From Actinopolyspora saharensis (GTDB lineage Bacteria > Actinomycetota > Actinomycetes > Mycobacteriales > Pseudonocardiaceae): a stretch of DNA of 64,000 nt. A program made the translations under genes and the position numbers. The stretch's first letter is position 1; each line of letters begins with the position of its first letter. The notes under the pieces are model-generated. The model did not search any database. It was not told the origin of the DNA and worked only from the letters and a program-made list of their open reading frames with translations. Positions 1 to 64,000 of the stretch are shown piece after piece. Location of the stretch: assembly GCF_900100925.1 (NCBI RefSeq), contig NZ_FNKO01000002.1, forward strand, positions 744,001 through 808,000, given 5' to 3'.

Positions 1-2
1 AT

Positions 3-32
3 AAACATTGCAATAACCCCAGCTTGATGTTT
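3..32. promoter_or_regulatory. AT-rich leader with AAACAT/ATGTTT inverted repeat
   Basis: The first 60 bases are much more AT-rich than the rest of the window and precede the DeoR-type regulator gene. AAACAT at 3-8 is mirrored by ATGTTT at 27-32. This could be an autoregulatory operator or part of a promoter. The window edge hides the upstream part, so this is only a suggestion. Confidence 0.25.
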
Positions 33-174
33 TTATCGGTTCAGGTGGTTTACTTGAGACGTCCGGGACGACTCACCGAATCACGCGAGCCGGCCCGCAC
101 AGCGGACGGACACTTCGGAGGCGGTGGATGATGGCACCTGTCCGTGTAGCCGGAGTGGCGCGAGAGGAATGACG

Positions 175-963
175 ATGGCCACGCAGGGCAGGCGCCCGTC
201 CGGACGACAGCAGGACCGCAGGCGCAAGATCACCGAGTTGGTCATGGCCGAGGGAACCCTGCGCATCGACGATCTGATCGCGACCGTGGAAGCCAGCGCG
301 ATGACCGTCTACCGGGATCTGGCCGAGCTGGAGTCCCAGGGGCTGGTGCATCGCAACAGGGGATGGGTCTCGGCCGCCTCCTCACTGCTGTACGAAGCGG
401 CTTCCGAGTACCGGATGCAGCAGAACGAGACGGAGAAGGTCGAGCTGGCCAAGTCCGCAGCCGAGCTGGTCGAGCCGGGACAGGCCCTGATGCTCGACGA
501 CTCGACCACCGGGGTGTACCTGGCCCGCCTGCTGCCGGACCGGGCACCGCTGACCGTGGTGACCAACCACCGCGGTGTGTTCGGGGAGCTCGCGGGACAG
601 CAGGGAATCCACCTGATCTGCGTCGGAGGCGACTTCCTGCCCTGGGCGGACGCCTTCGTCGGCGGCATGGCGCTGGATGCGCTCCGCGGAATGCGAGTAG
701 ACCTCGCGATCATGTCCGTCTCCGCCGTCACCGACGGTGTCTGTTTCTACCCGCAACAGGAAATGGTGCAGCTCAAAAAGGCCATGCTCGCCTCGGCAAG
801 CCGCCGTGTGCTCTACGTCGACCACACCAAGTTCCGCAGACGCGCACTGCACGCGGTCGCCCCCGCGGAGCACTTCGACACGGTGATCGTCGACTCGAAA
901 ACACCGGAAACCGAGGTCGAAGCGCTGCGCGACAGAGGAGCCACGGTGCGGCGATCCGGGTGA
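175..963 (+). CDS. glpR: DeoR/GlpR-family transcriptional repressor
   Basis: Predicted DNA-binding repressor of 262 residues. An N-terminal winged helix-turn-helix includes the stretch MTVYRDLAELESQGL. A DeoR-type C-terminal sensor domain follows, with DDSTTGVYLA and the motif-rich segment AFVGGMALDALRG; this domain usually binds a phosphorylated sugar. The frame is open from a GTG at 124. ATG 175 is preferred because GAGAGGA lies six bases upstream, whereas the ATG at 169 abuts that Shine-Dalgarno. The next gene on the same strand is glycerol-3-phosphate dehydrogenase, so glycerol 3-phosphate is the likely effector. The effector assignment rests on context. Confidence 0.82.
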   Translation: MATQGRRPSGRQQDRRRKITELVMAEGTLRIDDLIATVEASAMTVYRDLAELESQGLVHRNRGWVSAASSLLYEAASEYRMQQNETEKVELAKSAAELVEPGQALMLDDSTTGVYLARLLPDRAPLTVVTNHRGVFGELAGQQGIHLICVGGDFLPWADAFVGGMALDALRGMRVDLAIMSVSAVTDGVCFYPQQEMVQLKKAMLASASRRVLYVDHTKFRRRALHAVAPAEHFDTVIVDSKTPETEVEALRDRGATVRRSG

Positions 964-1108
964 TCAGGCGTTCGGGCACCGGCGAACCGCCTGTCGCACA
1001 CCACGCGCATCGCGTGCTCATCCGGCATCATGACCGCTGTCGGATGCACTCGCGGTGAGGCGTTCCGCCTTCGGCGGTTGGGCTGCGAAACGAGCGAGGA
1101 GGACACAA

Positions 1109-2848
1109 GTGTCCAGTGACAAACCGGGAACCGCCGAGCGACAGGCCAAACTCGGCCCGGAAGAACACGAGGAGAACTGGCGACGCCTCGGTGAGGAGGA
1201 GTTCGACGTCGTCGTCGTGGGCGGCGGCATCACCGGGGCCGGAGTCGCGCTGGACGCTGCCACGCGCGGTCTGCGCGTGGCGCTGGTCGAGGCGCGCGAC
1301 CTGGCGGCCGGAACCTCCAGCCGCTCGAGCAAGCTCTTCCACGGCGGACTGCGCTACCTGGAGCAGCTCGAGTTCTCGCTGGTCCGCGAGGCGCTGCACG
1401 AGCGCGAGCTGATGCTCAACCGGCTCGCCCCGCACCTGGTCAAACCGGTGAGCTTCCTCTACCCGCTGACCCACAGGTTCTGGGAGCGCCCCTACACCGC
1501 TGCCGGGCTGCTGCTCTACGACCGCATGGGCGGAGCCCGTTCCGTCCCCGGCCAGAAGCACCTGACCCGCGCCGGGGCGCAGCGGATGGTTCCCGCCCTC
1601 AAGCGCGACGCCATGATCGGCGCGGTGCGCTACTACGACGCGCAGGCCGACGACGCCAGGCACACCATGACCGTCGCCCGCACCGCAGCCCGCTACGGAG
1701 CCGTGGTGCGCACCTCGACCCAGGTGGTCGACTTCGTCCACGAGGCGGACAGGATCGCTGGTGCGCGGCTGCGCGACGTGGAGGACGGCAGGGAGACCGA
1801 GGTCCGCGCCAAGTCGGTGATCAACGCCACCGGTGTCTGGACCGACGAGCTGCAACGGCTGTCCGGGGGCCGCGGCCACTTCCGCGTGCGCGCGAGCAAG
1901 GGCGTGCACGTGGTCGTGCCGCGCGATCGCATCGTCGCGGACAGCGGCATGATCCTACGCACCGAGAAGTCGGTGCTGTTCGTCATCCCGTGGGGCAACC
2001 ACTGGATCATCGGGACCACCGACACCGACTGGTACCTGGACCTCGCCCACCCCGCGGCGACCAAGAAGGACATCGACTACATACTCGACCACGTCAACAC
2101 CGTGCTCGCCACGCCGCTGCAGCACTCCGACATCGAAGGCGTCTACGCCGGTCTGCGGCCGCTGCTGGCCGGGGAGAACGACGACACCTCGAAGCTCTCC
2201 AGGGAGCACGCGGTGGCGCGGGTGGCCCCCGGCATGATCGCGATCGCCGGCGGCAAGTACACCACCTACCGGGTGATGGCCAAGGACGCGGTGGACGCGG
2301 TCAGCAACGACGTCTCGGGGCGCATGGCCTCGTCCATCACGGACCGGGTGCCGTTGCTCGGCGCGGACGGTTACCACGCGCTGGTCAACCAGGCCGACCA
2401 GCTGGCCGCCGCGCACGGCCTGCACCCCTACCGGGTCCGGCACCTGCTCGACCGCTACGGCTCGATGGTGCACGAGGTGCTCGCCCTCTGCGACGAGAAC
2501 CCCGAGCTGCTGAAGCCCATCGACGATGCCCCCAACTACCTCAAGGCGGAGGTGGTCTACGCGGTCCGGAACGAGGCGGCGCTGCACCTGGAGGACGTCC
2601 TGACCAGGCGCACCCGGATCTCGTTCGAGTACCCCCACCGGGGCGTCGACTGCGCCGACCAGGTCGCACGGCTGATCGGCGCGGAGCTGGGCTGGGACGA
2701 GCAGCGCATCACCAGTGAGGTCGAGAAGTACTCCGAGCGCGTGCGCGCCGAACGCGAGTCGCAGGACCAGCCCGACGACCAGGCCGCCGACGCCACGCGG
2801 GGCACGGCACCGGAGGTGCGGGACGAGCTCGTCGAATCGGTGGGTTGA
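1109..2848 (+). CDS. glpD: Glycerol-3-phosphate dehydrogenase (FAD)
   Basis: Membrane-associated flavoenzyme that oxidises sn-glycerol 3-phosphate to dihydroxyacetone phosphate and passes electrons to quinone. The 579-residue product has an N-terminal FAD dinucleotide fold (VVVGGGITGAGVALDAA near residues 30-46), the family segment SSRSSKLFHGGLRYLE, and a C-terminal DAO_C-type helical domain. Length fits aerobic GlpD. The frame is open further upstream, but the GTG at 1109 has GAGGAGGA five bases before it. It lies 145 bases after the GlpR-like gene, with a small CCGCC/GGCGG hairpin in the gap. M. tuberculosis glpD2 also sits next to lpdA. The glycerol facilitator gene is 10 kb away and no glycerol kinase is in the window. 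Confidence 0.93.
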   Translation: MSSDKPGTAERQAKLGPEEHEENWRRLGEEEFDVVVVGGGITGAGVALDAATRGLRVALVEARDLAAGTSSRSSKLFHGGLRYLEQLEFSLVREALHERELMLNRLAPHLVKPVSFLYPLTHRFWERPYTAAGLLLYDRMGGARSVPGQKHLTRAGAQRMVPALKRDAMIGAVRYYDAQADDARHTMTVARTAARYGAVVRTSTQVVDFVHEADRIAGARLRDVEDGRETEVRAKSVINATGVWTDELQRLSGGRGHFRVRASKGVHVVVPRDRIVADSGMILRTEKSVLFVIPWGNHWIIGTTDTDWYLDLAHPAATKKDIDYILDHVNTVLATPLQHSDIEGVYAGLRPLLAGENDDTSKLSREHAVARVAPGMIAIAGGKYTTYRVMAKDAVDAVSNDVSGRMASSITDRVPLLGADGYHALVNQADQLAAAHGLHPYRVRHLLDRYGSMVHEVLALCDENPELLKPIDDAPNYLKAEVVYAVRNEAALHLEDVLTRRTRISFEYPHRGVDCADQVARLIGAELGWDEQRITSEVEKYSERVRAERESQDQPDDQAADATRGTAPEVRDELVESVG

Positions 2849-2870
2849 TTCGGAGTTCACTGCTGCTGCC

Positions 2871-2944
2871 GCGCAGGTGGTTGCTCGGCGGAACCTCCCG
2901 CGAGCTCTCGCTCCGGGTGCCCGACGCCGAGTGACCACCTGCGC
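2871..2944. repeat. Long imperfect inverted repeat between convergent genes
   Basis: GCGCAGGTGGT at 2871-2881 is perfectly mirrored by ACCACCTGCGC at 2934-2944. Allowing two mismatches, the arms extend to about 20 bases (into CTCGGCG/CGCCGAG). The element lies between the convergent glpD and espG genes and could act as a bidirectional terminator. The segment from 2875 to about 2925 resembles 55213 to about 55264, so it may be a dispersed repeat rather than only a terminator. Confidence 0.55.
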
Positions 2945-3054
2945 CACGCCTGTCCTTCCTCGCGAGAACAACGCGGAAAGCCCCCGCGGCGGTGCCGACC
3001 GCTCGGGTGAGGCGTCGCGGCGTCTCCGCGCTCCGCGTCAACCGGCCCGACCCG

Positions 3055-3876
3055 TCACTGCTCGAGCTCGCCGAGCAGGCTCTCCAGCCTGCCGATCAGG
3101 CCGCGCTGGTCCGCCGGGGCCACGGTGGTCCACAACTCACCGGAGGGGGAGACGCCGCGCAGCTGGGTGTAGCGCCCCCGCTCCGCGTCGAAGAAGCCGA
3201 CCACCTGCTCCGCCCTCCGCCGACCGGAGCGCGGCCGCTGCACGGCGACGCCGAACTGCCCCTGGGAACGTGCTCCCTCGAGCATCCGGGCCAGCGTCTC
3301 CGCGTCCTCGTCCCGCAGTCCCCGCGAGCGCAGCGACTCACGCAGCCGCAGGAGGTCGTCGGCGGCCTCGGCGGCCGCCGCGTCCAACGTCTCGCTGGGC
3401 AGCGTGACCGAACGTCCAGCCCCCGCGGGCACCGCGGGCAGCACGGCGGAGACGGCTTCCCGCACCAGCCCGGTCGGAGCCGCGGGGCGCAGCGAAACCG
3501 CTTCGTCCCTCTTGGTCACCACGACCGCCTCGTCCGATTCGGAGCGTCCGCTCCCGGCCGCGAGCACCCGGACGCTGCGCCCGAACCAGCAACGCCCGTC
3601 GACCTCGTGGCGCGGTGCCACCAGCATCCGCAGCATCCGCTCCAGCCGTTCGTGCAACCCTCCGGGACCGCACAGCCCGCGCTCCTCCAGACCGCGCCAC
3701 ACCAGCTCGACCAGCTCACGACGCTCGGCGTGCGTCCTGCCCGGCGAGGGGACCTTGAGCACGAGCGGGAGGCGCTCCATCCCGAGGTGTTCCCGCAGCA
3801 CGTCCAACTCCGAAAAGGACAGTTCGACGGGGTCGGCCCGCACGTTCCCGCCCGCTGCCTCCACCGCGTCGATCAA
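3055..3876 (-). CDS. EspG-family ESX secretion-associated chaperone
   Basis: Predicted cytosolic chaperone of 273 residues. In mycobacteria, EspG proteins bind PE/PPE heterodimers and keep them soluble for type VII secretion. Family-like features are the opening LSFSELDVLREHLG, the central block with RSVRVLAAGS, and the C-terminal stretch GFFDAERGRYTQLRGVSPSG followed by PADQRGLIGRLESLL. The start codon overlaps the stop of the upstream PPE-like gene (ATGA at 3873-3876), which indicates translational coupling. No EccC ATPase or other ESX core gene lies in the window, so the secretion apparatus must be elsewhere or absent. The family call is from remembered pattern. Confidence 0.72.
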   Translation of the reverse strand: MIDAVEAAGGNVRADPVELSFSELDVLREHLGMERLPLVLKVPSPGRTHAERRELVELVWRGLEERGLCGPGGLHERLERMLRMLVAPRHEVDGRCWFGRSVRVLAAGSGRSESDEAVVVTKRDEAVSLRPAAPTGLVREAVSAVLPAVPAGAGRSVTLPSETLDAAAAEAADDLLRLRESLRSRGLRDEDAETLARMLEGARSQGQFGVAVQRPRSGRRRAEQVVGFFDAERGRYTQLRGVSPSGELWTTVAPADQRGLIGRLESLLGELEQ

Positions 3877-4757
3877 CCGGAGTCACCACCGATCACCGGA
3901 CGCGCGTAGGTGCGCTGCTCGTCGAACGGCCCGGCCTCACCCGCCGTTTCCGTCACTTCGACGACCGGTTCGCCGTCCTCCTCGTCACCGGCGCGCCCGC
4001 TCGACACCCGGCCGCCTGCGTGCCCGCCACGCGCGTGGGCGGGGTCCCCGCGCGTCGCACCGGAGGAGTGGGTCCCCGGGTCCCGGCCGGGCGCCGGGGA
4101 GCGGCTCCCACCCGCTCCGGTGGGGCTTCCCGGCGCGGAAGCCGTTCCCCCGGACGGGAGAGCTCCCCAGGAGATGGTCACGTCCCGCATCGACGTTCCC
4201 GCCGGACCCGGCTGCCGGGGAACGTCCACCACCAGCTGCGGCGGTTGCTCGAAGGAGGCCAGGGAGGTCGCGTTGGCCTCGGAGGAGGCCTGGTAGGTCC
4301 GCATCACGTCGAAGGCCCGCTGCTCGGCGGCGTCCTGCTGACGTTCCTGCTGCTCGTAATCGGTCTGCCCACCGAACAGATGGACCAGCGCGGAAGTGAG
4401 CCCGTTGGGCTCCTCCGCGCGCACCTCGACGGGTGGGGGCATCTCCGCACGGGCCTTGGCCACGCACTCGGCCTGCTGCTCCGAACAGCTCCGCATCCGC
4501 TCCGCGGCTTCCCGCGCCCGTCCCGCCCACTCGCCGAGCGGGGAGAGCGCTGCCCGCGCGCTCTCGGACGCACGCCCTTCCCAGCCCTCGGCCGCCGCGC
4601 GCAGCGCCGCGGTCATGCCGCTGTCTATGTCCTCCAGAGCCCGTCCGAGTTCGCTCCACCGGCGAGCTGGGGGATCGGAGGCCTCCGGCCCGGGGCCCTG
4701 GTGCAGCATCTCGAACAACTCGGCGTGGGTGTAGCCCTGCCAACGGTGATCACTCAT
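3873..4757 (-). CDS. PPE-like protein with disordered C-terminus
   Basis: Predicted type VII secretion substrate of 294 residues. The N-terminal 170 residues are helical and alanine-rich. They contain WQGYTHAELFEML at the start, a WEG turn near residue 62 and a long helix through GEWAGRAREAAERM, resembling the PPE/WXG100 four-helix layout. Residues 180-294 are rich in Pro, Gly and Ser and look unstructured. ATG 4757 is chosen because MSDHRWQGY begins the conserved region; the frame stays open to 4832. Downstream it overlaps espG by four bases. Upstream, 111 bases away, is a small PE-like gene. The PE-PPE-EspG order supports the assignment, although the sequence is not a canonical PPE. Confidence 0.62.
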   Translation of the reverse strand: MSDHRWQGYTHAELFEMLHQGPGPEASDPPARRWSELGRALEDIDSGMTAALRAAAEGWEGRASESARAALSPLGEWAGRAREAAERMRSCSEQQAECVAKARAEMPPPVEVRAEEPNGLTSALVHLFGGQTDYEQQERQQDAAEQRAFDVMRTYQASSEANATSLASFEQPPQLVVDVPRQPGPAGTSMRDVTISWGALPSGGTASAPGSPTGAGGSRSPAPGRDPGTHSSGATRGDPAHARGGHAGGRVSSGRAGDEEDGEPVVEVTETAGEAGPFDEQRTYARPVIGGDSG

Positions 4758-4868
4758 AAGAGGGTTCCCGGATCGGCTTGCCTGGTGGGTCTGGTGGGGT
4801 GACCCCCAGCCGGGGGCTCGCGCGAACCGCACGCGCCCCGAGCGGCTCCGCGCAGGCGCGGCTCGGAA

Positions 4869-5252
4869 TCAACACCCCGTCCGCATGCGCGTCACGTTGG
4901 CGTCCTCGTCGTCCCGGTAACGTGCCTCGGCGTCCCGCAACGCGTCGGACGCGGCCTGGAGTCTGTCGCGATAGCCGTACAACGCCGTGAGCGCGGCCCG
5001 ATCACCACCGACCGAGTGCTCGTTGAACTTCTCCGCCGTACCGGTGCTGACGGGGTCGCCGGCCCAGGGACGTATGCGGAGTTCGGTGATCGCGTGCTCG
5101 ATCTGCTTTCCCACGCGGTCCAATGAGGATTGCAGGGCCTCGACGAGGTCCGGGATCGCTGAGGACTCGACGCGCACGGATCCGCTCAACGAAGCCGCTT
5201 CGGTGGACGAGAGCGAACCGGCCGCGTCTTCCCGCTGGGAACTCTCCGGCAA
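4869..5252 (-). CDS. Small helical PE/WXG100-like protein
   Basis: Protein of 127 residues if it starts at TTG 5252, where GGAGGG lies five bases upstream; the frame is open to 5504 but the extra part is arginine/proline-rich and unlike a protein domain. The product is mostly helical, with PWAG in the middle (a WxG-type turn) and ARYRDDE near the C-terminus. The latter fits the YxxxD/E secretion signal of ESX substrates. It precedes the PPE-like and EspG-like genes on the same strand, which suggests it is the partner of the PPE-like protein. The function is inference from layout and motif. Confidence 0.5.
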   Translation of the reverse strand: MPESSQREDAAGSLSSTEAASLSGSVRVESSAIPDLVEALQSSLDRVGKQIEHAITELRIRPWAGDPVSTGTAEKFNEHSVGGDRAALTALYGYRDRLQAASDALRDAEARYRDDEDANVTRMRTGC

Positions 5253-5586
5253 GATTTCCCTCCAGTCCCGATAGAGCTCTTCCGGTCGAGCTGTCGGCCG
5301 TGTCCGGGGGCGTTGCCTCGGTGCGGGCAGTACCGGAAACGCCCACTCCGCCCCTGCACCGCAACGAGAGGTGTCGCCACGCGACCACCCCACGAACATC
5401 GGACAGCCGTGTTCGAGCAGCTGCCGCAACACTCTAATAACTCGACGGAGGTGTGAGGAGTCCTCCGATCGCGGGCCATTGCGAGCACTTGGAGTAATCG
5501 ACAATCGGCCAACGCGCTCCGGGCCGCTTTGGCGAGCTCCGACCCGCGGACCGGAAGCCCCGCGGCGCCTCGGACGGATCCGGTGC
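5253..5586. other. Intergenic region upstream of the PE-like gene
   Basis: About 330 bases lie between the PE-like gene and the DUF3558 gene, both on the minus strand. I see no supported gene. The segment 5430-5460 is less GC-rich and is the likely place for the promoter of the PE-PPE-EspG operon. Confidence 0.3.
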
Positions 5587-6225
5587 TCAGCCGGGCTCGT
5601 CCGTGGCGGTTCCGGACTTCTCCTGCAGGCTGCGCACCGCTTCCGCGGCCACCCGGCGCGCTCCCGCGCACAACTGGTCGAGCGACGCGGGGGACTGCGC
5701 GCCGTCGTCGCGGTACAGCACGCTCAGGTGCTGCCCCCCGGCGACGTCGACGGCCACGTTGCAGGCCAACCGCAGCCCGGGAGTGCGGATCACCAGGGCG
5801 GGGAACCCCTCCACCTTCACCGGTGTCGCCTTCACCTGGGCGGTGTCGCTGGTCCAGACGTTGACGCCCTCCTCCGTGATCAGGGCTATCCGCGCCCCCA
5901 CCTTCGCCCTGCTGTTGCGGTAGCTGCAGGTCCCCGCGTCGTCGAACCCCTCCTCGACCCCGGGAAGCGGATCCCGGTCGAAACCGAGTGCGGCGCGTTG
6001 CCGCTCGGTGAGCACACCGCACGGATCCACTCCCCGCAACGGCAGGTCGAACGGCCGCGGTGGCAAGGAGGACGAGCTCGCCTCCGGAAGCGGCACCGGT
6101 TCGGGCGGAACCGGGCCGCTGTCCGTCGCGTTGCGGGTCGGCAGAACGGCGCACCCGCTGAGCAGGAGCAGCAAACTGAGCAATCCCGGCAGCAAGTGCC
6201 GGGCAGCGGTTATTCGGCCGCGCAT
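5587..6225 (-). CDS. DUF3558-type lipoprotein
   Basis: Predicted cell-surface lipoprotein of 212 residues. The signal peptide has a leucine-rich core ending in the lipobox LLSGC, so Cys is lipidated after cleavage. A Pro/Ser linker follows, then the globular domain. That domain begins VDPCGVLTERQRAALG, has a second Cys in GTCSYRNS and a third in RLACNVAV, and ends with ARRVAAEAVRSLQ. This matches my memory of DUF3558, an actinobacterial family often found near ESX and cell-envelope genes. ATG 6225 is used; TTG 6243 and GTG 6234 are alternatives. It lies 45 bases downstream of the DUF1707 gene and is probably cotranscribed with it. Confidence 0.72.
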   Translation of the reverse strand: MRGRITAARHLLPGLLSLLLLLSGCAVLPTRNATDSGPVPPEPVPLPEASSSSLPPRPFDLPLRGVDPCGVLTERQRAALGFDRDPLPGVEEGFDDAGTCSYRNSRAKVGARIALITEEGVNVWTSDTAQVKATPVKVEGFPALVIRTPGLRLACNVAVDVAGGQHLSVLYRDDGAQSPASLDQLCAGARRVAAEAVRSLQEKSGTATDEPG

Positions 6226-6270
6226 GCCGTACACCGTAGTCAACCGTGTACACAGCGCACGAAAACCGCC

Positions 6271-6654
6271 TCACTTCCGCGTGGCGAACCAGGCGAACCA
6301 GAGGCCGAACATCGGCAGCACGATCCAGACCTGCTTGGTGACCACGAGCAGAGCGACCAGGGCCACCACGACCGAGATCCCGACCACGCTCGCCCGCATC
6401 CGACGCGGAACCCGTTCCCCGGGGCCCCGGGAGTCCACCTCGACCGGGGCGGCCAGCACCTCCGGGTGCGGCTCGGGCAGGTCGGAGAACAACGCGGCGA
6501 CGTCCGCCCGGTAGAGCGCGGCCGTGGCCCGTCGGCAGCGCTCGTCGAACTCGTCGATCTCCAGCCGCCCGGCCGAGAAGTGCTCGCCGAGCAGGGCGAC
6601 CGCCCGGTCACGGTCCCGGTCACCGATGCGGATCCTGCTGCCCTGCCCGGCCAC
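6271..6654 (-). CDS. DUF1707 domain membrane protein
   Basis: Protein of 127 residues. The first 55 residues form the DUF1707 (SHOCT-like) domain, recognised by RIGDRDRDRAVALLGEHFSAG and the RLEIDEFDERCRRA stretch. A charged linker leads to two closely spaced hydrophobic segments (ASVVGISVVVALVALLVV and VWIVLPMFGLWFAWF), which probably form a hairpin in the membrane. Its ATG is only five bases after the stop of the upstream biotin carboxylase gene, so it is likely in that operon. The function of this domain is unknown. Confidence 0.8.
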   Translation of the reverse strand: MAGQGSRIRIGDRDRDRAVALLGEHFSAGRLEIDEFDERCRRATAALYRADVAALFSDLPEPHPEVLAAPVEVDSRGPGERVPRRMRASVVGISVVVALVALLVVTKQVWIVLPMFGLWFAWFATRK

Positions 6655-6659
6655 GAAAG

Positions 6660-8450
6660 CTAGTCCTTGATCTCGCAGAGGGTCGTTTCCTGGCTTATGG
6701 AGTCACCCGGCTGCGCCTTCAACCCGGTGACGGTCCCGCTCTTGTGGGCGGTAACCGGATTCTCCATCTTCATGGCCTCCAACACCAGGATTTTCTCCCC
6801 GGCTTCGACCTGCTGGCCGTCCTCCACCGCGACGGTGACCACCGTGCCCTGCATCGGAGCCGTGACGGCGTCACCCGACGGGGCGGCACCACCGCCCGTG
6901 GCGCGCCGCTTGCGCGGCTTCGCGGAACCGCCCGAGCTGTCCGGACCACCCGCGGAAACGGCGAACGAGGCGGGCAGGGAGACCTCCAGGCGCCTGCCGC
7001 CGACCTCCACGGTGAAGCGCTGCCGCTGCTCCTCCTCCGCGGGGGCGGCCCCGCCGGTGTGCGGTTCGATGTTGTTGTCGAACTCGGTCTCGATCCAGCG
7101 CGTGTGCACGGTGAAGCCGTCGGCACCGGTGAAAGCCGGGTCGCGCAGCACCACCCTGTGGAACGGCAGCACCGTGGCGATGCCCTCCACGGTCATCTCG
7201 TCGAGGGCGCGGCGGGAGCGCTGCAGGGCCTCGGAGCGGTCGGCACCGGTCACGATGACCTTGGCCAGCAGCGAGTCGAACTGACCACCGATGACGCTGT
7301 CGGTCTCCACACCCGCGTCGACGCGGACACCGGGGCCCTCCGGGGGAACGAAACGGGTGACGGCGCCCGGTGTGGGCAGGAAGTTGCGCCCCGCGTCCTC
7401 ACCGTTGATGCGGAACTCGATCGAGTGACCGCGCGGCTCCGGATCGGAGGTGATCTCCAGCGGCTTGCCCTCCGCGATGAGGAACTGCTGACGCACCAGG
7501 TCGATGCCTGCGGTCTCCTCCGAGACCGGGTGCTCGACCTGCAACCGCGTGTTGACCTCGAGGAAGGAGATCGTCCCGTCCGAACCGACCAGGAACTCCA
7601 CCGTGCCGGCACCGTGATATCCGGCCTCGGAGCAGATCGCCCTGGCCGCCTCGTGGATCCGGGAGCGCTGCTCGTCGGACAGGAACGGCGCGGGGGCCTC
7701 CTCGACCAGCTTCTGGTGCCGCCGCTGCAGCGAGCAGTCCCTGGTTCCGACCACGATCACGGTGCCGTGCTGGTCGGCCAGCACCTGGGCCTCCACGTGG
7801 CGCGGCCGGTCCAGATAGCGCTCCACGAAGCACTCGCCCCGCCCGAAGGCTCCCTCAGCCTCCCGGACGGCCGAGTCGTACAGCTCCGGGATCTCCTCCA
7901 TGGTGCGGGCGACCTTCAGACCACGGCCACCACCGCCGAACGCGGCCTTGACCGCCACGGGCAGCCCGTGCTCCTTCGCGAACTCCACGACCTCGTCCGA
8001 GCCGGACACCGGGTCCTGCGTGCCGGGAACCAGCGGAGCTCCCGCCTTGGTGGCGATGTGCCTGGCGGTGACCTTGTCCCCGAGCTCGCGGATGGCTCGC
8101 GGCGTGGGGCCGATCCACACCAGCCCCGCGTCGAGCACGGCCTGCGCGAAATCGGCGTTCTCGGACAGGAAGCCGTAACCGGGATGCACCGCGTCCGCTC
8201 CGCTGCGCCGGGCCGCCTCGATCACCTTGCCGATGTCGAGGTAGCTGTCCGCCGCCGTGGTTCCCCCCAGCGCGAACGCCTCGTCGGCCAGGCGGACGAA
8301 CGGGGCCTGCGCGTCCGGTTCGGCGTACACCGCCACGCTCGCGATCCCCGCATCGGCGCACGCCCGCACCACGCGAACCGCGATCTCCCCACGATTCGCT
8401 ATCAGTACCTTGCGCAACTGGTTCTGCGTGGTCGAGTCCTGCTCGGGCAC
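6660..8450 (-). CDS. accA: Acyl-CoA carboxylase alpha subunit (biotin carboxylase + BCCP)
   Basis: ATP-dependent carboxylation of biotin and biotin carriage for acetyl-/propionyl-CoA carboxylase, supplying malonyl- and methylmalonyl-CoA. The 596-residue product starts [20 protein letters not shown] (biotin carboxylase N domain). It has the ATP-grasp glycine loop [13 protein letters not shown] and the biotin carboxylase C domain. The biotinyl domain ends with EAMKMENPV, where Lys carries biotin. Length matches actinobacterial AccA3/BccA. GTG 8450 has AGGAGGT just upstream. The beta (carboxyltransferase) subunit is not in the window. DUF1707 and DUF3558 genes follow on the same strand. Confidence 0.94.
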
Positions 8451-8589
8451 CCCGTACCTCCTGTCACGACAGCGTGGGCCGGTAGAGAGTCTAGGAGCTC
8501 GCGAGTGCACCCGGGCAGGTGGTCGTCGTGAATCCCTCTCGACTTCCCCGGTCGCACCGCTGTTGGAACTTCGTCGTATCGGTTCGCGT

Positions 8590-8635
8590 GGACGGCGGGG
8601 GCTCCCGGCTTGACTTCCCGGGAGCCCCGCCGTCC
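8590..8635 (-). terminator. GC-rich hairpin downstream of the dicarboxylate carrier gene
   Basis: A near-perfect stem of about 18 base pairs with one bulged base (left arm 8590-8608, right arm 8617-8635) closes an eight-base loop. It lies about 90 bases after the stop of the minus-strand carrier gene. No T-run follows, which is common for actinobacterial terminators. The rest of the 270-base gap to the biotin carboxylase gene holds that gene's promoter region. Confidence 0.6.
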
Positions 8636-8720
8636 ACCGGCGCGGTCGGCTCCGCCCGCGGCACGCTCTCACGTGACCGGGGCGGTGGTGCCGCTGCTGG
8701 TTCTCCGGCGGTCCTCGGGA

Positions 8721-10121
8721 TCAGGCCTTCGCCAGGGCGGGCTCCTCCTCCGAGCCGTCCCGGCGCTCCTCCGGCTGATCCGCCTCCTCGTCACCGTTGA
8801 TCAGCAGCGGCGAGCTGGGAGCCTTCAGCACCTCGTCGTCCAGTATCCCCTCGCCGCGGGCGACCACCGTGGGCACCGCGATCTGCCCGGCCACGTTGGT
8901 CATCGTGCGCATCATGTCCATGATCGGGTCGACCGCGTACGCGACAGCGATGCCGGTGGCGATCATGGCCGGAGGGAAGTCCAGCGCACCCACGGTGAGG
9001 GTCAGCATGGTGAACCAGCCGGTGACCCCTGCCGTGGCGATCGCGCCGAACACCGCCACCGCCACGATCGTCAGGTACTGGGCGATCCCCATCTCGAAGC
9101 CGAACAGGTTGGCGATGAAGATCGAACCGACAGCCGGGTAGACGGCCGCGCAGCCGTCCATCTTCGTCGTGGTCGCGAGCGGGACGGCGAAGCTCGCGTA
9201 GGAGCGGTCCACGCCGAGGTTGACCGCGGCCTGACGGCTCAGCGGCAGGCTGGCTCCCGAGGAGCGGGAGACGAAGGCGAACTGCAGCACCGTCCAGGCC
9301 TTGCCGAAGAACTTCACCGGGCTGACCCTGGCCACGAACCACAGCAGCAGCGGGTAGACCCCGAACAGCACCAGGGCGCACCCCAGGTAGGTGGCTCCGG
9401 TGAGCTTGAGCAGCGGAGCGAAGAACTCGTTGCCGTAAGTCGCCACCGCGTTGCCGATCAGCCCGAGCGTGCCGAGCGGGGCGAGGCGGATGATCCACCC
9501 CAGCACCCGCTGGATGATCTCGAAGACCGCCTGGTTGAACTCGACGAAGGGCTTGGCCTTGTCCCCCAGGCTGTAGGCGGCAGCGCCGACCAGCAGGGAG
9601 ACGAACACGACCTGCAGCGTCTCGCCCTCGGCGAAGGCGCCGACCAGGTGCTCGGGCACCAGCCCCTGGATGAGGTCCAGCCACGATCCCGAGCTCATCT
9701 CGTTCACGTCGTTCACGCGCTGCTGGTCCGGGCTGATGTCGACCCCCTGACCCGGCCGCAGCACCCCGGCCACCCCGATGCCGATCAGCACGGAGATCAG
9801 CGAGGTGATCGCGAACCACATGGCGGTCTTGCCGCCGAGCCTGGCCGCGGCGCGCCCGCCGCCCATGGAGCGCAGGCTGGTGATGCCGAGCACTATGGCG
9901 GTGAAGATCAGCGGCAGCACCGTGAAGGTGAGCAGCTTGGTGAACGTGGATCCGATGGTGTCCAGCGTCGTGACCAGCCATCCCGCGCCGGTGGAGTCGG
10001 CCAGCCACCCCAGCAGGGCACCGAGCAGCAGCGAGGCGAGGACCGCCACTGCGAACACTTTCGGGTTAAAACGTAAGAGGGACGGGCGTCGGCGTGGTGA
10101 TTCGGCCTGTGTCTCGGACAC
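8721..10121 (-). CDS. Dicarboxylate/amino acid:cation symporter (DAACS family)
   Basis: Integral membrane carrier of 466 residues that imports C4-dicarboxylates or acidic amino acids with Na+ or H+. Hallmarks are the hydrophobic segments from FAVAVLASLLLGALLGWL onwards, the serine-rich re-entrant loop SRSSGASLPLS, the TTKMDGCA-type motif in which TKMDG binds substrate and cation, and the late segment AVDPIMDMMRTMTNVAG. The C-terminal 40 residues are acidic and soluble. GTG 10121 is chosen because GGGAG lies seven bases upstream. It is a lone gene with its own hairpin downstream and about 650 bases of non-coding DNA upstream. Substrate cannot be decided from sequence. Confidence 0.88.
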   Translation of the reverse strand: MSETQAESPRRRPSLLRFNPKVFAVAVLASLLLGALLGWLADSTGAGWLVTTLDTIGSTFTKLLTFTVLPLIFTAIVLGITSLRSMGGGRAAARLGGKTAMWFAITSLISVLIGIGVAGVLRPGQGVDISPDQQRVNDVNEMSSGSWLDLIQGLVPEHLVGAFAEGETLQVVFVSLLVGAAAYSLGDKAKPFVEFNQAVFEIIQRVLGWIIRLAPLGTLGLIGNAVATYGNEFFAPLLKLTGATYLGCALVLFGVYPLLLWFVARVSPVKFFGKAWTVLQFAFVSRSSGASLPLSRQAAVNLGVDRSYASFAVPLATTTKMDGCAAVYPAVGSIFIANLFGFEMGIAQYLTIVAVAVFGAIATAGVTGWFTMLTLTVGALDFPPAMIATGIAVAYAVDPIMDMMRTMTNVAGQIAVPTVVARGEGILDDEVLKAPSSPLLINGDEEADQPEERRDGSEEEPALAKA

Positions 10122-10777
10122 TGTTGTCTCCCGGAAAACACGGTTTCGTCGGGGCACGCTGGCACGCGCCCCGATTTGCGGGGAATGCGAGTACGCGGAT
10201 TCGGTCCGGGTGACGGGAGTCCGCTGGATCCTGCGCCGGAAGCAGCACGCCTCCGGTCGGCGGACTCTACCTGTCCCGGTAATTCACCGGCGACAAATAC
10301 AGCTGGCCTGCCGTCGCAGGTCGACGTGCAGGCGTTGCGTGAGGTACCGGGCGGTTCCCCGGTCGCTTCGGGCTGTCATCGCGCTGAGCATCAACAGCTC
10401 CGCGGGGATCTTTGTTCCGAACCCGAGAAACATGTGAACAGCTTCACTTCTCGTGGCTCTCCCCGCGAATCCGTCCGCGGGGGCGAGCTCCCTCGACGGG
10501 CAAGCGGCGCAGCTCCGTCCGCGCGGCCCCGCCGGGAACGGCCCAGCACCGACCGCGGCCGGTTCGAGCGAAAGCAGCTGCACCGCCGCCGGCCCCTGCT
10601 CAGCCGGAGGGGAGCGGCCACCCCGCCCCGACACGGCAACCAACACCGGACCGCGCCCCAAGCACACCCGGACGACCCCCATGACCCCGCCCGCGAAACC
10701 GCGCATCCCCGACCACCGGGGAAACGACACCGACTACCCGGCCACCCGCGCAGAGCTCCGTCACGGGGCACGCCCCG
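10122..10777. other. Long non-coding stretch
   Basis: About 650 bases separate the carrier gene from maf. Several open frames exist on both strands, but they are arginine/proline-rich with no recognisable domain or ribosome binding site, so I call none. The part next to the carrier contains CCGGTaattcACCGG (10278-10292 region), a possible short operator for it. Otherwise nothing recognisable. Confidence 0.4.
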
Positions 10778-11422
10778 CTAGCTCGCGTGATCCCACATCG
10801 AAACCACCCCGACCCCAACCTGGGCCAGCAGGCTGCGGGTGAGCGGGAGGCTGATCCCGATCACGCTGGAGGGATCGCCGTCCACTCCGGTAACGAACCA
10901 GCCCCCGAGGCCGTCCAACGTGAACCCGCCGGCCACCCGCAGCGGCTCGCCGGTAGCGATGTAGCTGTCCAGCTCCTGCTCGGAGGGCTCGCCGAAGCGC
11001 ACGGTCGTGGAGAGGTGATCACTGCTGCGGGCGACGACGCCGCCGTTGCTCACCCGCAGCACCGCGTGCCCGGTGAGCAGCTCCCCGGTTCCGCCCGCCA
11101 TCCACGACCAGCGGCGCGCGGCCTCCTCCGGGGTGGGGGGCTTGCCGACCAGCTGGTGCCCGTCGGGCCCGCCGGTCCACAGCATCGAGTCGCAGCCGAC
11201 GACCACGGCCTCCGCGAACTCGGCGGCCACCTGCTCGACGACGGCCTCGGCCTTGGCCGTGGCCAGCGCGGTGACCAGCTCGTCCGGAGCCGAGTCCGTC
11301 AACGAGGTCCGCACGGCGTCCTCATCCACCCCGGAAACCCGGACCACCGGTTCGATCCCGGCTGCGCGCAGCACGGACTGACGGGCGGGGGACGCGGAAG
11401 CGAGCACGAAACGCACGTCCAC
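10778..11422 (-). CDS. maf: Maf-like nucleoside triphosphate pyrophosphatase
   Basis: Cytosolic house-cleaning enzyme of 214 residues that hydrolyses non-canonical or surplus nucleotides (dTTP/UTP or m7GTP class) to monophosphates. It begins RFVLASASPARQSVLRAAG, the family signature in which the S-x-S-P-x-R segment binds phosphate. It has VVGCDSMLW and VGKPPTPEEA in the middle, and EPLRVAGGFTLDGLGGWF near the C-terminus. GTG 11422 gives this conserved start; no strong Shine-Dalgarno precedes it. It is divergent from pabB, with start codons only 76 bases apart. M. tuberculosis also carries a maf gene near accA3. Confidence 0.9.
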   Translation of the reverse strand: MDVRFVLASASPARQSVLRAAGIEPVVRVSGVDEDAVRTSLTDSAPDELVTALATAKAEAVVEQVAAEFAEAVVVGCDSMLWTGGPDGHQLVGKPPTPEEAARRWSWMAGGTGELLTGHAVLRVSNGGVVARSSDHLSTTVRFGEPSEQELDSYIATGEPLRVAGGFTLDGLGGWFVTGVDGDPSSVIGISLPLTRSLLAQVGVGVVSMWDHAS

Positions 11423-11498
11423 GACTGTAGCGGTGAGCGAAGTTACTCGGATCGGGTGAGTGGGTGGGAGCACCTCCCCGCGGCTGCATACTGGCGGT

Positions 11499-12803
11499 GT
11501 GCGACTGTTCATCCGGCCCGTCGAGGGGGACGCCGCTGCCACCGACGTGCTGCGCGCCCTCGACCGACGGGCACGCCGCCACGGGCTCGCCTCCCCCGCC
11601 GCGCTGACCGGGGACTGGTTCGGCGGCGGGGCCGTGCTGGCTCCGTCCGTGCGGGTCGAGCGCCGCGCCTCCGAGGCGGCTTTCGAACAGCTCGACGACC
11701 ACCCAGCAGTGAGCGCGGACCCCGCAGCGCCGGACGGGGCCGTCGGCGGCGGCTGGTTCGGCTACCTGGGGTACGGCCTGACCGACCCGGCGGACGCGGA
11801 GCGCCTGCCACGTCGACGGCTGCCCGCCACCGCCTGGGGCTGGGCCGACCACGTGCTCCGCCTGGACTCCGCTGGGCAGTGGTGGTTCGAGGCCCTGGCC
11901 CGGCAGGAACCCCGCGAGCTCGGCGCGGAGCTGGCCGAGCTGGTGCGCAGCGCCGCCGCGGAGCCGCCCGGGTCCGCCCCGGCCGCCGGTCCGGTCGACG
12001 CTCCGGACGCGGCGCTGCACCGCAAGGCGGTGCGGCGCTGCGTGGAGGAGATAGCCGCGGGCGAGATCTTCCAGGCCAACGTGTGCAGCCGCTTCAGCCT
12101 CCCCTTCGAGGGCAGTCCACTGGAGCTGTTCGCCGCGGGAAGTTCCCGCTTCCGCCCCGCGCGGGCCGCCTACCTCTCCGGGGACTGGGGGGCCGTGGCC
12201 TCGCTGTCCCCCGAGTTGTTCCTGGCGCGCCACGGCGATGTGGTCCACAGCAGCCCCATCAAGGGGACCACCCCCCGGCGGGGACCGCAGGACGACCACA
12301 ACGCGCAGGTGCTGCGCGAGTCGCTCAAGGACATCGCGGAGAACGTGATGATCGTCGACATGGCCCGCAACGACCTGGGGCGGGTGGCCGACACCGGCGG
12401 TGTGACCACCCCCCGGCTCCTGCGGGTGCAGCCCCACCCCGGGGTCTGGCACCTCGTCTCGGAGGTCCGCGCGGAGCTGCCCGTCGGCACCTCGAACGCC
12501 GAGCTGCTGGCGGCGACGTTCCCTCCCGCCTCGGTCACCGGAGCTCCGAAGGCGCGGGCGCTGGAGATCATCGCCGAGCTGGAGGCCGAGCCCCGCGAGG
12601 TCTACTGCGGAGCCGTGGGAATGTCCTCCCCCGTCGCCGGAACAGAGCTCAACGTGGCCATCCGCACCGTGGAGCACGCGGCGGGGCGGGTCGCCTTCGG
12701 GGTTGGCGGGGGCATCACGGCCGACTCCGAGGCGGAGTCCGAGTGGCAGGAGTGCCTGACCAAGGCCGCTCCGCTGCTGTCCCTGCTCGGGCGGGCGGAC
12801 TGA
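11499..12803 (+). CDS. pabB: Aminodeoxychorismate synthase component I
   Basis: Chorismate-utilising enzyme of 434 residues that makes 4-amino-4-deoxychorismate for folate. The C-terminal chorismate-binding domain shows GEIFQANVCSRF, SPELFLAR, the PIKGTTPR loop and MIVDMARNDLGRV, then ASVTGAPKARALEII and GVGGGITADSEAESEWQEC. The Lys in PIKGT is typical of PabB, whereas anthranilate synthase has PIAGT. GTG 11499 starts MRLFIRPVEG; the frame is open to 11460. No pabA glutaminase or pabC lyase is in the window. It converges on glpF with 66 bases between them. Confidence 0.88.
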   Translation: MRLFIRPVEGDAAATDVLRALDRRARRHGLASPAALTGDWFGGGAVLAPSVRVERRASEAAFEQLDDHPAVSADPAAPDGAVGGGWFGYLGYGLTDPADAERLPRRRLPATAWGWADHVLRLDSAGQWWFEALARQEPRELGAELAELVRSAAAEPPGSAPAAGPVDAPDAALHRKAVRRCVEEIAAGEIFQANVCSRFSLPFEGSPLELFAAGSSRFRPARAAYLSGDWGAVASLSPELFLARHGDVVHSSPIKGTTPRRGPQDDHNAQVLRESLKDIAENVMIVDMARNDLGRVADTGGVTTPRLLRVQPHPGVWHLVSEVRAELPVGTSNAELLAATFPPASVTGAPKARALEIIAELEAEPREVYCGAVGMSSPVAGTELNVAIRTVEHAAGRVAFGVGGGITADSEAESEWQECLTKAAPLLSLLGRAD

Positions 12804-12869
12804 TCGAGGACCCCGCCGGGAAGGGTGCTGCGGAACTTCGCGGATCGACACCGGCCGCGCCCCGCGGGG

Positions 12870-13757
12870 TCACTCGGGCACCCGGCCGGACTCCGGCGCG
12901 TCCCGGACCGCGAGCACCTGGCCGATGAACAGGTCGTAGACGAGCGCGCCGAGCACACCCCCGATCAGCGGGCCCACTATCGGGATCCAGAAGTACCACG
13001 AGAACCACTCGTAGCTTCCGGGCAGCGCGATGTCCCCCCAGCCGGCAAGGTAGGTCCACAGCCGGGGCCCGAAGTCGCGCGCCGGGTTGATCGCGTAACC
13101 CGCGTTCGGGCCGAAGGTCAGCCCGACCACGGTGACGACCATCCCGATCAGGAAGGGCGCGAGGTTCACTCCGGGAGCCATGTTGCGCTTGTCGAGCAGG
13201 GCGCAGATCAGCCCCACCAGAATCGCCGTTCCGACCACCTGGTCCAGCAGCGGCCCCCACCAGCCCCCTCCGAAGTACTCGGCGGGGAAGGTGGCGAAGA
13301 TCGAGAACGTGTCCAGCGACTCCGCCCGGGTGATCCCCTCCGAGGCGTTGTAGGCGTCGATGGCGGGGGCGTAGACCGCGTGGACGAGCGCGGCCGCGAG
13401 GAAGGCCCCGACCACCTGGGCGAACCAGTACGGCACCACCTTGTGCAGGGGGAAGGCCCTGCGCACCGCGAAGGCCAGGGTCACGGCGGGGTTGATGTGG
13501 GCGCCGCTGACCCCTCCGGCCGTGTAGACGCCGAACACGACGCCGAACCCCCACCCCCAGATGATGATCAGCCAGTTGGCCGCGCCGAACTCCGCCGTCT
13601 GCCGCCCGGACTCGGGAAGCGCGGCCAGGGCGACTGCCACGGATCCGCATCCGAGCAGAATCAGCACGAAGGTCCCGAGCACTTCCGCGAGGAGCTCTCC
13701 GCCCAGTCCCCTGCGGTAGCGCCAGTGGGCACGTCCGGGTGCCGCGCCTTCGGACAT
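12870..13757 (-). CDS. glpF: Glycerol facilitator / aquaglyceroporin (MIP family)
   Basis: Membrane channel of 295 residues for glycerol and water. Both pore motifs are present: HINPAVTLAF in the first half and INPARDFGPRL in the second. The Asp after the second NPA (NPARD) is typical of glycerol-conducting GlpF rather than strict aquaporins. Six membrane segments are visible. ATG 13757 has GAGGAGGGG upstream. It is probably functionally linked to the GlpR/GlpD pair 10 kb away, although glycerol kinase is not seen here. Confidence 0.92.
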   Translation of the reverse strand: MSEGAAPGRAHWRYRRGLGGELLAEVLGTFVLILLGCGSVAVALAALPESGRQTAEFGAANWLIIIWGWGFGVVFGVYTAGGVSGAHINPAVTLAFAVRRAFPLHKVVPYWFAQVVGAFLAAALVHAVYAPAIDAYNASEGITRAESLDTFSIFATFPAEYFGGGWWGPLLDQVVGTAILVGLICALLDKRNMAPGVNLAPFLIGMVVTVVGLTFGPNAGYAINPARDFGPRLWTYLAGWGDIALPGSYEWFSWYFWIPIVGPLIGGVLGALVYDLFIGQVLAVRDAPESGRVPE

Positions 13758-13949
13758 CGCCCCTCCTCGCCCCGACATCGTGCGCGATCCGTTCCGCCGC
13801 CGCTCGTCCGCTCCACGGCACCGCGCGCGGAAAGTCACTGGTTCCGGACAAAGAGTAACCGACGTCGCCGGGTGTCGCCGGGGAGGCGACACGCCCGCGC
13901 AGGCGGGCCGAAGCGGCCGGGCCCGGCCGGACGGGTGAGGTGCGCGGGT

Positions 13950-14501
13950 TCACCGGACCGCGTCGTTCGGGGCCGTCCACGTGGCGCAGGCGCTCGTGCT
14001 CCCCTCCCGGAACCCGGCCTTCCTCCACCGGCGCTGATTCGCGGGAGAACCGTGGGTGTCGGCCATCTTCGCGCTTCCCGGGGTCTCGACGAGGCGCACG
14101 GCCCTCCGGCGATCCAGCAGCCCGTCCTCGACGGCGCGGGCCACGAACATCCCGGCGAAGCACTCGGCCTGCAACTCCTTCCTGCGGGTGCCCCGCAGGG
14201 ATTCCGGAAAGGACTCCGCCGACTCGTCGGCGCGCTCCGCGGAGGCCCGCAGAACCCCGGAGAGGCGCTGCACGTGGTGCCCGTACTCGTGCGCCAGCAG
14301 CACCAGGTGGGATTCCTCGTTCACGCCGAGATCGGACAGCACCCACTGCCGGGGCATGTGGATGGTGCCCTCGCAGTGGAAGGCCGTCGGCCGGACCTCC
14401 TCATACTCCGTCGCGCACTCGCCGGCCCGGGAGCCCAAACTGATCTCGGGGATCCCGTGCTCCATGCCCGCGTCGTCGAGCACTCCTCGCACCGTAACCA
14501 C
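13950..14501 (-). CDS. Putative neutral zinc metallopeptidase, N-terminally short
   Basis: Protein of 183 residues with the zinc-peptidase motif HEYGHHVQ (HExxH type) near residue 71 and the downstream Glu-containing segment RKELQAECFAGMF, as in the YpfJ-type family (Pfam Zn_peptidase_2). Family members usually have an N-terminal membrane or signal segment and about 80 more residues; these are missing here. The frame closes (TGA) five codons upstream of the GTG at 14501, and the preceding gene ends at 14514. The C-terminal end (ACATW) looks complete. It may be a cytosolic short form or an N-terminally truncated gene. Confidence 0.65.
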   Translation of the reverse strand: MVTVRGVLDDAGMEHGIPEISLGSRAGECATEYEEVRPTAFHCEGTIHMPRQWVLSDLGVNEESHLVLLAHEYGHHVQRLSGVLRASAERADESAESFPESLRGTRRKELQAECFAGMFVARAVEDGLLDRRRAVRLVETPGSAKMADTHGSPANQRRWRKAGFREGSTSACATWTAPNDAVR

Positions 14502-14513
14502 GAAGCAACCGGA

Positions 14514-14927
14514 TCACGAGGTGTTCCCTCCGGGACGTTGCTCGGGAGGCAGGCTGCACGCCGGGGTCTCGCCGGGAAACCGGTGCCTGTTCCGGGCGAC
14601 CGCGCGGTAGACCGCCTCCGCGCAGGAGCGCACTCCGGGGGCCGCGAGAAACCCGCCCACGAACCGCCAGGGACCCGCGCAGTTCCGCAGCAGCGCGGCC
14701 ACGGCTGCCGCCCCGCCGTGCACCCGGCCACCCGCGCGTTCCACGAACAGCACCTCGCGCCGCGCCCGCTGCTCGGAAGCACCGAGGCGGGCCAGGTCCG
14801 CCTCCTGCCAGGGCACCACGCGCACGCGGACGGGCAGACGTTCGGCCAGGCGGACGCTGCGGGTGCAGAACCCGCAGTCACCGTCGTAGACGAGCACGCA
14901 GGATTCGCTCATGGGTTCACTGTGCAC
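14514..14927 (-). CDS. DCC-family thiol-disulfide oxidoreductase-like protein
   Basis: Small protein of 137 residues (DUF393/DCC family). The diagnostic VLYDGDCGFCTRSVRL at the N-terminus supplies the DxxCxxC motif. The downstream WRFVGGFLAAPGVR and AVYRAVARNRHRF segments match family members. GTG 14927 has GGGAG six bases upstream; ATG 14912 is an alternative. It lies 12 bases upstream of the zinc peptidase on the same strand, so the two are probably cotranscribed. The redox partner is unknown. Confidence 0.85.
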   Translation of the reverse strand: MHSEPMSESCVLVYDGDCGFCTRSVRLAERLPVRVRVVPWQEADLARLGASEQRARREVLFVERAGGRVHGGAAAVAALLRNCAGPWRFVGGFLAAPGVRSCAEAVYRAVARNRHRFPGETPACSLPPEQRPGGNTS

Positions 14928-15078
14928 GCGAATCTCCCGGCCGCACAGCTCGACCGGTCGGCTCGGCGCGTGCCCGGAGCTCTCCGGAGGAGCGGGCGGC
15001 CGAGGAGGCGTTTCCGACGTTCACCGCCCGCGCCGCCCGCACCGCACAGTCCCGAACCCGGTCGGTTCCCGAGCGCGC

Positions 15079-16482
15079 TCAGTCGAGGTCGTCGTGCCGC
15101 ATCAGCTGCCTGCCCGCTTCGGTCAGCGAACCGGACAGGGCCGGGTACACCGAGAAGGTGTTCGCCAGGTCCTCCACCGTCACCTGGTTCTGCACGGACA
15201 GCGCCAGCGGCAGGATCAGCTCGCTCGCGTTCGGCGCGACCACGACGCCGCCGACCACGACACCGGTCGCGGGACGGCAGAACACCTTGAGGAAGCCCCG
15301 CCGGACCCCCTCCATCTTCGCGCGCGGGTTCCCGGAGAGGGGCAGTACGACGCTCCGCGCCGGAACCTCGCCGGACTCGATGGACTGCTGGCTGATGCCG
15401 ACCGTGGCGATCTCCGGGTGGGTGAACACGTTGGCCGCGACCGTCTTGAGCTTGATCGGGGTGACCCCCTCGCCCAGGGCGTGCCACATGGCGATCCGCC
15501 CCTGCATCGCGGCCACCGAGGCCAGCAGCAGCACACCGGTGCAGTCCCCCGCGGCGTAAACCCCGGTCGCGCTGGTCCGCGAGACCCGGTCCACCGGGAT
15601 GTAGCCGCCGCGGTCGACCTCCACGCCGATGCGATCCAGCCCGATGTCCGAGGTGTTCGGCACGGACCCCACGGTCATCAGGGCGTGGCTGGCCTCGATC
15701 TGCCGTCCGTCGTTCAGGTGGATCAACACCCCCGAGTCGGTCCGGTCGATCCGGTCGGCCCTGGCGTGCTTGACCACGCTGGCACCGCGTTCGGAGAAGA
15801 CCTCCTCCAGCACGGCGGCCGCGTCGGCGTCCTCGTGCGGCAGCACCCGGTCCCGGCTGGAGACCAGGGTGACCTTGACCCCCATCTCGGCGTAGGCCGA
15901 GGCGAACTCGACACCGGTCACTCCCGAGCCGACCACGGCGAGGTGCTCGGGCAACTCCGGCAGGTCGTAGAGCTGACGCCAGGTCAGGATGCGTTCGCCG
16001 TCCGGCTGAGCCCCGGGGAGGATGCGCGGAGTGGCACCGGTGGAGATCAGCACGGAATCGGCGACCAGCTCCTCCTGACCGCCGTCGCTGAGATCCACCC
16101 GGATGCGGTGCTGGGCCAGCCCGGGGGTCTCGTCGACGAAACGGGCGCGCCCGCCCAGGATCCGAACTCCCTCGCGGTGGACCCTGGAGCGTATGTCCGC
16201 CGACTGCGCCAGGGCCAGCCCCTTGACACGGCCGTGCACCACGCCCGTGTCCACCTCGGTGGAGCCCTCCTTGACCCGGATTCCCAGTTCCTGGACGTCG
16301 CGGATGGAGGAGCGCGCACCGCCGGAGGCTATGAAGGTCTTCGACGGAACGCAGTCGTAGAGCACGCATGCCCCGCCCAGACCCTCCGCCTCGACCAGCG
16401 TGACGTCCGCCCCGTTCTGCGCTGCCACGAGGGCGGCCTCGTATCCAGCCGGTCCGCCTCCCATGATTACGATGCGGGTCAC
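15079..16482 (-). CDS. lpdA: NAD(P)H-quinone dehydrogenase, lipoamide-dehydrogenase-like flavoprotein
   Basis: FAD flavoprotein of 467 residues in the pyridine-nucleotide disulfide reductase fold: MGGGPAGYEAALVAAQNGA at the N-terminus, GSGVTGVEFASAYAEMG for NAD(P)H binding, and GVYAAGDCTG near residue 310. A CxxxxC pair is present (C39 and C44, in GGACVLYDCVPSK). The C-terminus has VYPALSGSLTEAGRQLM where true lipoamide dehydrogenases carry HxHPTxxE, so lipoamide turnover is unlikely. This agrees with the M. tuberculosis LpdA (Rv3303c) group, described as a quinone reductase. It is divergent from the GGCT-like gene, as in mycobacteria. Confidence 0.88.
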   Translation of the reverse strand: MTRIVIMGGGPAGYEAALVAAQNGADVTLVEAEGLGGACVLYDCVPSKTFIASGGARSSIRDVQELGIRVKEGSTEVDTGVVHGRVKGLALAQSADIRSRVHREGVRILGGRARFVDETPGLAQHRIRVDLSDGGQEELVADSVLISTGATPRILPGAQPDGERILTWRQLYDLPELPEHLAVVGSGVTGVEFASAYAEMGVKVTLVSSRDRVLPHEDADAAAVLEEVFSERGASVVKHARADRIDRTDSGVLIHLNDGRQIEASHALMTVGSVPNTSDIGLDRIGVEVDRGGYIPVDRVSRTSATGVYAAGDCTGVLLLASVAAMQGRIAMWHALGEGVTPIKLKTVAANVFTHPEIATVGISQQSIESGEVPARSVVLPLSGNPRAKMEGVRRGFLKVFCRPATGVVVGGVVVAPNASELILPLALSVQNQVTVEDLANTFSVYPALSGSLTEAGRQLMRHDDLD

Positions 16483-16857
16483 TTCGCTCTCCTCCTAGGA
16501 TCCGTCCGGGAGTTCGGTCAGGTGGTGGCTGGGCGACCGCTGACAGCGGCACGGCAGCTGATCACGCTCTTCGGTTCCGCGCCGTCCACGCTCGAGACGT
16601 GCTGCGGCGGCACCGACCTCCCCCGCCCCGCGGCGTTCTTGTCGCCCGGTCGCGGGACACACCGCCCCGAAGCAAGGTGTAGACCATTAACACACCCCTT
16701 CACCTTCGGGCTCGCACCCACCGGCTCAACGGTACGCGGCCGAGCGGGCGAACCGCGCCACCGGTTCCGAGGAGCGAGTCCGCACACCACGGCTACCTCC
16801 GATCCCCACACGTCGCGGGGAGGGACAACGGCTCCCCAGGTCGTTACCCTGTGATTC
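16483..16857. other. Divergent promoter region lpdA / GGCT-like gene
   Basis: These 375 bases separate two divergent starts. No gene is supported. The right-hand end carries a plausible promoter for the GGCT-like gene, listed separately. Confidence 0.4.
16822..16850 (+). promoter_or_regulatory. Candidate promoter giving a leaderless mRNA
   Basis: GGGACA (16822-16827) and TACCCT (16845-16850) are separated by 17 bases. The GTG start at 16858 lies seven bases after the -10 element. That places transcription start at or next to the start codon, as in leaderless actinobacterial messages. No Shine-Dalgarno is visible. Confidence 0.4.
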
Positions 16858-17310
16858 GTGCCGCTATACGCCGCCTACGGATCCAACATGGACCCGGCTC
16901 AAATGCTCGAACGCGCCCCGCACTCGCCCGTCGCGGGGACCGGATGGTTGATGGACTGGCGGCTCACCTTCGGTGGTGAGGACCTGGGCTGGGAGGGCTC
17001 GCTCGCCACGGTCGTCGAGGAGCCCGGCTCGCACGTGTTCACCGTGCTCTACGACGTCAGCCCGGACGACGAGACGGCACTGGACCGCTGGGAGGGCTCG
17101 GAGCTCGGCCTGCACAAGAAGCTGCGGCTGCGCATCCACACCCTCGACGGCCCCACCATCGCCTGGTTGTACGTGCTGGACGCCTACGAGGGCGGTCTGC
17201 CCTCCGCGCGTTATCTCGGGCTGATCGCCGACGCCGCCGAATCCGCCGGAGCTCCCGAGGACTACGTGGCCGAACTGCGCAAAAAGCCCTGCACCAACGT
17301 GGGTCCCTGA
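16858..17310 (+). CDS. Gamma-glutamylcyclotransferase-like protein
   Basis: Small protein of 150 residues with the GGCT/AIG2 fold signature YAAYGSNMDPAQM at the N-terminus (YGSN binds substrate). The domain continues through TVLYDVSPDDETALDRWEG, with Trp-Glu-Gly closing it, as in the mycobacterial Rv3304-type protein next to lpdA. Family enzymes release 5-oxoproline from gamma-glutamyl amines; the substrate here is unknown. The GTG start coincides with the conserved N-terminus. It has no neighbour in the same operon. Confidence 0.78.
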   Translation: MPLYAAYGSNMDPAQMLERAPHSPVAGTGWLMDWRLTFGGEDLGWEGSLATVVEEPGSHVFTVLYDVSPDDETALDRWEGSELGLHKKLRLRIHTLDGPTIAWLYVLDAYEGGLPSARYLGLIADAAESAGAPEDYVAELRKKPCTNVGP

Positions 17311-17339
17311 CCACTCCCGCCGGTCGGTCCAGCGGCGCC

Positions 17340-17533
17340 CCAGGCAGGCTGACCACCTCCGCACGACACGGAAACCGTGATGGGGAGCCCCCGTGTCTCG
17401 GTCGGACGCCCCGACCGGGTGAGTGCCTGACGGGCGAGTTCCGACAGCACCTGCCCGGCCGAACGTTTCCCCGACGAGCCCGCTCCTGGACCGCGGCGAG
17501 CACGTCATCGTCCAAGCGGAGCGCAGTGCGCAT
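17340..17533 (-). pseudogene. VapB-like antitoxin relic with a one-base frameshift
   Basis: ATG 17533 opens MRTALRLDDDVLAAVQERARR, a typical ribbon-helix-helix antitoxin start. After about 22 residues this frame loses sense. The neighbouring frame continues with SAGQVLSELARQALTRSG, the expected second half of a VapB-type antitoxin. One missing base near 17467-17475 would join them. No PIN-domain toxin follows. TGTGCAT/ATGCGCA just upstream could be the remains of an autoregulatory operator. The 317-base gap between the GGCT-like gene and the next gene is otherwise empty. Confidence 0.55.
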
Positions 17534-17627
17534 ACATCTGATGCACAGCGAACCAAAACACGCTGCGCATAACCATCAGCCTCTCCCAGTGCCAGGGCAG
17601 TGCGCGAACCGGAACCGCGAAACCCCG

Positions 17628-18275
17628 TCAAGCGGGCAGGGACGTGACTCGGCCGGGGGCGCGCACCGCCTCCAGGAGGGAGCGCGCCCGCCGCGTTCCG
17701 CGGCGATCGCTCCTGCGGACGAGCCGCTGCTCGACCATGGCCCACAGTCCGCGGCCCAGCTCCACGTCGGGCAGGGCCGTGGCCTGCCGCAGACAGGCCA
17801 CGGCCAACTGCTCCTCCGCCGTGCACAGCACCTCGGTCAGCGCCACGTCGAGAACCTGCGCGCGCAGCCCGTCGAGTTCCACCACCTCCCGCTCGCGCAC
17901 CCTGCCCTGCCGGACCACCAGTCCGGACTCGCGGCGCAGCTGCCTGTGGTAAGGGACGGTCACGTGGGTGGTCCGCGAGTCCGCGGCCCGGCAGCCGTGC
18001 ATGGCCAGCGCCGTCGTCCCCGAAAGCACCGCCCCCGAACCGGCCCGCAGCAGCGCCGCCTCCGCCCTGGTGACCGGATCGTGCGCCAGCTCGGCCGGAA
18101 CGACCACACCCGACCACAGCTGGACCAGGGAGCCCGATTCCAAGGCGGCCAGCAGCCGGTCCCGGCCACCCAGCCGGTCGCGGGCCTGCCGGACCGTCGA
18201 CGCGGTCGGAACCGCTTCACCGGGATCGCCGGGACCGCGGGACAGCTGGCGGACTCGTCCGATTCGTTCGCTCAT
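17628..18275 (-). CDS. AbiEi-antitoxin-like protein, short form
   Basis: Protein of 215 residues of the actinobacterial type that is often annotated as a type IV toxin-antitoxin AbiEi-family antitoxin domain protein. Recognisable parts are a helical N-terminus, SGVVVPAELAHDPVTRAEAALLRAG, SGTTALAMHGC, THVTVPYH, LVVRQGRV and LDVALTEVLCTAEEQLAVACL. Longer relatives continue into a DUF559-like nuclease-related domain; here the protein ends shortly after ARSLLEAVRA, so that domain is absent. ATG 18275 is chosen over an upstream in-frame start at 18344. No toxin partner is next to it. Function unknown. Confidence 0.5.
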   Translation of the reverse strand: MSERIGRVRQLSRGPGDPGEAVPTASTVRQARDRLGGRDRLLAALESGSLVQLWSGVVVPAELAHDPVTRAEAALLRAGSGAVLSGTTALAMHGCRAADSRTTHVTVPYHRQLRRESGLVVRQGRVREREVVELDGLRAQVLDVALTEVLCTAEEQLAVACLRQATALPDVELGRGLWAMVEQRLVRRSDRRGTRRARSLLEAVRAPGRVTSLPA

Positions 18276-18344
18276 ACCCGTAAGAGGGGCGCGGAGCCCG
18301 CGTTGATACATCCCGAACGGGTGAGACGAGTGCAGCCGCACCAT

Positions 18345-18380
18345 TCCCGCAGGGCTACTCCCGCAGGGCTACTCCCGCAG
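18345..18380. repeat. 14-base tandem repeat, 2.6 copies
   Basis: TCCCGCAGGGCTAC is repeated at 18345-18358 and 18359-18372, with a partial third copy to 18380. It spans the stop codon of the amidohydrolase gene. A second 14-base array with a related unit lies at 45151. Confidence 0.75.
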
Positions 18381-19790
18381 CGCGGCCAGCGCCGTGTGCA
18401 CCATGGTGCGCACCCCGACGAGCAACGCGCGCTCGTCCAGCTCGAAGTTCGGCTGGTGCAGATCCGTGCTCGGCGTGTCCGGACCCGCCACCCCGAGCCG
18501 CGCGAACGAGCCCGGCGCGTGTTCCAGGTACCAGCCGAAGTCCTCGCCGCCCGAGGACTGCGGAGTCCCGCTCTGAGCCTGCTCCCCGAGGGCCTCGCCC
18601 ACGGCGGCCCGCATCAGCCGCGTGCTCTCGGAGTCGTTGACCACCGGAGGGACACCGCGGCGGTGCTGCAGGTCGAACCCGACCCCCAGCGGGTCCAGCA
18701 GCCCCTGGACCAGTTCGCGAACCAGCGGACCCAGCTCGGCCCAGGTGTCCCGGTCCCCGGTGCGCAGCGTCCCCCGCAGGGTCCCCTCCTGGGGGATGGC
18801 GTTGGCAGCCTCGCCCGATCGGACGGCGCCCCAGGCCAGCACCGTCCCGGTACGCGGGTCCACGCGCCGGGAGAGCAGCGCGGGCAGCCCGGTGATCAGC
18901 GCCCCGAGCGCGTACACGAGATCCCCGGTCAGGTGCGGCCGGGAGGTGTGCCCGCCCTGGGAGTTCAACCGGACCTCGAGCAGGTCACTGGCCGAGGTCA
19001 GCGCACCTATCCTGGTGCCGACCGTGCCGACGGGCAGCCGCGGGTCGCAGTGCAGGCCGAAGATCCGGTCGACACCGTCCAGTCCTCCCGCCGCGAGCAC
19101 GTCGAGAGCTCCGCCGGGCATGACCTCCTCGGCTGGCTGGAAGATCAACCGCACCCGGCCGGGCAACCGGGGTGCCGAGGCCAGAGCCGTGGCCGTCCCC
19201 AGCAGCACGGCGGTGTGGGCGTCGTGCCCGCAGCAGTGCGCCACCCCCTGCGCGTTCGAGGCGAACGGCGCCCCGGTCGCCTCGGTCAGCGGCAGCGCGT
19301 CGATGTCGGCCCGCAGCGCGATCGTGCGGGCGCTGGACGACTCGCCGACCAGGTCGCAGATCAGCCCCGTCCCCACGGGCAGGATCCGCGGTCGCAGCCC
19401 GAGCTCGGTGAGCCGCTCGGCCAACCAGCTGGTCGTGCGGTGCTCGTCGCGCGAGAGCTCGGGCTCGGCGTGCAGCTGCCTGCGCCAGGCCACGACGCGT
19501 TCGGAGTTGGCCGCCAGCCACTCGTCCAGCCAGCCCGGCCCCCGTCCCTCACCGAGATCGGTCACCCCGGAGCGCACATCGCCCATGGTCTCCTGCCGAG
19601 CCGATTCCGGCCCGGTGGACGAGTTCCTCCCCGGCCGCGGGGGATCACCGGGCTCGTCCTCCCCGGTCACGCCCGTGGGTGGCTCCTGGTCCTCGGCCCG
19701 TTCCTCGAGCGGGTCGGCCGCCGGACCGGCCGTGTCGATCACGGAGTTGCCACCATGGGTGTTCGGTCCACGAGAATCCAACGCGGTCAC
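18369..19790 (-). CDS. M20-family amidohydrolase (AmiB-like)
   Basis: Metallohydrolase of 473 residues related to N-acyl-amino-acid amidohydrolases (peptidase M20D). Catalytic-domain marks are WRRQLHAEPELSRDEHRTT, ALRADIDALPL, HCCGHDAHTAVLLGTA (metal ligands), FQPAEEVMPGGA, GGHTSRPH and SSGGEDFGWYLEH. The first 75 residues are low-complexity. GTG 19790 is preferred: it overlaps the stop of the upstream amidohydrolase (GTGA, 19787-19790) and has GGGAGGC five bases before it. Together the two genes correspond to the M. tuberculosis amiA1/amiB1 pair. The natural substrate is unknown. Confidence 0.87.
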   Translation of the reverse strand: MTALDSRGPNTHGGNSVIDTAGPAADPLEERAEDQEPPTGVTGEDEPGDPPRPGRNSSTGPESARQETMGDVRSGVTDLGEGRGPGWLDEWLAANSERVVAWRRQLHAEPELSRDEHRTTSWLAERLTELGLRPRILPVGTGLICDLVGESSSARTIALRADIDALPLTEATGAPFASNAQGVAHCCGHDAHTAVLLGTATALASAPRLPGRVRLIFQPAEEVMPGGALDVLAAGGLDGVDRIFGLHCDPRLPVGTVGTRIGALTSASDLLEVRLNSQGGHTSRPHLTGDLVYALGALITGLPALLSRRVDPRTGTVLAWGAVRSGEAANAIPQEGTLRGTLRTGDRDTWAELGPLVRELVQGLLDPLGVGFDLQHRRGVPPVVNDSESTRLMRAAVGEALGEQAQSGTPQSSGGEDFGWYLEHAPGSFARLGVAGPDTPSTDLHQPNFELDERALLVGVRTMVHTALAALRE

Positions 19791-21115
19791 ACCACGCCTC
19801 CCGAATCGGAGAGTCTGTTCGACGTCTGTCGAACCTCGGAGGGATTTCGTTCTTCGACGGCGGAGAGCAGGCGTTCGCGCTGCTCGGGGTCGAGCGCGGC
19901 CTCGGCCGCGGTGCACGCCAGCGCGGCGGCTCCGTCGAGCACGGCCCGGTCCGCCGAGTCGGTGATGCAGGCCGCCGCGAACTCCGCCTGATGATTGACC
20001 GCTTCCCCGCACTCCAGTGCGATCATCGGATGCGCGGAGGGGATCCACCTGCTGACGTTGCCCATGTCCGTGCTTCCGATGACGTCACGGCGCTCCGCGG
20101 CCCGCGTCAGCGGAGCACGACCGAGCTCGGTCACCGCGGAGCGGTAGGTCTCCGCCAGCCACTCGTCGGGGTTCAGCTCGGTGTAGACCGGGGAGAGCCG
20201 GACGACTTCCACGGAGCACCCCGTGGCGGTGGCCCCCGCCTCGAAGCAGGCCCTGATCCCCTGTTCCAGCCGTTCGAGGGCAGCCGGATCCGCCGCCCGC
20301 AGGTTGTACTCGGCCACGGCCCGCTCCGGGACGATGTTCGGAGCCGCTCCCCCGGAGGTCACGATCCCGTGCACCATCTGCTCCGGCTCGAGGTGCTGCC
20401 GCCGCAGTCCGATGGCCACCTGGGCCACCGTGACGGCGTCGGCCGCGTTGACGCCGAGCTCCGGGGCCGCCGCCGCGTGAGCAGCACGGCCGGTGTAGCA
20501 CACCCGCAGATCCGTGATCGCCAGCGAACGCGGGGCGCAGGCCTCCGCCGGACCGGGGTGGACCATCAGGGCGGCGGCCACCCGATCGAACAGCCCGGCC
20601 TCGAGCATGGTGATCTTGCCACCGCCCGTCTCCTCCGCCGGAGTACCGAGCACGCGCACCGTGATCCCCAGTTCAGCGGCCTGCTCGGCCAGCGCCAGCG
20701 CCGCTCCGACCGCCGCCGCGGCGATGATGTTGTGCCCGCAGGCGTGTCCGACCTCGGGCAGCGCGTCGTACTCGGCGCACAGCCCCACGACGAACTCCCC
20801 CGAGCCGTACTCGGCCGTGAAGGCCGTCGCCAGCCCGGCCACCGGCCGCTCGACCGTGAAACCGCGTTCGGCGAGCAGTTCGGCGAGCCGGGCAGCGCTG
20901 CGGTGCTCCCGGAGGCTGATCTCCGGATTCGCGTGGAGGTCGTGGGAGAGCTCGATCAGTTCTTCCCGACGGTGTTCCACGGCGGCGCGCCAGTCCTGCG
21001 CGCGGACCGGACGGGACTCCGCCCCGGCCGGTTCCGCGGATCCCGCGACGTTGCGGTGGTCGCCGCCACCGGATTCACGGGAGGATTCACGGGGTCGCGA
21101 GGAATCGGTACTCAT
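19787..21115 (-). CDS. M20-family amidohydrolase (AmiA-like)
   Basis: Metallohydrolase of 442 residues, paralogous in type to the next gene but with an AmiA/AbgB-like catalytic domain. It shows LSHDLHANPEISLREHRS, VGLCAEYDALPEVGHACGHN (Cys-Gly-His metal site), LGTPAEETGGGKITMLEAG, and a late ERRDVIGSTDMGNVS. ATG 21115 gives MSTDSS; the frame is open to 21136. It is translationally coupled to the downstream AmiB-like gene. Two coupled M20 enzymes may form a heteromer, as aminobenzoyl-glutamate hydrolase does, but that is inference. Confidence 0.87.
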   Translation of the reverse strand: MSTDSSRPRESSRESGGGDHRNVAGSAEPAGAESRPVRAQDWRAAVEHRREELIELSHDLHANPEISLREHRSAARLAELLAERGFTVERPVAGLATAFTAEYGSGEFVVGLCAEYDALPEVGHACGHNIIAAAAVGAALALAEQAAELGITVRVLGTPAEETGGGKITMLEAGLFDRVAAALMVHPGPAEACAPRSLAITDLRVCYTGRAAHAAAAPELGVNAADAVTVAQVAIGLRRQHLEPEQMVHGIVTSGGAAPNIVPERAVAEYNLRAADPAALERLEQGIRACFEAGATATGCSVEVVRLSPVYTELNPDEWLAETYRSAVTELGRAPLTRAAERRDVIGSTDMGNVSRWIPSAHPMIALECGEAVNHQAEFAAACITDSADRAVLDGAAALACTAAEAALDPEQRERLLSAVEERNPSEVRQTSNRLSDSGGVV

Positions 21116-21540
21116 TTGCCGTCCATCCTGCAACACGAGAGCGTGCGCAGCTGCCGCACGAGACGTCCGGATAGCTCACCGGTGCGATTCGCGCGCCGAA
21201 CGGGCCGGGAATTTCAGAGCGACCGAACCCCGCGACTACGCCGGGCGGTTCCGTCGAGCGGAAGCTGAGGGGGAGACCGGGTGGATCGGCACCGGTCGGG
21301 GGGCTTCCCGGTGCCGACCCACAGCTCCGGGCATCGGCCCGGAGGCGAACAGTGACCGGCGGACTCCTTGCCGTCCGCGGGCCACCACGCAATCCGTCGA
21401 CTGTGAAGCTCCCACAGGTTTTTTCTCAGGTCTAGTCCAAGTGACGGAAAATTCACGTAAAACAGACCGCGAGTTCCGTTAAGTGACCGCAAGAAGTCCG
21501 CGCGACCCCGATCGGGCCGTCCCGCGCACTCCAGATCCGG
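21116..21540. other. Intergenic region upstream of the amidohydrolase pair
   Basis: About 425 bases contain no supported gene. Positions 21400-21480 are AT-richer and probably carry the amidohydrolase promoter. On the plus strand CTGTG (21401-21405) and CACAG (21413-21417) form a short stem followed by six T, an orphan terminator-like structure without an upstream plus-strand gene. Confidence 0.35.
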
Positions 21541-21951
21541 TCAGCTTCGCTTGCGCCAGCGCAGCACGATGGACGCCTTCCCCCTCCTGCGGCGGACCAG
21601 CAGCACGAGCAGTATCAGCCCCACGCCGAGGGCCCCGATGACGTATCTGCGGTTCTGCCCGGGCGAGGATTCCCCGGCCGGCTCCTCCGCGGGGCCGCTG
21701 TTGGCCGAAGTGGACCAGCTCTCCCGCACCGTCGCCGAGCTCACCCGCACGACGGACGCGGACGGGCCGGAGCCGCTGTCGGAGGCAGAAACCGCGGCCA
21801 CGCCGGCCGCCGGTGTCAGGAGCGGGCCGCAGCACACCATCAGCAGTCCGAAGAGGATTCCGAGGGAAGGGGAACGCCTCCTCCGCGCCGCGTTCCCGCG
21901 GTGGAGCGCACCGCCCACCTCGGACCTTCGGGTACCTCGCACAGCCGGCAA
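21541..21951 (-). CDS. Small exported membrane-anchored protein of unknown function
   Basis: Predicted protein of 136 residues with an N-terminal hydrophobic segment (LGILFGLLMVCCGPLL), a Ser/Glu-rich extracellular stretch of about 55 residues, a second hydrophobic segment (YVIGALGVGLILLVLLV) and a cytosolic basic tail RRRRGK. This is the layout of a signal peptide plus C-terminal anchor. TTG 21951 is chosen because GGAGG lies five bases upstream; another in-frame TTG is at 21963. I do not recognise the family. It is not clearly in an operon, since the BCCT terminator lies upstream of it. Confidence 0.55.
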   Translation of the reverse strand: MPAVRGTRRSEVGGALHRGNAARRRRSPSLGILFGLLMVCCGPLLTPAAGVAAVSASDSGSGPSASVVRVSSATVRESWSTSANSGPAEEPAGESSPGQNRRYVIGALGVGLILLVLLVRRRRGKASIVLRWRKRS

Positions 21952-22091
21952 TCGATCCTCCAAGCGGACTCACTCCCAAGTGTGGCCATTGGACCACAGC
22001 AAGCACCACGCGTGATCAGTCGAGAACGAAAACGCCCGAATCGGACCAGAAAGACTGCCACTTCTCACTCTTTCGGGTGAGCAAAATGAGC

Positions 22092-22130
22092 GAAAAAGTG
22101 GGGCCTCCGGCGGCTGCCGAAGGCCCCACT
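22092..22130 (-). terminator. Rho-independent terminator of the BCCT gene
   Basis: GTGGGGCCTCCGGC and its complement GCCGAAGGCCCCAC (22098-22129, two mismatches) form a long stem with a GGCT loop. On the minus strand the stem is followed by a run of five T (22093-22097 complement). It lies about 35 bases after the BCCT stop codon and is a textbook intrinsic terminator. Confidence 0.85.
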
Positions 22131-22165
22131 CACTCGATCACGAACGAGTGCACGGTTCGATCAGG

Positions 22166-23824
22166 TCAGGACTGGTCGTCCTTGCTCACGCCACTCTCGA
22201 CCTCGCGCGCACCGGTGCTCGCCACGACCCGCGTAGCGCTCGTGCGGATCCCCGGCATCGGGCTCGGCTCCCGCGGAGCCACCAGGTTGGGGCGCTCCTG
22301 GTTGAGCGCCTTGACGATGCTGACGCACAGCAGTATCAGGACCACGGCGAACGGCAGTCCGGTGACGATGGAGGCGGTCTGCAGCGCGCTCAGCGCGTCG
22401 GCCCCCGTGACGGCGCCGGCACCGAGCAGCACGCAGGCGATCACACCCTCCGAGACCGCCCAGAACAGCCGCTGCTGCCACTTCGGGTTGGGGTCGCCAC
22501 CGTTGGTGAGGATGTCGACCACCAGCGAACCGGAGTCCGAGGACGTCGCGAAGAACAGCACGATGACGACGATGGCCAGCACCGAGGCCGCGGTGGACAC
22601 GATCGTGTGCACCGGGAGTCCGTCCAGCATCACGAACATGGCCTTGTTCGACCCCGCCTCCGCGAGCGGACCGCTGGTGGTGTCGTTGCTGCCCAGCAGC
22701 CTGCTCAGCGCGGTGTTGCCGAAGATGCTCAGCCACACGAAGGAAGCGCCCACCGGGGCGAACAGCGCGCCGCCGATGAAGTTGCGGATGGTGCGGCCGT
22801 AGGAGATGCGGGCGATGAACATGCCCACGAACGGCGACCAGGCGATCCACCAGCCCCAGTAGAACAGCGTCCAGCTCGACTGCCAGCTCTGCGCGGTTCC
22901 GTTGCCGTTGTTCGGGAAGGTCTGGAAGCTCAGCTCCGGCAGGTGCTGCAGGTAGTAGCCGACGTTGCTGGCGAGCATGTTCAACAGGTTCAGGGAGTTC
23001 CCGAAGAAGAACACGAACAGCATCAGGACGAACGCCAACCACAGGTTGATCAGCGACAGGTTCCGGATGCCCTTGTCGATGCCGAGCATCACCGAGACGA
23101 CGGCCACGGCCGTGATCGCCAGGATCACGATGATCTGCAGCATCGGGGTGTTCTCGACACCGAAGACCGCGTTCAACCCGGCGCCGACCTGGCTGCCGCC
23201 GAGGCCGAGCGAGGTGGCCAACCCGAACAGCGTGCCGAACACCGCGAGCACGTCGACGATGTAGCCGGGCCAGCGGTGGACCCACTCGCCGATCAGCGGG
23301 TAGAAGGCGGCCGAGGGGCGCAGCGGCAGACCCTTGCGGAAGGCGAAGTAGCCCAGCGCGAGTCCGAGCACGATGTAGATCGCCCACGGGTGAAGGCCCC
23401 AGTGGAAGAACGTGAAGTTCATCGCACGCTGGGCGGCGCCCTGGGTTCCCGCCTCACCGATCGGAGGGCCGGTGAAGTGCGTGATGGGCTCGCTCACCGC
23501 GTAGAACACCAGGCCGATGCCCATGCCTGCGGTGAACAACATCGCGAACCAGGCGAGGTTGCTGTATTCGGGCCGGGATTCCGGTGGACCCAGCCGTATC
23601 GTGCCGAAACGGCTGAACATGACAGCCAGCACGAAGACCACGAAGAAGGTCGCCGAGAGGATGTAGAGCCACTCGAAGTTCGTGGTGATGAAGCTATTCA
23701 CGTTGCTGGCTATCTCGTTGAGATTGGCCGGAGCGAACACGCCCCAAAGCACGAAAGCCACCACAACGATCGCCGAGGTCAGGAAGACCGGCGGATTCGT
23801 GTGTTCTTTCAAGTACTGTTTCAT
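22166..23824 (-). CDS. BCCT-family betaine/carnitine/choline transporter
   Basis: Integral membrane carrier of 552 residues with 12 predicted membrane segments. It probably imports glycine betaine or a related compatible solute with Na+ during osmotic stress. Family marks are TAGMGIGLVFYAVSEPITHF (the Gly-rich TM segment 3 region), FFHWGLHPWAIY, and the Trp-rich segment FYWGWWIAWSPFVGMFIARI followed by SYGRTIR. The cytosolic C-terminal tail is about 50 residues and charged, as in osmosensing members. ATG 23824 has AAAGGTGA nine bases upstream. A strong terminator follows. The Mrp operon lies just upstream on the same strand. Confidence 0.93.
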   Translation of the reverse strand: MKQYLKEHTNPPVFLTSAIVVVAFVLWGVFAPANLNEIASNVNSFITTNFEWLYILSATFFVVFVLAVMFSRFGTIRLGPPESRPEYSNLAWFAMLFTAGMGIGLVFYAVSEPITHFTGPPIGEAGTQGAAQRAMNFTFFHWGLHPWAIYIVLGLALGYFAFRKGLPLRPSAAFYPLIGEWVHRWPGYIVDVLAVFGTLFGLATSLGLGGSQVGAGLNAVFGVENTPMLQIIVILAITAVAVVSVMLGIDKGIRNLSLINLWLAFVLMLFVFFFGNSLNLLNMLASNVGYYLQHLPELSFQTFPNNGNGTAQSWQSSWTLFYWGWWIAWSPFVGMFIARISYGRTIRNFIGGALFAPVGASFVWLSIFGNTALSRLLGSNDTTSGPLAEAGSNKAMFVMLDGLPVHTIVSTAASVLAIVVIVLFFATSSDSGSLVVDILTNGGDPNPKWQQRLFWAVSEGVIACVLLGAGAVTGADALSALQTASIVTGLPFAVVLILLCVSIVKALNQERPNLVAPREPSPMPGIRTSATRVVASTGAREVESGVSKDDQS

Positions 23825-24033
23825 TACCGTATGTCACCTTTCCAGCGCACAGTGTCGGCACAATTGCCGACCGCGCCGTAAGCAACCAAAGATCGCAACG
23901 GACGCGTTCGGCCACAGGTGTGGCTACCCCAGCGCGAACCGCATGTCACAGCGAACCACGGTAAACACCAACCCTGCGTATGTGAAACGCCAGAGGCAAA
24001 TGATACTCAGTTGAGACCCGAAAATGTCGTCGC

Positions 24034-24384
24034 TCACAAAGTGCGACCGCGCTCACGCTCGATCCGCTTCGCCAGGTCGTCGGCGTCCAGCGTTTCCTCC
24101 CGCACACTGCCGGCCCGATAAGCGGCGCGTCCCACGAGCTGGGCGAGAACCGGAGCCGTCAGCGCCTGGAACAATCCCACGAGAATTAGTCCGGAAGCGT
24201 CCCGAACGTCCAACCTGACCGCACTGCCGATCAGCACGAGGATCAGCCCGAGTGTTTGCGGTTTCGTGGCTGCCTGTAGTCGCGCGGCCACGTCGGGAAA
24301 TGTGAGCAATCCTATGGCGCCGAACAAACAGGACGCCGCGCCGCCCAACAAACACACCGCGGAGATCAGATTCAACCAGTTCAC
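24034..24384 (-). CDS. mrpG: Mrp antiporter subunit G
   Basis: Small membrane subunit of 116 residues of the multisubunit Na+/H+ antiporter. It starts at GTG 24384 (MNWLNLISAVCLLGGA), with GGAGGGAG eight bases upstream and a four-base GTGA overlap with mrpF. Two to three hydrophobic segments are seen, including IGLLTFPDVAARLQAATKPQ, the family signature, then LGLILVLIGSA and LVGLFQALTAPVLAQLVG. It is the last gene of the seven-gene operon. Confidence 0.9.
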   Translation of the reverse strand: MNWLNLISAVCLLGGAASCLFGAIGLLTFPDVAARLQAATKPQTLGLILVLIGSAVRLDVRDASGLILVGLFQALTAPVLAQLVGRAAYRAGSVREETLDADDLAKRIERERGRTL

Positions 24385-24647
24385 CGGTGCGACTCCCTCC
24401 GCTCCACGAGACGAGCCGCGCTCACGGAACCGATGAACGCCAGCAGCGCGAACGCCGCGGCCAGGGCGATGTTCGAACCGTCCCGGTTCAACCCCATGTC
24501 GACGCAGGTGGCCGCGACGATCAGAGTTATGAACACGTCCAGGGCCACGATGCGGTCCAGGGTCCCGCGCCCGCGCAGCAGCCGCACCAGGCTCAGCAGT
24601 CCGGCCACGCACAGCATCCCGAAAGTGACCGAGAACACCACGCCCAT
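24381..24647 (-). CDS. mrpF: Mrp antiporter subunit F
   Basis: Membrane subunit of 88 residues with three hydrophobic segments. The middle segment contains the family block DRIVALDVFITLIVA, in which the acidic residue is conserved. ATG 24647 overlaps the mrpE stop (TGATG) and has GAGGT upstream. An in-frame TTG one codon earlier is less likely. Confidence 0.9.
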   Translation of the reverse strand: MGVVFSVTFGMLCVAGLLSLVRLLRGRGTLDRIVALDVFITLIVAATCVDMGLNRDGSNIALAAAFALLAFIGSVSAARLVERRESHR

Positions 24648-25258
24648 CAATCGACCTCACCCCGATAACCGCGCTCGACCATGCGCACTTGTTCTGCGGT
24701 GCCCACCGCCCGAACCACCCTGCGCTCCCAGGCGAGCACCTCACCGCGAACGCGGGCGGAAGGATCCGCGTGGCAACCGAGCGCGTAGACGTAGCAGATC
24801 CTGTTCCCGCGGTCGAGCTGCAGCACGAAGTTCCCCGGAGCCAACGACACCGCGTTGGCCACCATCGCCATCAGGTGATCGGAGTCGGTGATCAGGGTCA
24901 CCGCCACGATGGCCGCCCGCGCACGCGGCCCCTGAACCACCGCGTGCCAGGAGACGCGGACGGTGGAGGCGACCAGGTCCCAGGCGAGCGCGCCCAGCAG
25001 CTGCACGAGGCGCAGCGGCCGCATCCTGATGTCGGTGGCGATCGGTGGTGCGGGGAAGGAAGCTATGACCAGCACCCCCACCAGCACGCCGAAGAAAGCG
25101 GTGCCGGGGTCGTAGGTCCCCCACAGCAGCAGCCAGACCAGCACCAACCACACCAGCAGCGGGATCCTGCGCACCAGCCGCCCGAACGGGTGCTTCCTGC
25201 TGACGACGTGCTCACCGCGCCGCCGCGGGGAGCGGCGCTTCCGCGCGTGGTCAGCCAC
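24647..25258 (-). CDS. mrpE: Mrp antiporter subunit E
   Basis: Subunit of 203 residues. A basic N-terminal tail leads to two membrane segments (LLVWLVLVWLLLWG and GVLVGVLVIASF). The cytoplasmic part shows LGALAWDLVASTVRVSWHAV and the TLITDSDHLMAMVANAVSLAPG block typical of MrpE, in which the TPGT-like region is degenerate. GTG 25258 overlaps the end of mrpD by eight bases. It has a longer basic N-terminus than MrpE proteins I recall. Confidence 0.86.
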   Translation of the reverse strand: MADHARKRRSPRRRGEHVVSRKHPFGRLVRRIPLLVWLVLVWLLLWGTYDPGTAFFGVLVGVLVIASFPAPPIATDIRMRPLRLVQLLGALAWDLVASTVRVSWHAVVQGPRARAAIVAVTLITDSDHLMAMVANAVSLAPGNFVLQLDRGNRICYVYALGCHADPSARVRGEVLAWERRVVRAVGTAEQVRMVERGYRGEVD

Positions 25259-26789
25259 CGATCCCACCACCTTCCAGCACCGCGGTCCTGTAGGCCTCGC
25301 CGCTGATCAGGTCCTGGGCGGCCCGCTCGCTCACCGCCGCGAGCGGGCCACCCAGCACGGCGACCAGCACCGTCGCGCACACCAGCACCCCCGTGGCGTG
25401 AACCATCGCCCGCGAGGTGTCCCCCGTGCCGACGACGAGCTCGTCGGTCGGATCCGGATCGCCCTCCGGCGGGCGGGTCCGGCCCCAGAAGGCCCTGGTC
25501 CACACGCGGGCCACCGCGTAGAGCGTGAGCAGGCTGGTCAGCACCGCCCCCGCCGCGGCCACGTAGGCCCAGCCCGTGCCGACCCCGACACCGGACTGCA
25601 GCAGCGCCAGCTTGGCGACGAAGCCGGAGAACGGGGGAACGCCCGCCAGGCTGAGCGCGGGCAGGGCGAACAGGACCGCCACCAGCGGCGATATCCGCAC
25701 CAGCCCGCCCATCCGGCTCAGCGCCACGGTGCCCGTGTACCGCGTGACCAGACCGCTGACCAGGAAGAGCGCCGCCTGGACCGTGATGTGGTGCACTATG
25801 TACAGGATCACTCCCGTCAGGCCGGCGACGTCGTACACGCCGAGCCCGAACAGCATGAAGCCGATGTGGCTGACCAGCAGGAAGGACAGCAGCCGGTTCA
25901 GGTCGTTCTGGGCCAGCGCTCCCAGCGCCCCGACCAGCATCGTCGCCAGGGCGAGCACGAGCATCAGCCGCCAGCTCGGCCCGCGGTCGAAGACCAGGAT
26001 CTGGGTGCGGATCATCGCGTAGATGCCGACCTTGGTCAGCAGCGCGGCGAAGATCGCCGTGATCGGGGCGGGCGCGTTGGGGTAGCTGTCCGGCAGCCAG
26101 AAGTGCAGCGGGACCATGGCCGACTTGACCCCGAACACGATGACCATGAGCAGCGCGAGGGCGGTCGACAGCGCCGGGGGCAACTGCTCGGTCTCCGCGG
26201 CGAGGTCGGCCAGGTTGACCGTTCCGGTGGCCGAGTAGACCAGCCCGATCAGCGTCAGGAACAGCACCGAGGAGGACAGGCTCACGATCGTGTAGGTCAT
26301 CCCGGCCCGCACCCGGTTGGCCGTGGTCCTGCGCGTGATCAGCACGTAGGAGGCCGAGAGCATGATCTCGAAGGCCACGAACAGGTTGAACAGGTCCCCG
26401 GTGAGGTACGCCAGCGAAACTCCGGCGCACAGCACCAGGTAGATCGGGTGGAAGGTCGTGCTGGAGGTCCCGCGCCCGTAGTCGGTGATGCGCTGGCCGA
26501 TCGAGTAGAGCAGCACGGCGAACATCACGATCACGCTGACCAGCAGCAGCAGCGCTGCCAGCCTGTCGGCCACGAGCGCGATGCCCACAGGGGCGGCCCA
26601 GCCGCCGAGGTGCAGCACCAGCGGGGCGTGCGCATCGGCGATGTAGAGCAGCACCGTCGCGTCCACCACGATCGCGCCGAGCACCAGCAGACCGAGCCAA
26701 CGCTGCACGTCCGCGAAACGCCCGAAGGCCATCGAGAGTCCGGCCGCTCCCAGCGGAAGCAGCACCGGTATCGCGACCAGCACACTCAC
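25251..26789 (-). CDS. mrpD: Mrp antiporter subunit D
   Basis: Large membrane subunit of 512 residues, homologous to NuoM/NuoN proton-pumping subunits. Family landmarks are DLFNLFVAFEIMLSASYVLI (conserved Glu in TM5), KSAMVPLHFWLPDSYPNAPA (conserved Lys and His) and LLTKVGIYAMIRT. Late Lys-containing segments such as SGFVAKLALLQ also occur. GTG 26789 overlaps the mrpC stop by four bases (GTGA). Confidence 0.93.
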   Translation of the reverse strand: MSVLVAIPVLLPLGAAGLSMAFGRFADVQRWLGLLVLGAIVVDATVLLYIADAHAPLVLHLGGWAAPVGIALVADRLAALLLLVSVIVMFAVLLYSIGQRITDYGRGTSSTTFHPIYLVLCAGVSLAYLTGDLFNLFVAFEIMLSASYVLITRRTTANRVRAGMTYTIVSLSSSVLFLTLIGLVYSATGTVNLADLAAETEQLPPALSTALALLMVIVFGVKSAMVPLHFWLPDSYPNAPAPITAIFAALLTKVGIYAMIRTQILVFDRGPSWRLMLVLALATMLVGALGALAQNDLNRLLSFLLVSHIGFMLFGLGVYDVAGLTGVILYIVHHITVQAALFLVSGLVTRYTGTVALSRMGGLVRISPLVAVLFALPALSLAGVPPFSGFVAKLALLQSGVGVGTGWAYVAAAGAVLTSLLTLYAVARVWTRAFWGRTRPPEGDPDPTDELVVGTGDTSRAMVHATGVLVCATVLVAVLGGPLAAVSERAAQDLISGEAYRTAVLEGGGIGG

Positions 26790-27211
26790 CGGGTTGCCTC
26801 CGTATCCAGCTCCTGCTCGTTGTCCGCGCCCTCTTCCTCGGACAGCTCGCTGTCCAGCCTCCTGATGCGCCGGTCCTCCACGTCGTCCTGCACCTCGTCG
26901 TGGCCGAGCAGCTGCCAGGCCCGGTACGCCAGGGCGAGCAGAAAGGTGGTCAGGGCGAAGGTGATCACGATCGCGGTCAGGGCCATGGCCTGCGGAAGCG
27001 GATCGGACATCGCCTCGACGGGGGCCTCGCCCAGCATCGGGGGGCGTCCGGCCGGCGCCCCTCCCGCCTGCTGGAGCAGCAGGTTCGCCCCGTGCCCGAG
27101 GATCACGATCCCGAGCAGGACGCGCATCAGGGAGCGCTGCAGCAGCAGGTAGAACCCGGTGGCGTACAGCCCTCCGAGAACGATGGCCATCGTCAGGTTC
27201 ACGCTGCTCAT
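26786..27211 (-). CDS. mrpC: Mrp antiporter subunit C
   Basis: NuoK-like subunit of 141 residues. It shows three membrane segments with GLYATGFYLLLQRSLMRVLLG and GHGANLLL in the first half and DPLPQAMALTAIVITFALT, the characteristic MrpC/NuoK block, in the second. The acidic C-terminal 40 residues are cytosolic. ATG 27211 has GAGAGGA six bases upstream and overlaps mrpB (ATGA). Confidence 0.92.
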   Translation of the reverse strand: MSSVNLTMAIVLGGLYATGFYLLLQRSLMRVLLGIVILGHGANLLLQQAGGAPAGRPPMLGEAPVEAMSDPLPQAMALTAIVITFALTTFLLALAYRAWQLLGHDEVQDDVEDRRIRRLDSELSEEEGADNEQELDTEATR

Positions 27212-27777
27212 CGACGTTCCTCTCCGCTCGCGGCCATGTCTGCCTCGACCCCGGATCCGAGGGTCCGCAGCAGGTCCAGCACCACACCGATGATCAGCAG
27301 GTAGACGCCGACGTCCAGCAGGAGATTGCTGGCGAGCTTGATCTTGCCCAGCAGCGGGACGGTGAAGGCGAAGGTGCCGCTCTCCAGCACCAGACCGCCG
27401 AACACCACCGGCAGGAAGCCCATCAGCACCGCTATGGTCAGCCCCACTCCGATCAGCACGGGAGGACGCATCGAGAAGGTGGAGCTGTCGTCCAGCCGTC
27501 CCCCGGCCAGGTAGCGGAGCACGAAGGCCTGCCCGGCGACCAGACCACCGCTGAAACCGCCCCCCGAGCGGGAGTGCCCCGCGAACAGCAGGTACAGCGA
27601 GAAGACGAGCACGGTGGGGAAGACCACCCGCACCAACAGCTCGAGCAGTATGGTCCGCTCCCTGGAGTCGCGGCTGTACCCGGAGAGCAGCCACCGCTCG
27701 GCGGGGGCGTCCGAGCGGAACCACGATTCCGTGGAACTCGGCCCGCCGGACTGCCTCCGGTCCTCGTGCTCGGTCAT
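27208..27777 (-). CDS. mrpB: Mrp antiporter subunit B
   Basis: Membrane subunit of 189 residues. A soluble N-terminal stretch of 45 residues precedes four membrane segments. The segment GHSRSGGGFSGGLVAGQAFV matches the MrpB GHxxPGGGFxGG signature. ATG 27777 overlaps the mrpA stop by one base (TGATG). Confidence 0.91.
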   Translation of the reverse strand: MTEHEDRRQSGGPSSTESWFRSDAPAERWLLSGYSRDSRERTILLELLVRVVFPTVLVFSLYLLFAGHSRSGGGFSGGLVAGQAFVLRYLAGGRLDDSSTFSMRPPVLIGVGLTIAVLMGFLPVVFGGLVLESGTFAFTVPLLGKIKLASNLLLDVGVYLLIIGVVLDLLRTLGSGVEADMAASGEERR

Positions 27778-30140
27778 CAACTTCCCTCCGATCCCCGCTC
27801 GCCGGAGCTCGTGCCGGGGGTGGTCGCGGCGATGTCGCGTCTGGACCTGGCGTGCCTCCTCCTGCGGGAGGAGCGCGCGGTGAGTACCAGGCTGGCCACT
27901 CCGGTCGCCGTGACCGCCAGGACGGATATCTCGCCGACGGTGTCGAAGGCCCGGAAGTCGACGATGATCGCGTTCACCACGTTGGTGGCCGAGGTGCCCT
28001 CCTCCGCGTTCTCCAGGTACTGCGCGCTGACCTCGGAGGCGTTGTCCCGCGCCGAGCTGAAGATCAGCGACGCGAAGCCGACGAACGCCCCGCCTCCCAC
28101 GGACAGCAGCACCTTCGGCACCCGGACTCCGCGGGAGGACTCGGTCTCGGTGAAGCGGGCGGGCAGCCTGCGCAGCACCAGCACGAACGCGACCAGGGTC
28201 AACGTCTCCACCAGGAACTGGGTCAGCGCGAGGTCCGGTCCGCCCCCCAGGACGAACATGCCACCGATGCCGTAGCCGACCACGCCGACCAGCATCACCG
28301 CCGTCATCCGCCTCCGCGCCCTGGTCACTCCGGCCGCCGCTATCAGGATCACCAGCGCCAGCGGCAGCTGCAGCGCCCTGTCCCACCAGCGGAGGTTCTC
28401 CACCGGAGTGTCCCGGAGCAGCAGCACCGCACCGGGAACGACCAGCACGGTGAGCAGGATGACCGCCAGGTAGGTGGGCAGCGAGCCGACCTGGATGCGT
28501 CCCGTCACGCCGACGGCCACCCGTTCCAGCGTGCCCATGACCCGTTCATAGCCGCGCTGCGCGCTCAGCCCCACGGGCAGCAACTCGCGCTTGCTGTTCA
28601 GCCTCGTGTTGAACGCGAACAGGACTAGCCCACCGAGCAGGGTGAGCGCGGAGAAGGCCAGCGGTGGGTTGAAGCCGTGCCACAGCCCGAGGTGGTATTC
28701 CCCGTGCCCCGCGATCCGCTCGGCGTAGCCGGAGGTGAGCGCGTCGGTCAGCGGGTAGCCGACGCCGAGGGCCAGGGAACCGAGCGCAGTCACGGCTGCC
28801 GGTGTCCACAGCGCGGCCGGGGTGGGCTCGACCTCGTTGCGCCGCACTCCCGGTTTGACCGCGAACGCTCCCCACAACATCCGCGCGCTGTAGGCCACGG
28901 TCAGCATCGACCCGAGGATCAGTCCGATCTCGACGGCCGCGTCGGCGCCGCCGCCGAGGAAGGCCTCGAAGGCCGTCTCCTTGGCCACGAATCCGACCAT
29001 CGGTGGCAGCCCGGCCATGGACATCGCGGCCACCACGGACACGGTCGTCACCCACGGCAGCCTTCCCGCCAGTCCGGACAGCTCACGGATGTCCCTGGTT
29101 CCCGCCTGGTGGTCCACCATGCCGGTGGCCAGGAAGAGGGTCGCCTTGAAAGTGCCGTGCGCGAGCAGCATCGTGGCAACGGCCAGCGCTCCGGTGTAGC
29201 TGTCGGACCCGGCCAGCACGGTCATGAATCCGAGCTGGCTGACCGTGCCGTAGGCCAGCAGCAGCTTCAGGTCGTTCTCCCGCAGGGCGCGCCACCCGGC
29301 CACGATCATGGTGGCGATCCCGAACACGGCCGTCACCGCGGGCAGGAAGGCCACCCCGGTCAGCACCGGTGTCAGCCTGGCGATCAGGAAGACGCCCGCC
29401 TTGACCATGGAGGCCGCGTGCAGGTAGGTGCTGATCGGCGTCGGCGCGACCATCGCGGCGGGCAGCCAGTTGTGGAAGGGGAGCTGGGCCGACTTCGTCA
29501 GGGCCCCGATCAGGATCAGCCCGGCCGCCACGGACAGCGGCGCCCCCGTGGGCGGGTTCGCGGCCAGCTCGGAGATGCGGTAGCTGCCGCCGGCCTCCCC
29601 CAGCACGATGAAGCCGAGCAGCATCACGAGCCCGCCCAGGGCGGTCACCAGCAGGGCCTGCAGGGAGGACCTGCGGGACTCCCTGGTCAGACCGGACTGC
29701 CCGACGAGCAGGAACGAGCAGATCGTGGTCAGTTCCCAGAACACGTAGAGGGTGAGCAGGTCGTCGGCCAGCACCAGCCCGAGCATCACCCCGGCGAAGG
29801 CCAGCAGCAGCGGGGCCGAGCGTCTCGCCTCGTCACTCCCCCGCTCGAAGTACCACCCCGCGTAGAGCAGCACGAGCGCGCCGATCCCCGAGACCAGCAG
29901 GGTCATGACCAGCGCCAGGGAGTCCAGGCGGAAGGCGAACCCCAGTCCGAGCGTTCCCGCCCAGTTCACCACCTCCACCGGGCCCGCACCGGACAGCACG
30001 GCGCCGGAGTGGGAGAGCACCCACGCCAGGGCCGCCGCGGGCGGAAGCGCGGCCACACCGAACGCGATCCGGGTGTGCCGACCGGCCAGTCCGGGCAGCA
30101 CGAGCGACACGAGCAGGTGTGCAACCACCAGTGCGAGCAC
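27777..30140 (-). CDS. mrpA: Mrp antiporter subunit A
   Basis: Largest subunit, 787 residues. The first 500 residues are NuoL-like, with LYVFWELTTICSFLLVG (conserved Glu), KSAQLPFHNWLPAAMVAPTP and LAYGTVSQLGFM. The C-terminal part carries the MrpB-like extension and a final VVNAIIVDFRAFDTVGEISV block, diagnostic of MrpA. GTG 30140 is chosen because GGGAGG lies five bases upstream; GTG 30146 abuts that sequence. It heads a seven-gene operon running to 24034 in which every junction overlaps. The complex exports Na+ in exchange for H+, giving salt and alkali tolerance. Confidence 0.93.
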   Translation of the reverse strand: MLALVVAHLLVSLVLPGLAGRHTRIAFGVAALPPAAALAWVLSHSGAVLSGAGPVEVVNWAGTLGLGFAFRLDSLALVMTLLVSGIGALVLLYAGWYFERGSDEARRSAPLLLAFAGVMLGLVLADDLLTLYVFWELTTICSFLLVGQSGLTRESRRSSLQALLVTALGGLVMLLGFIVLGEAGGSYRISELAANPPTGAPLSVAAGLILIGALTKSAQLPFHNWLPAAMVAPTPISTYLHAASMVKAGVFLIARLTPVLTGVAFLPAVTAVFGIATMIVAGWRALRENDLKLLLAYGTVSQLGFMTVLAGSDSYTGALAVATMLLAHGTFKATLFLATGMVDHQAGTRDIRELSGLAGRLPWVTTVSVVAAMSMAGLPPMVGFVAKETAFEAFLGGGADAAVEIGLILGSMLTVAYSARMLWGAFAVKPGVRRNEVEPTPAALWTPAAVTALGSLALGVGYPLTDALTSGYAERIAGHGEYHLGLWHGFNPPLAFSALTLLGGLVLFAFNTRLNSKRELLPVGLSAQRGYERVMGTLERVAVGVTGRIQVGSLPTYLAVILLTVLVVPGAVLLLRDTPVENLRWWDRALQLPLALVILIAAAGVTRARRRMTAVMLVGVVGYGIGGMFVLGGGPDLALTQFLVETLTLVAFVLVLRRLPARFTETESSRGVRVPKVLLSVGGGAFVGFASLIFSSARDNASEVSAQYLENAEEGTSATNVVNAIIVDFRAFDTVGEISVLAVTATGVASLVLTARSSRRRRHARSRRDIAATTPGTSSGERGSEGS

Positions 30141-30708
30141 GAACACCTCCCGGTCGCTGCGGGCCTTCCCGTTCCCGGTGACATGGGCATCCGGGATTGT
30201 TCGTCACCCGCGGCACGGTTACCACCACGACTCCGCTCCGGCGTGTCGTGCTGTTGCGCTTGCCGTGACGGCACGGGCTTCACGATCGGGTGAGCACCCG
30301 GCCCGCTCATTCGGCCCTCGATCGAGCGGTTCCCCACGTGGCGTCGACCCCGCCCCACCGTGCGAGGTCACGATGGCCCGATCACGTCCAACGTAGCCGA
30401 TCAGCAGCGCTTCCACTCGCCGGTCCCGCGGAGCGGACGCGGAGCCTCCCGCAGCGCCCCGATCTTCTGCGCAGGTCAGCACCTCGTGTTCCGCGAATCT
30501 CCCTTCCAGCGGGATCCGGCCGCGGGTAAGAAAGTTCACCACTGTTAACACCGGGGAATCGAGACAGAAGCACGACCGCCGCCCTCGCGGGAGGCCCCGG
30601 AGCGATCCACGGATAACTCTGCGGAGTCCCCCGCCGACTCCCGGGAGTGGACGCCCCGACGTCGAGCGCTCCTCGCGGACTCACCACTTGCCCGGAAGGA
30701 AGAGCACC
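30141..30708. other. Divergent region between mrpA and the kinase gene
   Basis: About 570 bases between divergent genes contain no recognisable coding sequence. The stretch 30525-30560 is AT-richer and includes GTTAAC, and probably belongs to the promoter area of the kinase or mrp operon. Confidence 0.35.
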
Positions 30709-32535
30709 TTGGTGGACAATGAAGGTGTGCCAGACGCGGAACCCGAATCCGACGAGCCCGTGGCCGGCAGGCTGATAGCCGACCGGTACCGGATGCACGC
30801 CAAGATCGGTGGCGGTGCCATGGGATCCGTGTGGTCCGGTACGGACGAGCTGCTGCGCAGGCCGGTCGCCATCAAGGTGGTGCAGCTCCCCAGGGGGATC
30901 CCGGCCGAGGAGGCCGCCGAGATCCGGGAACGCACGCTCCGGGAGGCCAGGGCGATAGCCGTGGTCTCGCACCCGAACGTGGTCACCCTCTACGACGTGG
31001 CCCGGGAGGGCGAGGACCCGTTCGTGGTCATGGAACTGGTCCCCTCGCAGAGCCTGGCCACCATCGTCCGGGAGCACGGTCCGCTCGACGACCGGCAGCT
31101 GGCCGCGCTCACCAGCGCGGTCGCCGCGGCGCTGGAAACCGCGCACCGCTCCGGCGTGGTCCACCGCGACGTCAAACCGGGCAACGTGCTGCTCGCCTCG
31201 GACGGCCAGATCAAGCTGAGCGACTTCGGCATATCCCGGAACGTGGCCGAGCCGACCCTCACCCGCACCGGAATCATGCTGGGGACCCCGGCGTTCATCG
31301 CCCCCGAGGTCGCCGCGGGCGAGCCGATCACCTCCGCCGCCGATCTGTGGGGTCTCGGGGCCAGCCTGTTCGCGGCCGCCGTGGGCAGGCCGCCCTACGA
31401 CAGCGGCGACAACCCGGTGGAAACCATCACCTCGGTGGTCAACGACCCCGTCCCCGAACCGGACAAGCAGGGGCCGCTGGGCGAGGTCATCACCGGGCTG
31501 ATGGTCAAGGACCCGCAGCACCGGATCTCGCTGCGCGAGGTGCGCAGGCTCGTGCAGCCCCTGCTGCCCGAACCGGGGGTGGACCCCTTCGCCCACCTGC
31601 TCTCCACCGAGGCCGAGACCGAGCGCACCCCGCTGCCCGGGACTTCCGCCTCGTCCCACTCCTCCCACCCGTCCCACGCGGACGCGCAGGAGCAACCTCC
31701 CGAGACCGGTTCGCGCGAATCCGCCGAACCGGCACCTTCCGGAACGACCGGACGAGGTCCCTCGAAGGCGGCCGCCGACGCCGGGGCGCAGGGCGCGGAC
31801 CAGCCCGCCCCGCTCGCGGCGGATCCGGGACCGCTCCCGTTCACGCCGAGCGCTCCGCCACCGCGCAAGCGCTCCCGGATCGGGATCGTCGCGCTCGCGC
31901 TGGCCGCGATCGTGCTCTTCGCCCTCTCCTCCGCCGGGGCCTTCCTCGGAACGCGGTTCCTCGCCGACCGGCCGCTGCTGCCCGTCGGGGACGGAACGCA
32001 GGGCACCGTGCTTCCCGAGCCGGTGAACCTGCGCCAGTACCACGGCAGGATCACCCACCGCGGCGACGGCGGGGCCGGCGATTACAGCATCTCCGCCCCG
32101 ACGGGGTGGTCGCGCTTCCAGGAGTACAGCCAGGGACCGCCGACCAGGAGCTTGACCGTGCACTTCCTGTCCCCGGACGGGCGGACGGAGCTGGCCGTCC
32201 AGCGCTTCGGCGACTACTACGAACGGGGCTACACGACACGCGGCTATCTGCTCGCCCTGGGGAACGAGCACCGGGATCCGGGAAGCATGACGATGCTCGC
32301 CCAGCGCACGGACGGACCGCCCCGCTCGGGAGGGCACCGCGACAGGGTGTTGACCTACCGGACCACCACACCGGGGATCAGCGGGACCGCGGCGGAGAGC
32401 GCGCGGCGGTTCACCGCGGCCCGCGTCATGGCCCGCGACGGGGACCTCTGGGTCGTCCGGGTGACCGCTCCGGACAGGTCCGAGGCCCGGGATCTCTACC
32501 AGCGCACCGCTCCGCAGTTCAGCGCGGGGCGCTGA
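30709..32535 (+). CDS. Serine/threonine protein kinase with extracellular domain
   Basis: Membrane-anchored Hanks-type kinase of about 608 residues. The N-terminal kinase domain has the glycine loop IGGGAMGSVW, VAIKVV (catalytic Lys), HRDVKPGN (catalytic loop), DFGISR and GTPAFIAPE. A Pro/Ser/Glu-rich juxtamembrane linker of about 90 residues follows, then a basic stop PPRKRSR and one membrane helix (IGIVALALAAIVLFALSSAG). The last 190 residues are predicted extracellular, without PASTA repeats; I do not recognise this domain. TTG 30709 has GGAAGGA seven bases upstream; GTG 30712 is an alternative. Targets cannot be read from sequence. Confidence 0.9.
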   Translation: MVDNEGVPDAEPESDEPVAGRLIADRYRMHAKIGGGAMGSVWSGTDELLRRPVAIKVVQLPRGIPAEEAAEIRERTLREARAIAVVSHPNVVTLYDVAREGEDPFVVMELVPSQSLATIVREHGPLDDRQLAALTSAVAAALETAHRSGVVHRDVKPGNVLLASDGQIKLSDFGISRNVAEPTLTRTGIMLGTPAFIAPEVAAGEPITSAADLWGLGASLFAAAVGRPPYDSGDNPVETITSVVNDPVPEPDKQGPLGEVITGLMVKDPQHRISLREVRRLVQPLLPEPGVDPFAHLLSTEAETERTPLPGTSASSHSSHPSHADAQEQPPETGSRESAEPAPSGTTGRGPSKAAADAGAQGADQPAPLAADPGPLPFTPSAPPPRKRSRIGIVALALAAIVLFALSSAGAFLGTRFLADRPLLPVGDGTQGTVLPEPVNLRQYHGRITHRGDGGAGDYSISAPTGWSRFQEYSQGPPTRSLTVHFLSPDGRTELAVQRFGDYYERGYTTRGYLLALGNEHRDPGSMTMLAQRTDGPPRSGGHRDRVLTYRTTTPGISGTAAESARRFTAARVMARDGDLWVVRVTAPDRSEARDLYQRTAPQFSAGR

Positions 32536-32687
32536 CTCGTGGCAGGACTCCGCGCGGCTGATCCGCTGGCCGTCATGGAGGACTCCTCGCCAACGTTGGA
32601 GGGCGCCGCGAGCAGCGGCCCGCGCCACACGCCCGGGGCGCGCGGAGCGGCGGGCCGCACGCGGGACCGTTCGTTAGGCTGCTCGTC

Positions 32688-33506
32688 GTGACGTCTTCCA
32701 CAACATCGGAGGCCGCCGATCCGGAAGCGGCGGCGAGCGGAGCGGCCGGAGCGCTGGCCGAGTTCACCGGAGCCGCACGGCACGACATGGCCGTGGTGCT
32801 CGGATCCGGGTGGCAACCGGCGGCCGAGGAGATCGGCAGCCCCGAAGCGGAACTGAGCATGTCCGAGCTGCCCGGGTTCGACTCCCCCGGCGCCGTGGGG
32901 CACTCCGGCAAGCTGTGGTCCCTGAGCGTCGGGGACAAGCGCGTGCTGGTGATGCTCGGGCGCACGCACCTCTACGAGGGGCTCGGGGTCGACAAGGTGG
33001 TGCACGGCGTGCGCGTGGCGGCGGCCGCGGGCTGCCGGAGCGTGGTGCTCACCAACGCGGCTGGCGGGCTGCGCTCGGACATGAGCGTGGGCCAGCCGGT
33101 GCTCATCGCGGACCACCTGAACATGACGGGGCGGTCTCCGCTCGTCGGCGCGCGGTTCGTGGACCTGACCGACCTGTACGCGCGGCGGCTGCGCGACCTC
33201 GCCAGGGAGATCGACCCGTCCCTCACCGAGGGGATCTACGCGGGCATGCCGGGACCGCACTTCGAGACTCCCGCCGAGATCGGGATGCTGCGCACGCTCG
33301 GGGCGGATCTCGTCGGCATGTCCACAGTGCAGGAGGCCATAGCCGCGCGGGCGGCCGGAGCCGAGGTGTTCGGGCTCTCGCTGGTCACCAATCCGGCGGC
33401 GGGGACGACGGGGGAACCGTTGAACCACCAGGAGGTGCTCGACGCGGGCAGGGCCTCGGCTTCCCGCATGGGCAAGCTGCTGCGCTCGCTCGTCGAGCGG
33501 GCCTAG
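32688..33506 (+). CDS. deoD: Purine nucleoside phosphorylase
   Basis: Phosphorolysis of purine (deoxy)nucleosides to free base and (deoxy)ribose 1-phosphate in salvage. The 272-residue product matches the trimeric PNP family: [68 protein letters not shown] and the late SLVTNPAAG with catalytic Asn. It is followed on the same strand by the phosphosugar mutase that isomerises its sugar phosphate product, as in the mycobacterial deoD-pmmB order. Confidence 0.93.
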
Positions 33507-33733
33507 AGAGTGCGCGGGGTGGCCCGCTCGGGCGGATCTTTCGACGCCATCGCGCCGAAAGCGCCACTCCAGCAGTCAACGGAAAACGTCAGTCAGGCAC
33601 TCGCTCGGCGGCACCTGCCGTGGAGTCGGGACGAGTGCTTCCACGCCGGGTAGCACCTGTCCGAGAGGGACGTTGCTTCCCGCCTGCGATTCCACTGCCC
33701 ACGGTGGAGACGACTGGAGCGCGCGAGGTCGAT

Positions 33734-35428
33734 ATGCCGCTGGAGAGCGAACTGAGCGAAGCCGCCCGGCGCTGGCTGGACGGGGACGTCGACGAGGACG
33801 ACCGGGCGAAGCTGCGGGAGCTGCTGACCTCGGCCGAGAGCGGTGACGAGGAGGCGGTCGCCGAGATCCGCGGGCGGGTGGCGCAGCCGCTCGGTTTCGG
33901 CACCGCCGGGATGCGGGGGCCGGTGCGGGCGGGTCCCAACGGGATGAACCGGGCCGTGGTGGTGCGCACCACGGCCGGGCTGGCGAACTGGCTGCGGAGC
34001 CGGGAGGGGCTCGGCACCGTCGTGGTCGGGCACGACGCGCGGCACGGCTCGACGCGGTTCGCCGCGGACACCGCCGGGGTGCTGCACGCGGCGGGTTTCC
34101 GGGTGCGCGTCCTGCCGGAGGCACTGCCCACGCCGTTGCTCGTGTACGCCACCCGGGCGCTCGGAGCGGTCGCGGGCGTGCAGATCACCGCCTCGCACAA
34201 CCCTCCGGCCGACAACGGCTACAAGGTCTACCTCTCCGGTGGGGACCCCCTGGTGGCCCCGTTCGACGAGGAGATCGAGCGCGAGATCGCGCGTGTCGGA
34301 CCCGCGCGCGAGGTCGAGCGCGCCGAGCAGGGCTGGGAGCAGTACGAGCGGGTGCTCGACGACTACCTGGCCCGCGTGGAGACGCTCCCGCGCGGGCGGA
34401 CGCGCGACCTGCGGGTGGCCGCGACCGCCCTGCACGGGGTGGGCGCCCGGCCGCTGCGGTACGCGCTGCACCTGGCCGGGTTCACCGATGTGCACCTCGT
34501 CGCCGACCAGGAGGAGCCCGACCCGGACTTCCCCACCGTCGAGTTCCCCAATCCCGAGGAACCGGGGGCCACCGACGCCGTGCTGGAGCTGGCAGCCCAG
34601 GTCGGCGCCGACCTGGCCGTGGCGCTCGACCCGGACGCGGACCGCTGCGCCATCGGCGTTCCGGAGCGCGAGGGCGGTTGGCGGATGCTGCGCGGGGACG
34701 AGACCGGGGTGCTGCTCGGCGACCACGTGCTCGGCACGACGGACCTCTCCGAGCGGGATCCGCTGGTGGCCACCACGATCGTGTCCTCGGCGATGCTCCG
34801 CTCGATCGCCGCGGACCACGGTGTTCGCCACGACGAGACGCTCACCGGCTTCAAGTGGCTGATGCGCGCGGGCGACGGCGCGGCCACCGGGCTCGTCTAC
34901 GCCTACGAGGAGGCGTTGGGGCACTGCGTGGATCCGGAGCACGTGCGGGACAAGGACGGTCTGTCCACCGCCGTGGTCACCTGCGACCTCGCCGCGACCC
35001 TGAAGGAGCGCTCGAGCTCGCTGCTGGACCGGCTGGACGAGCTGGAGGCCCGGCACGGGGTGCACGAGACCGCTCAGCTCTCCGTGCGGGTGCGGGATCT
35101 GTCCACCATCGACGAGACGATGCGGGGGCTGCGCGAGCACCCACCGGGCGAGCTGGCCGGGCTGGCCGTGTCCACGACGGACCTGCTGCCCGATGCCGAC
35201 GTGCTCGTCCTGCGCGGCGGGAGCGGGGCGGAGGAAACCGATCCCTCCGGGGGTCTGCGCGTGGTGATCCGCCCCTCCGGCACGGAGCCCAAGCTCAAGT
35301 GCTACCTGCAGGTCGTGGAACCGGTGCGGGACCCCGCAACCGGGTCGGAGCTCGCGGCGGCTCGCGGCAGGGCGCGGGAGATGATGGCGGCGCTGACCGC
35401 GGAGGTGCGTGGGCTGGTCGAGTCCTGA
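33734..35428 (+). CDS. pmmB: Phosphomannomutase/phosphoglucomutase family enzyme
   Basis: Alpha-D-phosphohexomutase of 564 residues, probably interconverting pentose or hexose 1- and 5/6-phosphates. It shows FGTAGMRGPVRAGPNGMNR at the N-terminus, the phosphoserine loop TASHNPPADNGYKVY, metal-binding ALDPDADRCAIG, and the phosphate-binding RPSGTEPKLKCY near the C-terminus. ATG 33734 has GAGG about five bases upstream; the same frame is open far upstream but only as an antisense-like shadow over deoD. It sits 227 bases after deoD. Together they would feed nucleoside ribose into central metabolism. Confidence 0.92.
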   Translation: MPLESELSEAARRWLDGDVDEDDRAKLRELLTSAESGDEEAVAEIRGRVAQPLGFGTAGMRGPVRAGPNGMNRAVVVRTTAGLANWLRSREGLGTVVVGHDARHGSTRFAADTAGVLHAAGFRVRVLPEALPTPLLVYATRALGAVAGVQITASHNPPADNGYKVYLSGGDPLVAPFDEEIEREIARVGPAREVERAEQGWEQYERVLDDYLARVETLPRGRTRDLRVAATALHGVGARPLRYALHLAGFTDVHLVADQEEPDPDFPTVEFPNPEEPGATDAVLELAAQVGADLAVALDPDADRCAIGVPEREGGWRMLRGDETGVLLGDHVLGTTDLSERDPLVATTIVSSAMLRSIAADHGVRHDETLTGFKWLMRAGDGAATGLVYAYEEALGHCVDPEHVRDKDGLSTAVVTCDLAATLKERSSSLLDRLDELEARHGVHETAQLSVRVRDLSTIDETMRGLREHPPGELAGLAVSTTDLLPDADVLVLRGGSGAEETDPSGGLRVVIRPSGTEPKLKCYLQVVEPVRDPATGSELAAARGRAREMMAALTAEVRGLVES

Positions 35429-35573
35429 GCGGAGCTCTTCCGGGCCGGAGGATCGGGACACCTCAGGGCAGACTTTCCCGAGGCGGCGGGCAGCCGCTCG
35501 CGCGCGGCCTGCGGTGCGGGAGGTCTCACCGGTGACGTTGCGACCGCGAGATCGCGCGGGGCATCCTCGGGGC

Positions 35574-36026
35574 GTGCCGCGTTTGCTGATCGTCCACCAC
35601 ACGCCCTCACCGGGTATGCAGGCCATGTTCGAGAAGGTCGTCGAAGGTGCCACCACCGACGAGATCGAGGACGTGGAGGTCGTGCGCAGGCCCGCGCTGG
35701 CCGCGACGGCCAGCGACGTGCTCGCCGCCGACGGATACCTGCTGGGGACGCCGGCCAACCTCGGCTACATGTCCGGGGCGCTCAAGCACTTCTTCGACCA
35801 GATCTACTACCCGTGCCTGGACTCCACCAGCGGCAGGCCCTTCGGGCTGTACGTGCACGGCAACGAGGGCACCGAGGGCGCGATCCGGGCCGCCCGGTCG
35901 ATCACCACCGGGCTCGGCTGGAAGCAGGTCGCCGAACCGGTCAACCTCACCGGACAGCCCGACTCGGAAGGGCTGGACGCCTGCTGGGAGCTGGGCGCGA
36001 CCGTGGCGGCCGGGCTGATGCCGTAG
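35574..36026 (+). CDS. Small flavodoxin/NADPH-FMN-reductase-type protein
   Basis: Protein of 150 residues with a flavodoxin-like fold. LLIVHHTPSPGMQAMFEKVV forms the phosphate-binding first loop. ADGYLLGTPANLGYMSGALK and FFDQIYYPC match the GTPxxxGxMSxxxKxFxD pattern of NAD(P)H-dependent FMN reductases. GTG 35574 starts at the conserved strand; only a weak Shine-Dalgarno is seen. It follows pmmB on the same strand after 145 bases. It converges on the MFS gene of the RiPP cassette, so it is probably not part of that cassette. Confidence 0.75.
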   Translation: MPRLLIVHHTPSPGMQAMFEKVVEGATTDEIEDVEVVRRPALAATASDVLAADGYLLGTPANLGYMSGALKHFFDQIYYPCLDSTSGRPFGLYVHGNEGTEGAIRAARSITTGLGWKQVAEPVNLTGQPDSEGLDACWELGATVAAGLMP

Positions 36027-36139
36027 ACACGGGCGACGCTCCGGGAGGAACTCCGAAGTGGTCGGCCACGTCGACGCCGGGGCCGGGAGCGCGCCCGGTG
36101 CAGCACAGCACCAGCAGCGCCGCCGTCCTCGCGTCCCGG

Positions 36140-37381
36140 TCACTCCGCGCCGAGCGGACTCAGCGCGCGCAGCGCCGGGGCGCTGAACAGGGCGGTCACC
36201 CCGACCAACACCGCCGCGCCCAGGATCACCGCCGCCGGTGAGGTGAACTCGGCCAACGGACCGGCCATACCCGCCCCGAGCGGCATCAACCCCCAGGCGA
36301 GCACGCGATGCGCGCTGGTCACCCGCCCCATCATCGGCCGTGGCGTCAGGCGCTGCCGGTTCGCCGCGGACAGCACGTTCCACGTTCCCGCCCCGAACCC
36401 CATGACGAAGTAGGCCAACCACGCTGCCCCGGGGAGCCGCACCAGGTCCAGCGCCGCGATTCCCAGCGCCAGCACGACCAGTGCCGCGATCATCACCGCA
36501 CCACCCCCGAAACGCCCGGACAGCGCGGAAGCCGTGCGCGAGGCCAGCAGAGTGCCCAGCGCAGTGCACACCAGCAGTGTCGGAACCGCACCCGGGGAGA
36601 GTCCGAGCGACTCCAGCGCGAACAGCACCGCTATCGCGTTGACCGCGCTGGTCAGCAGCGCCACCAGCCCGACGACGCCGACGACCGTGCGCAGTGCGTG
36701 CTGACGCAGGAGAAAGCCCATCCCCTCGCGGATCTCGACGGCGATGGAACGACTCCCCGCTCCGCGCACCGGCTCGACCTCCCCCGGAACTCGGGAGGTC
36801 CACACCGCCGCGAACGCGAAGGCCACCGCGGTCAACGCGAAGCACAGCGCGGGGCGCCAGCCGAACAGACCGGCCGCGGCGAGCGGACCAGCTATCTCCA
36901 CCCCCACCGTCTCCACACCGACGAACCGCCCGTTGGCTCTCTCCAGTTCGGATTCACCCGCGGTCGACACCAGCAGGGACTGCGCCGCTGAATCGGCGAA
37001 GGTCTCGGCGCCGCTGAGCAGGAAGGCACAGCCCAGCAGCACCGGCAAGGGCGCTGCTCCGGCGTGGATGAAACCGGCCAGCAGCAAGGTCACCACGCAC
37101 CGGAAGGAGTGTGCCGGGATCAACGTGCCACGGCACGGCAGGCGGTCCACCAGCGCACCGGCGGGCAGGGCGATCAACAACCAGGGAACGACCTCGGCCA
37201 CCGCGACTGCCGAGACGGACAGCGGGTCGCGCGTGCTGACGGCCGTGTACAGCGGCAGGGCCGCGGCACGGACCCCGTCGGCCATCGAGGTGGCCGTCCA
37301 CGTCGCTAGGAGCCGCCGGAAGGCCCGCCCGCGCACTCCGCGAACAATCCGATCCTCGACTCCGTCCGAGGTGCTGGTCAT
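36140..37381 (-). CDS. MFS transporter, likely RiPP exporter
   Basis: Major facilitator protein of 413 residues with 12 predicted membrane segments, resembling the EntS/MFS_3 group of efflux carriers. Marks are the N-terminal FRRLLATWTATSMADGV, PAGALVDRLPCRG (the loop 2-3 motif in weak form) and RFVGVETVGVEIAGPLAAAGL. It starts 42 bases downstream of the DUF5825-like gene on the same strand. It is the last gene of the minus-strand cassette 40154-36140. In this context, export of the modified peptide or self-immunity is the obvious role, but the substrate is inferred only from position. Confidence 0.82.
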   Translation of the reverse strand: MTSTSDGVEDRIVRGVRGRAFRRLLATWTATSMADGVRAAALPLYTAVSTRDPLSVSAVAVAEVVPWLLIALPAGALVDRLPCRGTLIPAHSFRCVVTLLLAGFIHAGAAPLPVLLGCAFLLSGAETFADSAAQSLLVSTAGESELERANGRFVGVETVGVEIAGPLAAAGLFGWRPALCFALTAVAFAFAAVWTSRVPGEVEPVRGAGSRSIAVEIREGMGFLLRQHALRTVVGVVGLVALLTSAVNAIAVLFALESLGLSPGAVPTLLVCTALGTLLASRTASALSGRFGGGAVMIAALVVLALGIAALDLVRLPGAAWLAYFVMGFGAGTWNVLSAANRQRLTPRPMMGRVTSAHRVLAWGLMPLGAGMAGPLAEFTSPAAVILGAAVLVGVTALFSAPALRALSPLGAE

Positions 37382-37423
37382 CGTTCCACGCCCTTCAGAC
37401 CGCGCCCCACCACGGCGCGGCCC

Positions 37424-38035
37424 TCACACCACCATCGCCGGTACCGGCCACCGACGGACCCTGGCCGGTGCCCACCAGTCGAACGCGCCCACCCGGACGA
37501 GCAGAGCGTTGGCCGCGAACCGCTCTCGTGCCACCGCGCTGATCGTCTCGGGATCAGCTCCGTTCGACAACCCGCGAGCCGCTTGAACCAGCTCGGGGTC
37601 GTCGACCGTGTAGCACTCCATGACTCCGTTACGCCGGTCGCGAATCTGGATGAATCCTGGTCCCTCACGCTGGACGCACCGGCACGGGAAACAGGACTCC
37701 CGCCAAGCGGTCAGATCGATTCCCCGTCCCCGGCCGGTGACTCCTTCGGGAGGTCGCAGATGGGACAGAGCGTGCCAGTCGAAATGGGGATTCGCGCAGT
37801 GCAGCCACCAGGAGCAGGGCACTCCCCACGCCCCGAGCTCCCGCAACAGGCTCAACGCAGTCGTATCACTGTCGCCCCCATGTCCGATGCGAACCGGCTC
37901 CGACAAGACCACGGCGCGCACACCACCCGCGAAAAGTTCCTCGGCCTGTCCGACCGGGTCGGCCCGCACCACGTCCTCCTCCGGGGCACGCCCGGCCACC
38001 GAACCGGCGGTGCTCTCGTGCAGCAGGATCCTCAT
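37424..38035 (-). CDS. DUF5825-like protein of the RiPP cassette
   Basis: Protein of 203 residues with no catalytic motif I can name. It has a Rossmann-like alternation at the start (MRILLHESTAG, ELFAGGVRAVVLSEPVRIG), the segment LRELGAWGVPCSWWLHC, and HLRPPEGVTG. The cluster ESCFPCRCVQREG has three cysteines that could bind metal. From memory this is the DUF5825 family, which occurs next to radical-SAM C-methyltransferases of RiPP clusters. ATG 38035 has GGGAGAG just upstream. A 145-base gap separates it from the radical SAM gene. Possible roles are peptide recognition or leader handling, which are guesses. Confidence 0.62.
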   Translation of the reverse strand: MRILLHESTAGSVAGRAPEEDVVRADPVGQAEELFAGGVRAVVLSEPVRIGHGGDSDTTALSLLRELGAWGVPCSWWLHCANPHFDWHALSHLRPPEGVTGRGRGIDLTAWRESCFPCRCVQREGPGFIQIRDRRNGVMECYTVDDPELVQAARGLSNGADPETISAVARERFAANALLVRVGAFDWWAPARVRRWPVPAMVV

Positions 38036-38180
38036 TCCGCTCTCCCGAAACAGTCCGGTAAGTCCTCAGCGGACCTCCCCGGCTCGGATCACCGGCGGCG
38101 AGGTCTTCCCTTCGTGCTCCTGAATTCGAGGAACGCCGCCCGAGCAGTCGGCATCGCCACGCGCACCGAACCGGCGAACC

Positions 38181-40010
38181 TCAAAGCCGAAGCAGCTCCT
38201 GGTTGTTGTCCTCCGGCACAACGTGCACGTAATCATCCGACTCGGTAAAAACGATTCCCGCGCACACCCACTCGTCGAGCTTGTCCCGCAACTCCGCATC
38301 GCGGCCGAAGCGCCGCACCAGGTTCTCGACAGAACGAGGGTGTTCCAAAGCGCGGAACAGCTCAGTCTCGAACGGATCACTCAGCACCAACTCGCTGCAG
38401 CCGAATCCGGAGCGCTGTCCGAGAACCACGATCTCCCCGTCCCGTTCGACCCGCTTCAGCCAGCTCCCCGGGTGAGCCTCGGACCAGTGCCGCACGGCTT
38501 CCAGCAGCCCCTTCTCGGTCTCACCGACTATGCCGGCAGGAACGGTGGTGAACAAGTACGCCAGATCCTCGAGCTCCCGCTCGGGCAGATCGTAGGTGAT
38601 GAAGTACTGGTCCTCGGGGATTCGCCACTCGAACCCCAACTGCGGATCGTCGAAGTACGGGCTGAACCTCTCCAGGGCTATCCGGCTCGCCCCATCCATC
38701 GGGGGAAGGTGGACAAGCGCCGGAAACTGACGCAGCACCGCGGTGTAGTCCTCCTCCCGCTCACCGGGAAAACCGTACAGCAGATTCCACATGACGGTCA
38801 TGCCCAGCGAACCGGCATCCCGCAGCATCCGAACGTTCTGGCAGCCGCCCACACCCTTGTTCATGATGCCGAGCACGCGCGAACTCAGGCTCTCGATGCC
38901 GGGCTGAACCTGGACCACCCCCGCCCGGACGAGGTCGCGAAGCTGTTCGTACCGTAGATTAGACTTGATCTCGCACTGGATCCTGAGGTCCCAACCGGCT
39001 TCGGAAAGCCACGGCAGCACCGTTCTCAGATACTCCATGTCCAGTATGTTGTCCACCAGGTACACATCCAGAACCTGATACCTGGAGGTCAGATCCACCA
39101 GTTCAGCGTAGAAGCGTTCCGGCGTTTTGCTCCGGAATTCCATGAAGGAACCGTTCAGGCCACAGAAAGTGCAGTGGTGCTTCTCGCCCCACCAGCACCC
39201 GCGCGCCCCTTCCAGAACCAGCTTCGGTTCCACCCGCTCGGAGACCGTGCTCCGGTGGAACCGTTCCAAATATCCATCGAAGTCGGGCGCGACGATCTCC
39301 GAAGGGCGCACCGGGGCGGCGGTCATGGCATTGACCACGGACTTCCCCACCTCATCGCGCCAGCACAGGCCAGGAACAGTGGAAAGGTCCTCGCCGCGTT
39401 CCAGTTTTCCGACCAGCCGTGGAAAGGCGGACTCCCCTTCTCCGCGCACCACGTGGTCGACGAATTCGAAATTGCGGTGCCACGCCGCACCCTGCGCGCC
39501 GTCGCAGTTGGCTCCGCCGAACACCACCAGCAGTTCGGGACGTCTCCTCTTGAGCTCGCGGGCCAGCGCGAGCGAGGCGGTGTTCTGCTGGAAAGTCGTG
39601 GAGAACCCGACCAGCTCCACGTCCGAGGTGGCTATTTCAGCTGCGTACCCGCGGATCCACTCCCCCACGTGCCGGTGCAGCCGCACGCAGAGGTCCAATC
39701 GATCACTGTCGATCTCCGGACGACGCCGCTCCAGGAACTCCGGCACACGCCACTCCGGCAAACCATACAGCGCGGCCGAAAAAACCCAGTCCCCACAGCC
39801 CTGGAAGTAGGATTCGAGCGCGAAGAAATCGTACTCGGACACTCCCAGCCCCATCCGGTCGTGCACCCAGTCGAAGAAGTCGATATTGGCGTTCAACACC
39901 CGAACCGACTCGTCGTCCGAGTCGGATTCAAGAGTCGATTTGAGTATGCCGCATGCCAGTGAGGGGTACTCGACGGAGGCCCACGGCATGTTGATCAGAG
40001 TAGTTCTCAC
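38181..40010 (-). CDS. B12-dependent radical SAM peptide C-methyltransferase
   Basis: Enzyme of 609 residues. It begins with the strand RTTLINMPWASVEYPSLACG. A cobalamin-binding-type domain (about 125-235) contains ELVGFSTTFQQNTASLAL and VVFGGANCDG. The radical SAM core has EGARGCWWGEKHHCTFCGLN, a CX7CX2C cluster motif (Cys 272, 280, 283), then VYLVDNILDM and QPGIESLSSRVLGIMNKGV. This matches the family called RiPP maturation radical SAM protein 1 (TIGR03975, from memory), thought to methylate unactivated carbons of a ribosomal peptide. GTG 40010 is used; TTG 40028 and GTG 40022 are in-frame alternatives. The peptide gene lies just upstream. Confidence 0.86.
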   Translation of the reverse strand: MRTTLINMPWASVEYPSLACGILKSTLESDSDDESVRVLNANIDFFDWVHDRMGLGVSEYDFFALESYFQGCGDWVFSAALYGLPEWRVPEFLERRRPEIDSDRLDLCVRLHRHVGEWIRGYAAEIATSDVELVGFSTTFQQNTASLALARELKRRRPELLVVFGGANCDGAQGAAWHRNFEFVDHVVRGEGESAFPRLVGKLERGEDLSTVPGLCWRDEVGKSVVNAMTAAPVRPSEIVAPDFDGYLERFHRSTVSERVEPKLVLEGARGCWWGEKHHCTFCGLNGSFMEFRSKTPERFYAELVDLTSRYQVLDVYLVDNILDMEYLRTVLPWLSEAGWDLRIQCEIKSNLRYEQLRDLVRAGVVQVQPGIESLSSRVLGIMNKGVGGCQNVRMLRDAGSLGMTVMWNLLYGFPGEREEDYTAVLRQFPALVHLPPMDGASRIALERFSPYFDDPQLGFEWRIPEDQYFITYDLPERELEDLAYLFTTVPAGIVGETEKGLLEAVRHWSEAHPGSWLKRVERDGEIVVLGQRSGFGCSELVLSDPFETELFRALEHPRSVENLVRRFGRDAELRDKLDEWVCAGIVFTESDDYVHVVPEDNNQELLRL

Positions 40011-40041
40011 CGCTGGCTTCACCCGCAATCGGGAGTGCGAG

Positions 40042-40066
40042 CGGATGGGGCGCGCGGCCCCATCCG
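40042..40066 (-). promoter_or_regulatory. Intergenic hairpin between peptide and enzyme genes
   Basis: CGGATGGGG (40042-40050) and CCCCATCCG (40058-40066) pair perfectly over nine bases, plus one inner C-G pair. They lie in the gap between the precursor stop (40074) and the radical SAM start. No T-run follows, so it is not a full terminator. Such hairpins often protect or attenuate transcripts so that the peptide is made in excess over the enzyme. Confidence 0.6.
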
Positions 40067-40073
40067 ATCGAGA

Positions 40074-40154
40074 TCACTTCAACGAGATCCGCACTCCTAC
40101 GGGTCCCGTTCCGCTGGAACCGCTCGGATTGTTGTGAACCGTTTTCCTCTCCAT
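40074..40154 (-). CDS. Candidate RiPP precursor peptide (26 aa)
   Basis: ATG 40154 opens a 26-codon frame that ends at TGA 40074. The Shine-Dalgarno AGGAGGTGA (40168-40160) is nine bases of perfect complementarity to 16S rRNA, the best in the window. The peptide starts MERKTVHNNP, has a Ser/Gly-rich middle and ends GPVGVRISLK; it contains no Cys. Codon and base use (AAA, AGG, GTA, TTG) differ from the GC-rich neighbours. It lies 63 bases before the radical SAM methyltransferase on the same strand. The precursor role is inferred from position, size and ribosome binding site; an in-frame extension upstream lacks its own signal. Confidence 0.6.
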   Translation of the reverse strand: MERKTVHNNPSGSSGTGPVGVRISLK

Positions 40155-40595
40155 GGAACTCACCTCCTGACGGAGCGACCGCAGCCGGGACGCAGCAGAG
40201 GAACTCCGCGAACGGCCTACTGACCACGAAACTCGGAAAGACCCACCGGCCCCTCCGAGCAGCGGCCCACTCGGCACACTAACCGGAGGCAACGGGATTC
40301 GTTCTGACCTGATAGCAGGAAATTTCGTCGCGGGACTGCTGAGCCGTTCGAATCAGCCCGCTGATGCCTCGTGCCGAGTATCCGGGACGTGCCCTGGGTG
40401 TTCCGAATCAGCTCACGCGCGTCTCGGCAGCGACGAGCAACACCGCATCACTCGGTTCGAAGCCACCCCATAAGAGCAATCACGGAACGTTCGGAATCAG
40501 GAACACTGCGTAGTCGAAGTGGAGTGAGTTCCACACGCTTCTCGCGCACGAAACATTGATCTTGAAATTTCCGGTGAGTTCCGTGCGGACCCGGT
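40155..40595. other. AT-richer region upstream of the RiPP cassette with repeated GTTC-GAATCAG
   Basis: About 440 bases without a supported gene and visibly lower in GC than the flanks. Three copies of GTTC(C/G)GAATCAG, the first lacking one base, lie at 40346-40356, 40400-40411 and 40489-40500. Their cores TTCGAA, TTCCGAA and TTCGGAA are near-palindromic. They may be binding sites for a regulator of the cassette. Confidence 0.4.
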
Positions 40596-41897
40596 TCACG
40601 AGCACTGCCCCGGGGTCGCGCGGGCGACTGCCCGGATCGGGCACCGACTCACGAACCGGTGAGGAGTTCCGCTCCGGCGAACCCGTGCCGGCCCGAACGG
40701 AAAACCTCGCTCAGAAGGTCGACGCGCGTCCCTTCCAACTGGTCGAGCCGCGCACCACCTCGGCGGCTCCGTGCAGCGTGATCCCCCGAAGACCGCGTTG
40801 GTGAACGGCGCGACCGGAGCCAATCCAGGATTGGCGTGCATCACCCGAGCCGTGCGGTCGTGCGAGACGCTCTGCGCGACCCAACCGATCGCTCCGAGCG
40901 CGATCAGCCCCGGTTTCCGGGTGCGCACTCCCCTGGCGAACATCGCGGGCGAGGCCAGCGACAGCGCGATCTGGCCGACACCCACCCCCAGCAGCACGGG
41001 CACCGAACCGTTCGTGCCCGCCACGAAGCTCTTGCGGAACGAGCCCCAGCCCTGCTTGAACGGGTCCATGCCGCTGGTGGTCACGTACGAGAGCCCCTCG
41101 ACGACCCTCGTCACTCCACCGTGGTCCCGCACGGCCGTGGCGATGGCGATGTCCTCGTTGCGTCTGCCGGACAGCGAGGCCCAACCGCCGATCTTGTCGT
41201 AGTGCGAGCGTCGCATCAGGATGCAGTGCCCGATGGCGAAGGCCTTGCTGCCCTTGCCGAGGGGATCGGCGTTCTCCCCGATCATCTGCAGACCGGCGGG
41301 CATCAGCACCGGCCAGCTGGCCGAGCTGTTCTCGGGAGGTCCACCCGGTGTCGAGACCAGATCCGCATCGGCCCGCTCGGCCGTGCCGAGCAGCTTGGAG
41401 AGCAGCTCCGGGGCGAGCACCGTGTCGGCGTCGACGAACAGCAGCCACTCGCCCGCCTCGGGCTGACCGGCGGCTTCCACACCGATGTGCATCGCGTGCA
41501 CCTTGCCACTCCAGCCGGGCGGAGGCCCGTCGCTGTGCACGACGTGCACTCTGGAGTCCTGCGCGGCGTGCTCGTCGGCGATCTCACCGGTTCGGTCGGT
41601 GGACCCGTCGTCGACCACCACCACCCGCAGGGCGGGTGCGTCGCTGCTCGTCCCGCGCTCCGAGCCGTAGGTCTGCTCGCGTATGCCGCGCAGGCAGTTG
41701 TCCAGCACCGCTTCCTCGTTGCGCGCGGGCACCACCACGGTGACGGTGGGCGGAAGAACGGTGCTCGACGGTTCCTGACCGAGCGGCAGTATGGAGCGCG
41801 CTTTCCGGAGCGTGCGCACGCTGCGATACACGATTCCCGTGGTGATCGCGGCGAGGGCCGCTCCTCGGACAACCTTATGTCGTGATAGCACACGCAC
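40596..41897 (-). CDS. Family 2 glycosyltransferase with frameshifted C-terminus
   Basis: Membrane-associated glycosyltransferase of 433 residues as read. GT-A marks are TVVVPARNEEAVLDNCLRG, VVVDDGSTDRTGEIAD, LLFVDADTVLAPELL (DxD), and RRNEDIAIA (QxxRW-like region, divergent). Two or three hydrophobic segments follow. The overall type resembles CrtQ-like enzymes. After NAVFGG the frame runs into about 60 Arg/Pro-rich residues unlike any protein. The next frame instead reads ITLHGAAEVVRGSTSWKG and stops at 40711, which is the expected family ending. One missing G in a five-G run (40783-40787 on the plus strand as C) explains this. GTG 41897 is the likely start. Confidence 0.75.
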   Translation of the reverse strand: MRVLSRHKVVRGAALAAITTGIVYRSVRTLRKARSILPLGQEPSSTVLPPTVTVVVPARNEEAVLDNCLRGIREQTYGSERGTSSDAPALRVVVVDDGSTDRTGEIADEHAAQDSRVHVVHSDGPPPGWSGKVHAMHIGVEAAGQPEAGEWLLFVDADTVLAPELLSKLLGTAERADADLVSTPGGPPENSSASWPVLMPAGLQMIGENADPLGKGSKAFAIGHCILMRRSHYDKIGGWASLSGRRNEDIAIATAVRDHGGVTRVVEGLSYVTTSGMDPFKQGWGSFRKSFVAGTNGSVPVLLGVGVGQIALSLASPAMFARGVRTRKPGLIALGAIGWVAQSVSHDRTARVMHANPGLAPVAPFTNAVFGGSRCTEPPRWCAARPVGRDARRPSERGFPFGPARVRRSGTPHRFVSRCPIRAVARATPGQCS

Positions 41898-41997
41898 AGC
41901 TTGACATGACCCAGGCGAAACGGGCGTCACCGGCAACACGAACCGCCCGTCAACAACTCGCGTACGCCGGGTGAGTCCCGATCTCCGCGGCGGAGAA

Positions 41998-42027
41998 GCC
42001 CCCGGTGCTGCGGGCAGCACCGAGGGC
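41998..42027 (-). terminator. Hairpin downstream of upp
   Basis: CGGTGCTG (42003-42010) and CAGCACCG (42015-42022) pair over eight bases around a CGGG loop, with GCCC/GGGC flanks extending the stem. It starts about 30 bases after the upp stop codon on the minus strand. There is no T-run. Confidence 0.5.
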
Positions 42028-42056
42028 GGACACGTCCCCCACGTCGGGCCTCGACC

Positions 42057-42680
42057 TCAGCGCGGTCCGTACTCCCGGTCCCCCGCATCACCCAGTCCGG
42101 GGACGATGAAGCCGGACTCGTTGAGCCGCTCGTCCACGCTGGCCGTGACCAGCCGCACCGGCCGCCCCGATTCCGACAGCCGGTCGATGCCCTCCGGAGC
42201 TGCCAGCGTGCAGATCGCGGTGATGTCGGCGGCACCCCGGTCGTGCAGCAGCTTGATCGTGTGGAGCATCGAACCACCGGTGGCCAGCATCGGATCGAGC
42301 ACGATCACGGGACGTCCGGACAGGTCGTCGGGCAGCGACTCCAGGTACGGGGTGGGGCGCAGGGTCTCCTCGTCCCTGGCCAGCCCGATGAAGCCCATCT
42401 GGGCCTCCGGGATCAGGCGGTGCGCCTGGTCCGCCATCCCCAGCCCGGCACGCAGCACGGGGACCAGCAGCGGCGGGTTCGCCAGTCGATACCCCTTGGT
42501 GCGCGCAACCGGCGTGTGAATGAACTCCTCGGCCACCTCGGCGTCCCGGATGGCCTCGTAGAGCAGCATCAGAGTCAGTTCCTGCAGTGCGGCGCGAAAA
42601 GTCGCGTTGTCGGTGCGCGCGTCGCGCATGGTCGACAGTCGAGCCTGCGTGAGGGGGTGTTCGATGACCCGGACATCCAT
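42057..42680 (-). CDS. upp: Uracil phosphoribosyltransferase
   Basis: Pyrimidine salvage enzyme of 207 residues that converts uracil and PRPP to UMP. It starts [20 protein letters not shown]. It contains [20 protein letters not shown], then [18 protein letters not shown], which is the PRPP-binding loop, and ends [15 protein letters not shown], the uracil-binding tail. ATG 42680 gives the conserved N-terminus. ATG 42707 is in frame and overlaps the rsmI stop (ATGA), so a nine-residue longer form coupled to rsmI is possible. It closes the conserved deoD-pmmB-upp neighbourhood. Confidence 0.94.
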
Positions 42681-42703
42681 GGTCGTCCACGGTATCGGCA
42701 AGC

Positions 42704-43561
42704 TCATCCGCGGGCGGCCAGCACCGCGTCGTAGAGCTCCTTCTTCCGGACGCCGCCGAGCTCGGCTATCTCGGCCACGGCGTCCTTGAGCCGCACCCCG
42801 GAGGCCGCACGGCGCTCCACCTGCTCGACGAACTCGGACGGATCGGCCTGGACGACCTCGGCCCCGGCCAGCACCACGGTGATCTCGCCCCGAACCCCCT
42901 CGGCGGCCCACTCGGCCAGCTCGCCGAGCTCACCGCGCCGAACCTGCTCGTAGGTCTTGGTCAGCTCGCGGCAAACCGCCGCGCGCCGGTCCGTGCCGAG
43001 CACCTCGGCCGCGTCGGCGAGCGTGGCCGCCACCCGGTGCGGGGCCTCGAAGAACACGCACGTGCGCCGCTCGGAGGTCAGCTCGGCCAGCCAGCGCTTG
43101 CGGGGTCCCTGCTTGCGCGGGGGGAACCCCTCGAAGCAGAACCTGTCGGAGGGCAACCCGGACAGGGCCAGCGCGGTGGTCACCGCGCTCGGCCCGGGCA
43201 GGCAGGTCACGTGCAGCCCCTCGGCAGCGCAGGCCGAGACCAGCCGGTACCCGGGGTCCGAGACGCTGGGCATCCCCGCGTCGGTGACCAGCAGCACGGT
43301 GGAACCGCCGCGCAGCGCCTCCAGCAGCACGGGCTCGCGTGCCGCTTCCACCGCGTCGTAGTAACTGAGCACCCTGCCCGCGGGGTCGACGTCGAGGGCG
43401 GTGGCCAGGGCACGAACTCTCCTGGTGTCCTCGGCGGCCACCACGTCCGCCGTGGCGAGAGCCTCGGTCAGTCGGGGGGACGCGTCCCGCGCGTCACCCA
43501 GTGGCGTGGCCGCGAGCAGCAACGTGCCCGGTCCGGATTCGTCAGTCACGACGACCACCAT
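42704..43561 (-). CDS. rsmI: 16S rRNA 2'-O-methyltransferase RsmI
   Basis: SAM-dependent methyltransferase of about 285 residues that modifies C1402 of 16S rRNA. It shows [72 protein letters not shown] and FFEAPHR, all typical of RsmI (tetrapyrrole methylase fold). ATG 43561 or GTG 43549 may be the start. It is divergent from pmt with only about 11 bases between the outer start codons. The rsmI/pmt divergent pair is also found in mycobacteria (Rv1003/Rv1002c). Confidence 0.93.
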
Positions 43562-43572
43562 ACGATTTGGGT

Positions 43573-45150
43573 GTGAACGTCCTCGTGCCGAGCTCAGGTG
43601 GCAACTCCGTCCGCGCCGAAACGGTTCGCGACGGCCAGGTCCCACCGGTTCGCTACCCGGGCGAGCACGACCGGGCGGCACTGCTCACCCCGCGGGAGCC
43701 CACCGACCGGCTCCGCGGCTGGATCGTCACCCTCGTGCTGACCCTCGTCGCGGGTCTGGTCCGCTTCTGGCGCCTGGGGCACGCCACCGACGAGGGAACC
43801 CCGGTCTTCGACGAGAAGCACTACGTCCCCCAGGCGTGGCAGATGCTGCGCAACGGCGGGTTCGAGGACAACCCCGGCTACGAGCTGGTCGCCCACCCCC
43901 CGGTGGGCAAGCAGCTCATCGCCGTCGGGGAGTGGCTGTTCGGGTACACCCCCTGGGGCTGGCGGGTGAGTGCCGCGCTGGCGGGCACCCTGATGGTGCT
44001 GCTGATCATCCGGATCGCGCGCCGCATGACCCGTTCCACCCTGCTCGGGGCGCTGGCCGGGGTGCTGCTGATCTGCGACGGGGTCAGCCACGTGCAGGCG
44101 CGGGTGGGGATGCTCGACGTCTTCCACGCGCTGTTCGTGCTCGCGGCGTTCTCCTGCCTGCTGGTCGATCGCGACCGGGTGCGCGCCAGGCTGGCGCTGG
44201 TGGTCACCGAGAGCCGCGTCGAGGACTCGAGGTTCGGCCCCCGGCTCGGTTTCCGGTGGTGGCGCTTCGGCGCGGGTGTGCTGCTCGGTCTCGCCTGCGG
44301 GGTGAAGTGGAGCGGCATCTACTACATCGTGGCGTTCCTGCTGCTGAGCGTCGTCTGGGACGCGCTGGCGCGGCGCGGCGCAGGCGTGCGCCGCCCCTGG
44401 GTGGGGGCCCTGGTGCGCGACGCCGTTCCCGGCCTGGGCTCGCTGCTGGCGCTCGCGCTCGGCGTCTACTTCGCCACCTGGGCGGGCTGGTACGCCAGCG
44501 AGACCGCCACCGACCGCCACGCGGCGGACATCGCCGACGACGTCGGCTTCGGCTTCCTGCCGGACATGCTGCGCTCGCTGCTGTACTACCACTTCAACGT
44601 GCTGGAGTTCCACACTCACCTGGTCACCGGCAACGATCCGCACCCGTGGGAGTCCAAGCCCTGGGCGTGGCCGATGGGCATGCGCCCGATGCTGTACTAC
44701 TACGAGTCCGGCATGCCCGGGTGCGGGCAGGGCGACTGCGTCCAGGCCACGATGCTGCTGGGCACCCCGGCGATGTGGTGGTTGGCGCTGCCGGTGGCCG
44801 GATGGGCGGTGTGGCGGGCCACCGCCCGCATGGACTGGCGCTACGCCGCGGTGCTGGTCGGGTACTGCGCCGGTTTCCTGCCGTGGTTCACCAACCTCGC
44901 CAGGCAGATGTACTACTTCTACGCGACCCCGCTCGCACCGTTCCTCGTGCTGGGGATCGTGCTCGTGCTCGGCGAGGTCCTCGGGCGGGCGAACGCCTCC
45001 CCCGAGCGCAGGAAGACCGGACTGCTGGTCGTCGCGCTGTACGTGGGGCTGGTGGTGGCGAACTTCGTGTGGTTGTGGCCGATACTCAACGGCTTTCCGA
45101 TCACCGAGGCGCACTGGCAGGCCGAGCTCTGGCTGCCCTCCTGGCGGTGA
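43573..45150 (+). CDS. pmt: Protein O-mannosyltransferase (Pmt, GT39)
   Basis: Polytopic membrane enzyme of 525 residues that transfers mannose from polyprenyl-phosphate-mannose to Ser/Thr of exported proteins. The first extracellular loop has GTPVFDEKHYVPQAW with the catalytic Asp-Glu pair. VAHPPVGKQLIAVGEWLFG and YYYESGMPGCGQGDC are typical of actinobacterial Pmt. About ten membrane segments are visible. GTG 43573 follows TACGAT (43561-43566) by six bases with no Shine-Dalgarno, suggesting a leaderless message. Confidence 0.92.
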   Translation: MNVLVPSSGGNSVRAETVRDGQVPPVRYPGEHDRAALLTPREPTDRLRGWIVTLVLTLVAGLVRFWRLGHATDEGTPVFDEKHYVPQAWQMLRNGGFEDNPGYELVAHPPVGKQLIAVGEWLFGYTPWGWRVSAALAGTLMVLLIIRIARRMTRSTLLGALAGVLLICDGVSHVQARVGMLDVFHALFVLAAFSCLLVDRDRVRARLALVVTESRVEDSRFGPRLGFRWWRFGAGVLLGLACGVKWSGIYYIVAFLLLSVVWDALARRGAGVRRPWVGALVRDAVPGLGSLLALALGVYFATWAGWYASETATDRHAADIADDVGFGFLPDMLRSLLYYHFNVLEFHTHLVTGNDPHPWESKPWAWPMGMRPMLYYYESGMPGCGQGDCVQATMLLGTPAMWWLALPVAGWAVWRATARMDWRYAAVLVGYCAGFLPWFTNLARQMYYFYATPLAPFLVLGIVLVLGEVLGRANASPERRKTGLLVVALYVGLVVANFVWLWPILNGFPITEAHWQAELWLPSWR

Positions 45151-45220
45151 TCTCCTGACGGGGCTCTCCTGACGGGGCTCTCCCAGCGGGGCTCTCCCAG
45201 CGGGGCTCTCCCAGCGGGGA
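45151..45220. repeat. 14-base tandem repeat, five copies
   Basis: Five consecutive 14-base units fill 45151-45220 directly after the pmt stop codon. Two read TCTCCTGACGGGGC, two read TCTCCCAGCGGGGC, and the last ends GGGGA. The array lies between the convergent pmt and lat genes. Copy-number variation between strains is likely. Confidence 0.9.
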
Positions 45221-45222
45221 AC

Positions 45223-45281
45223 GTTTCGCGCGAAACCGTCACTCCGGAACCACTCCGGAAAGCACGTTTCGCGCGAAACGT
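45223..45281. repeat. Two GTTTCGCGCGAAAC palindromes
   Basis: The 14-base palindrome GTTTCGCGCGAAAC occurs at 45223-45236 and 45266-45279; the second extends to an 18-base perfect palindrome (45264-45281). Between them CACTCCGGAA is repeated. The motif resembles the actinobacterial parS site GTTTCACGTGAAAC with two changed central bases. It may instead form a bidirectional terminator for pmt and lat. Confidence 0.6.
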
Positions 45282-45305
45282 TCGACCAGGACGCGTCGAG
45301 GTGGC

Positions 45306-46655
45306 TCAGCTCAGCTCGGCCAGCGTCTTGCGCAGGGCCGTCACGGCGTCGGTGAGCTCGTCGGGTCGCACCGAGAGCGCCGGGCGCCAGCGCAGGGAAC
45401 GCGGTCCCGAGGGCAGGAAGATCGTGCGGTGGTGCTCGCGGGCCAGTTCGACGACCCGGTCGCGCAGCCGCCCGTCCGGGAAGTCCACGGCGGCCATCAG
45501 CCCGCGTCCCCGAGCCGAGCCGATCAGCCCCGGGTACTCCGCCTGCAGCCCGCGCAGCTCGGACAGCAGCAGCTCGCCCATCCGCGCGGCGTTGTCCAGC
45601 AGCCCCTCCGACTCGACGACTTCGAGGATCCGCGTGGCGCGCACCATGTCCACCAGTGAACCGCCCCAGGTGGAACTGATCCTGCTCGGCTCGCGGAAGG
45701 CGTTGTCCGGGATCTCCTCGACCTTCCGTCCGCCCAGGACACCGCACACCTGGAGTCGTTTCCCGAAGGCGAGCAGGTCCGGCTCCAGCCCCAGCGCCTG
45801 GTGCGCCCAGGGACGGCCGGTGATCCCTCCCCCGCTCTGCACCTCGTCGGCGACCGTCAGCACGTCGTGCTCGCGGCAGAGGCGCTGCATCTCGCGCAGG
45901 AAGGCCGGGCGCAGATGCCTGTCCCCGCCCTCGCCCTGGACGGGTTCGTAGACGAAGCAGGCGATCTCGTCCCTGTAGCGGTCCAGCGCGGCCTCGGCCG
46001 CGCGCACCGCCGCGCGCTCGGCGGGAAGCAGCTCGGGATCCTCCCAGTCCTCTCCCGGAACAACGGCGGGGCTGGGCACGCGCGGCCAGTCGAACTTCGG
46101 GTAGTCGCGGACCTTGCGCGGGTCCGTGTTGGTCAGGGACATGGTGTAGCCGGTGCGTCCGTGGAAGGCCCATTCCAGGTGCAGGGCCCGCGAACCGCGC
46201 ACCGCGACACCGCGCCGGGCGTTGTGCTTGGTCTTCCAGTCGAAGGCCACCTTGAGCGCGTTCTCGACGGCGGGACCACCTCCTTCGATGAGGAACAGCC
46301 GGGACAGCTGCGGATCGCCGAACACGCGGCGCAGCGTTTCGACGAAGCGCGCCTGCTGCACGGTGGCGAAGTCCGGGTTCGCCGGCTTGGTCCGCGCGGC
46401 GCGCACCAGTTCGGCTTCGAACTCGGAGGTGTGCAGCCCGGGGTGACCGTGCCCGAGCGGCGCGGAGCTGAAGTACATCGTCATGTCGAGGTACTCCGTT
46501 CCGTCCCGCAGGTCCCGCACTCGACACCCCCTCCCGGAGTCGAGATCGACCACCACGTCGAGCAGGTCTCCCGTCACGCGGGAACGCAGTTCGTCGACCA
46601 CGTCCGCGCTCGGGGTGTGGAAACCGTCGACCGATGCCTGGCGCTGTGCGGTCAT
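45306..46655 (-). CDS. lat: L-lysine 6-aminotransferase
   Basis: PLP-dependent class III aminotransferase of 449 residues that converts lysine and 2-oxoglutarate to alpha-aminoadipate semialdehyde and glutamate. Marks are FLIEGGGPAVENALKVAFDWK, HLEWAFHGRTGYTMSLTNT, VYEPVQGEGGDRHLRPAFL, TVADEVQSGGG, and LLAFGKRLQVCG with the PLP Lys, all as in Lat. ATG 46655 has AGGAGG six bases upstream. In mycobacteria lat (Rv3290c) is induced in stationary phase and is next to lrpA; no Lrp gene is seen here. The upstream region is strikingly AT-rich. Confidence 0.93.
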   Translation of the reverse strand: MTAQRQASVDGFHTPSADVVDELRSRVTGDLLDVVVDLDSGRGCRVRDLRDGTEYLDMTMYFSSAPLGHGHPGLHTSEFEAELVRAARTKPANPDFATVQQARFVETLRRVFGDPQLSRLFLIEGGGPAVENALKVAFDWKTKHNARRGVAVRGSRALHLEWAFHGRTGYTMSLTNTDPRKVRDYPKFDWPRVPSPAVVPGEDWEDPELLPAERAAVRAAEAALDRYRDEIACFVYEPVQGEGGDRHLRPAFLREMQRLCREHDVLTVADEVQSGGGITGRPWAHQALGLEPDLLAFGKRLQVCGVLGGRKVEEIPDNAFREPSRISSTWGGSLVDMVRATRILEVVESEGLLDNAARMGELLLSELRGLQAEYPGLIGSARGRGLMAAVDFPDGRLRDRVVELAREHHRTIFLPSGPRSLRWRPALSVRPDELTDAVTALRKTLAELS

Positions 46656-46882
46656 CTTCAGCCTCCTGTGGGCCGCAACTTCCTCATCTAAAGGAATTCG
46701 TACCTCTCAAGGCCGCAAACAAGCAATATTTTACTGCTTTTTCAGCTTTAAGGAGGAAAATTTCCCAAGAACTCCCGGTTGTCCCCAGCGTAGGTCCGCA
46801 CTCACCCGATTAAGTGAAAAAACCTCACCTTGCTGCGCGGTCACGCTAAAGTGATCAACAACACTCGAGGAGTGGAGAGAGC
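46656..46882. promoter_or_regulatory. AT-rich divergent regulatory region (lat / ceramidase)
   Basis: These 227 bases between divergent starts include 46685-46770, one of the most AT-rich stretches in the window, with A- and T-tracts such as AATATTTTACTGC and GCTTTTTCAGC. Such DNA is typical for Lrp/AsnC or nucleoid-protein binding. The ceramidase side carries TAAAGT at 46847-46852, a possible -10. No gene is supported. Confidence 0.45.
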
Positions 46883-48913
46883 ATGGGCGGCGCAGAAGCA
46901 CTCGGAAGACGTCCGCTGCTGAAAGCGGGCCTGGCCGCGCTGCTGACCAGCACGTCGACGGCGCCCGCGAGCGCGCGGCAGCGGGCCGAGCCGTACCTGC
47001 TGGGGCGCGGCATCGGCGACGTGACCGGGCAGGCCGCGGAGAACGGCATGATGGGCTACGCCCGCATCGGACAGCGCACCACCGGAATCCACCAGCGACA
47101 GCGGGCGCGCGCCTTCGTCGTCGCCGAGCACGACCGGCCGGACCGCCGGGTGGCGGTGGTCGTCGTCGACGCGGGGATGGTGTTCGGCTGCGTGCGCGAG
47201 GCCGTCCTCAAGAGACTGGCCGAACGCCTCGGGAACCGCTACACCCACCGGAACCTGCTGCTGACGGCCACGCACACCCACGCGGCACCCGGTGGTTTCT
47301 CCTGCCACACCCTCTACAACGTCACCACGGTCGGCTTCCAGCCCGGAACCTTCGAAGCGCTGGTCACCGGGATCACCGCAGCCATCGAACGCGCCGACGC
47401 GAACCTGGCCCCCGGACGGCTCGGACTCGCCCGCGGCGAGCTGTCCGGAGCCAGCGTCAACCGCTCGCGCGCGGCGTTCGAGCGCAACCCCGCTGAGGAG
47501 AAGCGGCACTTCCCCGAGGCAGTCGACCCGAGCACGGTGCTGCTGACCTTCGAGCGGGACGGCCGTCCGGTGGGGGCGATCAACTGGTTCCCCACGCACG
47601 CCACCAGCCTCAGCCCGGACAACACCCTCATCAGCGGGGACAACAAGGGGTACGCGGCGTACCACTGGGAGCGCGAGGTGTCCGGTGTGGACTACCGCGG
47701 CGCCGAACCGGGCTTCGTGGCCGCCTTCGCGCAGTCCAACGCGGCGGACATGTCCCCGAACCTGGAACTGCGCCCCGGCACGGGGCCCACCGACGACGAG
47801 TTCGCCAACACCAGGATCATCGGCGGGCGGCAGTACGCGGCAGCGGCCCGGCTCGTGAACAGCGCGCGGCCCGTGAGCGGGGGAATCGACCACCGGGTGA
47901 GCCGGGTGGACATGTCCGGGGTGACGGTGGCCCCCGAGTTCACCGGGGACGGCCGACAGCGCACGACCTGCGCGGCCGCGCTGGGGGCCTCCTTCGCGGC
48001 CGGGGCCGAGGACGGCCCCGGCCCCTCCTTCTTCGACGAGGGAGCGGGCAACAACCCCTTCTTCGGAACCATCAGCGAAGCGCTGTACCGGGCATCGCCG
48101 GAGCTGCGCGAGCGGCAGGCGCCGAAGGAGATCCTGCTGCCGGTCGGCGCGCTGGGCTGGGTGCCGCGGGTGCTGCCGATCCAGCTGGTGCGCATCGGCG
48201 AACTGCACCTGGTGGCCCTGCCGCAGGAAGTCAGCATCGTGGGCGGGCTGCGGTTGCGTCGGACAGTGGCCGAACGACTCGGCACGACACCGGAGAACGT
48301 GGTCGTGGTCGGCTACTCCAACGACTACGCGGGTTACCTGACCACCCCGGAGGAGTACGACCAGCAGGCCTACGAGGGCGGGCACACCATGTTCGGCCGC
48401 TGGTCGCTGCCCGCCTACCAGCAGGAGTTCGCCCGCATCGCCTCCGACCTCGCCGCGGGAGCGGAGAGCGCTGCCGGCCCGTCCGCGGAGCTGAACCCCG
48501 AAGGAGGCCGGGTGCGACTGCAGCCCGGAGTGGTCGTCGACGCTCCTCCCCCGGGCAAGGAGTTCGGGGACGTGCTGGAGCAGCCCGGCGAGAGCTACGG
48601 CCGCGGCGAGCGGGTCCGGGTGGTCTTCGCCTCGGCGCACCCCAACAACAACCGGCGCGGGGGTGACACCTTCCTGCTGGTTCAGCGCCGCACGCCCGCG
48701 GGCTGGAGCACGGTGGCCGACGACGGGGACTGGTCGACCGAGTACCACTGGGCCAGGAAGGGGGTGGCCGCTTCGACGGCCGCGATCCACTGGACCGTTC
48801 CCTCCCGGGCGGCAAGCGGCGAGTACCGGATCGTGCACCGGGGCGACGCCAAGGAGCCGGGAGGACGGATCAGGCGGTTCTCGGGGACTTCGGCGAGCTT
48901 CCGGGTGGGCTGA
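46883..48913 (+). CDS. Neutral ceramidase, exported
   Basis: Predicted secreted enzyme of 676 residues that hydrolyses ceramide to sphingosine and fatty acid. The N-terminus GRRPLLKAGLAALLTS with AxA at 29-31 looks like a Tat-type signal. The catalytic domain has GRGIGDVTGQAAENGMMGYA, LLLTATHTHAAPGG (zinc ligands around residues 131-133), AINWFPTHATSLS, GDNKGYAAY, FAQSNAADMSPN and VVVGYSNDYAGYLTTPEEYD. A C-terminal beta-sandwich domain ends with RFSGTSASFRVG. Length fits bacterial neutral ceramidases such as the mycobacterial Rv0669c type. GGAGAGAG precedes ATG 46883. Confidence 0.9.
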   Translation: MGGAEALGRRPLLKAGLAALLTSTSTAPASARQRAEPYLLGRGIGDVTGQAAENGMMGYARIGQRTTGIHQRQRARAFVVAEHDRPDRRVAVVVVDAGMVFGCVREAVLKRLAERLGNRYTHRNLLLTATHTHAAPGGFSCHTLYNVTTVGFQPGTFEALVTGITAAIERADANLAPGRLGLARGELSGASVNRSRAAFERNPAEEKRHFPEAVDPSTVLLTFERDGRPVGAINWFPTHATSLSPDNTLISGDNKGYAAYHWEREVSGVDYRGAEPGFVAAFAQSNAADMSPNLELRPGTGPTDDEFANTRIIGGRQYAAAARLVNSARPVSGGIDHRVSRVDMSGVTVAPEFTGDGRQRTTCAAALGASFAAGAEDGPGPSFFDEGAGNNPFFGTISEALYRASPELRERQAPKEILLPVGALGWVPRVLPIQLVRIGELHLVALPQEVSIVGGLRLRRTVAERLGTTPENVVVVGYSNDYAGYLTTPEEYDQQAYEGGHTMFGRWSLPAYQQEFARIASDLAAGAESAAGPSAELNPEGGRVRLQPGVVVDAPPPGKEFGDVLEQPGESYGRGERVRVVFASAHPNNNRRGGDTFLLVQRRTPAGWSTVADDGDWSTEYHWARKGVAASTAAIHWTVPSRAASGEYRIVHRGDAKEPGGRIRRFSGTSASFRVG

Positions 48914-48962
48914 GGCCGGAGCGTCCGCGCCCGCCTTCCCGCGCGCTCGGCTCCCGGTTGCC

Positions 48963-49025
48963 CTGCTGCGCAGCGCCACAGTACTGCTGCCCAGCTCCAC
49001 AGCACTGTTGCGCAGCGCCACAGGC
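48963..49025. repeat. 21-base tandem repeat, three copies
   Basis: Three 21-base units occupy 48963-48983, 48984-49004 and 49005-49025, each of the form CTGYTGCSCAGCKCCACAG plus two variable bases. They lie in the 247-base gap after the ceramidase gene. Confidence 0.8.
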
Positions 49026-49039
49026 CGGTGCCAAGATCC

Positions 49040-49058
49040 CTGTTACCGCTGGTAACAG
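49040..49058. promoter_or_regulatory. Perfect palindrome upstream of the EphD-like gene
   Basis: CTGTTACC (49040-49047) and GGTAACAG (49051-49058) flank GCT, giving a 19-base operator-like palindrome about 100 bases before ATG 49161. The size and symmetry are those of TetR-family operators. No TetR gene is next to it. Confidence 0.55.
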
Positions 49059-49160
49059 ACAGCACGCCTCCGGGCCGAACGACGGACACCTCCCAGAAGC
49101 GAACCCGCACGGACTCCACGACAGGGCGCACCGCGCAAGCGCACCCCAGGGACGGCGAAC

Positions 49161-50894
49161 ATGAGCACCACCAGAACGGTGACCACCGCGGACGGTCTCG
49201 CCCTCGCGGTCGAGCAGCACGGTGACCCCTCCGGGCCGTGCGTGGTCTGCGTCCACGGCTACCCCGACGACCGTTCGGTGTGGGACGAGGTCGTCTCCCC
49301 GCTGGCCGCGAACCACCACGTGGTCACCTACGACGTCCGCGGTGCCGGGGAGTCCGAGCGGCCCGGCGAGCGCGCCGGCTACCGGATGGACCGCCTGGTG
49401 GACGACCTCGCCGAGGTGGTGAACGCGGTCGCCCCGGGCGAGGCCGTGCACCTGCTGGCGCACGACTGGGGCTCGATCCAGTCCTGGCACGCGCTCACCG
49501 ACCAGCGCCTTCGCGGCAGGATCCGGTCCTTGACCAGCATCTCCGGCCCGCACCTGGACCACGCCTCCTCCTGGATGCGCGAGCAGCTGCGCAAGCCCAC
49601 CCCGAAACGGCTGGGCAAGCTCCTCCGCCAGCTGGCCCGTTCCGGCTACATCGGATTCTTCCAACTCCCCGTCCTGCCGGAGCTGGCGTGGCGCAGCGGA
49701 GCGCTCCGGAAGGTCATCCGTCGGCTGGACGGCAGCGCCCGCCACTGCTGTCCGCGGACCTCCGACGCCGTGGCCGGGCTCGAGCTGTACCGGGAGAACA
49801 TGCCGCCCCGGCCGCGCGGTCCCCGGCCCCCGCGGACGGAAGTTCCGGTCCAGGTGCTGGCACCGAAGGGGGACGCCTTCGTCACCGCGCCCCTGCAGAC
49901 CGAGGTCCGGGAGCGGGTCTCCGAGCTCTTCGTGCGCGAACTCCATGGTGGACACTGGCTCCCGCGGCAGCGGCCCGAGCAGGTGGCGCACTGCACCGCC
50001 GAGCTCGTCGAGCACCTCGAGAGCGGGGCGTGGAAACGCGAGCTGCTCCGGGCGCGGGTCTCGGACGACGAGAGCGGGTTCGAGCACCAACTCGTCGTGG
50101 TGACCGGGGCGGGCAACGGGATCGGCAGGGCGACCGCGCTCGCCTTCGCAGCGGAGGGCGCCGAGGTCGTGGTCACCGATGTGGACGAGCAGGCGGCCTC
50201 CCGCACGGCGCAGCAGGCCCGCGCCGCGGGTGGGACGGCCACGGCACACGCCCTGGACGTCTCCGACGAGGCGGCGACGTGCCGGCTGGCCGAGCGCGTC
50301 CGGGCCGAGCACGGCGTGGCCGACGTCGTCGTGAACAACGCCGGTGTCGGTCTGGCGGGCAAGTTCGCCGACACGACGGGGTCCGACTGGCGCGAGGTGC
50401 TCGACGTGAACCTGCTGGGCGTCGTCCACGGCTGCCTGGCCTTCACCGAGCAGCAGATCGAGCGCGGGCGGGGAGGCCGGATCATCAACATCGCCTCGGC
50501 CGCCGCCTACCTCCCCGTCAAGGGACTGTCCGTCTACTCGACGAGCAAGTCCGCCGTGCTGACCCTCTCGGAACGCCTCGACGCCGAACTGGCCGAGCAC
50601 GGCATCTCGGTCACCGCCGTCTGCCCCGGGGCGGTGCACACCGGCATCACCGGAACGACCCGCTTCGTGGGGGTGGACGCCGCGCGGCAGCAGCGGCACA
50701 GGGACACCGCGACCCGGCTGTACCGGCTGCGCGGTTTCGCCCCGGAGAAGGTCGCCGCCGCCGTGCTGCGCGCGGCGGAGCGGCCCACCCCGGTCGTGGC
50801 CGTGTCCGCCGAGGCGCGGATCGGGCTGCTGCTGGCCCGATTCGCCCCGGGACTGCTGCGCGCCGCCGCCAGGACGGGGCCCAGGGCCCGCTGA
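49161..50894 (+). CDS. EphD-like alpha/beta-hydrolase fused to short-chain dehydrogenase
   Basis: Two-domain protein of 577 residues. Residues 1-290 are an epoxide-hydrolase-like alpha/beta hydrolase with CVHGYPDDRSVWDEV, DVRGAGESERP and LLAHDWGSIQSW (nucleophile Asp102). The His-containing end is GGHWLPRQRPEQ. Residues 305-577 are a short-chain dehydrogenase with VTGAGNGIGRATA, NNAGVGLAGKF, and the Tyr-x3-Lys pair in YSTSKSA. The same fusion occurs in mycobacterial EphD (Rv2214c), and the length agrees. Substrates may be epoxy or hydroxy lipids; this is uncertain. It probably forms its own unit, with a palindromic operator upstream. Confidence 0.87.
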   Translation: MSTTRTVTTADGLALAVEQHGDPSGPCVVCVHGYPDDRSVWDEVVSPLAANHHVVTYDVRGAGESERPGERAGYRMDRLVDDLAEVVNAVAPGEAVHLLAHDWGSIQSWHALTDQRLRGRIRSLTSISGPHLDHASSWMREQLRKPTPKRLGKLLRQLARSGYIGFFQLPVLPELAWRSGALRKVIRRLDGSARHCCPRTSDAVAGLELYRENMPPRPRGPRPPRTEVPVQVLAPKGDAFVTAPLQTEVRERVSELFVRELHGGHWLPRQRPEQVAHCTAELVEHLESGAWKRELLRARVSDDESGFEHQLVVVTGAGNGIGRATALAFAAEGAEVVVTDVDEQAASRTAQQARAAGGTATAHALDVSDEAATCRLAERVRAEHGVADVVVNNAGVGLAGKFADTTGSDWREVLDVNLLGVVHGCLAFTEQQIERGRGGRIINIASAAAYLPVKGLSVYSTSKSAVLTLSERLDAELAEHGISVTAVCPGAVHTGITGTTRFVGVDAARQQRHRDTATRLYRLRGFAPEKVAAAVLRAAERPTPVVAVSAEARIGLLLARFAPGLLRAAARTGPRAR

Positions 50895-50973
50895 CGGCGG
50901 CGCGCCACCGCCCGGTTCGCGTCACCGGTGGCCCGGTGGCGCGCAGGGCCGCGCGGGACGTCGGGGCTTGGTC

Positions 50974-52119
50974 TCACCACTCGGCGAAGGAACCGTCGTC
51001 GTCGCGCCAGATCGGTGAACGCCACCGGTGCCCGAGCTCGGCTGCCCTGCGCACGGCCTCCTCGTCGATCTCGATTCCCAGCCCGGGGGCCTCCGGGACG
51101 CGGGCGCGGCCCTCCTCGAAGCGGAACGGGCTCGGATCCACGAGGTAGTCCAGCAGGTCGGAGCCCACGTTGTAGTGGATCCCCCTGCTCTGCTCCTGGA
51201 TGAGGAAGTTCGGGGTGGAGAACGCGATCTGCATGCTCGCGGCCAGCGCGATGGGCCCGAGCGGACAGTGCGGGGCCATCGTCACGTCGTGGGCCTCCGC
51301 CATCGCCGCGATGCGCCGCACCTCGGAGATCCCTCCCGCGTGGGAGAGGTCCGGCTGGGCCACCGCGATCCCCGCTCCGAGCACGTCGCGGAAGTCCCAC
51401 CGGGAGAACAGGCGTTCCCCCAGCGCGACGGGAACGGAGGTCGCAGCGGTCACCTCGCGCACCTTGGAGGTGTTCTCCGGCACGACCGGCTCCTCGACGA
51501 ACAGGGGCAGCAGCGGTTCCAGCCGCGGCACCACCCTGCGGGCCATGGCCGTGGAGAAGCGGCCGTGGAAGTCCACGGCCACGTCGCGCTGGTCGCCGAG
51601 CACTTCGCGCACGGCCTCGACGCGGCGCACCACGCCCTCCACCTCGGCCGGTGTGTCGATGTGGCGCATCCTGCCGCTGGCGTTCATCTTCACGGCCGTG
51701 AAGCCCGCCTCGGCCTGTTCGGCCGCTGCTTCCGCGACCTCCGACGGCTCGTCACCGCCGATCCACTGGTACACCCGCACGCGGTCGCGCACCGGACCGC
51801 CGAGCAGCCGGTGGACGGGCACCCCGTAGGCCTTGCCCGCGATGTCCCACAGCGCCTGGTCGATCCCGGCCACCGCGCTGGACAGCACCGGACCCCCGCG
51901 GTAGAAACCGCCCTTGGTCATCACCTGCCAGTGGTCCTCGATGGCGAGCGGATCGCGCCCGACCAGCAGTTCGGACAGCTCCTCCACCGCCGTGGCCACC
52001 GTGTGCGCGCGCCCCTCGACCACGGGTTCACCCCACCCGACTATCCCCTCGTCGGTGGTGACCTTCAGAAACAGCCAACGCGGGGGGACCGGAAAGGTCT
52101 CGAGCGCCGTGATTCGCAT
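50974..52119 (-). CDS. dgoD: D-galactonate dehydratase (enolase superfamily)
   Basis: Dehydration of D-galactonate (or a close sugar acid) to 2-keto-3-deoxygalactonate. The 381-residue protein carries the expected metal ligands Asp183, Glu209 and Glu235 and the catalytic His185 in DFHGR. HCPLGPIALAASMQIA supplies the second His near residue 284; these positions match E. coli DgoD as I recall it. Other marks are AVKMNASGRM and QYWIGG-like VYQWIGGDEPSE. ATG 52119 starts MRITALETF. The gene is divergent from the regulator and pathway genes to its right, with two operator-like repeats between. Confidence 0.9.
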   Translation of the reverse strand: MRITALETFPVPPRWLFLKVTTDEGIVGWGEPVVEGRAHTVATAVEELSELLVGRDPLAIEDHWQVMTKGGFYRGGPVLSSAVAGIDQALWDIAGKAYGVPVHRLLGGPVRDRVRVYQWIGGDEPSEVAEAAAEQAEAGFTAVKMNASGRMRHIDTPAEVEGVVRRVEAVREVLGDQRDVAVDFHGRFSTAMARRVVPRLEPLLPLFVEEPVVPENTSKVREVTAATSVPVALGERLFSRWDFRDVLGAGIAVAQPDLSHAGGISEVRRIAAMAEAHDVTMAPHCPLGPIALAASMQIAFSTPNFLIQEQSRGIHYNVGSDLLDYLVDPSPFRFEEGRARVPEAPGLGIEIDEEAVRRAAELGHRWRSPIWRDDDGSFAEW

Positions 52120-52281
52120 CGTCGTTCCTTCCATTTCGCCGAAGCCCTCGCCTCGCCCACCGGTGGCCGAGGCGACTCCCGACCGCGCGGCACCCCGGTT
52201 CGGCGCGGTGCCGCCCGCGCACCGGTCGTCCTCGCCCGTCGCGGGGCAGCACCTGCTCGACACGCGTACGAGCGAGAAATT

Positions 52282-52292
52282 CTGTATGACAG
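52282..52292. promoter_or_regulatory. GntR/FadR-type operator candidate CTGTATGACAG
   Basis: CTGT and ACAG flank ATG at 52282-52292, fitting the TnGTnnnACnA pattern of FadR-subfamily sites. It lies in the dgoD promoter region, between dgoD and its divergent GntR regulator. Confidence 0.5.
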
Positions 52293-52411
52293 GTTCCAGT
52301 CGGTCAACACGCCATCCGAGGCATCCACCCGACTGCAGGAGGACCAGCATATGCACTTTGAACTGGTTTTTCGTCTCGAGAGCAATCGCAATCACCGACT
52401 ACCCGAGCAGG

Positions 52412-52428
52412 AACCTATCTGATAGGTT
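52412..52428. promoter_or_regulatory. Perfect palindrome AACCTATCTGATAGGTT
   Basis: A 17-base perfect inverted repeat with a single central T lies 67 bases before the regulator start codon. It is the best operator candidate in the 376-base divergent region, which otherwise contains no gene. The divergent GntR protein is the most likely binder. Confidence 0.6.
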
Positions 52429-52495
52429 TTCTCGACGACAGCCGGGGACACCACCCGACCGGGACCGAGTGACGACGAGCAGACGAGGGCGCCGG

Positions 52496-53218
52496 ATGAC
52501 CCACACCGGAGACGCGGAGGGCGCCGAACCCGCCGACGCCGCGACCGCACTCGAGGAGCTGATCTTCGCGGAGTTCGAGGTCGGCGCCCTGCTCCCGTCC
52601 GAGTCCGCGCTCGCGGCGCGCCTGGAAGTAAGCAGGCTCACCGTTCGCGAGGCGATCCGCTCGTTGCAGGCGCGCGGCATCGTGGAGATCCGCAAGGGGC
52701 GCCGCCCGCGAGTGACCGCGCCGAGCGGTGACCAGGTGGGGGACTTCTTCAGCACGCTGCTGCGCTTCCGGCCGAGCTCGGTCTTCGAACTGCTCGAAGT
52801 GCGCCACGGCCTCGAGGTGCAGACCAGCACCCTCGCCGCGAGCAACGCGGGCTCGGGAGACATCTCGGCCCTGGAGTACTCGATACAGGCGATGAGCCGG
52901 GCCACCACTTCGGAGGAGTACCACGACGCCGACCTGCGCTTTCACGAGCTGCTCGCGCGCGCCTCCGGCAACCGGATGCTGGCCCTGCTGATAGAGGCCC
53001 TGGCGAGCAGCCTGCGCAACAGCATGATCGCGAGCTATCGGGGCCACCGCGTCCTCGGCGGCTCCCCCGAGGACGCCGCGCAACAACACCGCGAGGTGCT
53101 CGAACGCGTCCGGCATAACGATCCGGCCGCGGCCGCGGCCGCCATGCGCAAGCACCTCCGCACGACCGAGCGCGATCTGCGCGCAACATTCGCCACCCCG
53201 CCCGGTGAGGACTCATGA
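52496..53218 (+). CDS. GntR-family (FadR/FCD) regulator of sugar acid genes
   Basis: Transcriptional regulator of 240 residues. The N-terminal winged helix has LLPSESALAARLEVSRLTVR and EAIRSLQARGIVEIRKGRRP. The C-terminal all-helical FCD domain has LLEVRHGLEVQTSTLAASNA, DLRFHELLARASGNRML (metal/effector His) and QQHREVLERVRHNDP. ATG 52496 has GAGGG six bases upstream. It is divergent from dgoD and is followed by the lactonase, kinase and aldolase genes, so it probably represses the pathway and responds to a sugar acid. Confidence 0.87.
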   Translation: MTHTGDAEGAEPADAATALEELIFAEFEVGALLPSESALAARLEVSRLTVREAIRSLQARGIVEIRKGRRPRVTAPSGDQVGDFFSTLLRFRPSSVFELLEVRHGLEVQTSTLAASNAGSGDISALEYSIQAMSRATTSEEYHDADLRFHELLARASGNRMLALLIEALASSLRNSMIASYRGHRVLGGSPEDAAQQHREVLERVRHNDPAAAAAAMRKHLRTTERDLRATFATPPGEDS

Positions 53219-53338
53219 CAGCATCGGCGGCTCGGTCCGCACGACGGTGCGGGTGGCAAGCGTGGACGGTGGGCGGCGCGGCCGCTCGTGACCACCCACG
53301 CGACCGACCGGCTGGACTCGGCAACCAAGGAGCAGAGA

Positions 53339-54232
53339 ATGACCGGTGAATCCGCAGTGCTGCAGCTGGAAGCGGAACGGGCGACCGAAGTCTGCGCCGA
53401 GCACGGCGAAGGCCCCGTCTGGGACCCGACCACGGGGCAGCTGCACTGGGTGGACATGCTCGCGGGCGAGCTGCTCACTATGGTCCCCGGCGGCATCATC
53501 GGCCGCACCAAGCTCGGCACCGTGGCCGCGGTGGCCCGCCCGGTGGTCGGCGGTGGTCTCGTGCTGGCGCTGGAACGGGGATTCGCGCTGCTGCGCCCCG
53601 GCAGGCAGACCCCGGAATCGCTGCCCCAGCTGTGGAGCGACCCGTCGATCCGGATGAACGACGGCGGCTGTGACGCGCTCGGGCGGTTCTACGCGGGCTC
53701 CATGGCCTACGACGAGAGCCCGGGCAAGGGCACTCTCTGGCGGCTGGACGGGGCGCTGCGCGCCACGCGGGTCCTCGACGGAGTGACCATCTCCAACGGT
53801 CTGGTCTGGACCGAGGACGGCGACACCGCGTTCTACGTGGACACCCCGACCGGCCGCGTCGACCGTTTCGACGTCGACGAGCGCACCGGGGAGCCGCACA
53901 ACAGGCGCCCCGCCGTGCGCGTACCGAACGAGCTCGGCAGTCCGGACGGCTTGGCGCTGGACGCCGAGGGTTGCCTGTGGGTCGCGCTGTGGCAGGGCGG
54001 GGCCGTGCACCGCTACTCGCCCGACGGGCAGCTGCTCGCGCGGGTGCGCGTGCCGACCCCGCAGGTCACAGCCTGCGCGTTCGGCGGTCCCCGGATGGAG
54101 ACCCTCTACATCACCACCTCCCGCCAGGGGCGGGACGATCGTGACGACGGCTCGTCCGGGGCCCTCTTCCGAGTGACACCCGGTGTTCGCGGGACGCCCG
54201 TGCACCCGTTCCGTCTGGAGGAAAGCGAGTGA
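53339..54232 (+). CDS. SMP-30/gluconolactonase-family lactonase
   Basis: Six-bladed beta-propeller enzyme of 297 residues predicted to hydrolyse an aldonolactone. Metal-binding marks are EHGEGPVWDP (Glu), RMNDGGCDALGRFYAGSM, TISNGLVWTEDG (Asn) and GSPDGLALDAEG (Asp). ATG 53339 has AAGGAG six bases upstream; the frame is open to a GTG at 53288. It overlaps the kinase gene by four bases (GTGA). In this operon it would give galactonate or a related acid from its lactone. Confidence 0.87.
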   Translation: MTGESAVLQLEAERATEVCAEHGEGPVWDPTTGQLHWVDMLAGELLTMVPGGIIGRTKLGTVAAVARPVVGGGLVLALERGFALLRPGRQTPESLPQLWSDPSIRMNDGGCDALGRFYAGSMAYDESPGKGTLWRLDGALRATRVLDGVTISNGLVWTEDGDTAFYVDTPTGRVDRFDVDERTGEPHNRRPAVRVPNELGSPDGLALDAEGCLWVALWQGGAVHRYSPDGQLLARVRVPTPQVTACAFGGPRMETLYITTSRQGRDDRDDGSSGALFRVTPGVRGTPVHPFRLEESE

Positions 54233-55179
54233 CCCCGGATCTGATCACCTTCGGCGAGACGATGGGGCTGTTGTTGGCGCAGCCCGGCCTCCCGCTGGAG
54301 CACGCGGACAGCTTCCGACGTTCCGTCGCCGGAGCCGAGTCGAACACCGTCGTCGGCCTGGCCCGGCTCGGCCACTCCGTCGGGTGGTTCGGCCGGGTCG
54401 GCGACGACCCCTTCGGGCACGCGGCGCTGCGCGCGCTGCGCGGTGAAGGCGTGGACGTGTCCAGGGCTGTGGTCGACGAAACCCTGCCCACCGGCCTGCT
54501 GGTCCGGGACGCGCACGCGCAGCGTCCGATCGAGGTCTGCTACTACCGCTCCGGATCCGCGGGCAGCTCGCTGCGCCCCGCGGACGTGGACGAGCAGTGG
54601 ATCGCCTCGGCCCGCTCGCTGCACTTCACCGGCATCACGGCCGCGCTCTCCGAGGACGCCCGCGCCGCCGCCGAAAAAGCCGCGCACGTGGCCCGCGAGG
54701 CGGGAGTCCGAGTGAGCGTGGACCCGAACATCCGCCGGAAGCTGGCCGACGGGCCGCGGTGGCGGGAACTGCTGCGACCGCTGACCGGGTACGCCGACCT
54801 GGTGCTGACCGGGCTGGACGAGGCCGAGGAGATCAGCGGCCGCTCCGGCGAGCGGGACGCGGCCGCGTGGTTCCTCGAGCGGGGAGCCGAGCTGGTGGTG
54901 CTCAAGCTGGGCTCCGAGGGCGCCTGGGCCACCGACGGCACCGAGGAGTGGTTCCAGCGCGCCGCCCGGGTTCCGGTCGTGGACCCTGTCGGGGCGGGGG
55001 ACGCCTTCAACGCGGGCTTCCTGTCCGCGCGACTGCGGGGGCTGTCCGTTCCGGAGGCACTGGCCGAGGGGGTGGTCGTCGCGGGCAACGTGGTCCAGGT
55101 GGCCGGGGACATGGACGGGTTGCCGAACTCCAGGGTGGTGGAGTTGAGCAGTAAGTCCGAACAGATCACCACTCGGTAG
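54229..55179 (+). CDS. PfkB-family 2-keto-3-deoxy sugar acid kinase
   Basis: Carbohydrate kinase of 316 residues. It starts DLITFGETMGLLLAQPG, typical of KDG kinases. It has VAGAESNTVVGLARLG, the GRVGDDPFGHAAL turn, and the catalytic PVGAGDAFNAGFLSARLRG (anion hole GAGD). Classic E. coli DgoK is of another fold, so this is a PfkB replacement in a galactonate-type operon. It is translationally coupled to the lactonase. The product would be 2-keto-3-deoxy-6-phosphogluconate or -galactonate. Confidence 0.88.
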   Translation: MTPDLITFGETMGLLLAQPGLPLEHADSFRRSVAGAESNTVVGLARLGHSVGWFGRVGDDPFGHAALRALRGEGVDVSRAVVDETLPTGLLVRDAHAQRPIEVCYYRSGSAGSSLRPADVDEQWIASARSLHFTGITAALSEDARAAAEKAAHVAREAGVRVSVDPNIRRKLADGPRWRELLRPLTGYADLVLTGLDEAEEISGRSGERDAAAWFLERGAELVVLKLGSEGAWATDGTEEWFQRAARVPVVDPVGAGDAFNAGFLSARLRGLSVPEALAEGVVVAGNVVQVAGDMDGLPNSRVVELSSKSEQITTR

Positions 55180-55188
55180 GGGAGCAAC

Positions 55189-55401
55189 GAGGTTCCACCT
55201 GTCCCCTGTCGTAGGTGGTTGCGTGGCGGAACCTCAGTCGGGGTCTCGCTGCGGGATCCTCGACATCGGGTAGCGACAGCGCTCGCGTTGGCGCGGAGGC
55301 TTCTCGGGGACTCGGGCTGCGCAGGCTCGTAAGCGCTCGCGTTGGGACGGAAGGTTGTCCGGGGACTGGCTTGGCGCGGGTGGGTCGTGCGTGGCGGAAC
55401 C
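55189..55401. repeat. Structured dispersed repeat after the kinase gene
   Basis: GAGGTTCCACC (55189-55199) is mirrored by GGCGGAACCTC (55225-55235, one mismatch), with an inner CCACCT/AGGTGG pair. The segment starting AGGTGGTTGC at 55213 is similar over about 50 bases to the element at 2875. A shorter copy GTGCGTGGCGGAACC lies at 55387-55401. The whole 383-base gap to the aldolase gene has no supported coding sequence. Confidence 0.5.
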
Positions 55402-55562
55402 GCGGCGGTGCCTGCTGCTCGGGCCCGCAAGTGTCCACATCGGAGGTAATCCTCGCTCGGGAGCTCCTGCCGGGGAGCTCGGCGCTGCCCGCGCCGGAGA
55501 CCGAGGCGGACGAAGACTCGAGAACAACAGCGCGGAAGCGGAGATTACCGGGAGGTAGGCAA

Positions 55563-56186
55563 ATGTATCGCTGGCAAGCGATGAACGTCATCGCGGAGCA
55601 CGGCGTGGTGGGCATCATTCGCGCGGAAACGGCGCAGCAGGCAGGCCTGCGGGCCAGAACTTGCCTGGACGCCGGACTGTCCGTGCTGGAGATCTCGCTG
55701 ACCACCCCGGACGCTCCCGAGCTGATCAGGGAGCTCCGCCGGGAGTACCCCTCGGCTCTGCTCGGAGCGGGAACAGTGCTCGACGCCGCCGCGGCGTGGA
55801 CGGCCGTGGAAGCAGGCGCCGGGTTCCTCGTCTCGCCGTCGCTGCACGAGGAGGTGGTCAGCACGGGTCACCGGTACGGAGCTGCGGTGATCCCGGGGAC
55901 CGACACTCCCGGCGAGATCGTGCAAGCGCTGTCGGCGGGAGCGGACGCGATCAAGCTGTTCCCCGCGAGCAGGTGGACTCCCGAGAGCATGCGCGACGTG
56001 CTGGCCGCGCTGCCGCAGGCGCCGCTGGTGCCGACCGGTGGCGTGTCGCTGGACAACGCCCCCGACTGGATAGCCGCTGGGGCCGTCGCGGTCGGGATGG
56101 GGTCCGCCCTGTCCAAGGGAAGCACCGATGAGGCCACCGAGCGGATATCCGACCTGCGCACGCGGATCAGAGCGGCGCGCGGGTGA
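55563..56186 (+). CDS. KDPG/KDPGal aldolase
   Basis: Class I aldolase of 207 residues that cleaves 2-keto-3-deoxy-6-phospho-sugar acids to pyruvate and glyceraldehyde 3-phosphate. It shows VVGIIRAETAQQAGLRA, SVLEISLTTPDAPELI (catalytic Glu), LGAGTVLDA, ADAIKLFPAS (Schiff-base Lys) and PLVPTGGVSLDNAPDW. ATG 55563 has GGGAGG seven bases upstream; the longer open frame upstream is a repeat region and not protein-like. Its separation from the kinase by repeats suggests a later insertion into the operon. Confidence 0.9.
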   Translation: MYRWQAMNVIAEHGVVGIIRAETAQQAGLRARTCLDAGLSVLEISLTTPDAPELIRELRREYPSALLGAGTVLDAAAAWTAVEAGAGFLVSPSLHEEVVSTGHRYGAAVIPGTDTPGEIVQALSAGADAIKLFPASRWTPESMRDVLAALPQAPLVPTGGVSLDNAPDWIAAGAVAVGMGSALSKGSTDEATERISDLRTRIRAARG

Positions 56187-56234
56187 GCGCACTCGTTCCG
56201 CCTCGCCCGCATCGAGGAGTACCGAGAACAGGGA

Positions 56235-56516
56235 ATGAGCAACTGGGACGCGGTCGTGGCACTGTTCGCCCTCGCCACGGCTAAGATCTCGTTCATCAAG
56301 CGGTTCGGGATCGGCACGGGGCTGGCCATCGTGATCGACGCGCCCGTCGTGCGGGGGATCATGGTGCTCGCAATCCTGCGGTTGATGGGCGACCGGAGTT
56401 GGTGGTCACCTCGTGCGCTGAGAAAACTGTACAACAAATTCGGTCTCTCCGAGGGAGAACCGGGCCAGCCGGGACCACAACAGGAACCAGCGAAGGAGGC
56501 CACCCCGACAAACTGA
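56235..56516 (+). pseudogene. C-terminal remnant of an MmpL/RND transporter
   Basis: The 93-residue frame aligns by eye with the very end of MmpL-family exporters: ISFIKRFGIGTGLAIVIDAP, VVRGIMVLAILRLMGDRSWW and RALRKLYNKFGLSE. These correspond to the last two membrane helices and the short cytosolic tail. The remaining 600 or more residues of such a transporter are absent. An ATG at 56235 is present, but a functional protein is unlikely. Confidence 0.65.
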
Positions 56517-56599
56517 CGCGCACCCGCGCTTTCCCGTACCGTTCCACCTCGCCCGGAGTGCCGTGCACTCGCCGGGCGAGGTTTGCATCGAAGGAAATC

Positions 56600-57127
56600 A
56601 TGAGAATTCCGGAGAATTGGGGAGCCACTTCCCAGGAAATCAATGGAACCTACCCGTGCGACAAGTTGCTGGACCGCCCAGCAGACGTGTGGTTCCGCGC
56701 GACCACCGTGCACGCGGCAGCTCCGACCGTTTATCGCTGGCTGTGCCAGTTGAAAGCGGCACCGTACAGCTACGACATGCTGGACAATTTCGGCCGCCGC
56801 AGCCCTCGCCGGCTGACACCCGGCGTCGATTCCCTCGCTACGGGGGACACGGTCATGACTATCTTCCGGCTGGTTGAATTCGCGCGAGACGACCATTTAA
56901 CGCTCAAACTGCACACGCCGGTCGCCATACGCATCTTCGGAGAACTGGCGATCAGCTATGTGGTCCGCGAGGTCGCCGACCACCAGACCCGCCTGTGCGT
57001 CAAAATGCGGGTGACCGATCCGCCTGGGTTGCTGGGAGAACCGCGCCGCAAGGCACTCGCTTGGGGGGACCTGTTGATGATGCGACGTCAGCTGAGGACG
57101 TTCAAAGAACTCGCCGAGGCTTCCTGA
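56600..57127 (+). CDS. SRPBCC-family protein
   Basis: Protein of 175 residues that looks like a START/SRPBCC ligand-binding fold. PADVWFRATTVHAAAPTVYRW has the VHAPxxxVWxW-type entry. SYDMLDNFGRRSPRRLTPG and VREVADHQTRLCVKMRV are the later strands. AAGGA lies before ATG 56600. It sits between an MmpL remnant and a helicase remnant. From memory, SRPBCC genes can follow MmpL genes in actinobacteria, so this may be the surviving member of a lost pair. Ligand unknown. Confidence 0.7.
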   Translation: MRIPENWGATSQEINGTYPCDKLLDRPADVWFRATTVHAAAPTVYRWLCQLKAAPYSYDMLDNFGRRSPRRLTPGVDSLATGDTVMTIFRLVEFARDDHLTLKLHTPVAIRIFGELAISYVVREVADHQTRLCVKMRVTDPPGLLGEPRRKALAWGDLLMMRRQLRTFKELAEAS

Positions 57128-57129
57128 GC

Positions 57130-57365
57130 TTGTACATCGATCGGTAGACGATGAGCAGCAGCTCTTGCACAGCTCCAGCGGGTCAGCCCCCCGGGAAGGT
57201 GCTGTGAAGCCTCGGGCGCGACCAGGAGCTGCCGACTGGTCGGGGTCACCGATGATCCTCATGTCGTGGGAGAAGAGCTCGCGCAGCGCGGCGTGCTGGA
57301 CGGGTGTGGTCCTGCATCTCGTCGACCAGCAGTTGCGGATGTGACTGCAGCCCTCCTGCCGGGAA
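57130..57365 (-). pseudogene. Fragment of a UvrD/HelD-like helicase
   Basis: On the minus strand one frame reads HPQLLVDEMQDHT, the Walker B region of superfamily 1 helicases. After a one-base shift the next frame continues PVQHAALRELF, then MRIIGDPDQSAAP (motif III-like GDPxQS) and GFTAP. No start, Walker A or C-terminal domain is visible. This is a decayed, frameshifted fragment that abuts the SRPBCC gene. Confidence 0.55.
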
Positions 57366-57857
57366 GAGCGACACCTCCGATCCGCCACCAAGAACCTCTG
57401 ACGAAGGGCTTCGTCCGCCCCGAATGGTCCGCGGCGAGCTCCGCGTTCGCATCGGTGGCGCGCAGGTGCACCGCGCTGCCGCTGCCCGGCAGCCGACCCG
57501 CCGCCGGATCGGCCTCGACCGGTCGCGGCGACGAGCACAGCGGCACCCGCTCGTCCAGCGCGTTCACCGCCAGTTCCGGTTCGGGGAGCCACAGCAGACC
57601 GGAACCGGCCCCATCGCGCGACTTTTCCGACGCGCCCCGGCCGCACGAAATTCCCGGACGAACGGGCGAAGTCGAAAATCCCGAACTCTGTTCCTCCCAA
57701 TGGGCCTGCCGGAGCAACGCACTGGTTCTTTCGGACGGAACACTTTGTCCTCAACACGACAAAAGTTTGTTCATTCGCGACACTAGGTATTGCGCACCCC
57801 GAAAAACGTGATTAACGTCTCATCCCACTCGATCCGCACGGCGATGGGAGACGGGCA
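57366..57857. other. Degenerate region before the ROK gene
   Basis: Nearly 500 bases with no intact gene; parts may be further debris of the helicase. The last 100 bases are AT-richer and must hold the ROK promoter. AACGT is repeated directly at 57805-57809 and 57814-57818, a possible operator half-site pair. Confidence 0.35.
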
Positions 57858-59066
57858 GTGCCGCGAATCGCGTTACGTCCGGAGAACGCGCAGCAGGCTC
57901 AGCTGCTGAGGCTGCTGCGCGGGAACGGACCGCACTCACGAGCCGAGCTGGGCGAGGCCGTCCGCCTGTCCCGCTCGAAGCTGGCGAACGAGCTGGACCG
58001 CCTCATCGAGCAGGGCTTCGTCGAGAGCGGAGGATTCGCGGCCTCCCGCGGTGGCCGTCGTTCCTCGATCGTGCGGCTGTCGGACAGCATTCGCTTCGCG
58101 GGAATCGACATCGGGGCCACCTCGGTGGACGTGGCGGTCACGAACGGCGAGCTGGAAGTGCTCGGACACCGCAGCGCCGAGGTCGGCGTGCACCGGGGCC
58201 CTTCGGCAGTGCTGGACGTGGCGCTGGACCTGCTCGGCAAACTCCGCGCGGAGGGCACGGCCCCGGACGTCCACGGTGCCGGGATCGGCATCCCCGGCCC
58301 GGTGAGCTTCCGGGACGGCGTGCCCGTCATGCCGCCCATCATGCCCGGCTGGGACCAGTACCCCGTTCGGGAGGCGATGAGCCACGAGCTCGGGGTGCCC
58401 GTCCAGGTGGACAACGACGTGAACTTGATGGCGCTGGGCGAGCACCAAGCGGGAGTCGCCCGCTCCGTCGATGACTTCCTGCTGGTCAAGATAGGCACCG
58501 GAATCGGCTGCGGAATCGTCGTCGGCGGCAACGTGCACCGCGGAGTGTCCGGCAGCGCAGGCGATATCGGCCACATCCAGATCGACGAGAACGGCCCGCC
58601 GTGCGCGTGCGGCAACAGCGGGTGCCTGGAGGCCTACGCCAGCGGCACCGCCCTCGCCCGCGACGCGATGGCCGCGGCGCGGGCGGGACGGTCCACACAT
58701 CTCGCCGAGCTGCTCGAGCACGCGGAGGCGCTCACGGCCGCCGACGTCACCGAGGCGGTCGCGGCCGGAGACCCGGTCGCCGTGCAGCTGTTGCGCTCCG
58801 GAGGTCACCGCGTCGGCCAGGTGCTGGCCAGCCTGGTCAGCTTCTTCAACCCCGGCCTCGTCGTGGTGGCCGGTGGCGTGGCCGGCGCGGGGCACTCGCT
58901 GCTGGCCGAGATCCGCAGCGCGGTCTACCGCAGATCGCTGCCGCTGGCCACGGGCAACCTGCCGATCGTGCTCTCCGAACTCGCCACCGCAGCGGGTGCC
59001 GTCGGCGGAGCCCGGCTGATCAGCGACCAGGTCTTCTCCGTCCCGCGCGGCGCGGAAGAACGCTAG
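57858..59066 (+). CDS. ROK-family transcriptional regulator
   Basis: Sugar-responsive repressor of 402 residues. The N-terminal helix-turn-helix (about 15-70) has GPHSRAELGEAVRLSRSKLA. The ROK domain starts with FAGIDIGATSVDVAV (ATP-type motif) and continues GIGIPGPVSFRDGV. The zinc-binding CACGNSGCLEAY and the preceding GDIGHIQID segment are intact. GTG 57858 opens the frame. It lies 12 bases upstream of the ABC importer genes on the same strand and so most likely controls them. Confidence 0.9.
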   Translation: MPRIALRPENAQQAQLLRLLRGNGPHSRAELGEAVRLSRSKLANELDRLIEQGFVESGGFAASRGGRRSSIVRLSDSIRFAGIDIGATSVDVAVTNGELEVLGHRSAEVGVHRGPSAVLDVALDLLGKLRAEGTAPDVHGAGIGIPGPVSFRDGVPVMPPIMPGWDQYPVREAMSHELGVPVQVDNDVNLMALGEHQAGVARSVDDFLLVKIGTGIGCGIVVGGNVHRGVSGSAGDIGHIQIDENGPPCACGNSGCLEAYASGTALARDAMAAARAGRSTHLAELLEHAEALTAADVTEAVAAGDPVAVQLLRSGGHRVGQVLASLVSFFNPGLVVVAGGVAGAGHSLLAEIRSAVYRRSLPLATGNLPIVLSELATAAGAVGGARLISDQVFSVPRGAEER

Positions 59067-59078
59067 GAGGGTCGGAGG

Positions 59079-60590
59079 ATGAGTGACGCGTTGCTGCGCA
59101 TGAGCGACATCGTCAAAACGTTCCCGGGCGTTCGCGCACTGGACGGCGTCGACCTGGAGGTCCGCCCCGGTGAGGTGCACTGCCTGCTCGGGCAGAACGG
59201 AGCGGGCAAGTCGACGCTGATCAAGGTGCTCTCCGGTGCTCAGCAGCCGGACGGGGGGACCATCGAGTGGAACGACTCCGAAGTGGCGCTGCGCACCCCC
59301 GCCACCGCCATGAAGCTGGGAATCGCGACGATCTACCAGGAGCTCGACCTCGTGGACGGGCTGTCCGTGGCGGAGAACGTGTTCCTCGGGCACGAGCGCT
59401 CCACAGCGGGCTTCTCCCGCCGCGCCGAGATGCTCCGGGCCACCCGCGAGCTGCTCGAACGGCTCGGGCACGGCGACATCGACCCGGCGCGGACCGTGGG
59501 CGAGCTCCCGGTGGCGAGCAAGCAGCTGGTCAGCATGGCCCGGGCCCTTTCCCACGACGCGCGGCTGATCGTCATGGACGAACCGTCCGCCGTCCTGGCG
59601 CACGACGAGATCTCCGGACTCTTCCGGGTGATCGAGGGACTCACCGCAGCGGGAATAGCGGTGATCTACATATCCCACAGGTTGGAGGAGATCCGCGAGG
59701 TCGGCGACCGGATAACCGTCCTCAAGGACGGTCACACCGTGGACCGGGGTCTGCCCGCCGCGCGGACGTCGACGGAGCGGGTCGTGTCGCTGATGACCGG
59801 CCGCGACGTTCAGTCGGCGTTTCCGGAGCGCCGCGGTGAGGAGGCCCGCTCCGGGAGCCGGGAGCTGCTGCGCGTGGAGCGGCTGAGCCGGCGCGGGGAG
59901 TTCACCGACGTGTCGTTCACCGTCCACTCGGGCGAGATCCTCGGAATGGCCGGGCTCGTGGGCGCGGGAAGGTCCGAGATACTGCAGACCGTCTACGGCG
60001 CGCGCAAGCCCGACTCCGGCCGCGTGCTGCTCGACGGTCGTCGACTGCGCCCCGGAAGCGTGCGCTCGGCCGTCCGCGCGGGGATGGGCTTCGCCCCGGA
60101 GGAGCGCAAGAGCCAGGCGCTGGTTCCCTACGAGTCGATCGCGCGCAACGTCTCGCTGGCGGCGTTGGGCCGGTACGCCCGGCTGGGCTGGGTCGACCGC
60201 GGATCCGAACGAGCCGCGGCGGAGGAGGTCACCCGCTCCCTGCGGTTGCGACCGTCCGACACGGAGCAGCCGATACGAGTGCTGTCCGGGGGAAACCAGC
60301 AGAAGGCCATCGTGGCCCGGTGGCTGCTCGCCGACTGCGGGGTGCTGCTGCTGGACGAACCGACCAGGGGCGTCGACGTGGGGGCCAAGTCCGAGATCCA
60401 CGCGCTGGTGCGGGAGCTCGCCGATTCCGGTGTGGGCGTGATTCTGGTTTCCAGCGAGCTCCCCGAGGTCCTCGGGCTCTCCGATCGCGTGCTCGTGCTG
60501 CGCGAGGGCCGGGTGGTCCGCGAGGCCGCGAGCGAAGCCATCGACGAGCACGAAGTGCTCGACCTGTTCATCGAAGGGAGCGCCGCGTGA
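59079..60590 (+). CDS. Sugar ABC transporter ATPase (RbsA/XylG type)
   Basis: Cytosolic ATPase of 503 residues with two ABC domains. The first has GQNGAGKSTLIKVLSG and the signature region replaced by VGELPVASKQLVSMARAL before DEPSAVLA. The second has the degenerate Walker A GLVGAGRSEILQT, then LSGGNQQKAIVARWL and DEPTRGVDVGA. This double-ABC design is specific to monosaccharide importers of the ribose/xylose/galactose class. AGGAGG lies upstream of ATG 59079. It overlaps the permease start by four bases. Confidence 0.94.
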   Translation: MSDALLRMSDIVKTFPGVRALDGVDLEVRPGEVHCLLGQNGAGKSTLIKVLSGAQQPDGGTIEWNDSEVALRTPATAMKLGIATIYQELDLVDGLSVAENVFLGHERSTAGFSRRAEMLRATRELLERLGHGDIDPARTVGELPVASKQLVSMARALSHDARLIVMDEPSAVLAHDEISGLFRVIEGLTAAGIAVIYISHRLEEIREVGDRITVLKDGHTVDRGLPAARTSTERVVSLMTGRDVQSAFPERRGEEARSGSRELLRVERLSRRGEFTDVSFTVHSGEILGMAGLVGAGRSEILQTVYGARKPDSGRVLLDGRRLRPGSVRSAVRAGMGFAPEERKSQALVPYESIARNVSLAALGRYARLGWVDRGSERAAAEEVTRSLRLRPSDTEQPIRVLSGGNQQKAIVARWLLADCGVLLLDEPTRGVDVGAKSEIHALVRELADSGVGVILVSSELPEVLGLSDRVLVLREGRVVREAASEAIDEHEVLDLFIEGSAA

Positions 60591-61621
60591 CCGAACGGAC
60601 GAGCCTCGAAACCGTCGACCCCGCGGAGTCCGGTCCCGCCGCCGAAGCGGGTCCCACGAGCGTCTCCTCCCGGCTCGCCCGCCTCGGGGGCGCCAACCGG
60701 CGTCAGATTCTCGGGCTGGTCGGCGTGCTCGCGATCCTGGTGGTGGTCGGCAGCCTGACCACCGAGAACTTCTTGGAACCCTCCAACCTCGTGTTGCTGC
60801 TCAGCCAGGCCTCGATCATCGGCGTGCTGTCGGTGGGGATGACCTTCGTGATCATCAGCGGGGGCATCGACCTGTCCGTCGGAGCGATCATCGCTCTCGC
60901 CTCGGTCTGGGCGACGACCGGAGCCACCCAGCAGTTCGGCTTGTTGGGGATGCTGTTCACCGCCGTCACCGTCGCCTGCGTCTGCGGCCTGATCAACGGT
61001 GTGCTGATCGCCTACGGCGGCCTCGTTTCCCTGATCGTGACGATCGCGGGCCTGGCCACCTACCGGGGCATGGCGACGCTGATCTCCGGAGGCAGCCCGC
61101 AGATCGTCGAGGTCGACGGGTTCGGCGCCATCGCCACGACCGACGTGCTCGGCGTCCCCCTGCTCGTGGTCATCTTCGCCGCCACCGTGGTCCTCGGCTG
61201 GCTGCTGCTGAACCGGACGACCTTCGGCAGGCACGTGTTCGCCGTCGGCGGCAACGCGGAAGCCGCGCGGCTGGCCGGGATCGACGTGCGCAGAGTTCGC
61301 GCCACCGTGTTCGTGCTGTCCGGGTTGTGCTGCGCGATCGCCGCGATCATGCTGACCGCGCGGACCGCCACCGGCGCCAGCACGCACGGCGACCTCTACG
61401 AGCTCGACGCCATAGCCGCGGTCATCCTCGGCGGCACGCTCCTGTCCGGTGGGCGCGGGACGCTGATCGGCTCGATTCTGGGAGTCGTCGTGTTCACCAC
61501 CGTGAACAACATATTCGTCCTGAACAATCTCTCCACGCCGATCCAGCAGATCGCCAAGGGAGTGATCATCGTCATCGCAGTGCTGCTGCAACGGCGCGCG
61601 AACAAGGAAGCAGCCGGATGA
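60587..61621 (+). CDS. Sugar ABC transporter permease (RbsC type)
   Basis: Membrane permease of 344 residues with eight to ten hydrophobic segments. Diagnostic segments are SVGMTFVIISGGIDLSVGAI and VTIAGLATYRGMATLISGG. The coupling loop AVGGNAEAARLAGIDVRRV and the late ILGGTLLSGGRGTLIGSILG also occur. GTG 60587 overlaps the ATPase stop (GTGA), giving tight coupling. The 45-residue N-terminal tail is cytosolic and acidic. Confidence 0.93.
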   Translation: MTERTSLETVDPAESGPAAEAGPTSVSSRLARLGGANRRQILGLVGVLAILVVVGSLTTENFLEPSNLVLLLSQASIIGVLSVGMTFVIISGGIDLSVGAIIALASVWATTGATQQFGLLGMLFTAVTVACVCGLINGVLIAYGGLVSLIVTIAGLATYRGMATLISGGSPQIVEVDGFGAIATTDVLGVPLLVVIFAATVVLGWLLLNRTTFGRHVFAVGGNAEAARLAGIDVRRVRATVFVLSGLCCAIAAIMLTARTATGASTHGDLYELDAIAAVILGGTLLSGGRGTLIGSILGVVVFTTVNNIFVLNNLSTPIQQIAKGVIIVIAVLLQRRANKEAAG

Positions 61622-61655
61622 GCACGAACCCCGTACTCGCGAAGGAGCATCCGTC

Positions 61656-62720
61656 ATGGCGCAGTCCGACATCGTGGGAACCCAGCGCAGACGTTTCCTG
61701 CTCGGCGGCGCGGTCGCCGGGGCGGGCGCGCTGCTGACCGCCTGCACCGGCAGCGGCAACGACTCGGGGGGCGGTTCCAGTCAACTCGTCGGCCGGCAGG
61801 AGGGGGACAACTCCCAACCCGGCAAGAACGTGACGATAGGGCTGTCCATCCCCTCCGACGACCACGGCTGGATGGGCGCCATCGGGGAGAACGCCGTGGC
61901 CCAGGCCGACAGCTTCGACGACGTCACCCTGGAGGCCACCGAGGGCACCAACGACGTGAACAGACAGATATCGCAGGTCAAAACACTGATCAACAAGAAG
62001 GTCGACGTGCTGGCGATCCTGCCGTTCAACGGCGAGTCCCTGACCTCGGTGGCCACCCAGGCCATGCGGGCGGGGATCCCCGTGGTCAACATCGACCGCG
62101 TCTTCGCCTCCAAACTGGCCTACCGCACCTGGGTCGGCGGGGACAACTACGGAATGGGGACCGGCGCCGCGAACTTCATCGCGGACCGGCTCGACGAGCA
62201 GGGCAAGCAGGACCCGACGATCGTAGAGATAACCGGGATCGACAACCTGCAGCTCACGCGCGACCGGAGCAGCGGTTTCTCCGAGGCGCTCGAAGCGCGG
62301 GGATACGCGGTGTCCATGAGCCAGAGCGCGGAGTTCACACCGCAGTCCGGACGCAGTGTCATGGGCAACGTGCTGCAGGCGCGCGACCACATCGACGCCG
62401 TTTGGAACCACGACGACAACCAGGGCGTGGGCGTGCTGGCCGCCATCGAGCAGGCGGGCAGGTCCGACGAGATGTTCATGGTCGGCGGAGCGGGCTCGAA
62501 GGAGATGATGCAGCACATCAAGGCAGGTGACGGCCCCGTGGCCGCGACGGTGCTCTACCCGCCGACCATGTCCGCCACCGCGATCAACATGGCCAGGTTG
62601 CTCGCCCAGGGACGCGATCTCGCCGATCTCGTCGAACGCGCGGTGCCGAGCAACGTGACGCTGCACTCGGAAACCGTGACCAAGGACAACGTAGACCAGC
62701 ACCTGCCGACCTCCTTCTGA
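61656..62720 (+). CDS. Sugar ABC transporter substrate-binding lipoprotein
   Basis: Periplasmic-binding-type protein of 354 residues anchored as a lipoprotein. The signal has a twin-arginine start QRRRFLLGG and the lipobox LLTAC, so it is probably exported folded. The mature part belongs to peripla_BP_4: VTIGLSIPSDDHGWMGAIGE, VDVLAILPFNGESLTSVATQ, IPVVNIDRVF and HIDAVWNHDDNQGVGVLAAI. GAAGGAG precedes ATG 61656. It completes the importer operon. The exact sugar cannot be read from sequence; galactose or a related hexose fits the neighbouring pathway. Confidence 0.93.
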   Translation: MAQSDIVGTQRRRFLLGGAVAGAGALLTACTGSGNDSGGGSSQLVGRQEGDNSQPGKNVTIGLSIPSDDHGWMGAIGENAVAQADSFDDVTLEATEGTNDVNRQISQVKTLINKKVDVLAILPFNGESLTSVATQAMRAGIPVVNIDRVFASKLAYRTWVGGDNYGMGTGAANFIADRLDEQGKQDPTIVEITGIDNLQLTRDRSSGFSEALEARGYAVSMSQSAEFTPQSGRSVMGNVLQARDHIDAVWNHDDNQGVGVLAAIEQAGRSDEMFMVGGAGSKEMMQHIKAGDGPVAATVLYPPTMSATAINMARLLAQGRDLADLVERAVPSNVTLHSETVTKDNVDQHLPTSF

Positions 62721-62754
62721 AGGAATCGACCGAACCCCTGCCCCGATCATTCGG

Positions 62755-62840
62755 AATAATTTCCCGCAACAGCTTCCCGCGATCGCTTCCCGCAGAACAT
62801 TCTCGTGACCTCTCCCCGCAATCGATTCTCGTGACAGCGA
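62755..62840. repeat. Short degenerate direct repeats
   Basis: (C/T)TTCCCGC recurs three times between 62760 and 62792, and ATTCTCGTGAC occurs at 62799-62809 and 62825-62835. The 248-base gap between the binding protein and the oxidoreductase contains no supported gene. GTTCCGGA-type short repeats continue to about 62920. Confidence 0.55.
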
Positions 62841-62968
62841 CCGGCAAGTCCTTTCCGGAAGCAGGACACGGCGCGTTCCGGAAAAGCTGACCAGCGAACA
62901 CGAATCATCCGTTCCGGAGAAGAATCCCTCAACGGTGGAACGCACCGCCAGAAAGGTATCCAGAACAC

Positions 62969-64000
62969 ATGAGCGACACTGAGCCGTTGGGCATCGGGCT
63001 GGTGGGGCACGCTTTCATGGGCGCCGCCCACTCCCAGGCCTGGCGCACGGTCGGGCGGGTCTTCGCCCCGCCGCTGTCCCCCAGGATGTCCGTGCTCTGC
63101 GGACGCGACGCCGACGGCACCGCGGCGGCAGCCCGGAGACTCGGTTGGGCGAGAGCGGAGACGGACTGGCGGAAACTGATCGCCAGCGAGGACGTCGATC
63201 TCGTCGACATCTGCACTCCCGGGGACACCCACCCCGAGATCGCCATCGCCGCCCTCGAGGCAGGCAAGCACGTGCTCTGCGAGAAGCCCCTGGCCAACTC
63301 GGTGAGCTCGGCCGAGGCGATGGCCGAGGCGGCGCTGCGCGCGAACGAACGCGGCGTCCGCAGCATGGTCGGCTTCAACTACCGCCGGGTCCCCGCGCTC
63401 GCCTTGGCGAGGCGGCTGGTGCTGGCGGGGCGCATCGGAAAGATCCGGCACGTGCGCGCCCAGTACCTGCAGGACTTCATCGTCGACCCCGAGTCACCGA
63501 TGATGTGGCGCTTGGACCGCGAACGCGCCGGCTCCGGGGCGCTCGGCGACATCGGCACGCACATCGTGGACCTCGCCCAGTTCGTCACGGCCGAGCACAT
63601 CACGGGCGTGTCCGGTTTGACCAGCACTTTCGTCCCCGAACGCCCCCTGGGGGACGGCAGCGGGCGCTACGGCACGGTGACCGTGGACGACGCGGCGGCG
63701 TTCCTCGCCCGGTTCAGCGGTGGCGCACTGGCCACCTTCGAGGCGAGCAGGTTCGCCACCGGCCGCAAGAACGCGATGCGCCTGGAGATCAACGGTTCGG
63801 CGGGCAGCCTGGCGTTCGACTTCGAGTCCATGAACGAGCTCTCGTTCCACGATCACGGCGAGGACGCGAGCACCGCGGGATTCCGCCGGATCCTGGTGAC
63901 CGAACCCGAGCACCCCTATCTGCACGCCTGGTGGCCTCCGGGGCACGGCCTGGGGTACGAGCACACCTTCACGCACCAGGCGCGGGACGTGCTCGAGGCC
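62969..64000 (+). CDS. Gfo/Idh/MocA-family oxidoreductase (cut by window end)
   Basis: NAD(P)-dependent sugar dehydrogenase-type protein; 344 codons are present and the frame is still open at 64000. The Rossmann domain starts LGIGLVGHAFMGAAHSQAWR, with VDLVDICTPGDTHPEIAIAA and the family motif EAGKHVLCEKPLANS. The C-terminal domain shows GFNYRRVPALALARRL, GSGALGDIGTHIVDLAQFV (catalytic Asp/His) and YEHTFTHQARDVLE. It follows the sugar importer operon on the same strand and could oxidise the imported sugar or its inositol-like derivative. Confidence 0.9.
   Translation, partial: MSDTEPLGIGLVGHAFMGAAHSQAWRTVGRVFAPPLSPRMSVLCGRDADGTAAAARRLGWARAETDWRKLIASEDVDLVDICTPGDTHPEIAIAALEAGKHVLCEKPLANSVSSAEAMAEAALRANERGVRSMVGFNYRRVPALALARRLVLAGRIGKIRHVRAQYLQDFIVDPESPMMWRLDRERAGSGALGDIGTHIVDLAQFVTAEHITGVSGLTSTFVPERPLGDGSGRYGTVTVDDAAAFLARFSGGALATFEASRFATGRKNAMRLEINGSAGSLAFDFESMNELSFHDHGEDASTAGFRRILVTEPEHPYLHAWWPPGHGLGYEHTFTHQARDVLEA

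Follow-up and report, generated by a model that had tools for sequence, protein, structure and literature searches.

Four neighbouring genes on the minus strand of Actinopolyspora saharensis raise the question of what they produce and whether they belong to a pathway already described. They lie in the window, i.e. the whole analysed stretch of 64,000 nucleotides, and follow one another in the order of transcription as genes for a precursor peptide, a TIGR03975 enzyme, a DUF5825 protein and an MFS transporter, all intact. Four such genes in a row, forming a minimal ribosomal-peptide (RiPP) cassette, had been proposed from the DNA letters. All four are present, the protein families and the conserved upstream peptide agree with a RiPP cassette, and the unit contains no protease, cyclase or dehydratase, as originally noted. 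The product of the operon is very probably a tiny ribosomal peptide whose carbon atoms bear additional methyl groups. A short linear C-methylated product, as first proposed, is our best guess.

The peptide gene (40074..40154, minus strand) encodes the 26 residues MERKTVHNNPSGSSGTGPVGVRISLK. Upstream, AGGAGGTG (40161..40168, minus strand) was read directly, its last base lying six bases before the ATG; from its agreement with the consensus we take it to be the ribosome-binding site. The leader part, MERKTVHNNPSGSSGTGP, includes the motif KTVHNNP (residues 4-10; 40125..40145, minus strand), which is marked by its conservation across relatives. The border of the presumed core VGVRISLK (residues 19-26; 40077..40100, minus strand) was set by alignment with RKP-SVGITITVPF of S. 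clavuligerus.

The second gene (38181..40010, minus strand) encodes a putative B12-dependent radical SAM C-methyltransferase, whose predicted activity is the C-methylation of a ribosomal peptide. The mechanical ORF extends to 40028, but alignment to homologues makes the GTG at 40010 the more likely start. TIGR03975 was matched with 574 bits over residues 10-603 (cut-off 281.85), Pfam B12-binding with 35.8 bits (cut-off 32.1) and Radical_SAM with 43.4 bits (cut-off 29.5). Thus, the two matches on which the original prediction had been staked, TIGR03975 and the cobalamin-type domain, both lie above their cut-offs. In the numbering of the 40028 ORF, the B12-binding domain (PF02310) covers residues 129-205 (39414..39644, minus strand). 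The expected CX7CX2C [4Fe-4S] cluster motif was found at residues 278-289 with C278, C286 and C289 (39162..39197, minus strand). It occurs in 101 of 101 aligned enzyme rows, window and duplicate entries counted; 15 of 116 rows were left out for an internal stop in the aligned stretch and fragments below 150 bits were not entered. One other Actinopolyspora genome (G054) encodes a second, distant enzyme of the TIGR03975 kind (L123 6621-8435, 41% identity) with its own DUF5825 match (G054:C28).

The third gene product (203 aa; 37424..38035, minus strand) matched DUF5825 (PF19142) with 206 bits (cut-off 25), which settles the family membership suspected before. Pfam lists DUF5825 as a family of unknown function. 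Its predicted structure (pLDDT 89.6) contains an RRE-like winged-helix domain at residues 118-186 (37478..37684, minus strand) with strands at 120-125, 128-133 and 140-144 and helices at 147-157, 162-164 (short) and 167-175. The best PDB match of this terminal domain is TbiB1, a leader-binding protein. Hence, the structural model points to DUF5825 as the probable partner for leader recognition (RRE). Profile comparison of DUF5825 with PqqD/B1 gave P 0.016; of ten shuffled comparisons, one reached a better score. The DUF5825 protein of Saccharopolyspora hirsuta (L130) has an almost letter-for-letter counterpart under the label Nocardia farcinica (P0008), pointing to a mislabelled or contaminated assembly or to a recent transfer. 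The fourth gene (36140..37381, minus strand), matching MFS_1 with 75.2 bits (cut-off 33.4), encodes the presumed exporter.

Relation to the clavusporin operon

Clavusporin is reportedly a compound with a surfactant or developmental role and a hydrophobic, C-methylated core. A homologous pair of B12-dependent radical SAM enzyme and DUF5825 protein is described for the C-methylation of amino acids in its biosynthesis (JACS 2025, PMC12257519), and the prolyl oligopeptidase (POP) MpcP is described as involved in leader removal (2026 paper, PMC12951456). With this pair already reported, the suggestion of a possibly undescribed pathway type does not stand. On plasmid pSCL4 of S. clavuligerus, an operon (L111) is arranged as MFS, alpha/beta hydrolase, precursor MQKDVIHNDPLAGDEENRKPSVGITITVPFRNAEDADED, TIGR03975 enzyme and DUF5825. 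This operon is presumably the clavusporin (mpc) locus and its hydrolase, which served as the POP query sequence, presumably MpcP. The PLSDB gene table for pSCL4 has no entry for the precursor gene (L111 6812-6931).

The window shares with pSCL4 a precursor with [IV]xNDP-type leader, the TIGR03975 enzyme (52% identical) and DUF5825 (33%) in the same order, so that the clavusporin-type row of precursor, B12-dependent radical SAM enzyme and DUF5825 is found here as well. Furthermore, VGVRISL of the window and VGITITV of pSCL4 can be aligned without a shift, and every second position is aliphatic. The window cassette probably works like the clavusporin operon.

In a FastTree phylogeny of the 101 enzyme rows the window's branch formed one clade of 19 tips with support 1.0, corresponding to 12 species after removal of seven duplicate entries. 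Its members belong to Actinopolyspora, Saccharopolyspora and one further genus. DUF5825 is present in all 12 species, as is an MFS gene of the window type at the 3' end of the cassette. A POP gene beside the cassette was detected in none of the 12, with flanks of 1.2 kb upstream in one species and at least 5.89 kb in the others. Among the best 80 of 516 loci, 68 of the 73 outside the branch have at least 2.5 kb upstream; POP is present in 60 of these 68 and missing in eight. Absence of POP is thus not unique to the window's branch. Two Streptomyces loci (L010, L078) are also without POP, and without Pro at the presumed leader/core junction. With five of the 12 loci as queries, no further genes common across genera were seen in the flanks.

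These data also bear on whether the cassette is simply a clavusporin operon, with the same product class and surfactant/developmental role and a leader cut by a chromosomal POP homologue. The common leader motif, enzyme and DUF5825, the Pro right before the core in Actinopolyspora and a POP homologue in the window's genome speak for it, and the eight relatives without POP indicate that this absence may not be defining. We nevertheless regard it as unlikely. POP is missing from the flanks throughout the branch, and the Saccharopolyspora junction is without Pro. The MFS gene lies at the other end of the operon and its product has no significant similarity to the pSCL4 transporter (BLASTP E 5.6). 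The window core is cationic, with about eight residues or fewer, Arg and mostly Lys, whereas the pSCL4 core SVGITITVPFRN is a hydrophobic stretch followed by an acidic tail. The cassette was not classed as a clavusporin operon because it has neither an operon-encoded POP nor the same exporter. Tentatively, and with somewhat more doubt than confidence, the POP-free B12-dependent radical SAM/DUF5825 branch might be regarded as a separate minimal-RiPP class. Its products would be C-methylated, cationic peptides built around V-R-[VI]-S and some six to eight residues long, serving as signal or antibiotic and not as surfactant and thus having their own function, and DUF5825 would be a new RRE fusion delivering the leader to a B12-dependent radical SAM enzyme.

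Proposed pathway

We consider it likely that the cassette is a RiPP operon of the B12-dependent radical SAM/DUF5825 kind, in which recognition, methylation, cleavage and export follow one another. KTVHNNP in the leader would be the site at which the 26-residue precursor is bound, with the winged-helix half of DUF5825 as the most likely binder, and the TIGR03975 enzyme would then receive the bound precursor. Methylcobalamin would supply the methyl groups that this enzyme places on unactivated core carbons. The likeliest sites appear to be the beta carbons of Val21 and Ile23, because these are the only core positions occupied by Val or Ile in all 12 species; Val19 may be a further one. A protease from outside the cassette, perhaps the chromosomal POP homologue, may then cut after Pro18 and release VGVRISLK or a shorter piece, which the MFS protein would export. 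If right, this is a very small radical C-methylation system, consisting of a single enzyme with its partner and a substrate of 26 residues that offers two or three likely sites, and the role of DUF5825 becomes directly testable as leader recognition.

The POP homologue of the window's genome is 41% identical to the query over residues 268-598 and 34% over residues 5-212. Such homologues (39-43% identical over the C-terminal part) are encoded elsewhere in all ten Actinopolyspora genomes, with or without the cassette. It could remove the leader by a cut at GP-VGVRISLK. The Saccharopolyspora precursors are without Pro18; thus, another protease or another cut would be needed there.

PbsB, which is likewise a B12-dependent radical SAM enzyme, is described as forming a C-C cross-link, and the window enzyme might in the same way cross-link or otherwise oxidise the peptide instead of methylating it. 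As phenols are the proposed targets of PbsB, the window core contains no aromatic residue and the described enzyme/DUF5825 pair methylates, such a reaction is improbable, and methylation remains the preferred reading.

Conservation and history of the cassette

The site between glycosyltransferase and flavodoxin genes was searched in ten Actinopolyspora genomes. Five carry intact cassettes (the window, G046, G048, G052, G054), two decayed ones (G050, G051), and in three (G047, G049, G053) the cassette is absent. The two nearest relatives of the window, with 95 and 93% flank identity, are both without it. In G047, 126 bases of the 3' end of the transporter gene are left as a scar, identical to the window at 105 of 126 positions and to the other four at 78-87. 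This scar is closest to the window's transporter, which argues that the cassette was very probably present in the ancestor shared by G047 and the window and that G047 lost it. The cassette would be ancestral in the genus and repeatedly being lost.

It had been supposed that the cassette looks inserted, and a recent horizontal transfer into the window's lineage would account for the two nearest relatives without it, for the G+C content of the enzyme gene (0.621 vs 0.70 for the window) and for the identity of 69-72% between the enzyme and the other Actinopolyspora copies, where the flanks reach 79-82%. However, the same site is occupied, decayed or emptied in all ten genomes, the scar in one nearest relative is closer to the window's gene than to the four others, and the enzyme G+C is 0.606-0.633 in four other branch members as well (one Actinopolyspora, three Saccharopolyspora). 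We therefore judge recent insertion very unlikely and prefer ancestral presence with repeated loss. Since divergence from the other genomes is greater in the enzyme than in its flanks, exchange between species may have occurred at this site. Close Actinopolyspora relatives with an intact, a decayed or no cassette provide natural controls in a search for the product and for the advantage it gives.

The wide scan gave 516 stretches encoding relatives of the enzyme, of which the best 80 were kept. With a first motif of the [IV]xN[DNS]P type, a few variants allowed, a short ORF was found upstream of the enzyme in 69 of these 80 loci, and with a relaxed motif in 72. The precursor of L067 is doubtful and seven more of the 80 loci have none, two of them with upstream stretches of just 106 and 22 bases. 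At 18 further enzyme loci, 17 with 41-46% enzyme identity and one (L129) with 57%, a precursor with such a leader was not found. Streptomyces olivochromogenes (L075) has two tandem precursor candidates (5565-5651 and 5833-5928). In the window's branch all 12 species, window included, keep the peptide gene at this upstream place; a conserved upstream peptide in homologous loci was the second point on which the original prediction had been made to depend.

Within the branch the leader motif follows the pattern V[HY]N[DNS]P, and among wider relatives it is mostly [IV]xN[DN]P. Precursors follow the pattern KTV[HY]NNP...GPVGVRISL[KA] in Actinopolyspora, TTVHNDP...GPVGVRIS in the further genus and TVHN[DS]P...VR[VI]SK in Saccharopolyspora, so that V21-R22-[VI]23-S24 of the core is constant in all 12 species. 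Leader motif and core together span 16 codons, of which seven vary synonymously only and two with replacement among five Actinopolyspora species. When 226 sequences with a total of 2.14 Mb were read in six frames, a strict peptide motif matched 21 times, duplicate entries counted, in each case directly upstream of a branch enzyme gene. Shuffling the window's upstream stretch 20,000 times gave no match; written from these same peptides, the motif shows specificity, not independence. For enzyme, DUF5825 and transporter dN was below dS in all five pairs tested, with dS near 1 in the window pairs. A chance ORF or non-functional remnant, as the mere 26 codons and the decayed cassettes of two relatives might suggest, is scarcely credible against leader and core kept with synonymous change, the presumed ribosome-binding site, a strict motif occurring at no other place in the 2.14 Mb and dN below dS in the accompanying genes.

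Comparison with known systems

The predicted fold of DUF5825 residues 118-186 has its best PDB match in TbiB1, a leader-binding protein of the lasso-peptide B1 kind. In DUF5825 this domain is fused to a separate N-terminal domain, and the sequence similarity is not significant. YxxP is the leader motif of lasso peptides, and the precursor leader of G046 resembles it with YNNP. As a letter string, YxxP was looked for in PMC5067487 and not found. Elsewhere in the window's genome (G000:C1:899194-899424), a lasso-peptide B1 protein scores higher than its family cut-off.

Biphenomycin-like clusters with YHxYxY precursors are reported to contain a second B12-dependent radical SAM enzyme beside DUF5825. 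In contrast to the window cassette, they also include an MNIO and its partner protein. PoyC of the polytheonamide pathway has the CX7CX2C motif and is described to beta-methylate Ile and Val (review PMC11285071). Compared by description, methylation of Val and Ile at the beta carbon is also the reaction predicted for the window enzyme, but PoyC belongs to a larger cluster, and the core on which it works, at residues 1-21, is much longer. Judged from its sequence, the cassette is a cousin of the clavusporin-type B12-dependent radical SAM/DUF5825 pathway in which the protease is missing, the exporter is a different one and the core is smaller and charged.
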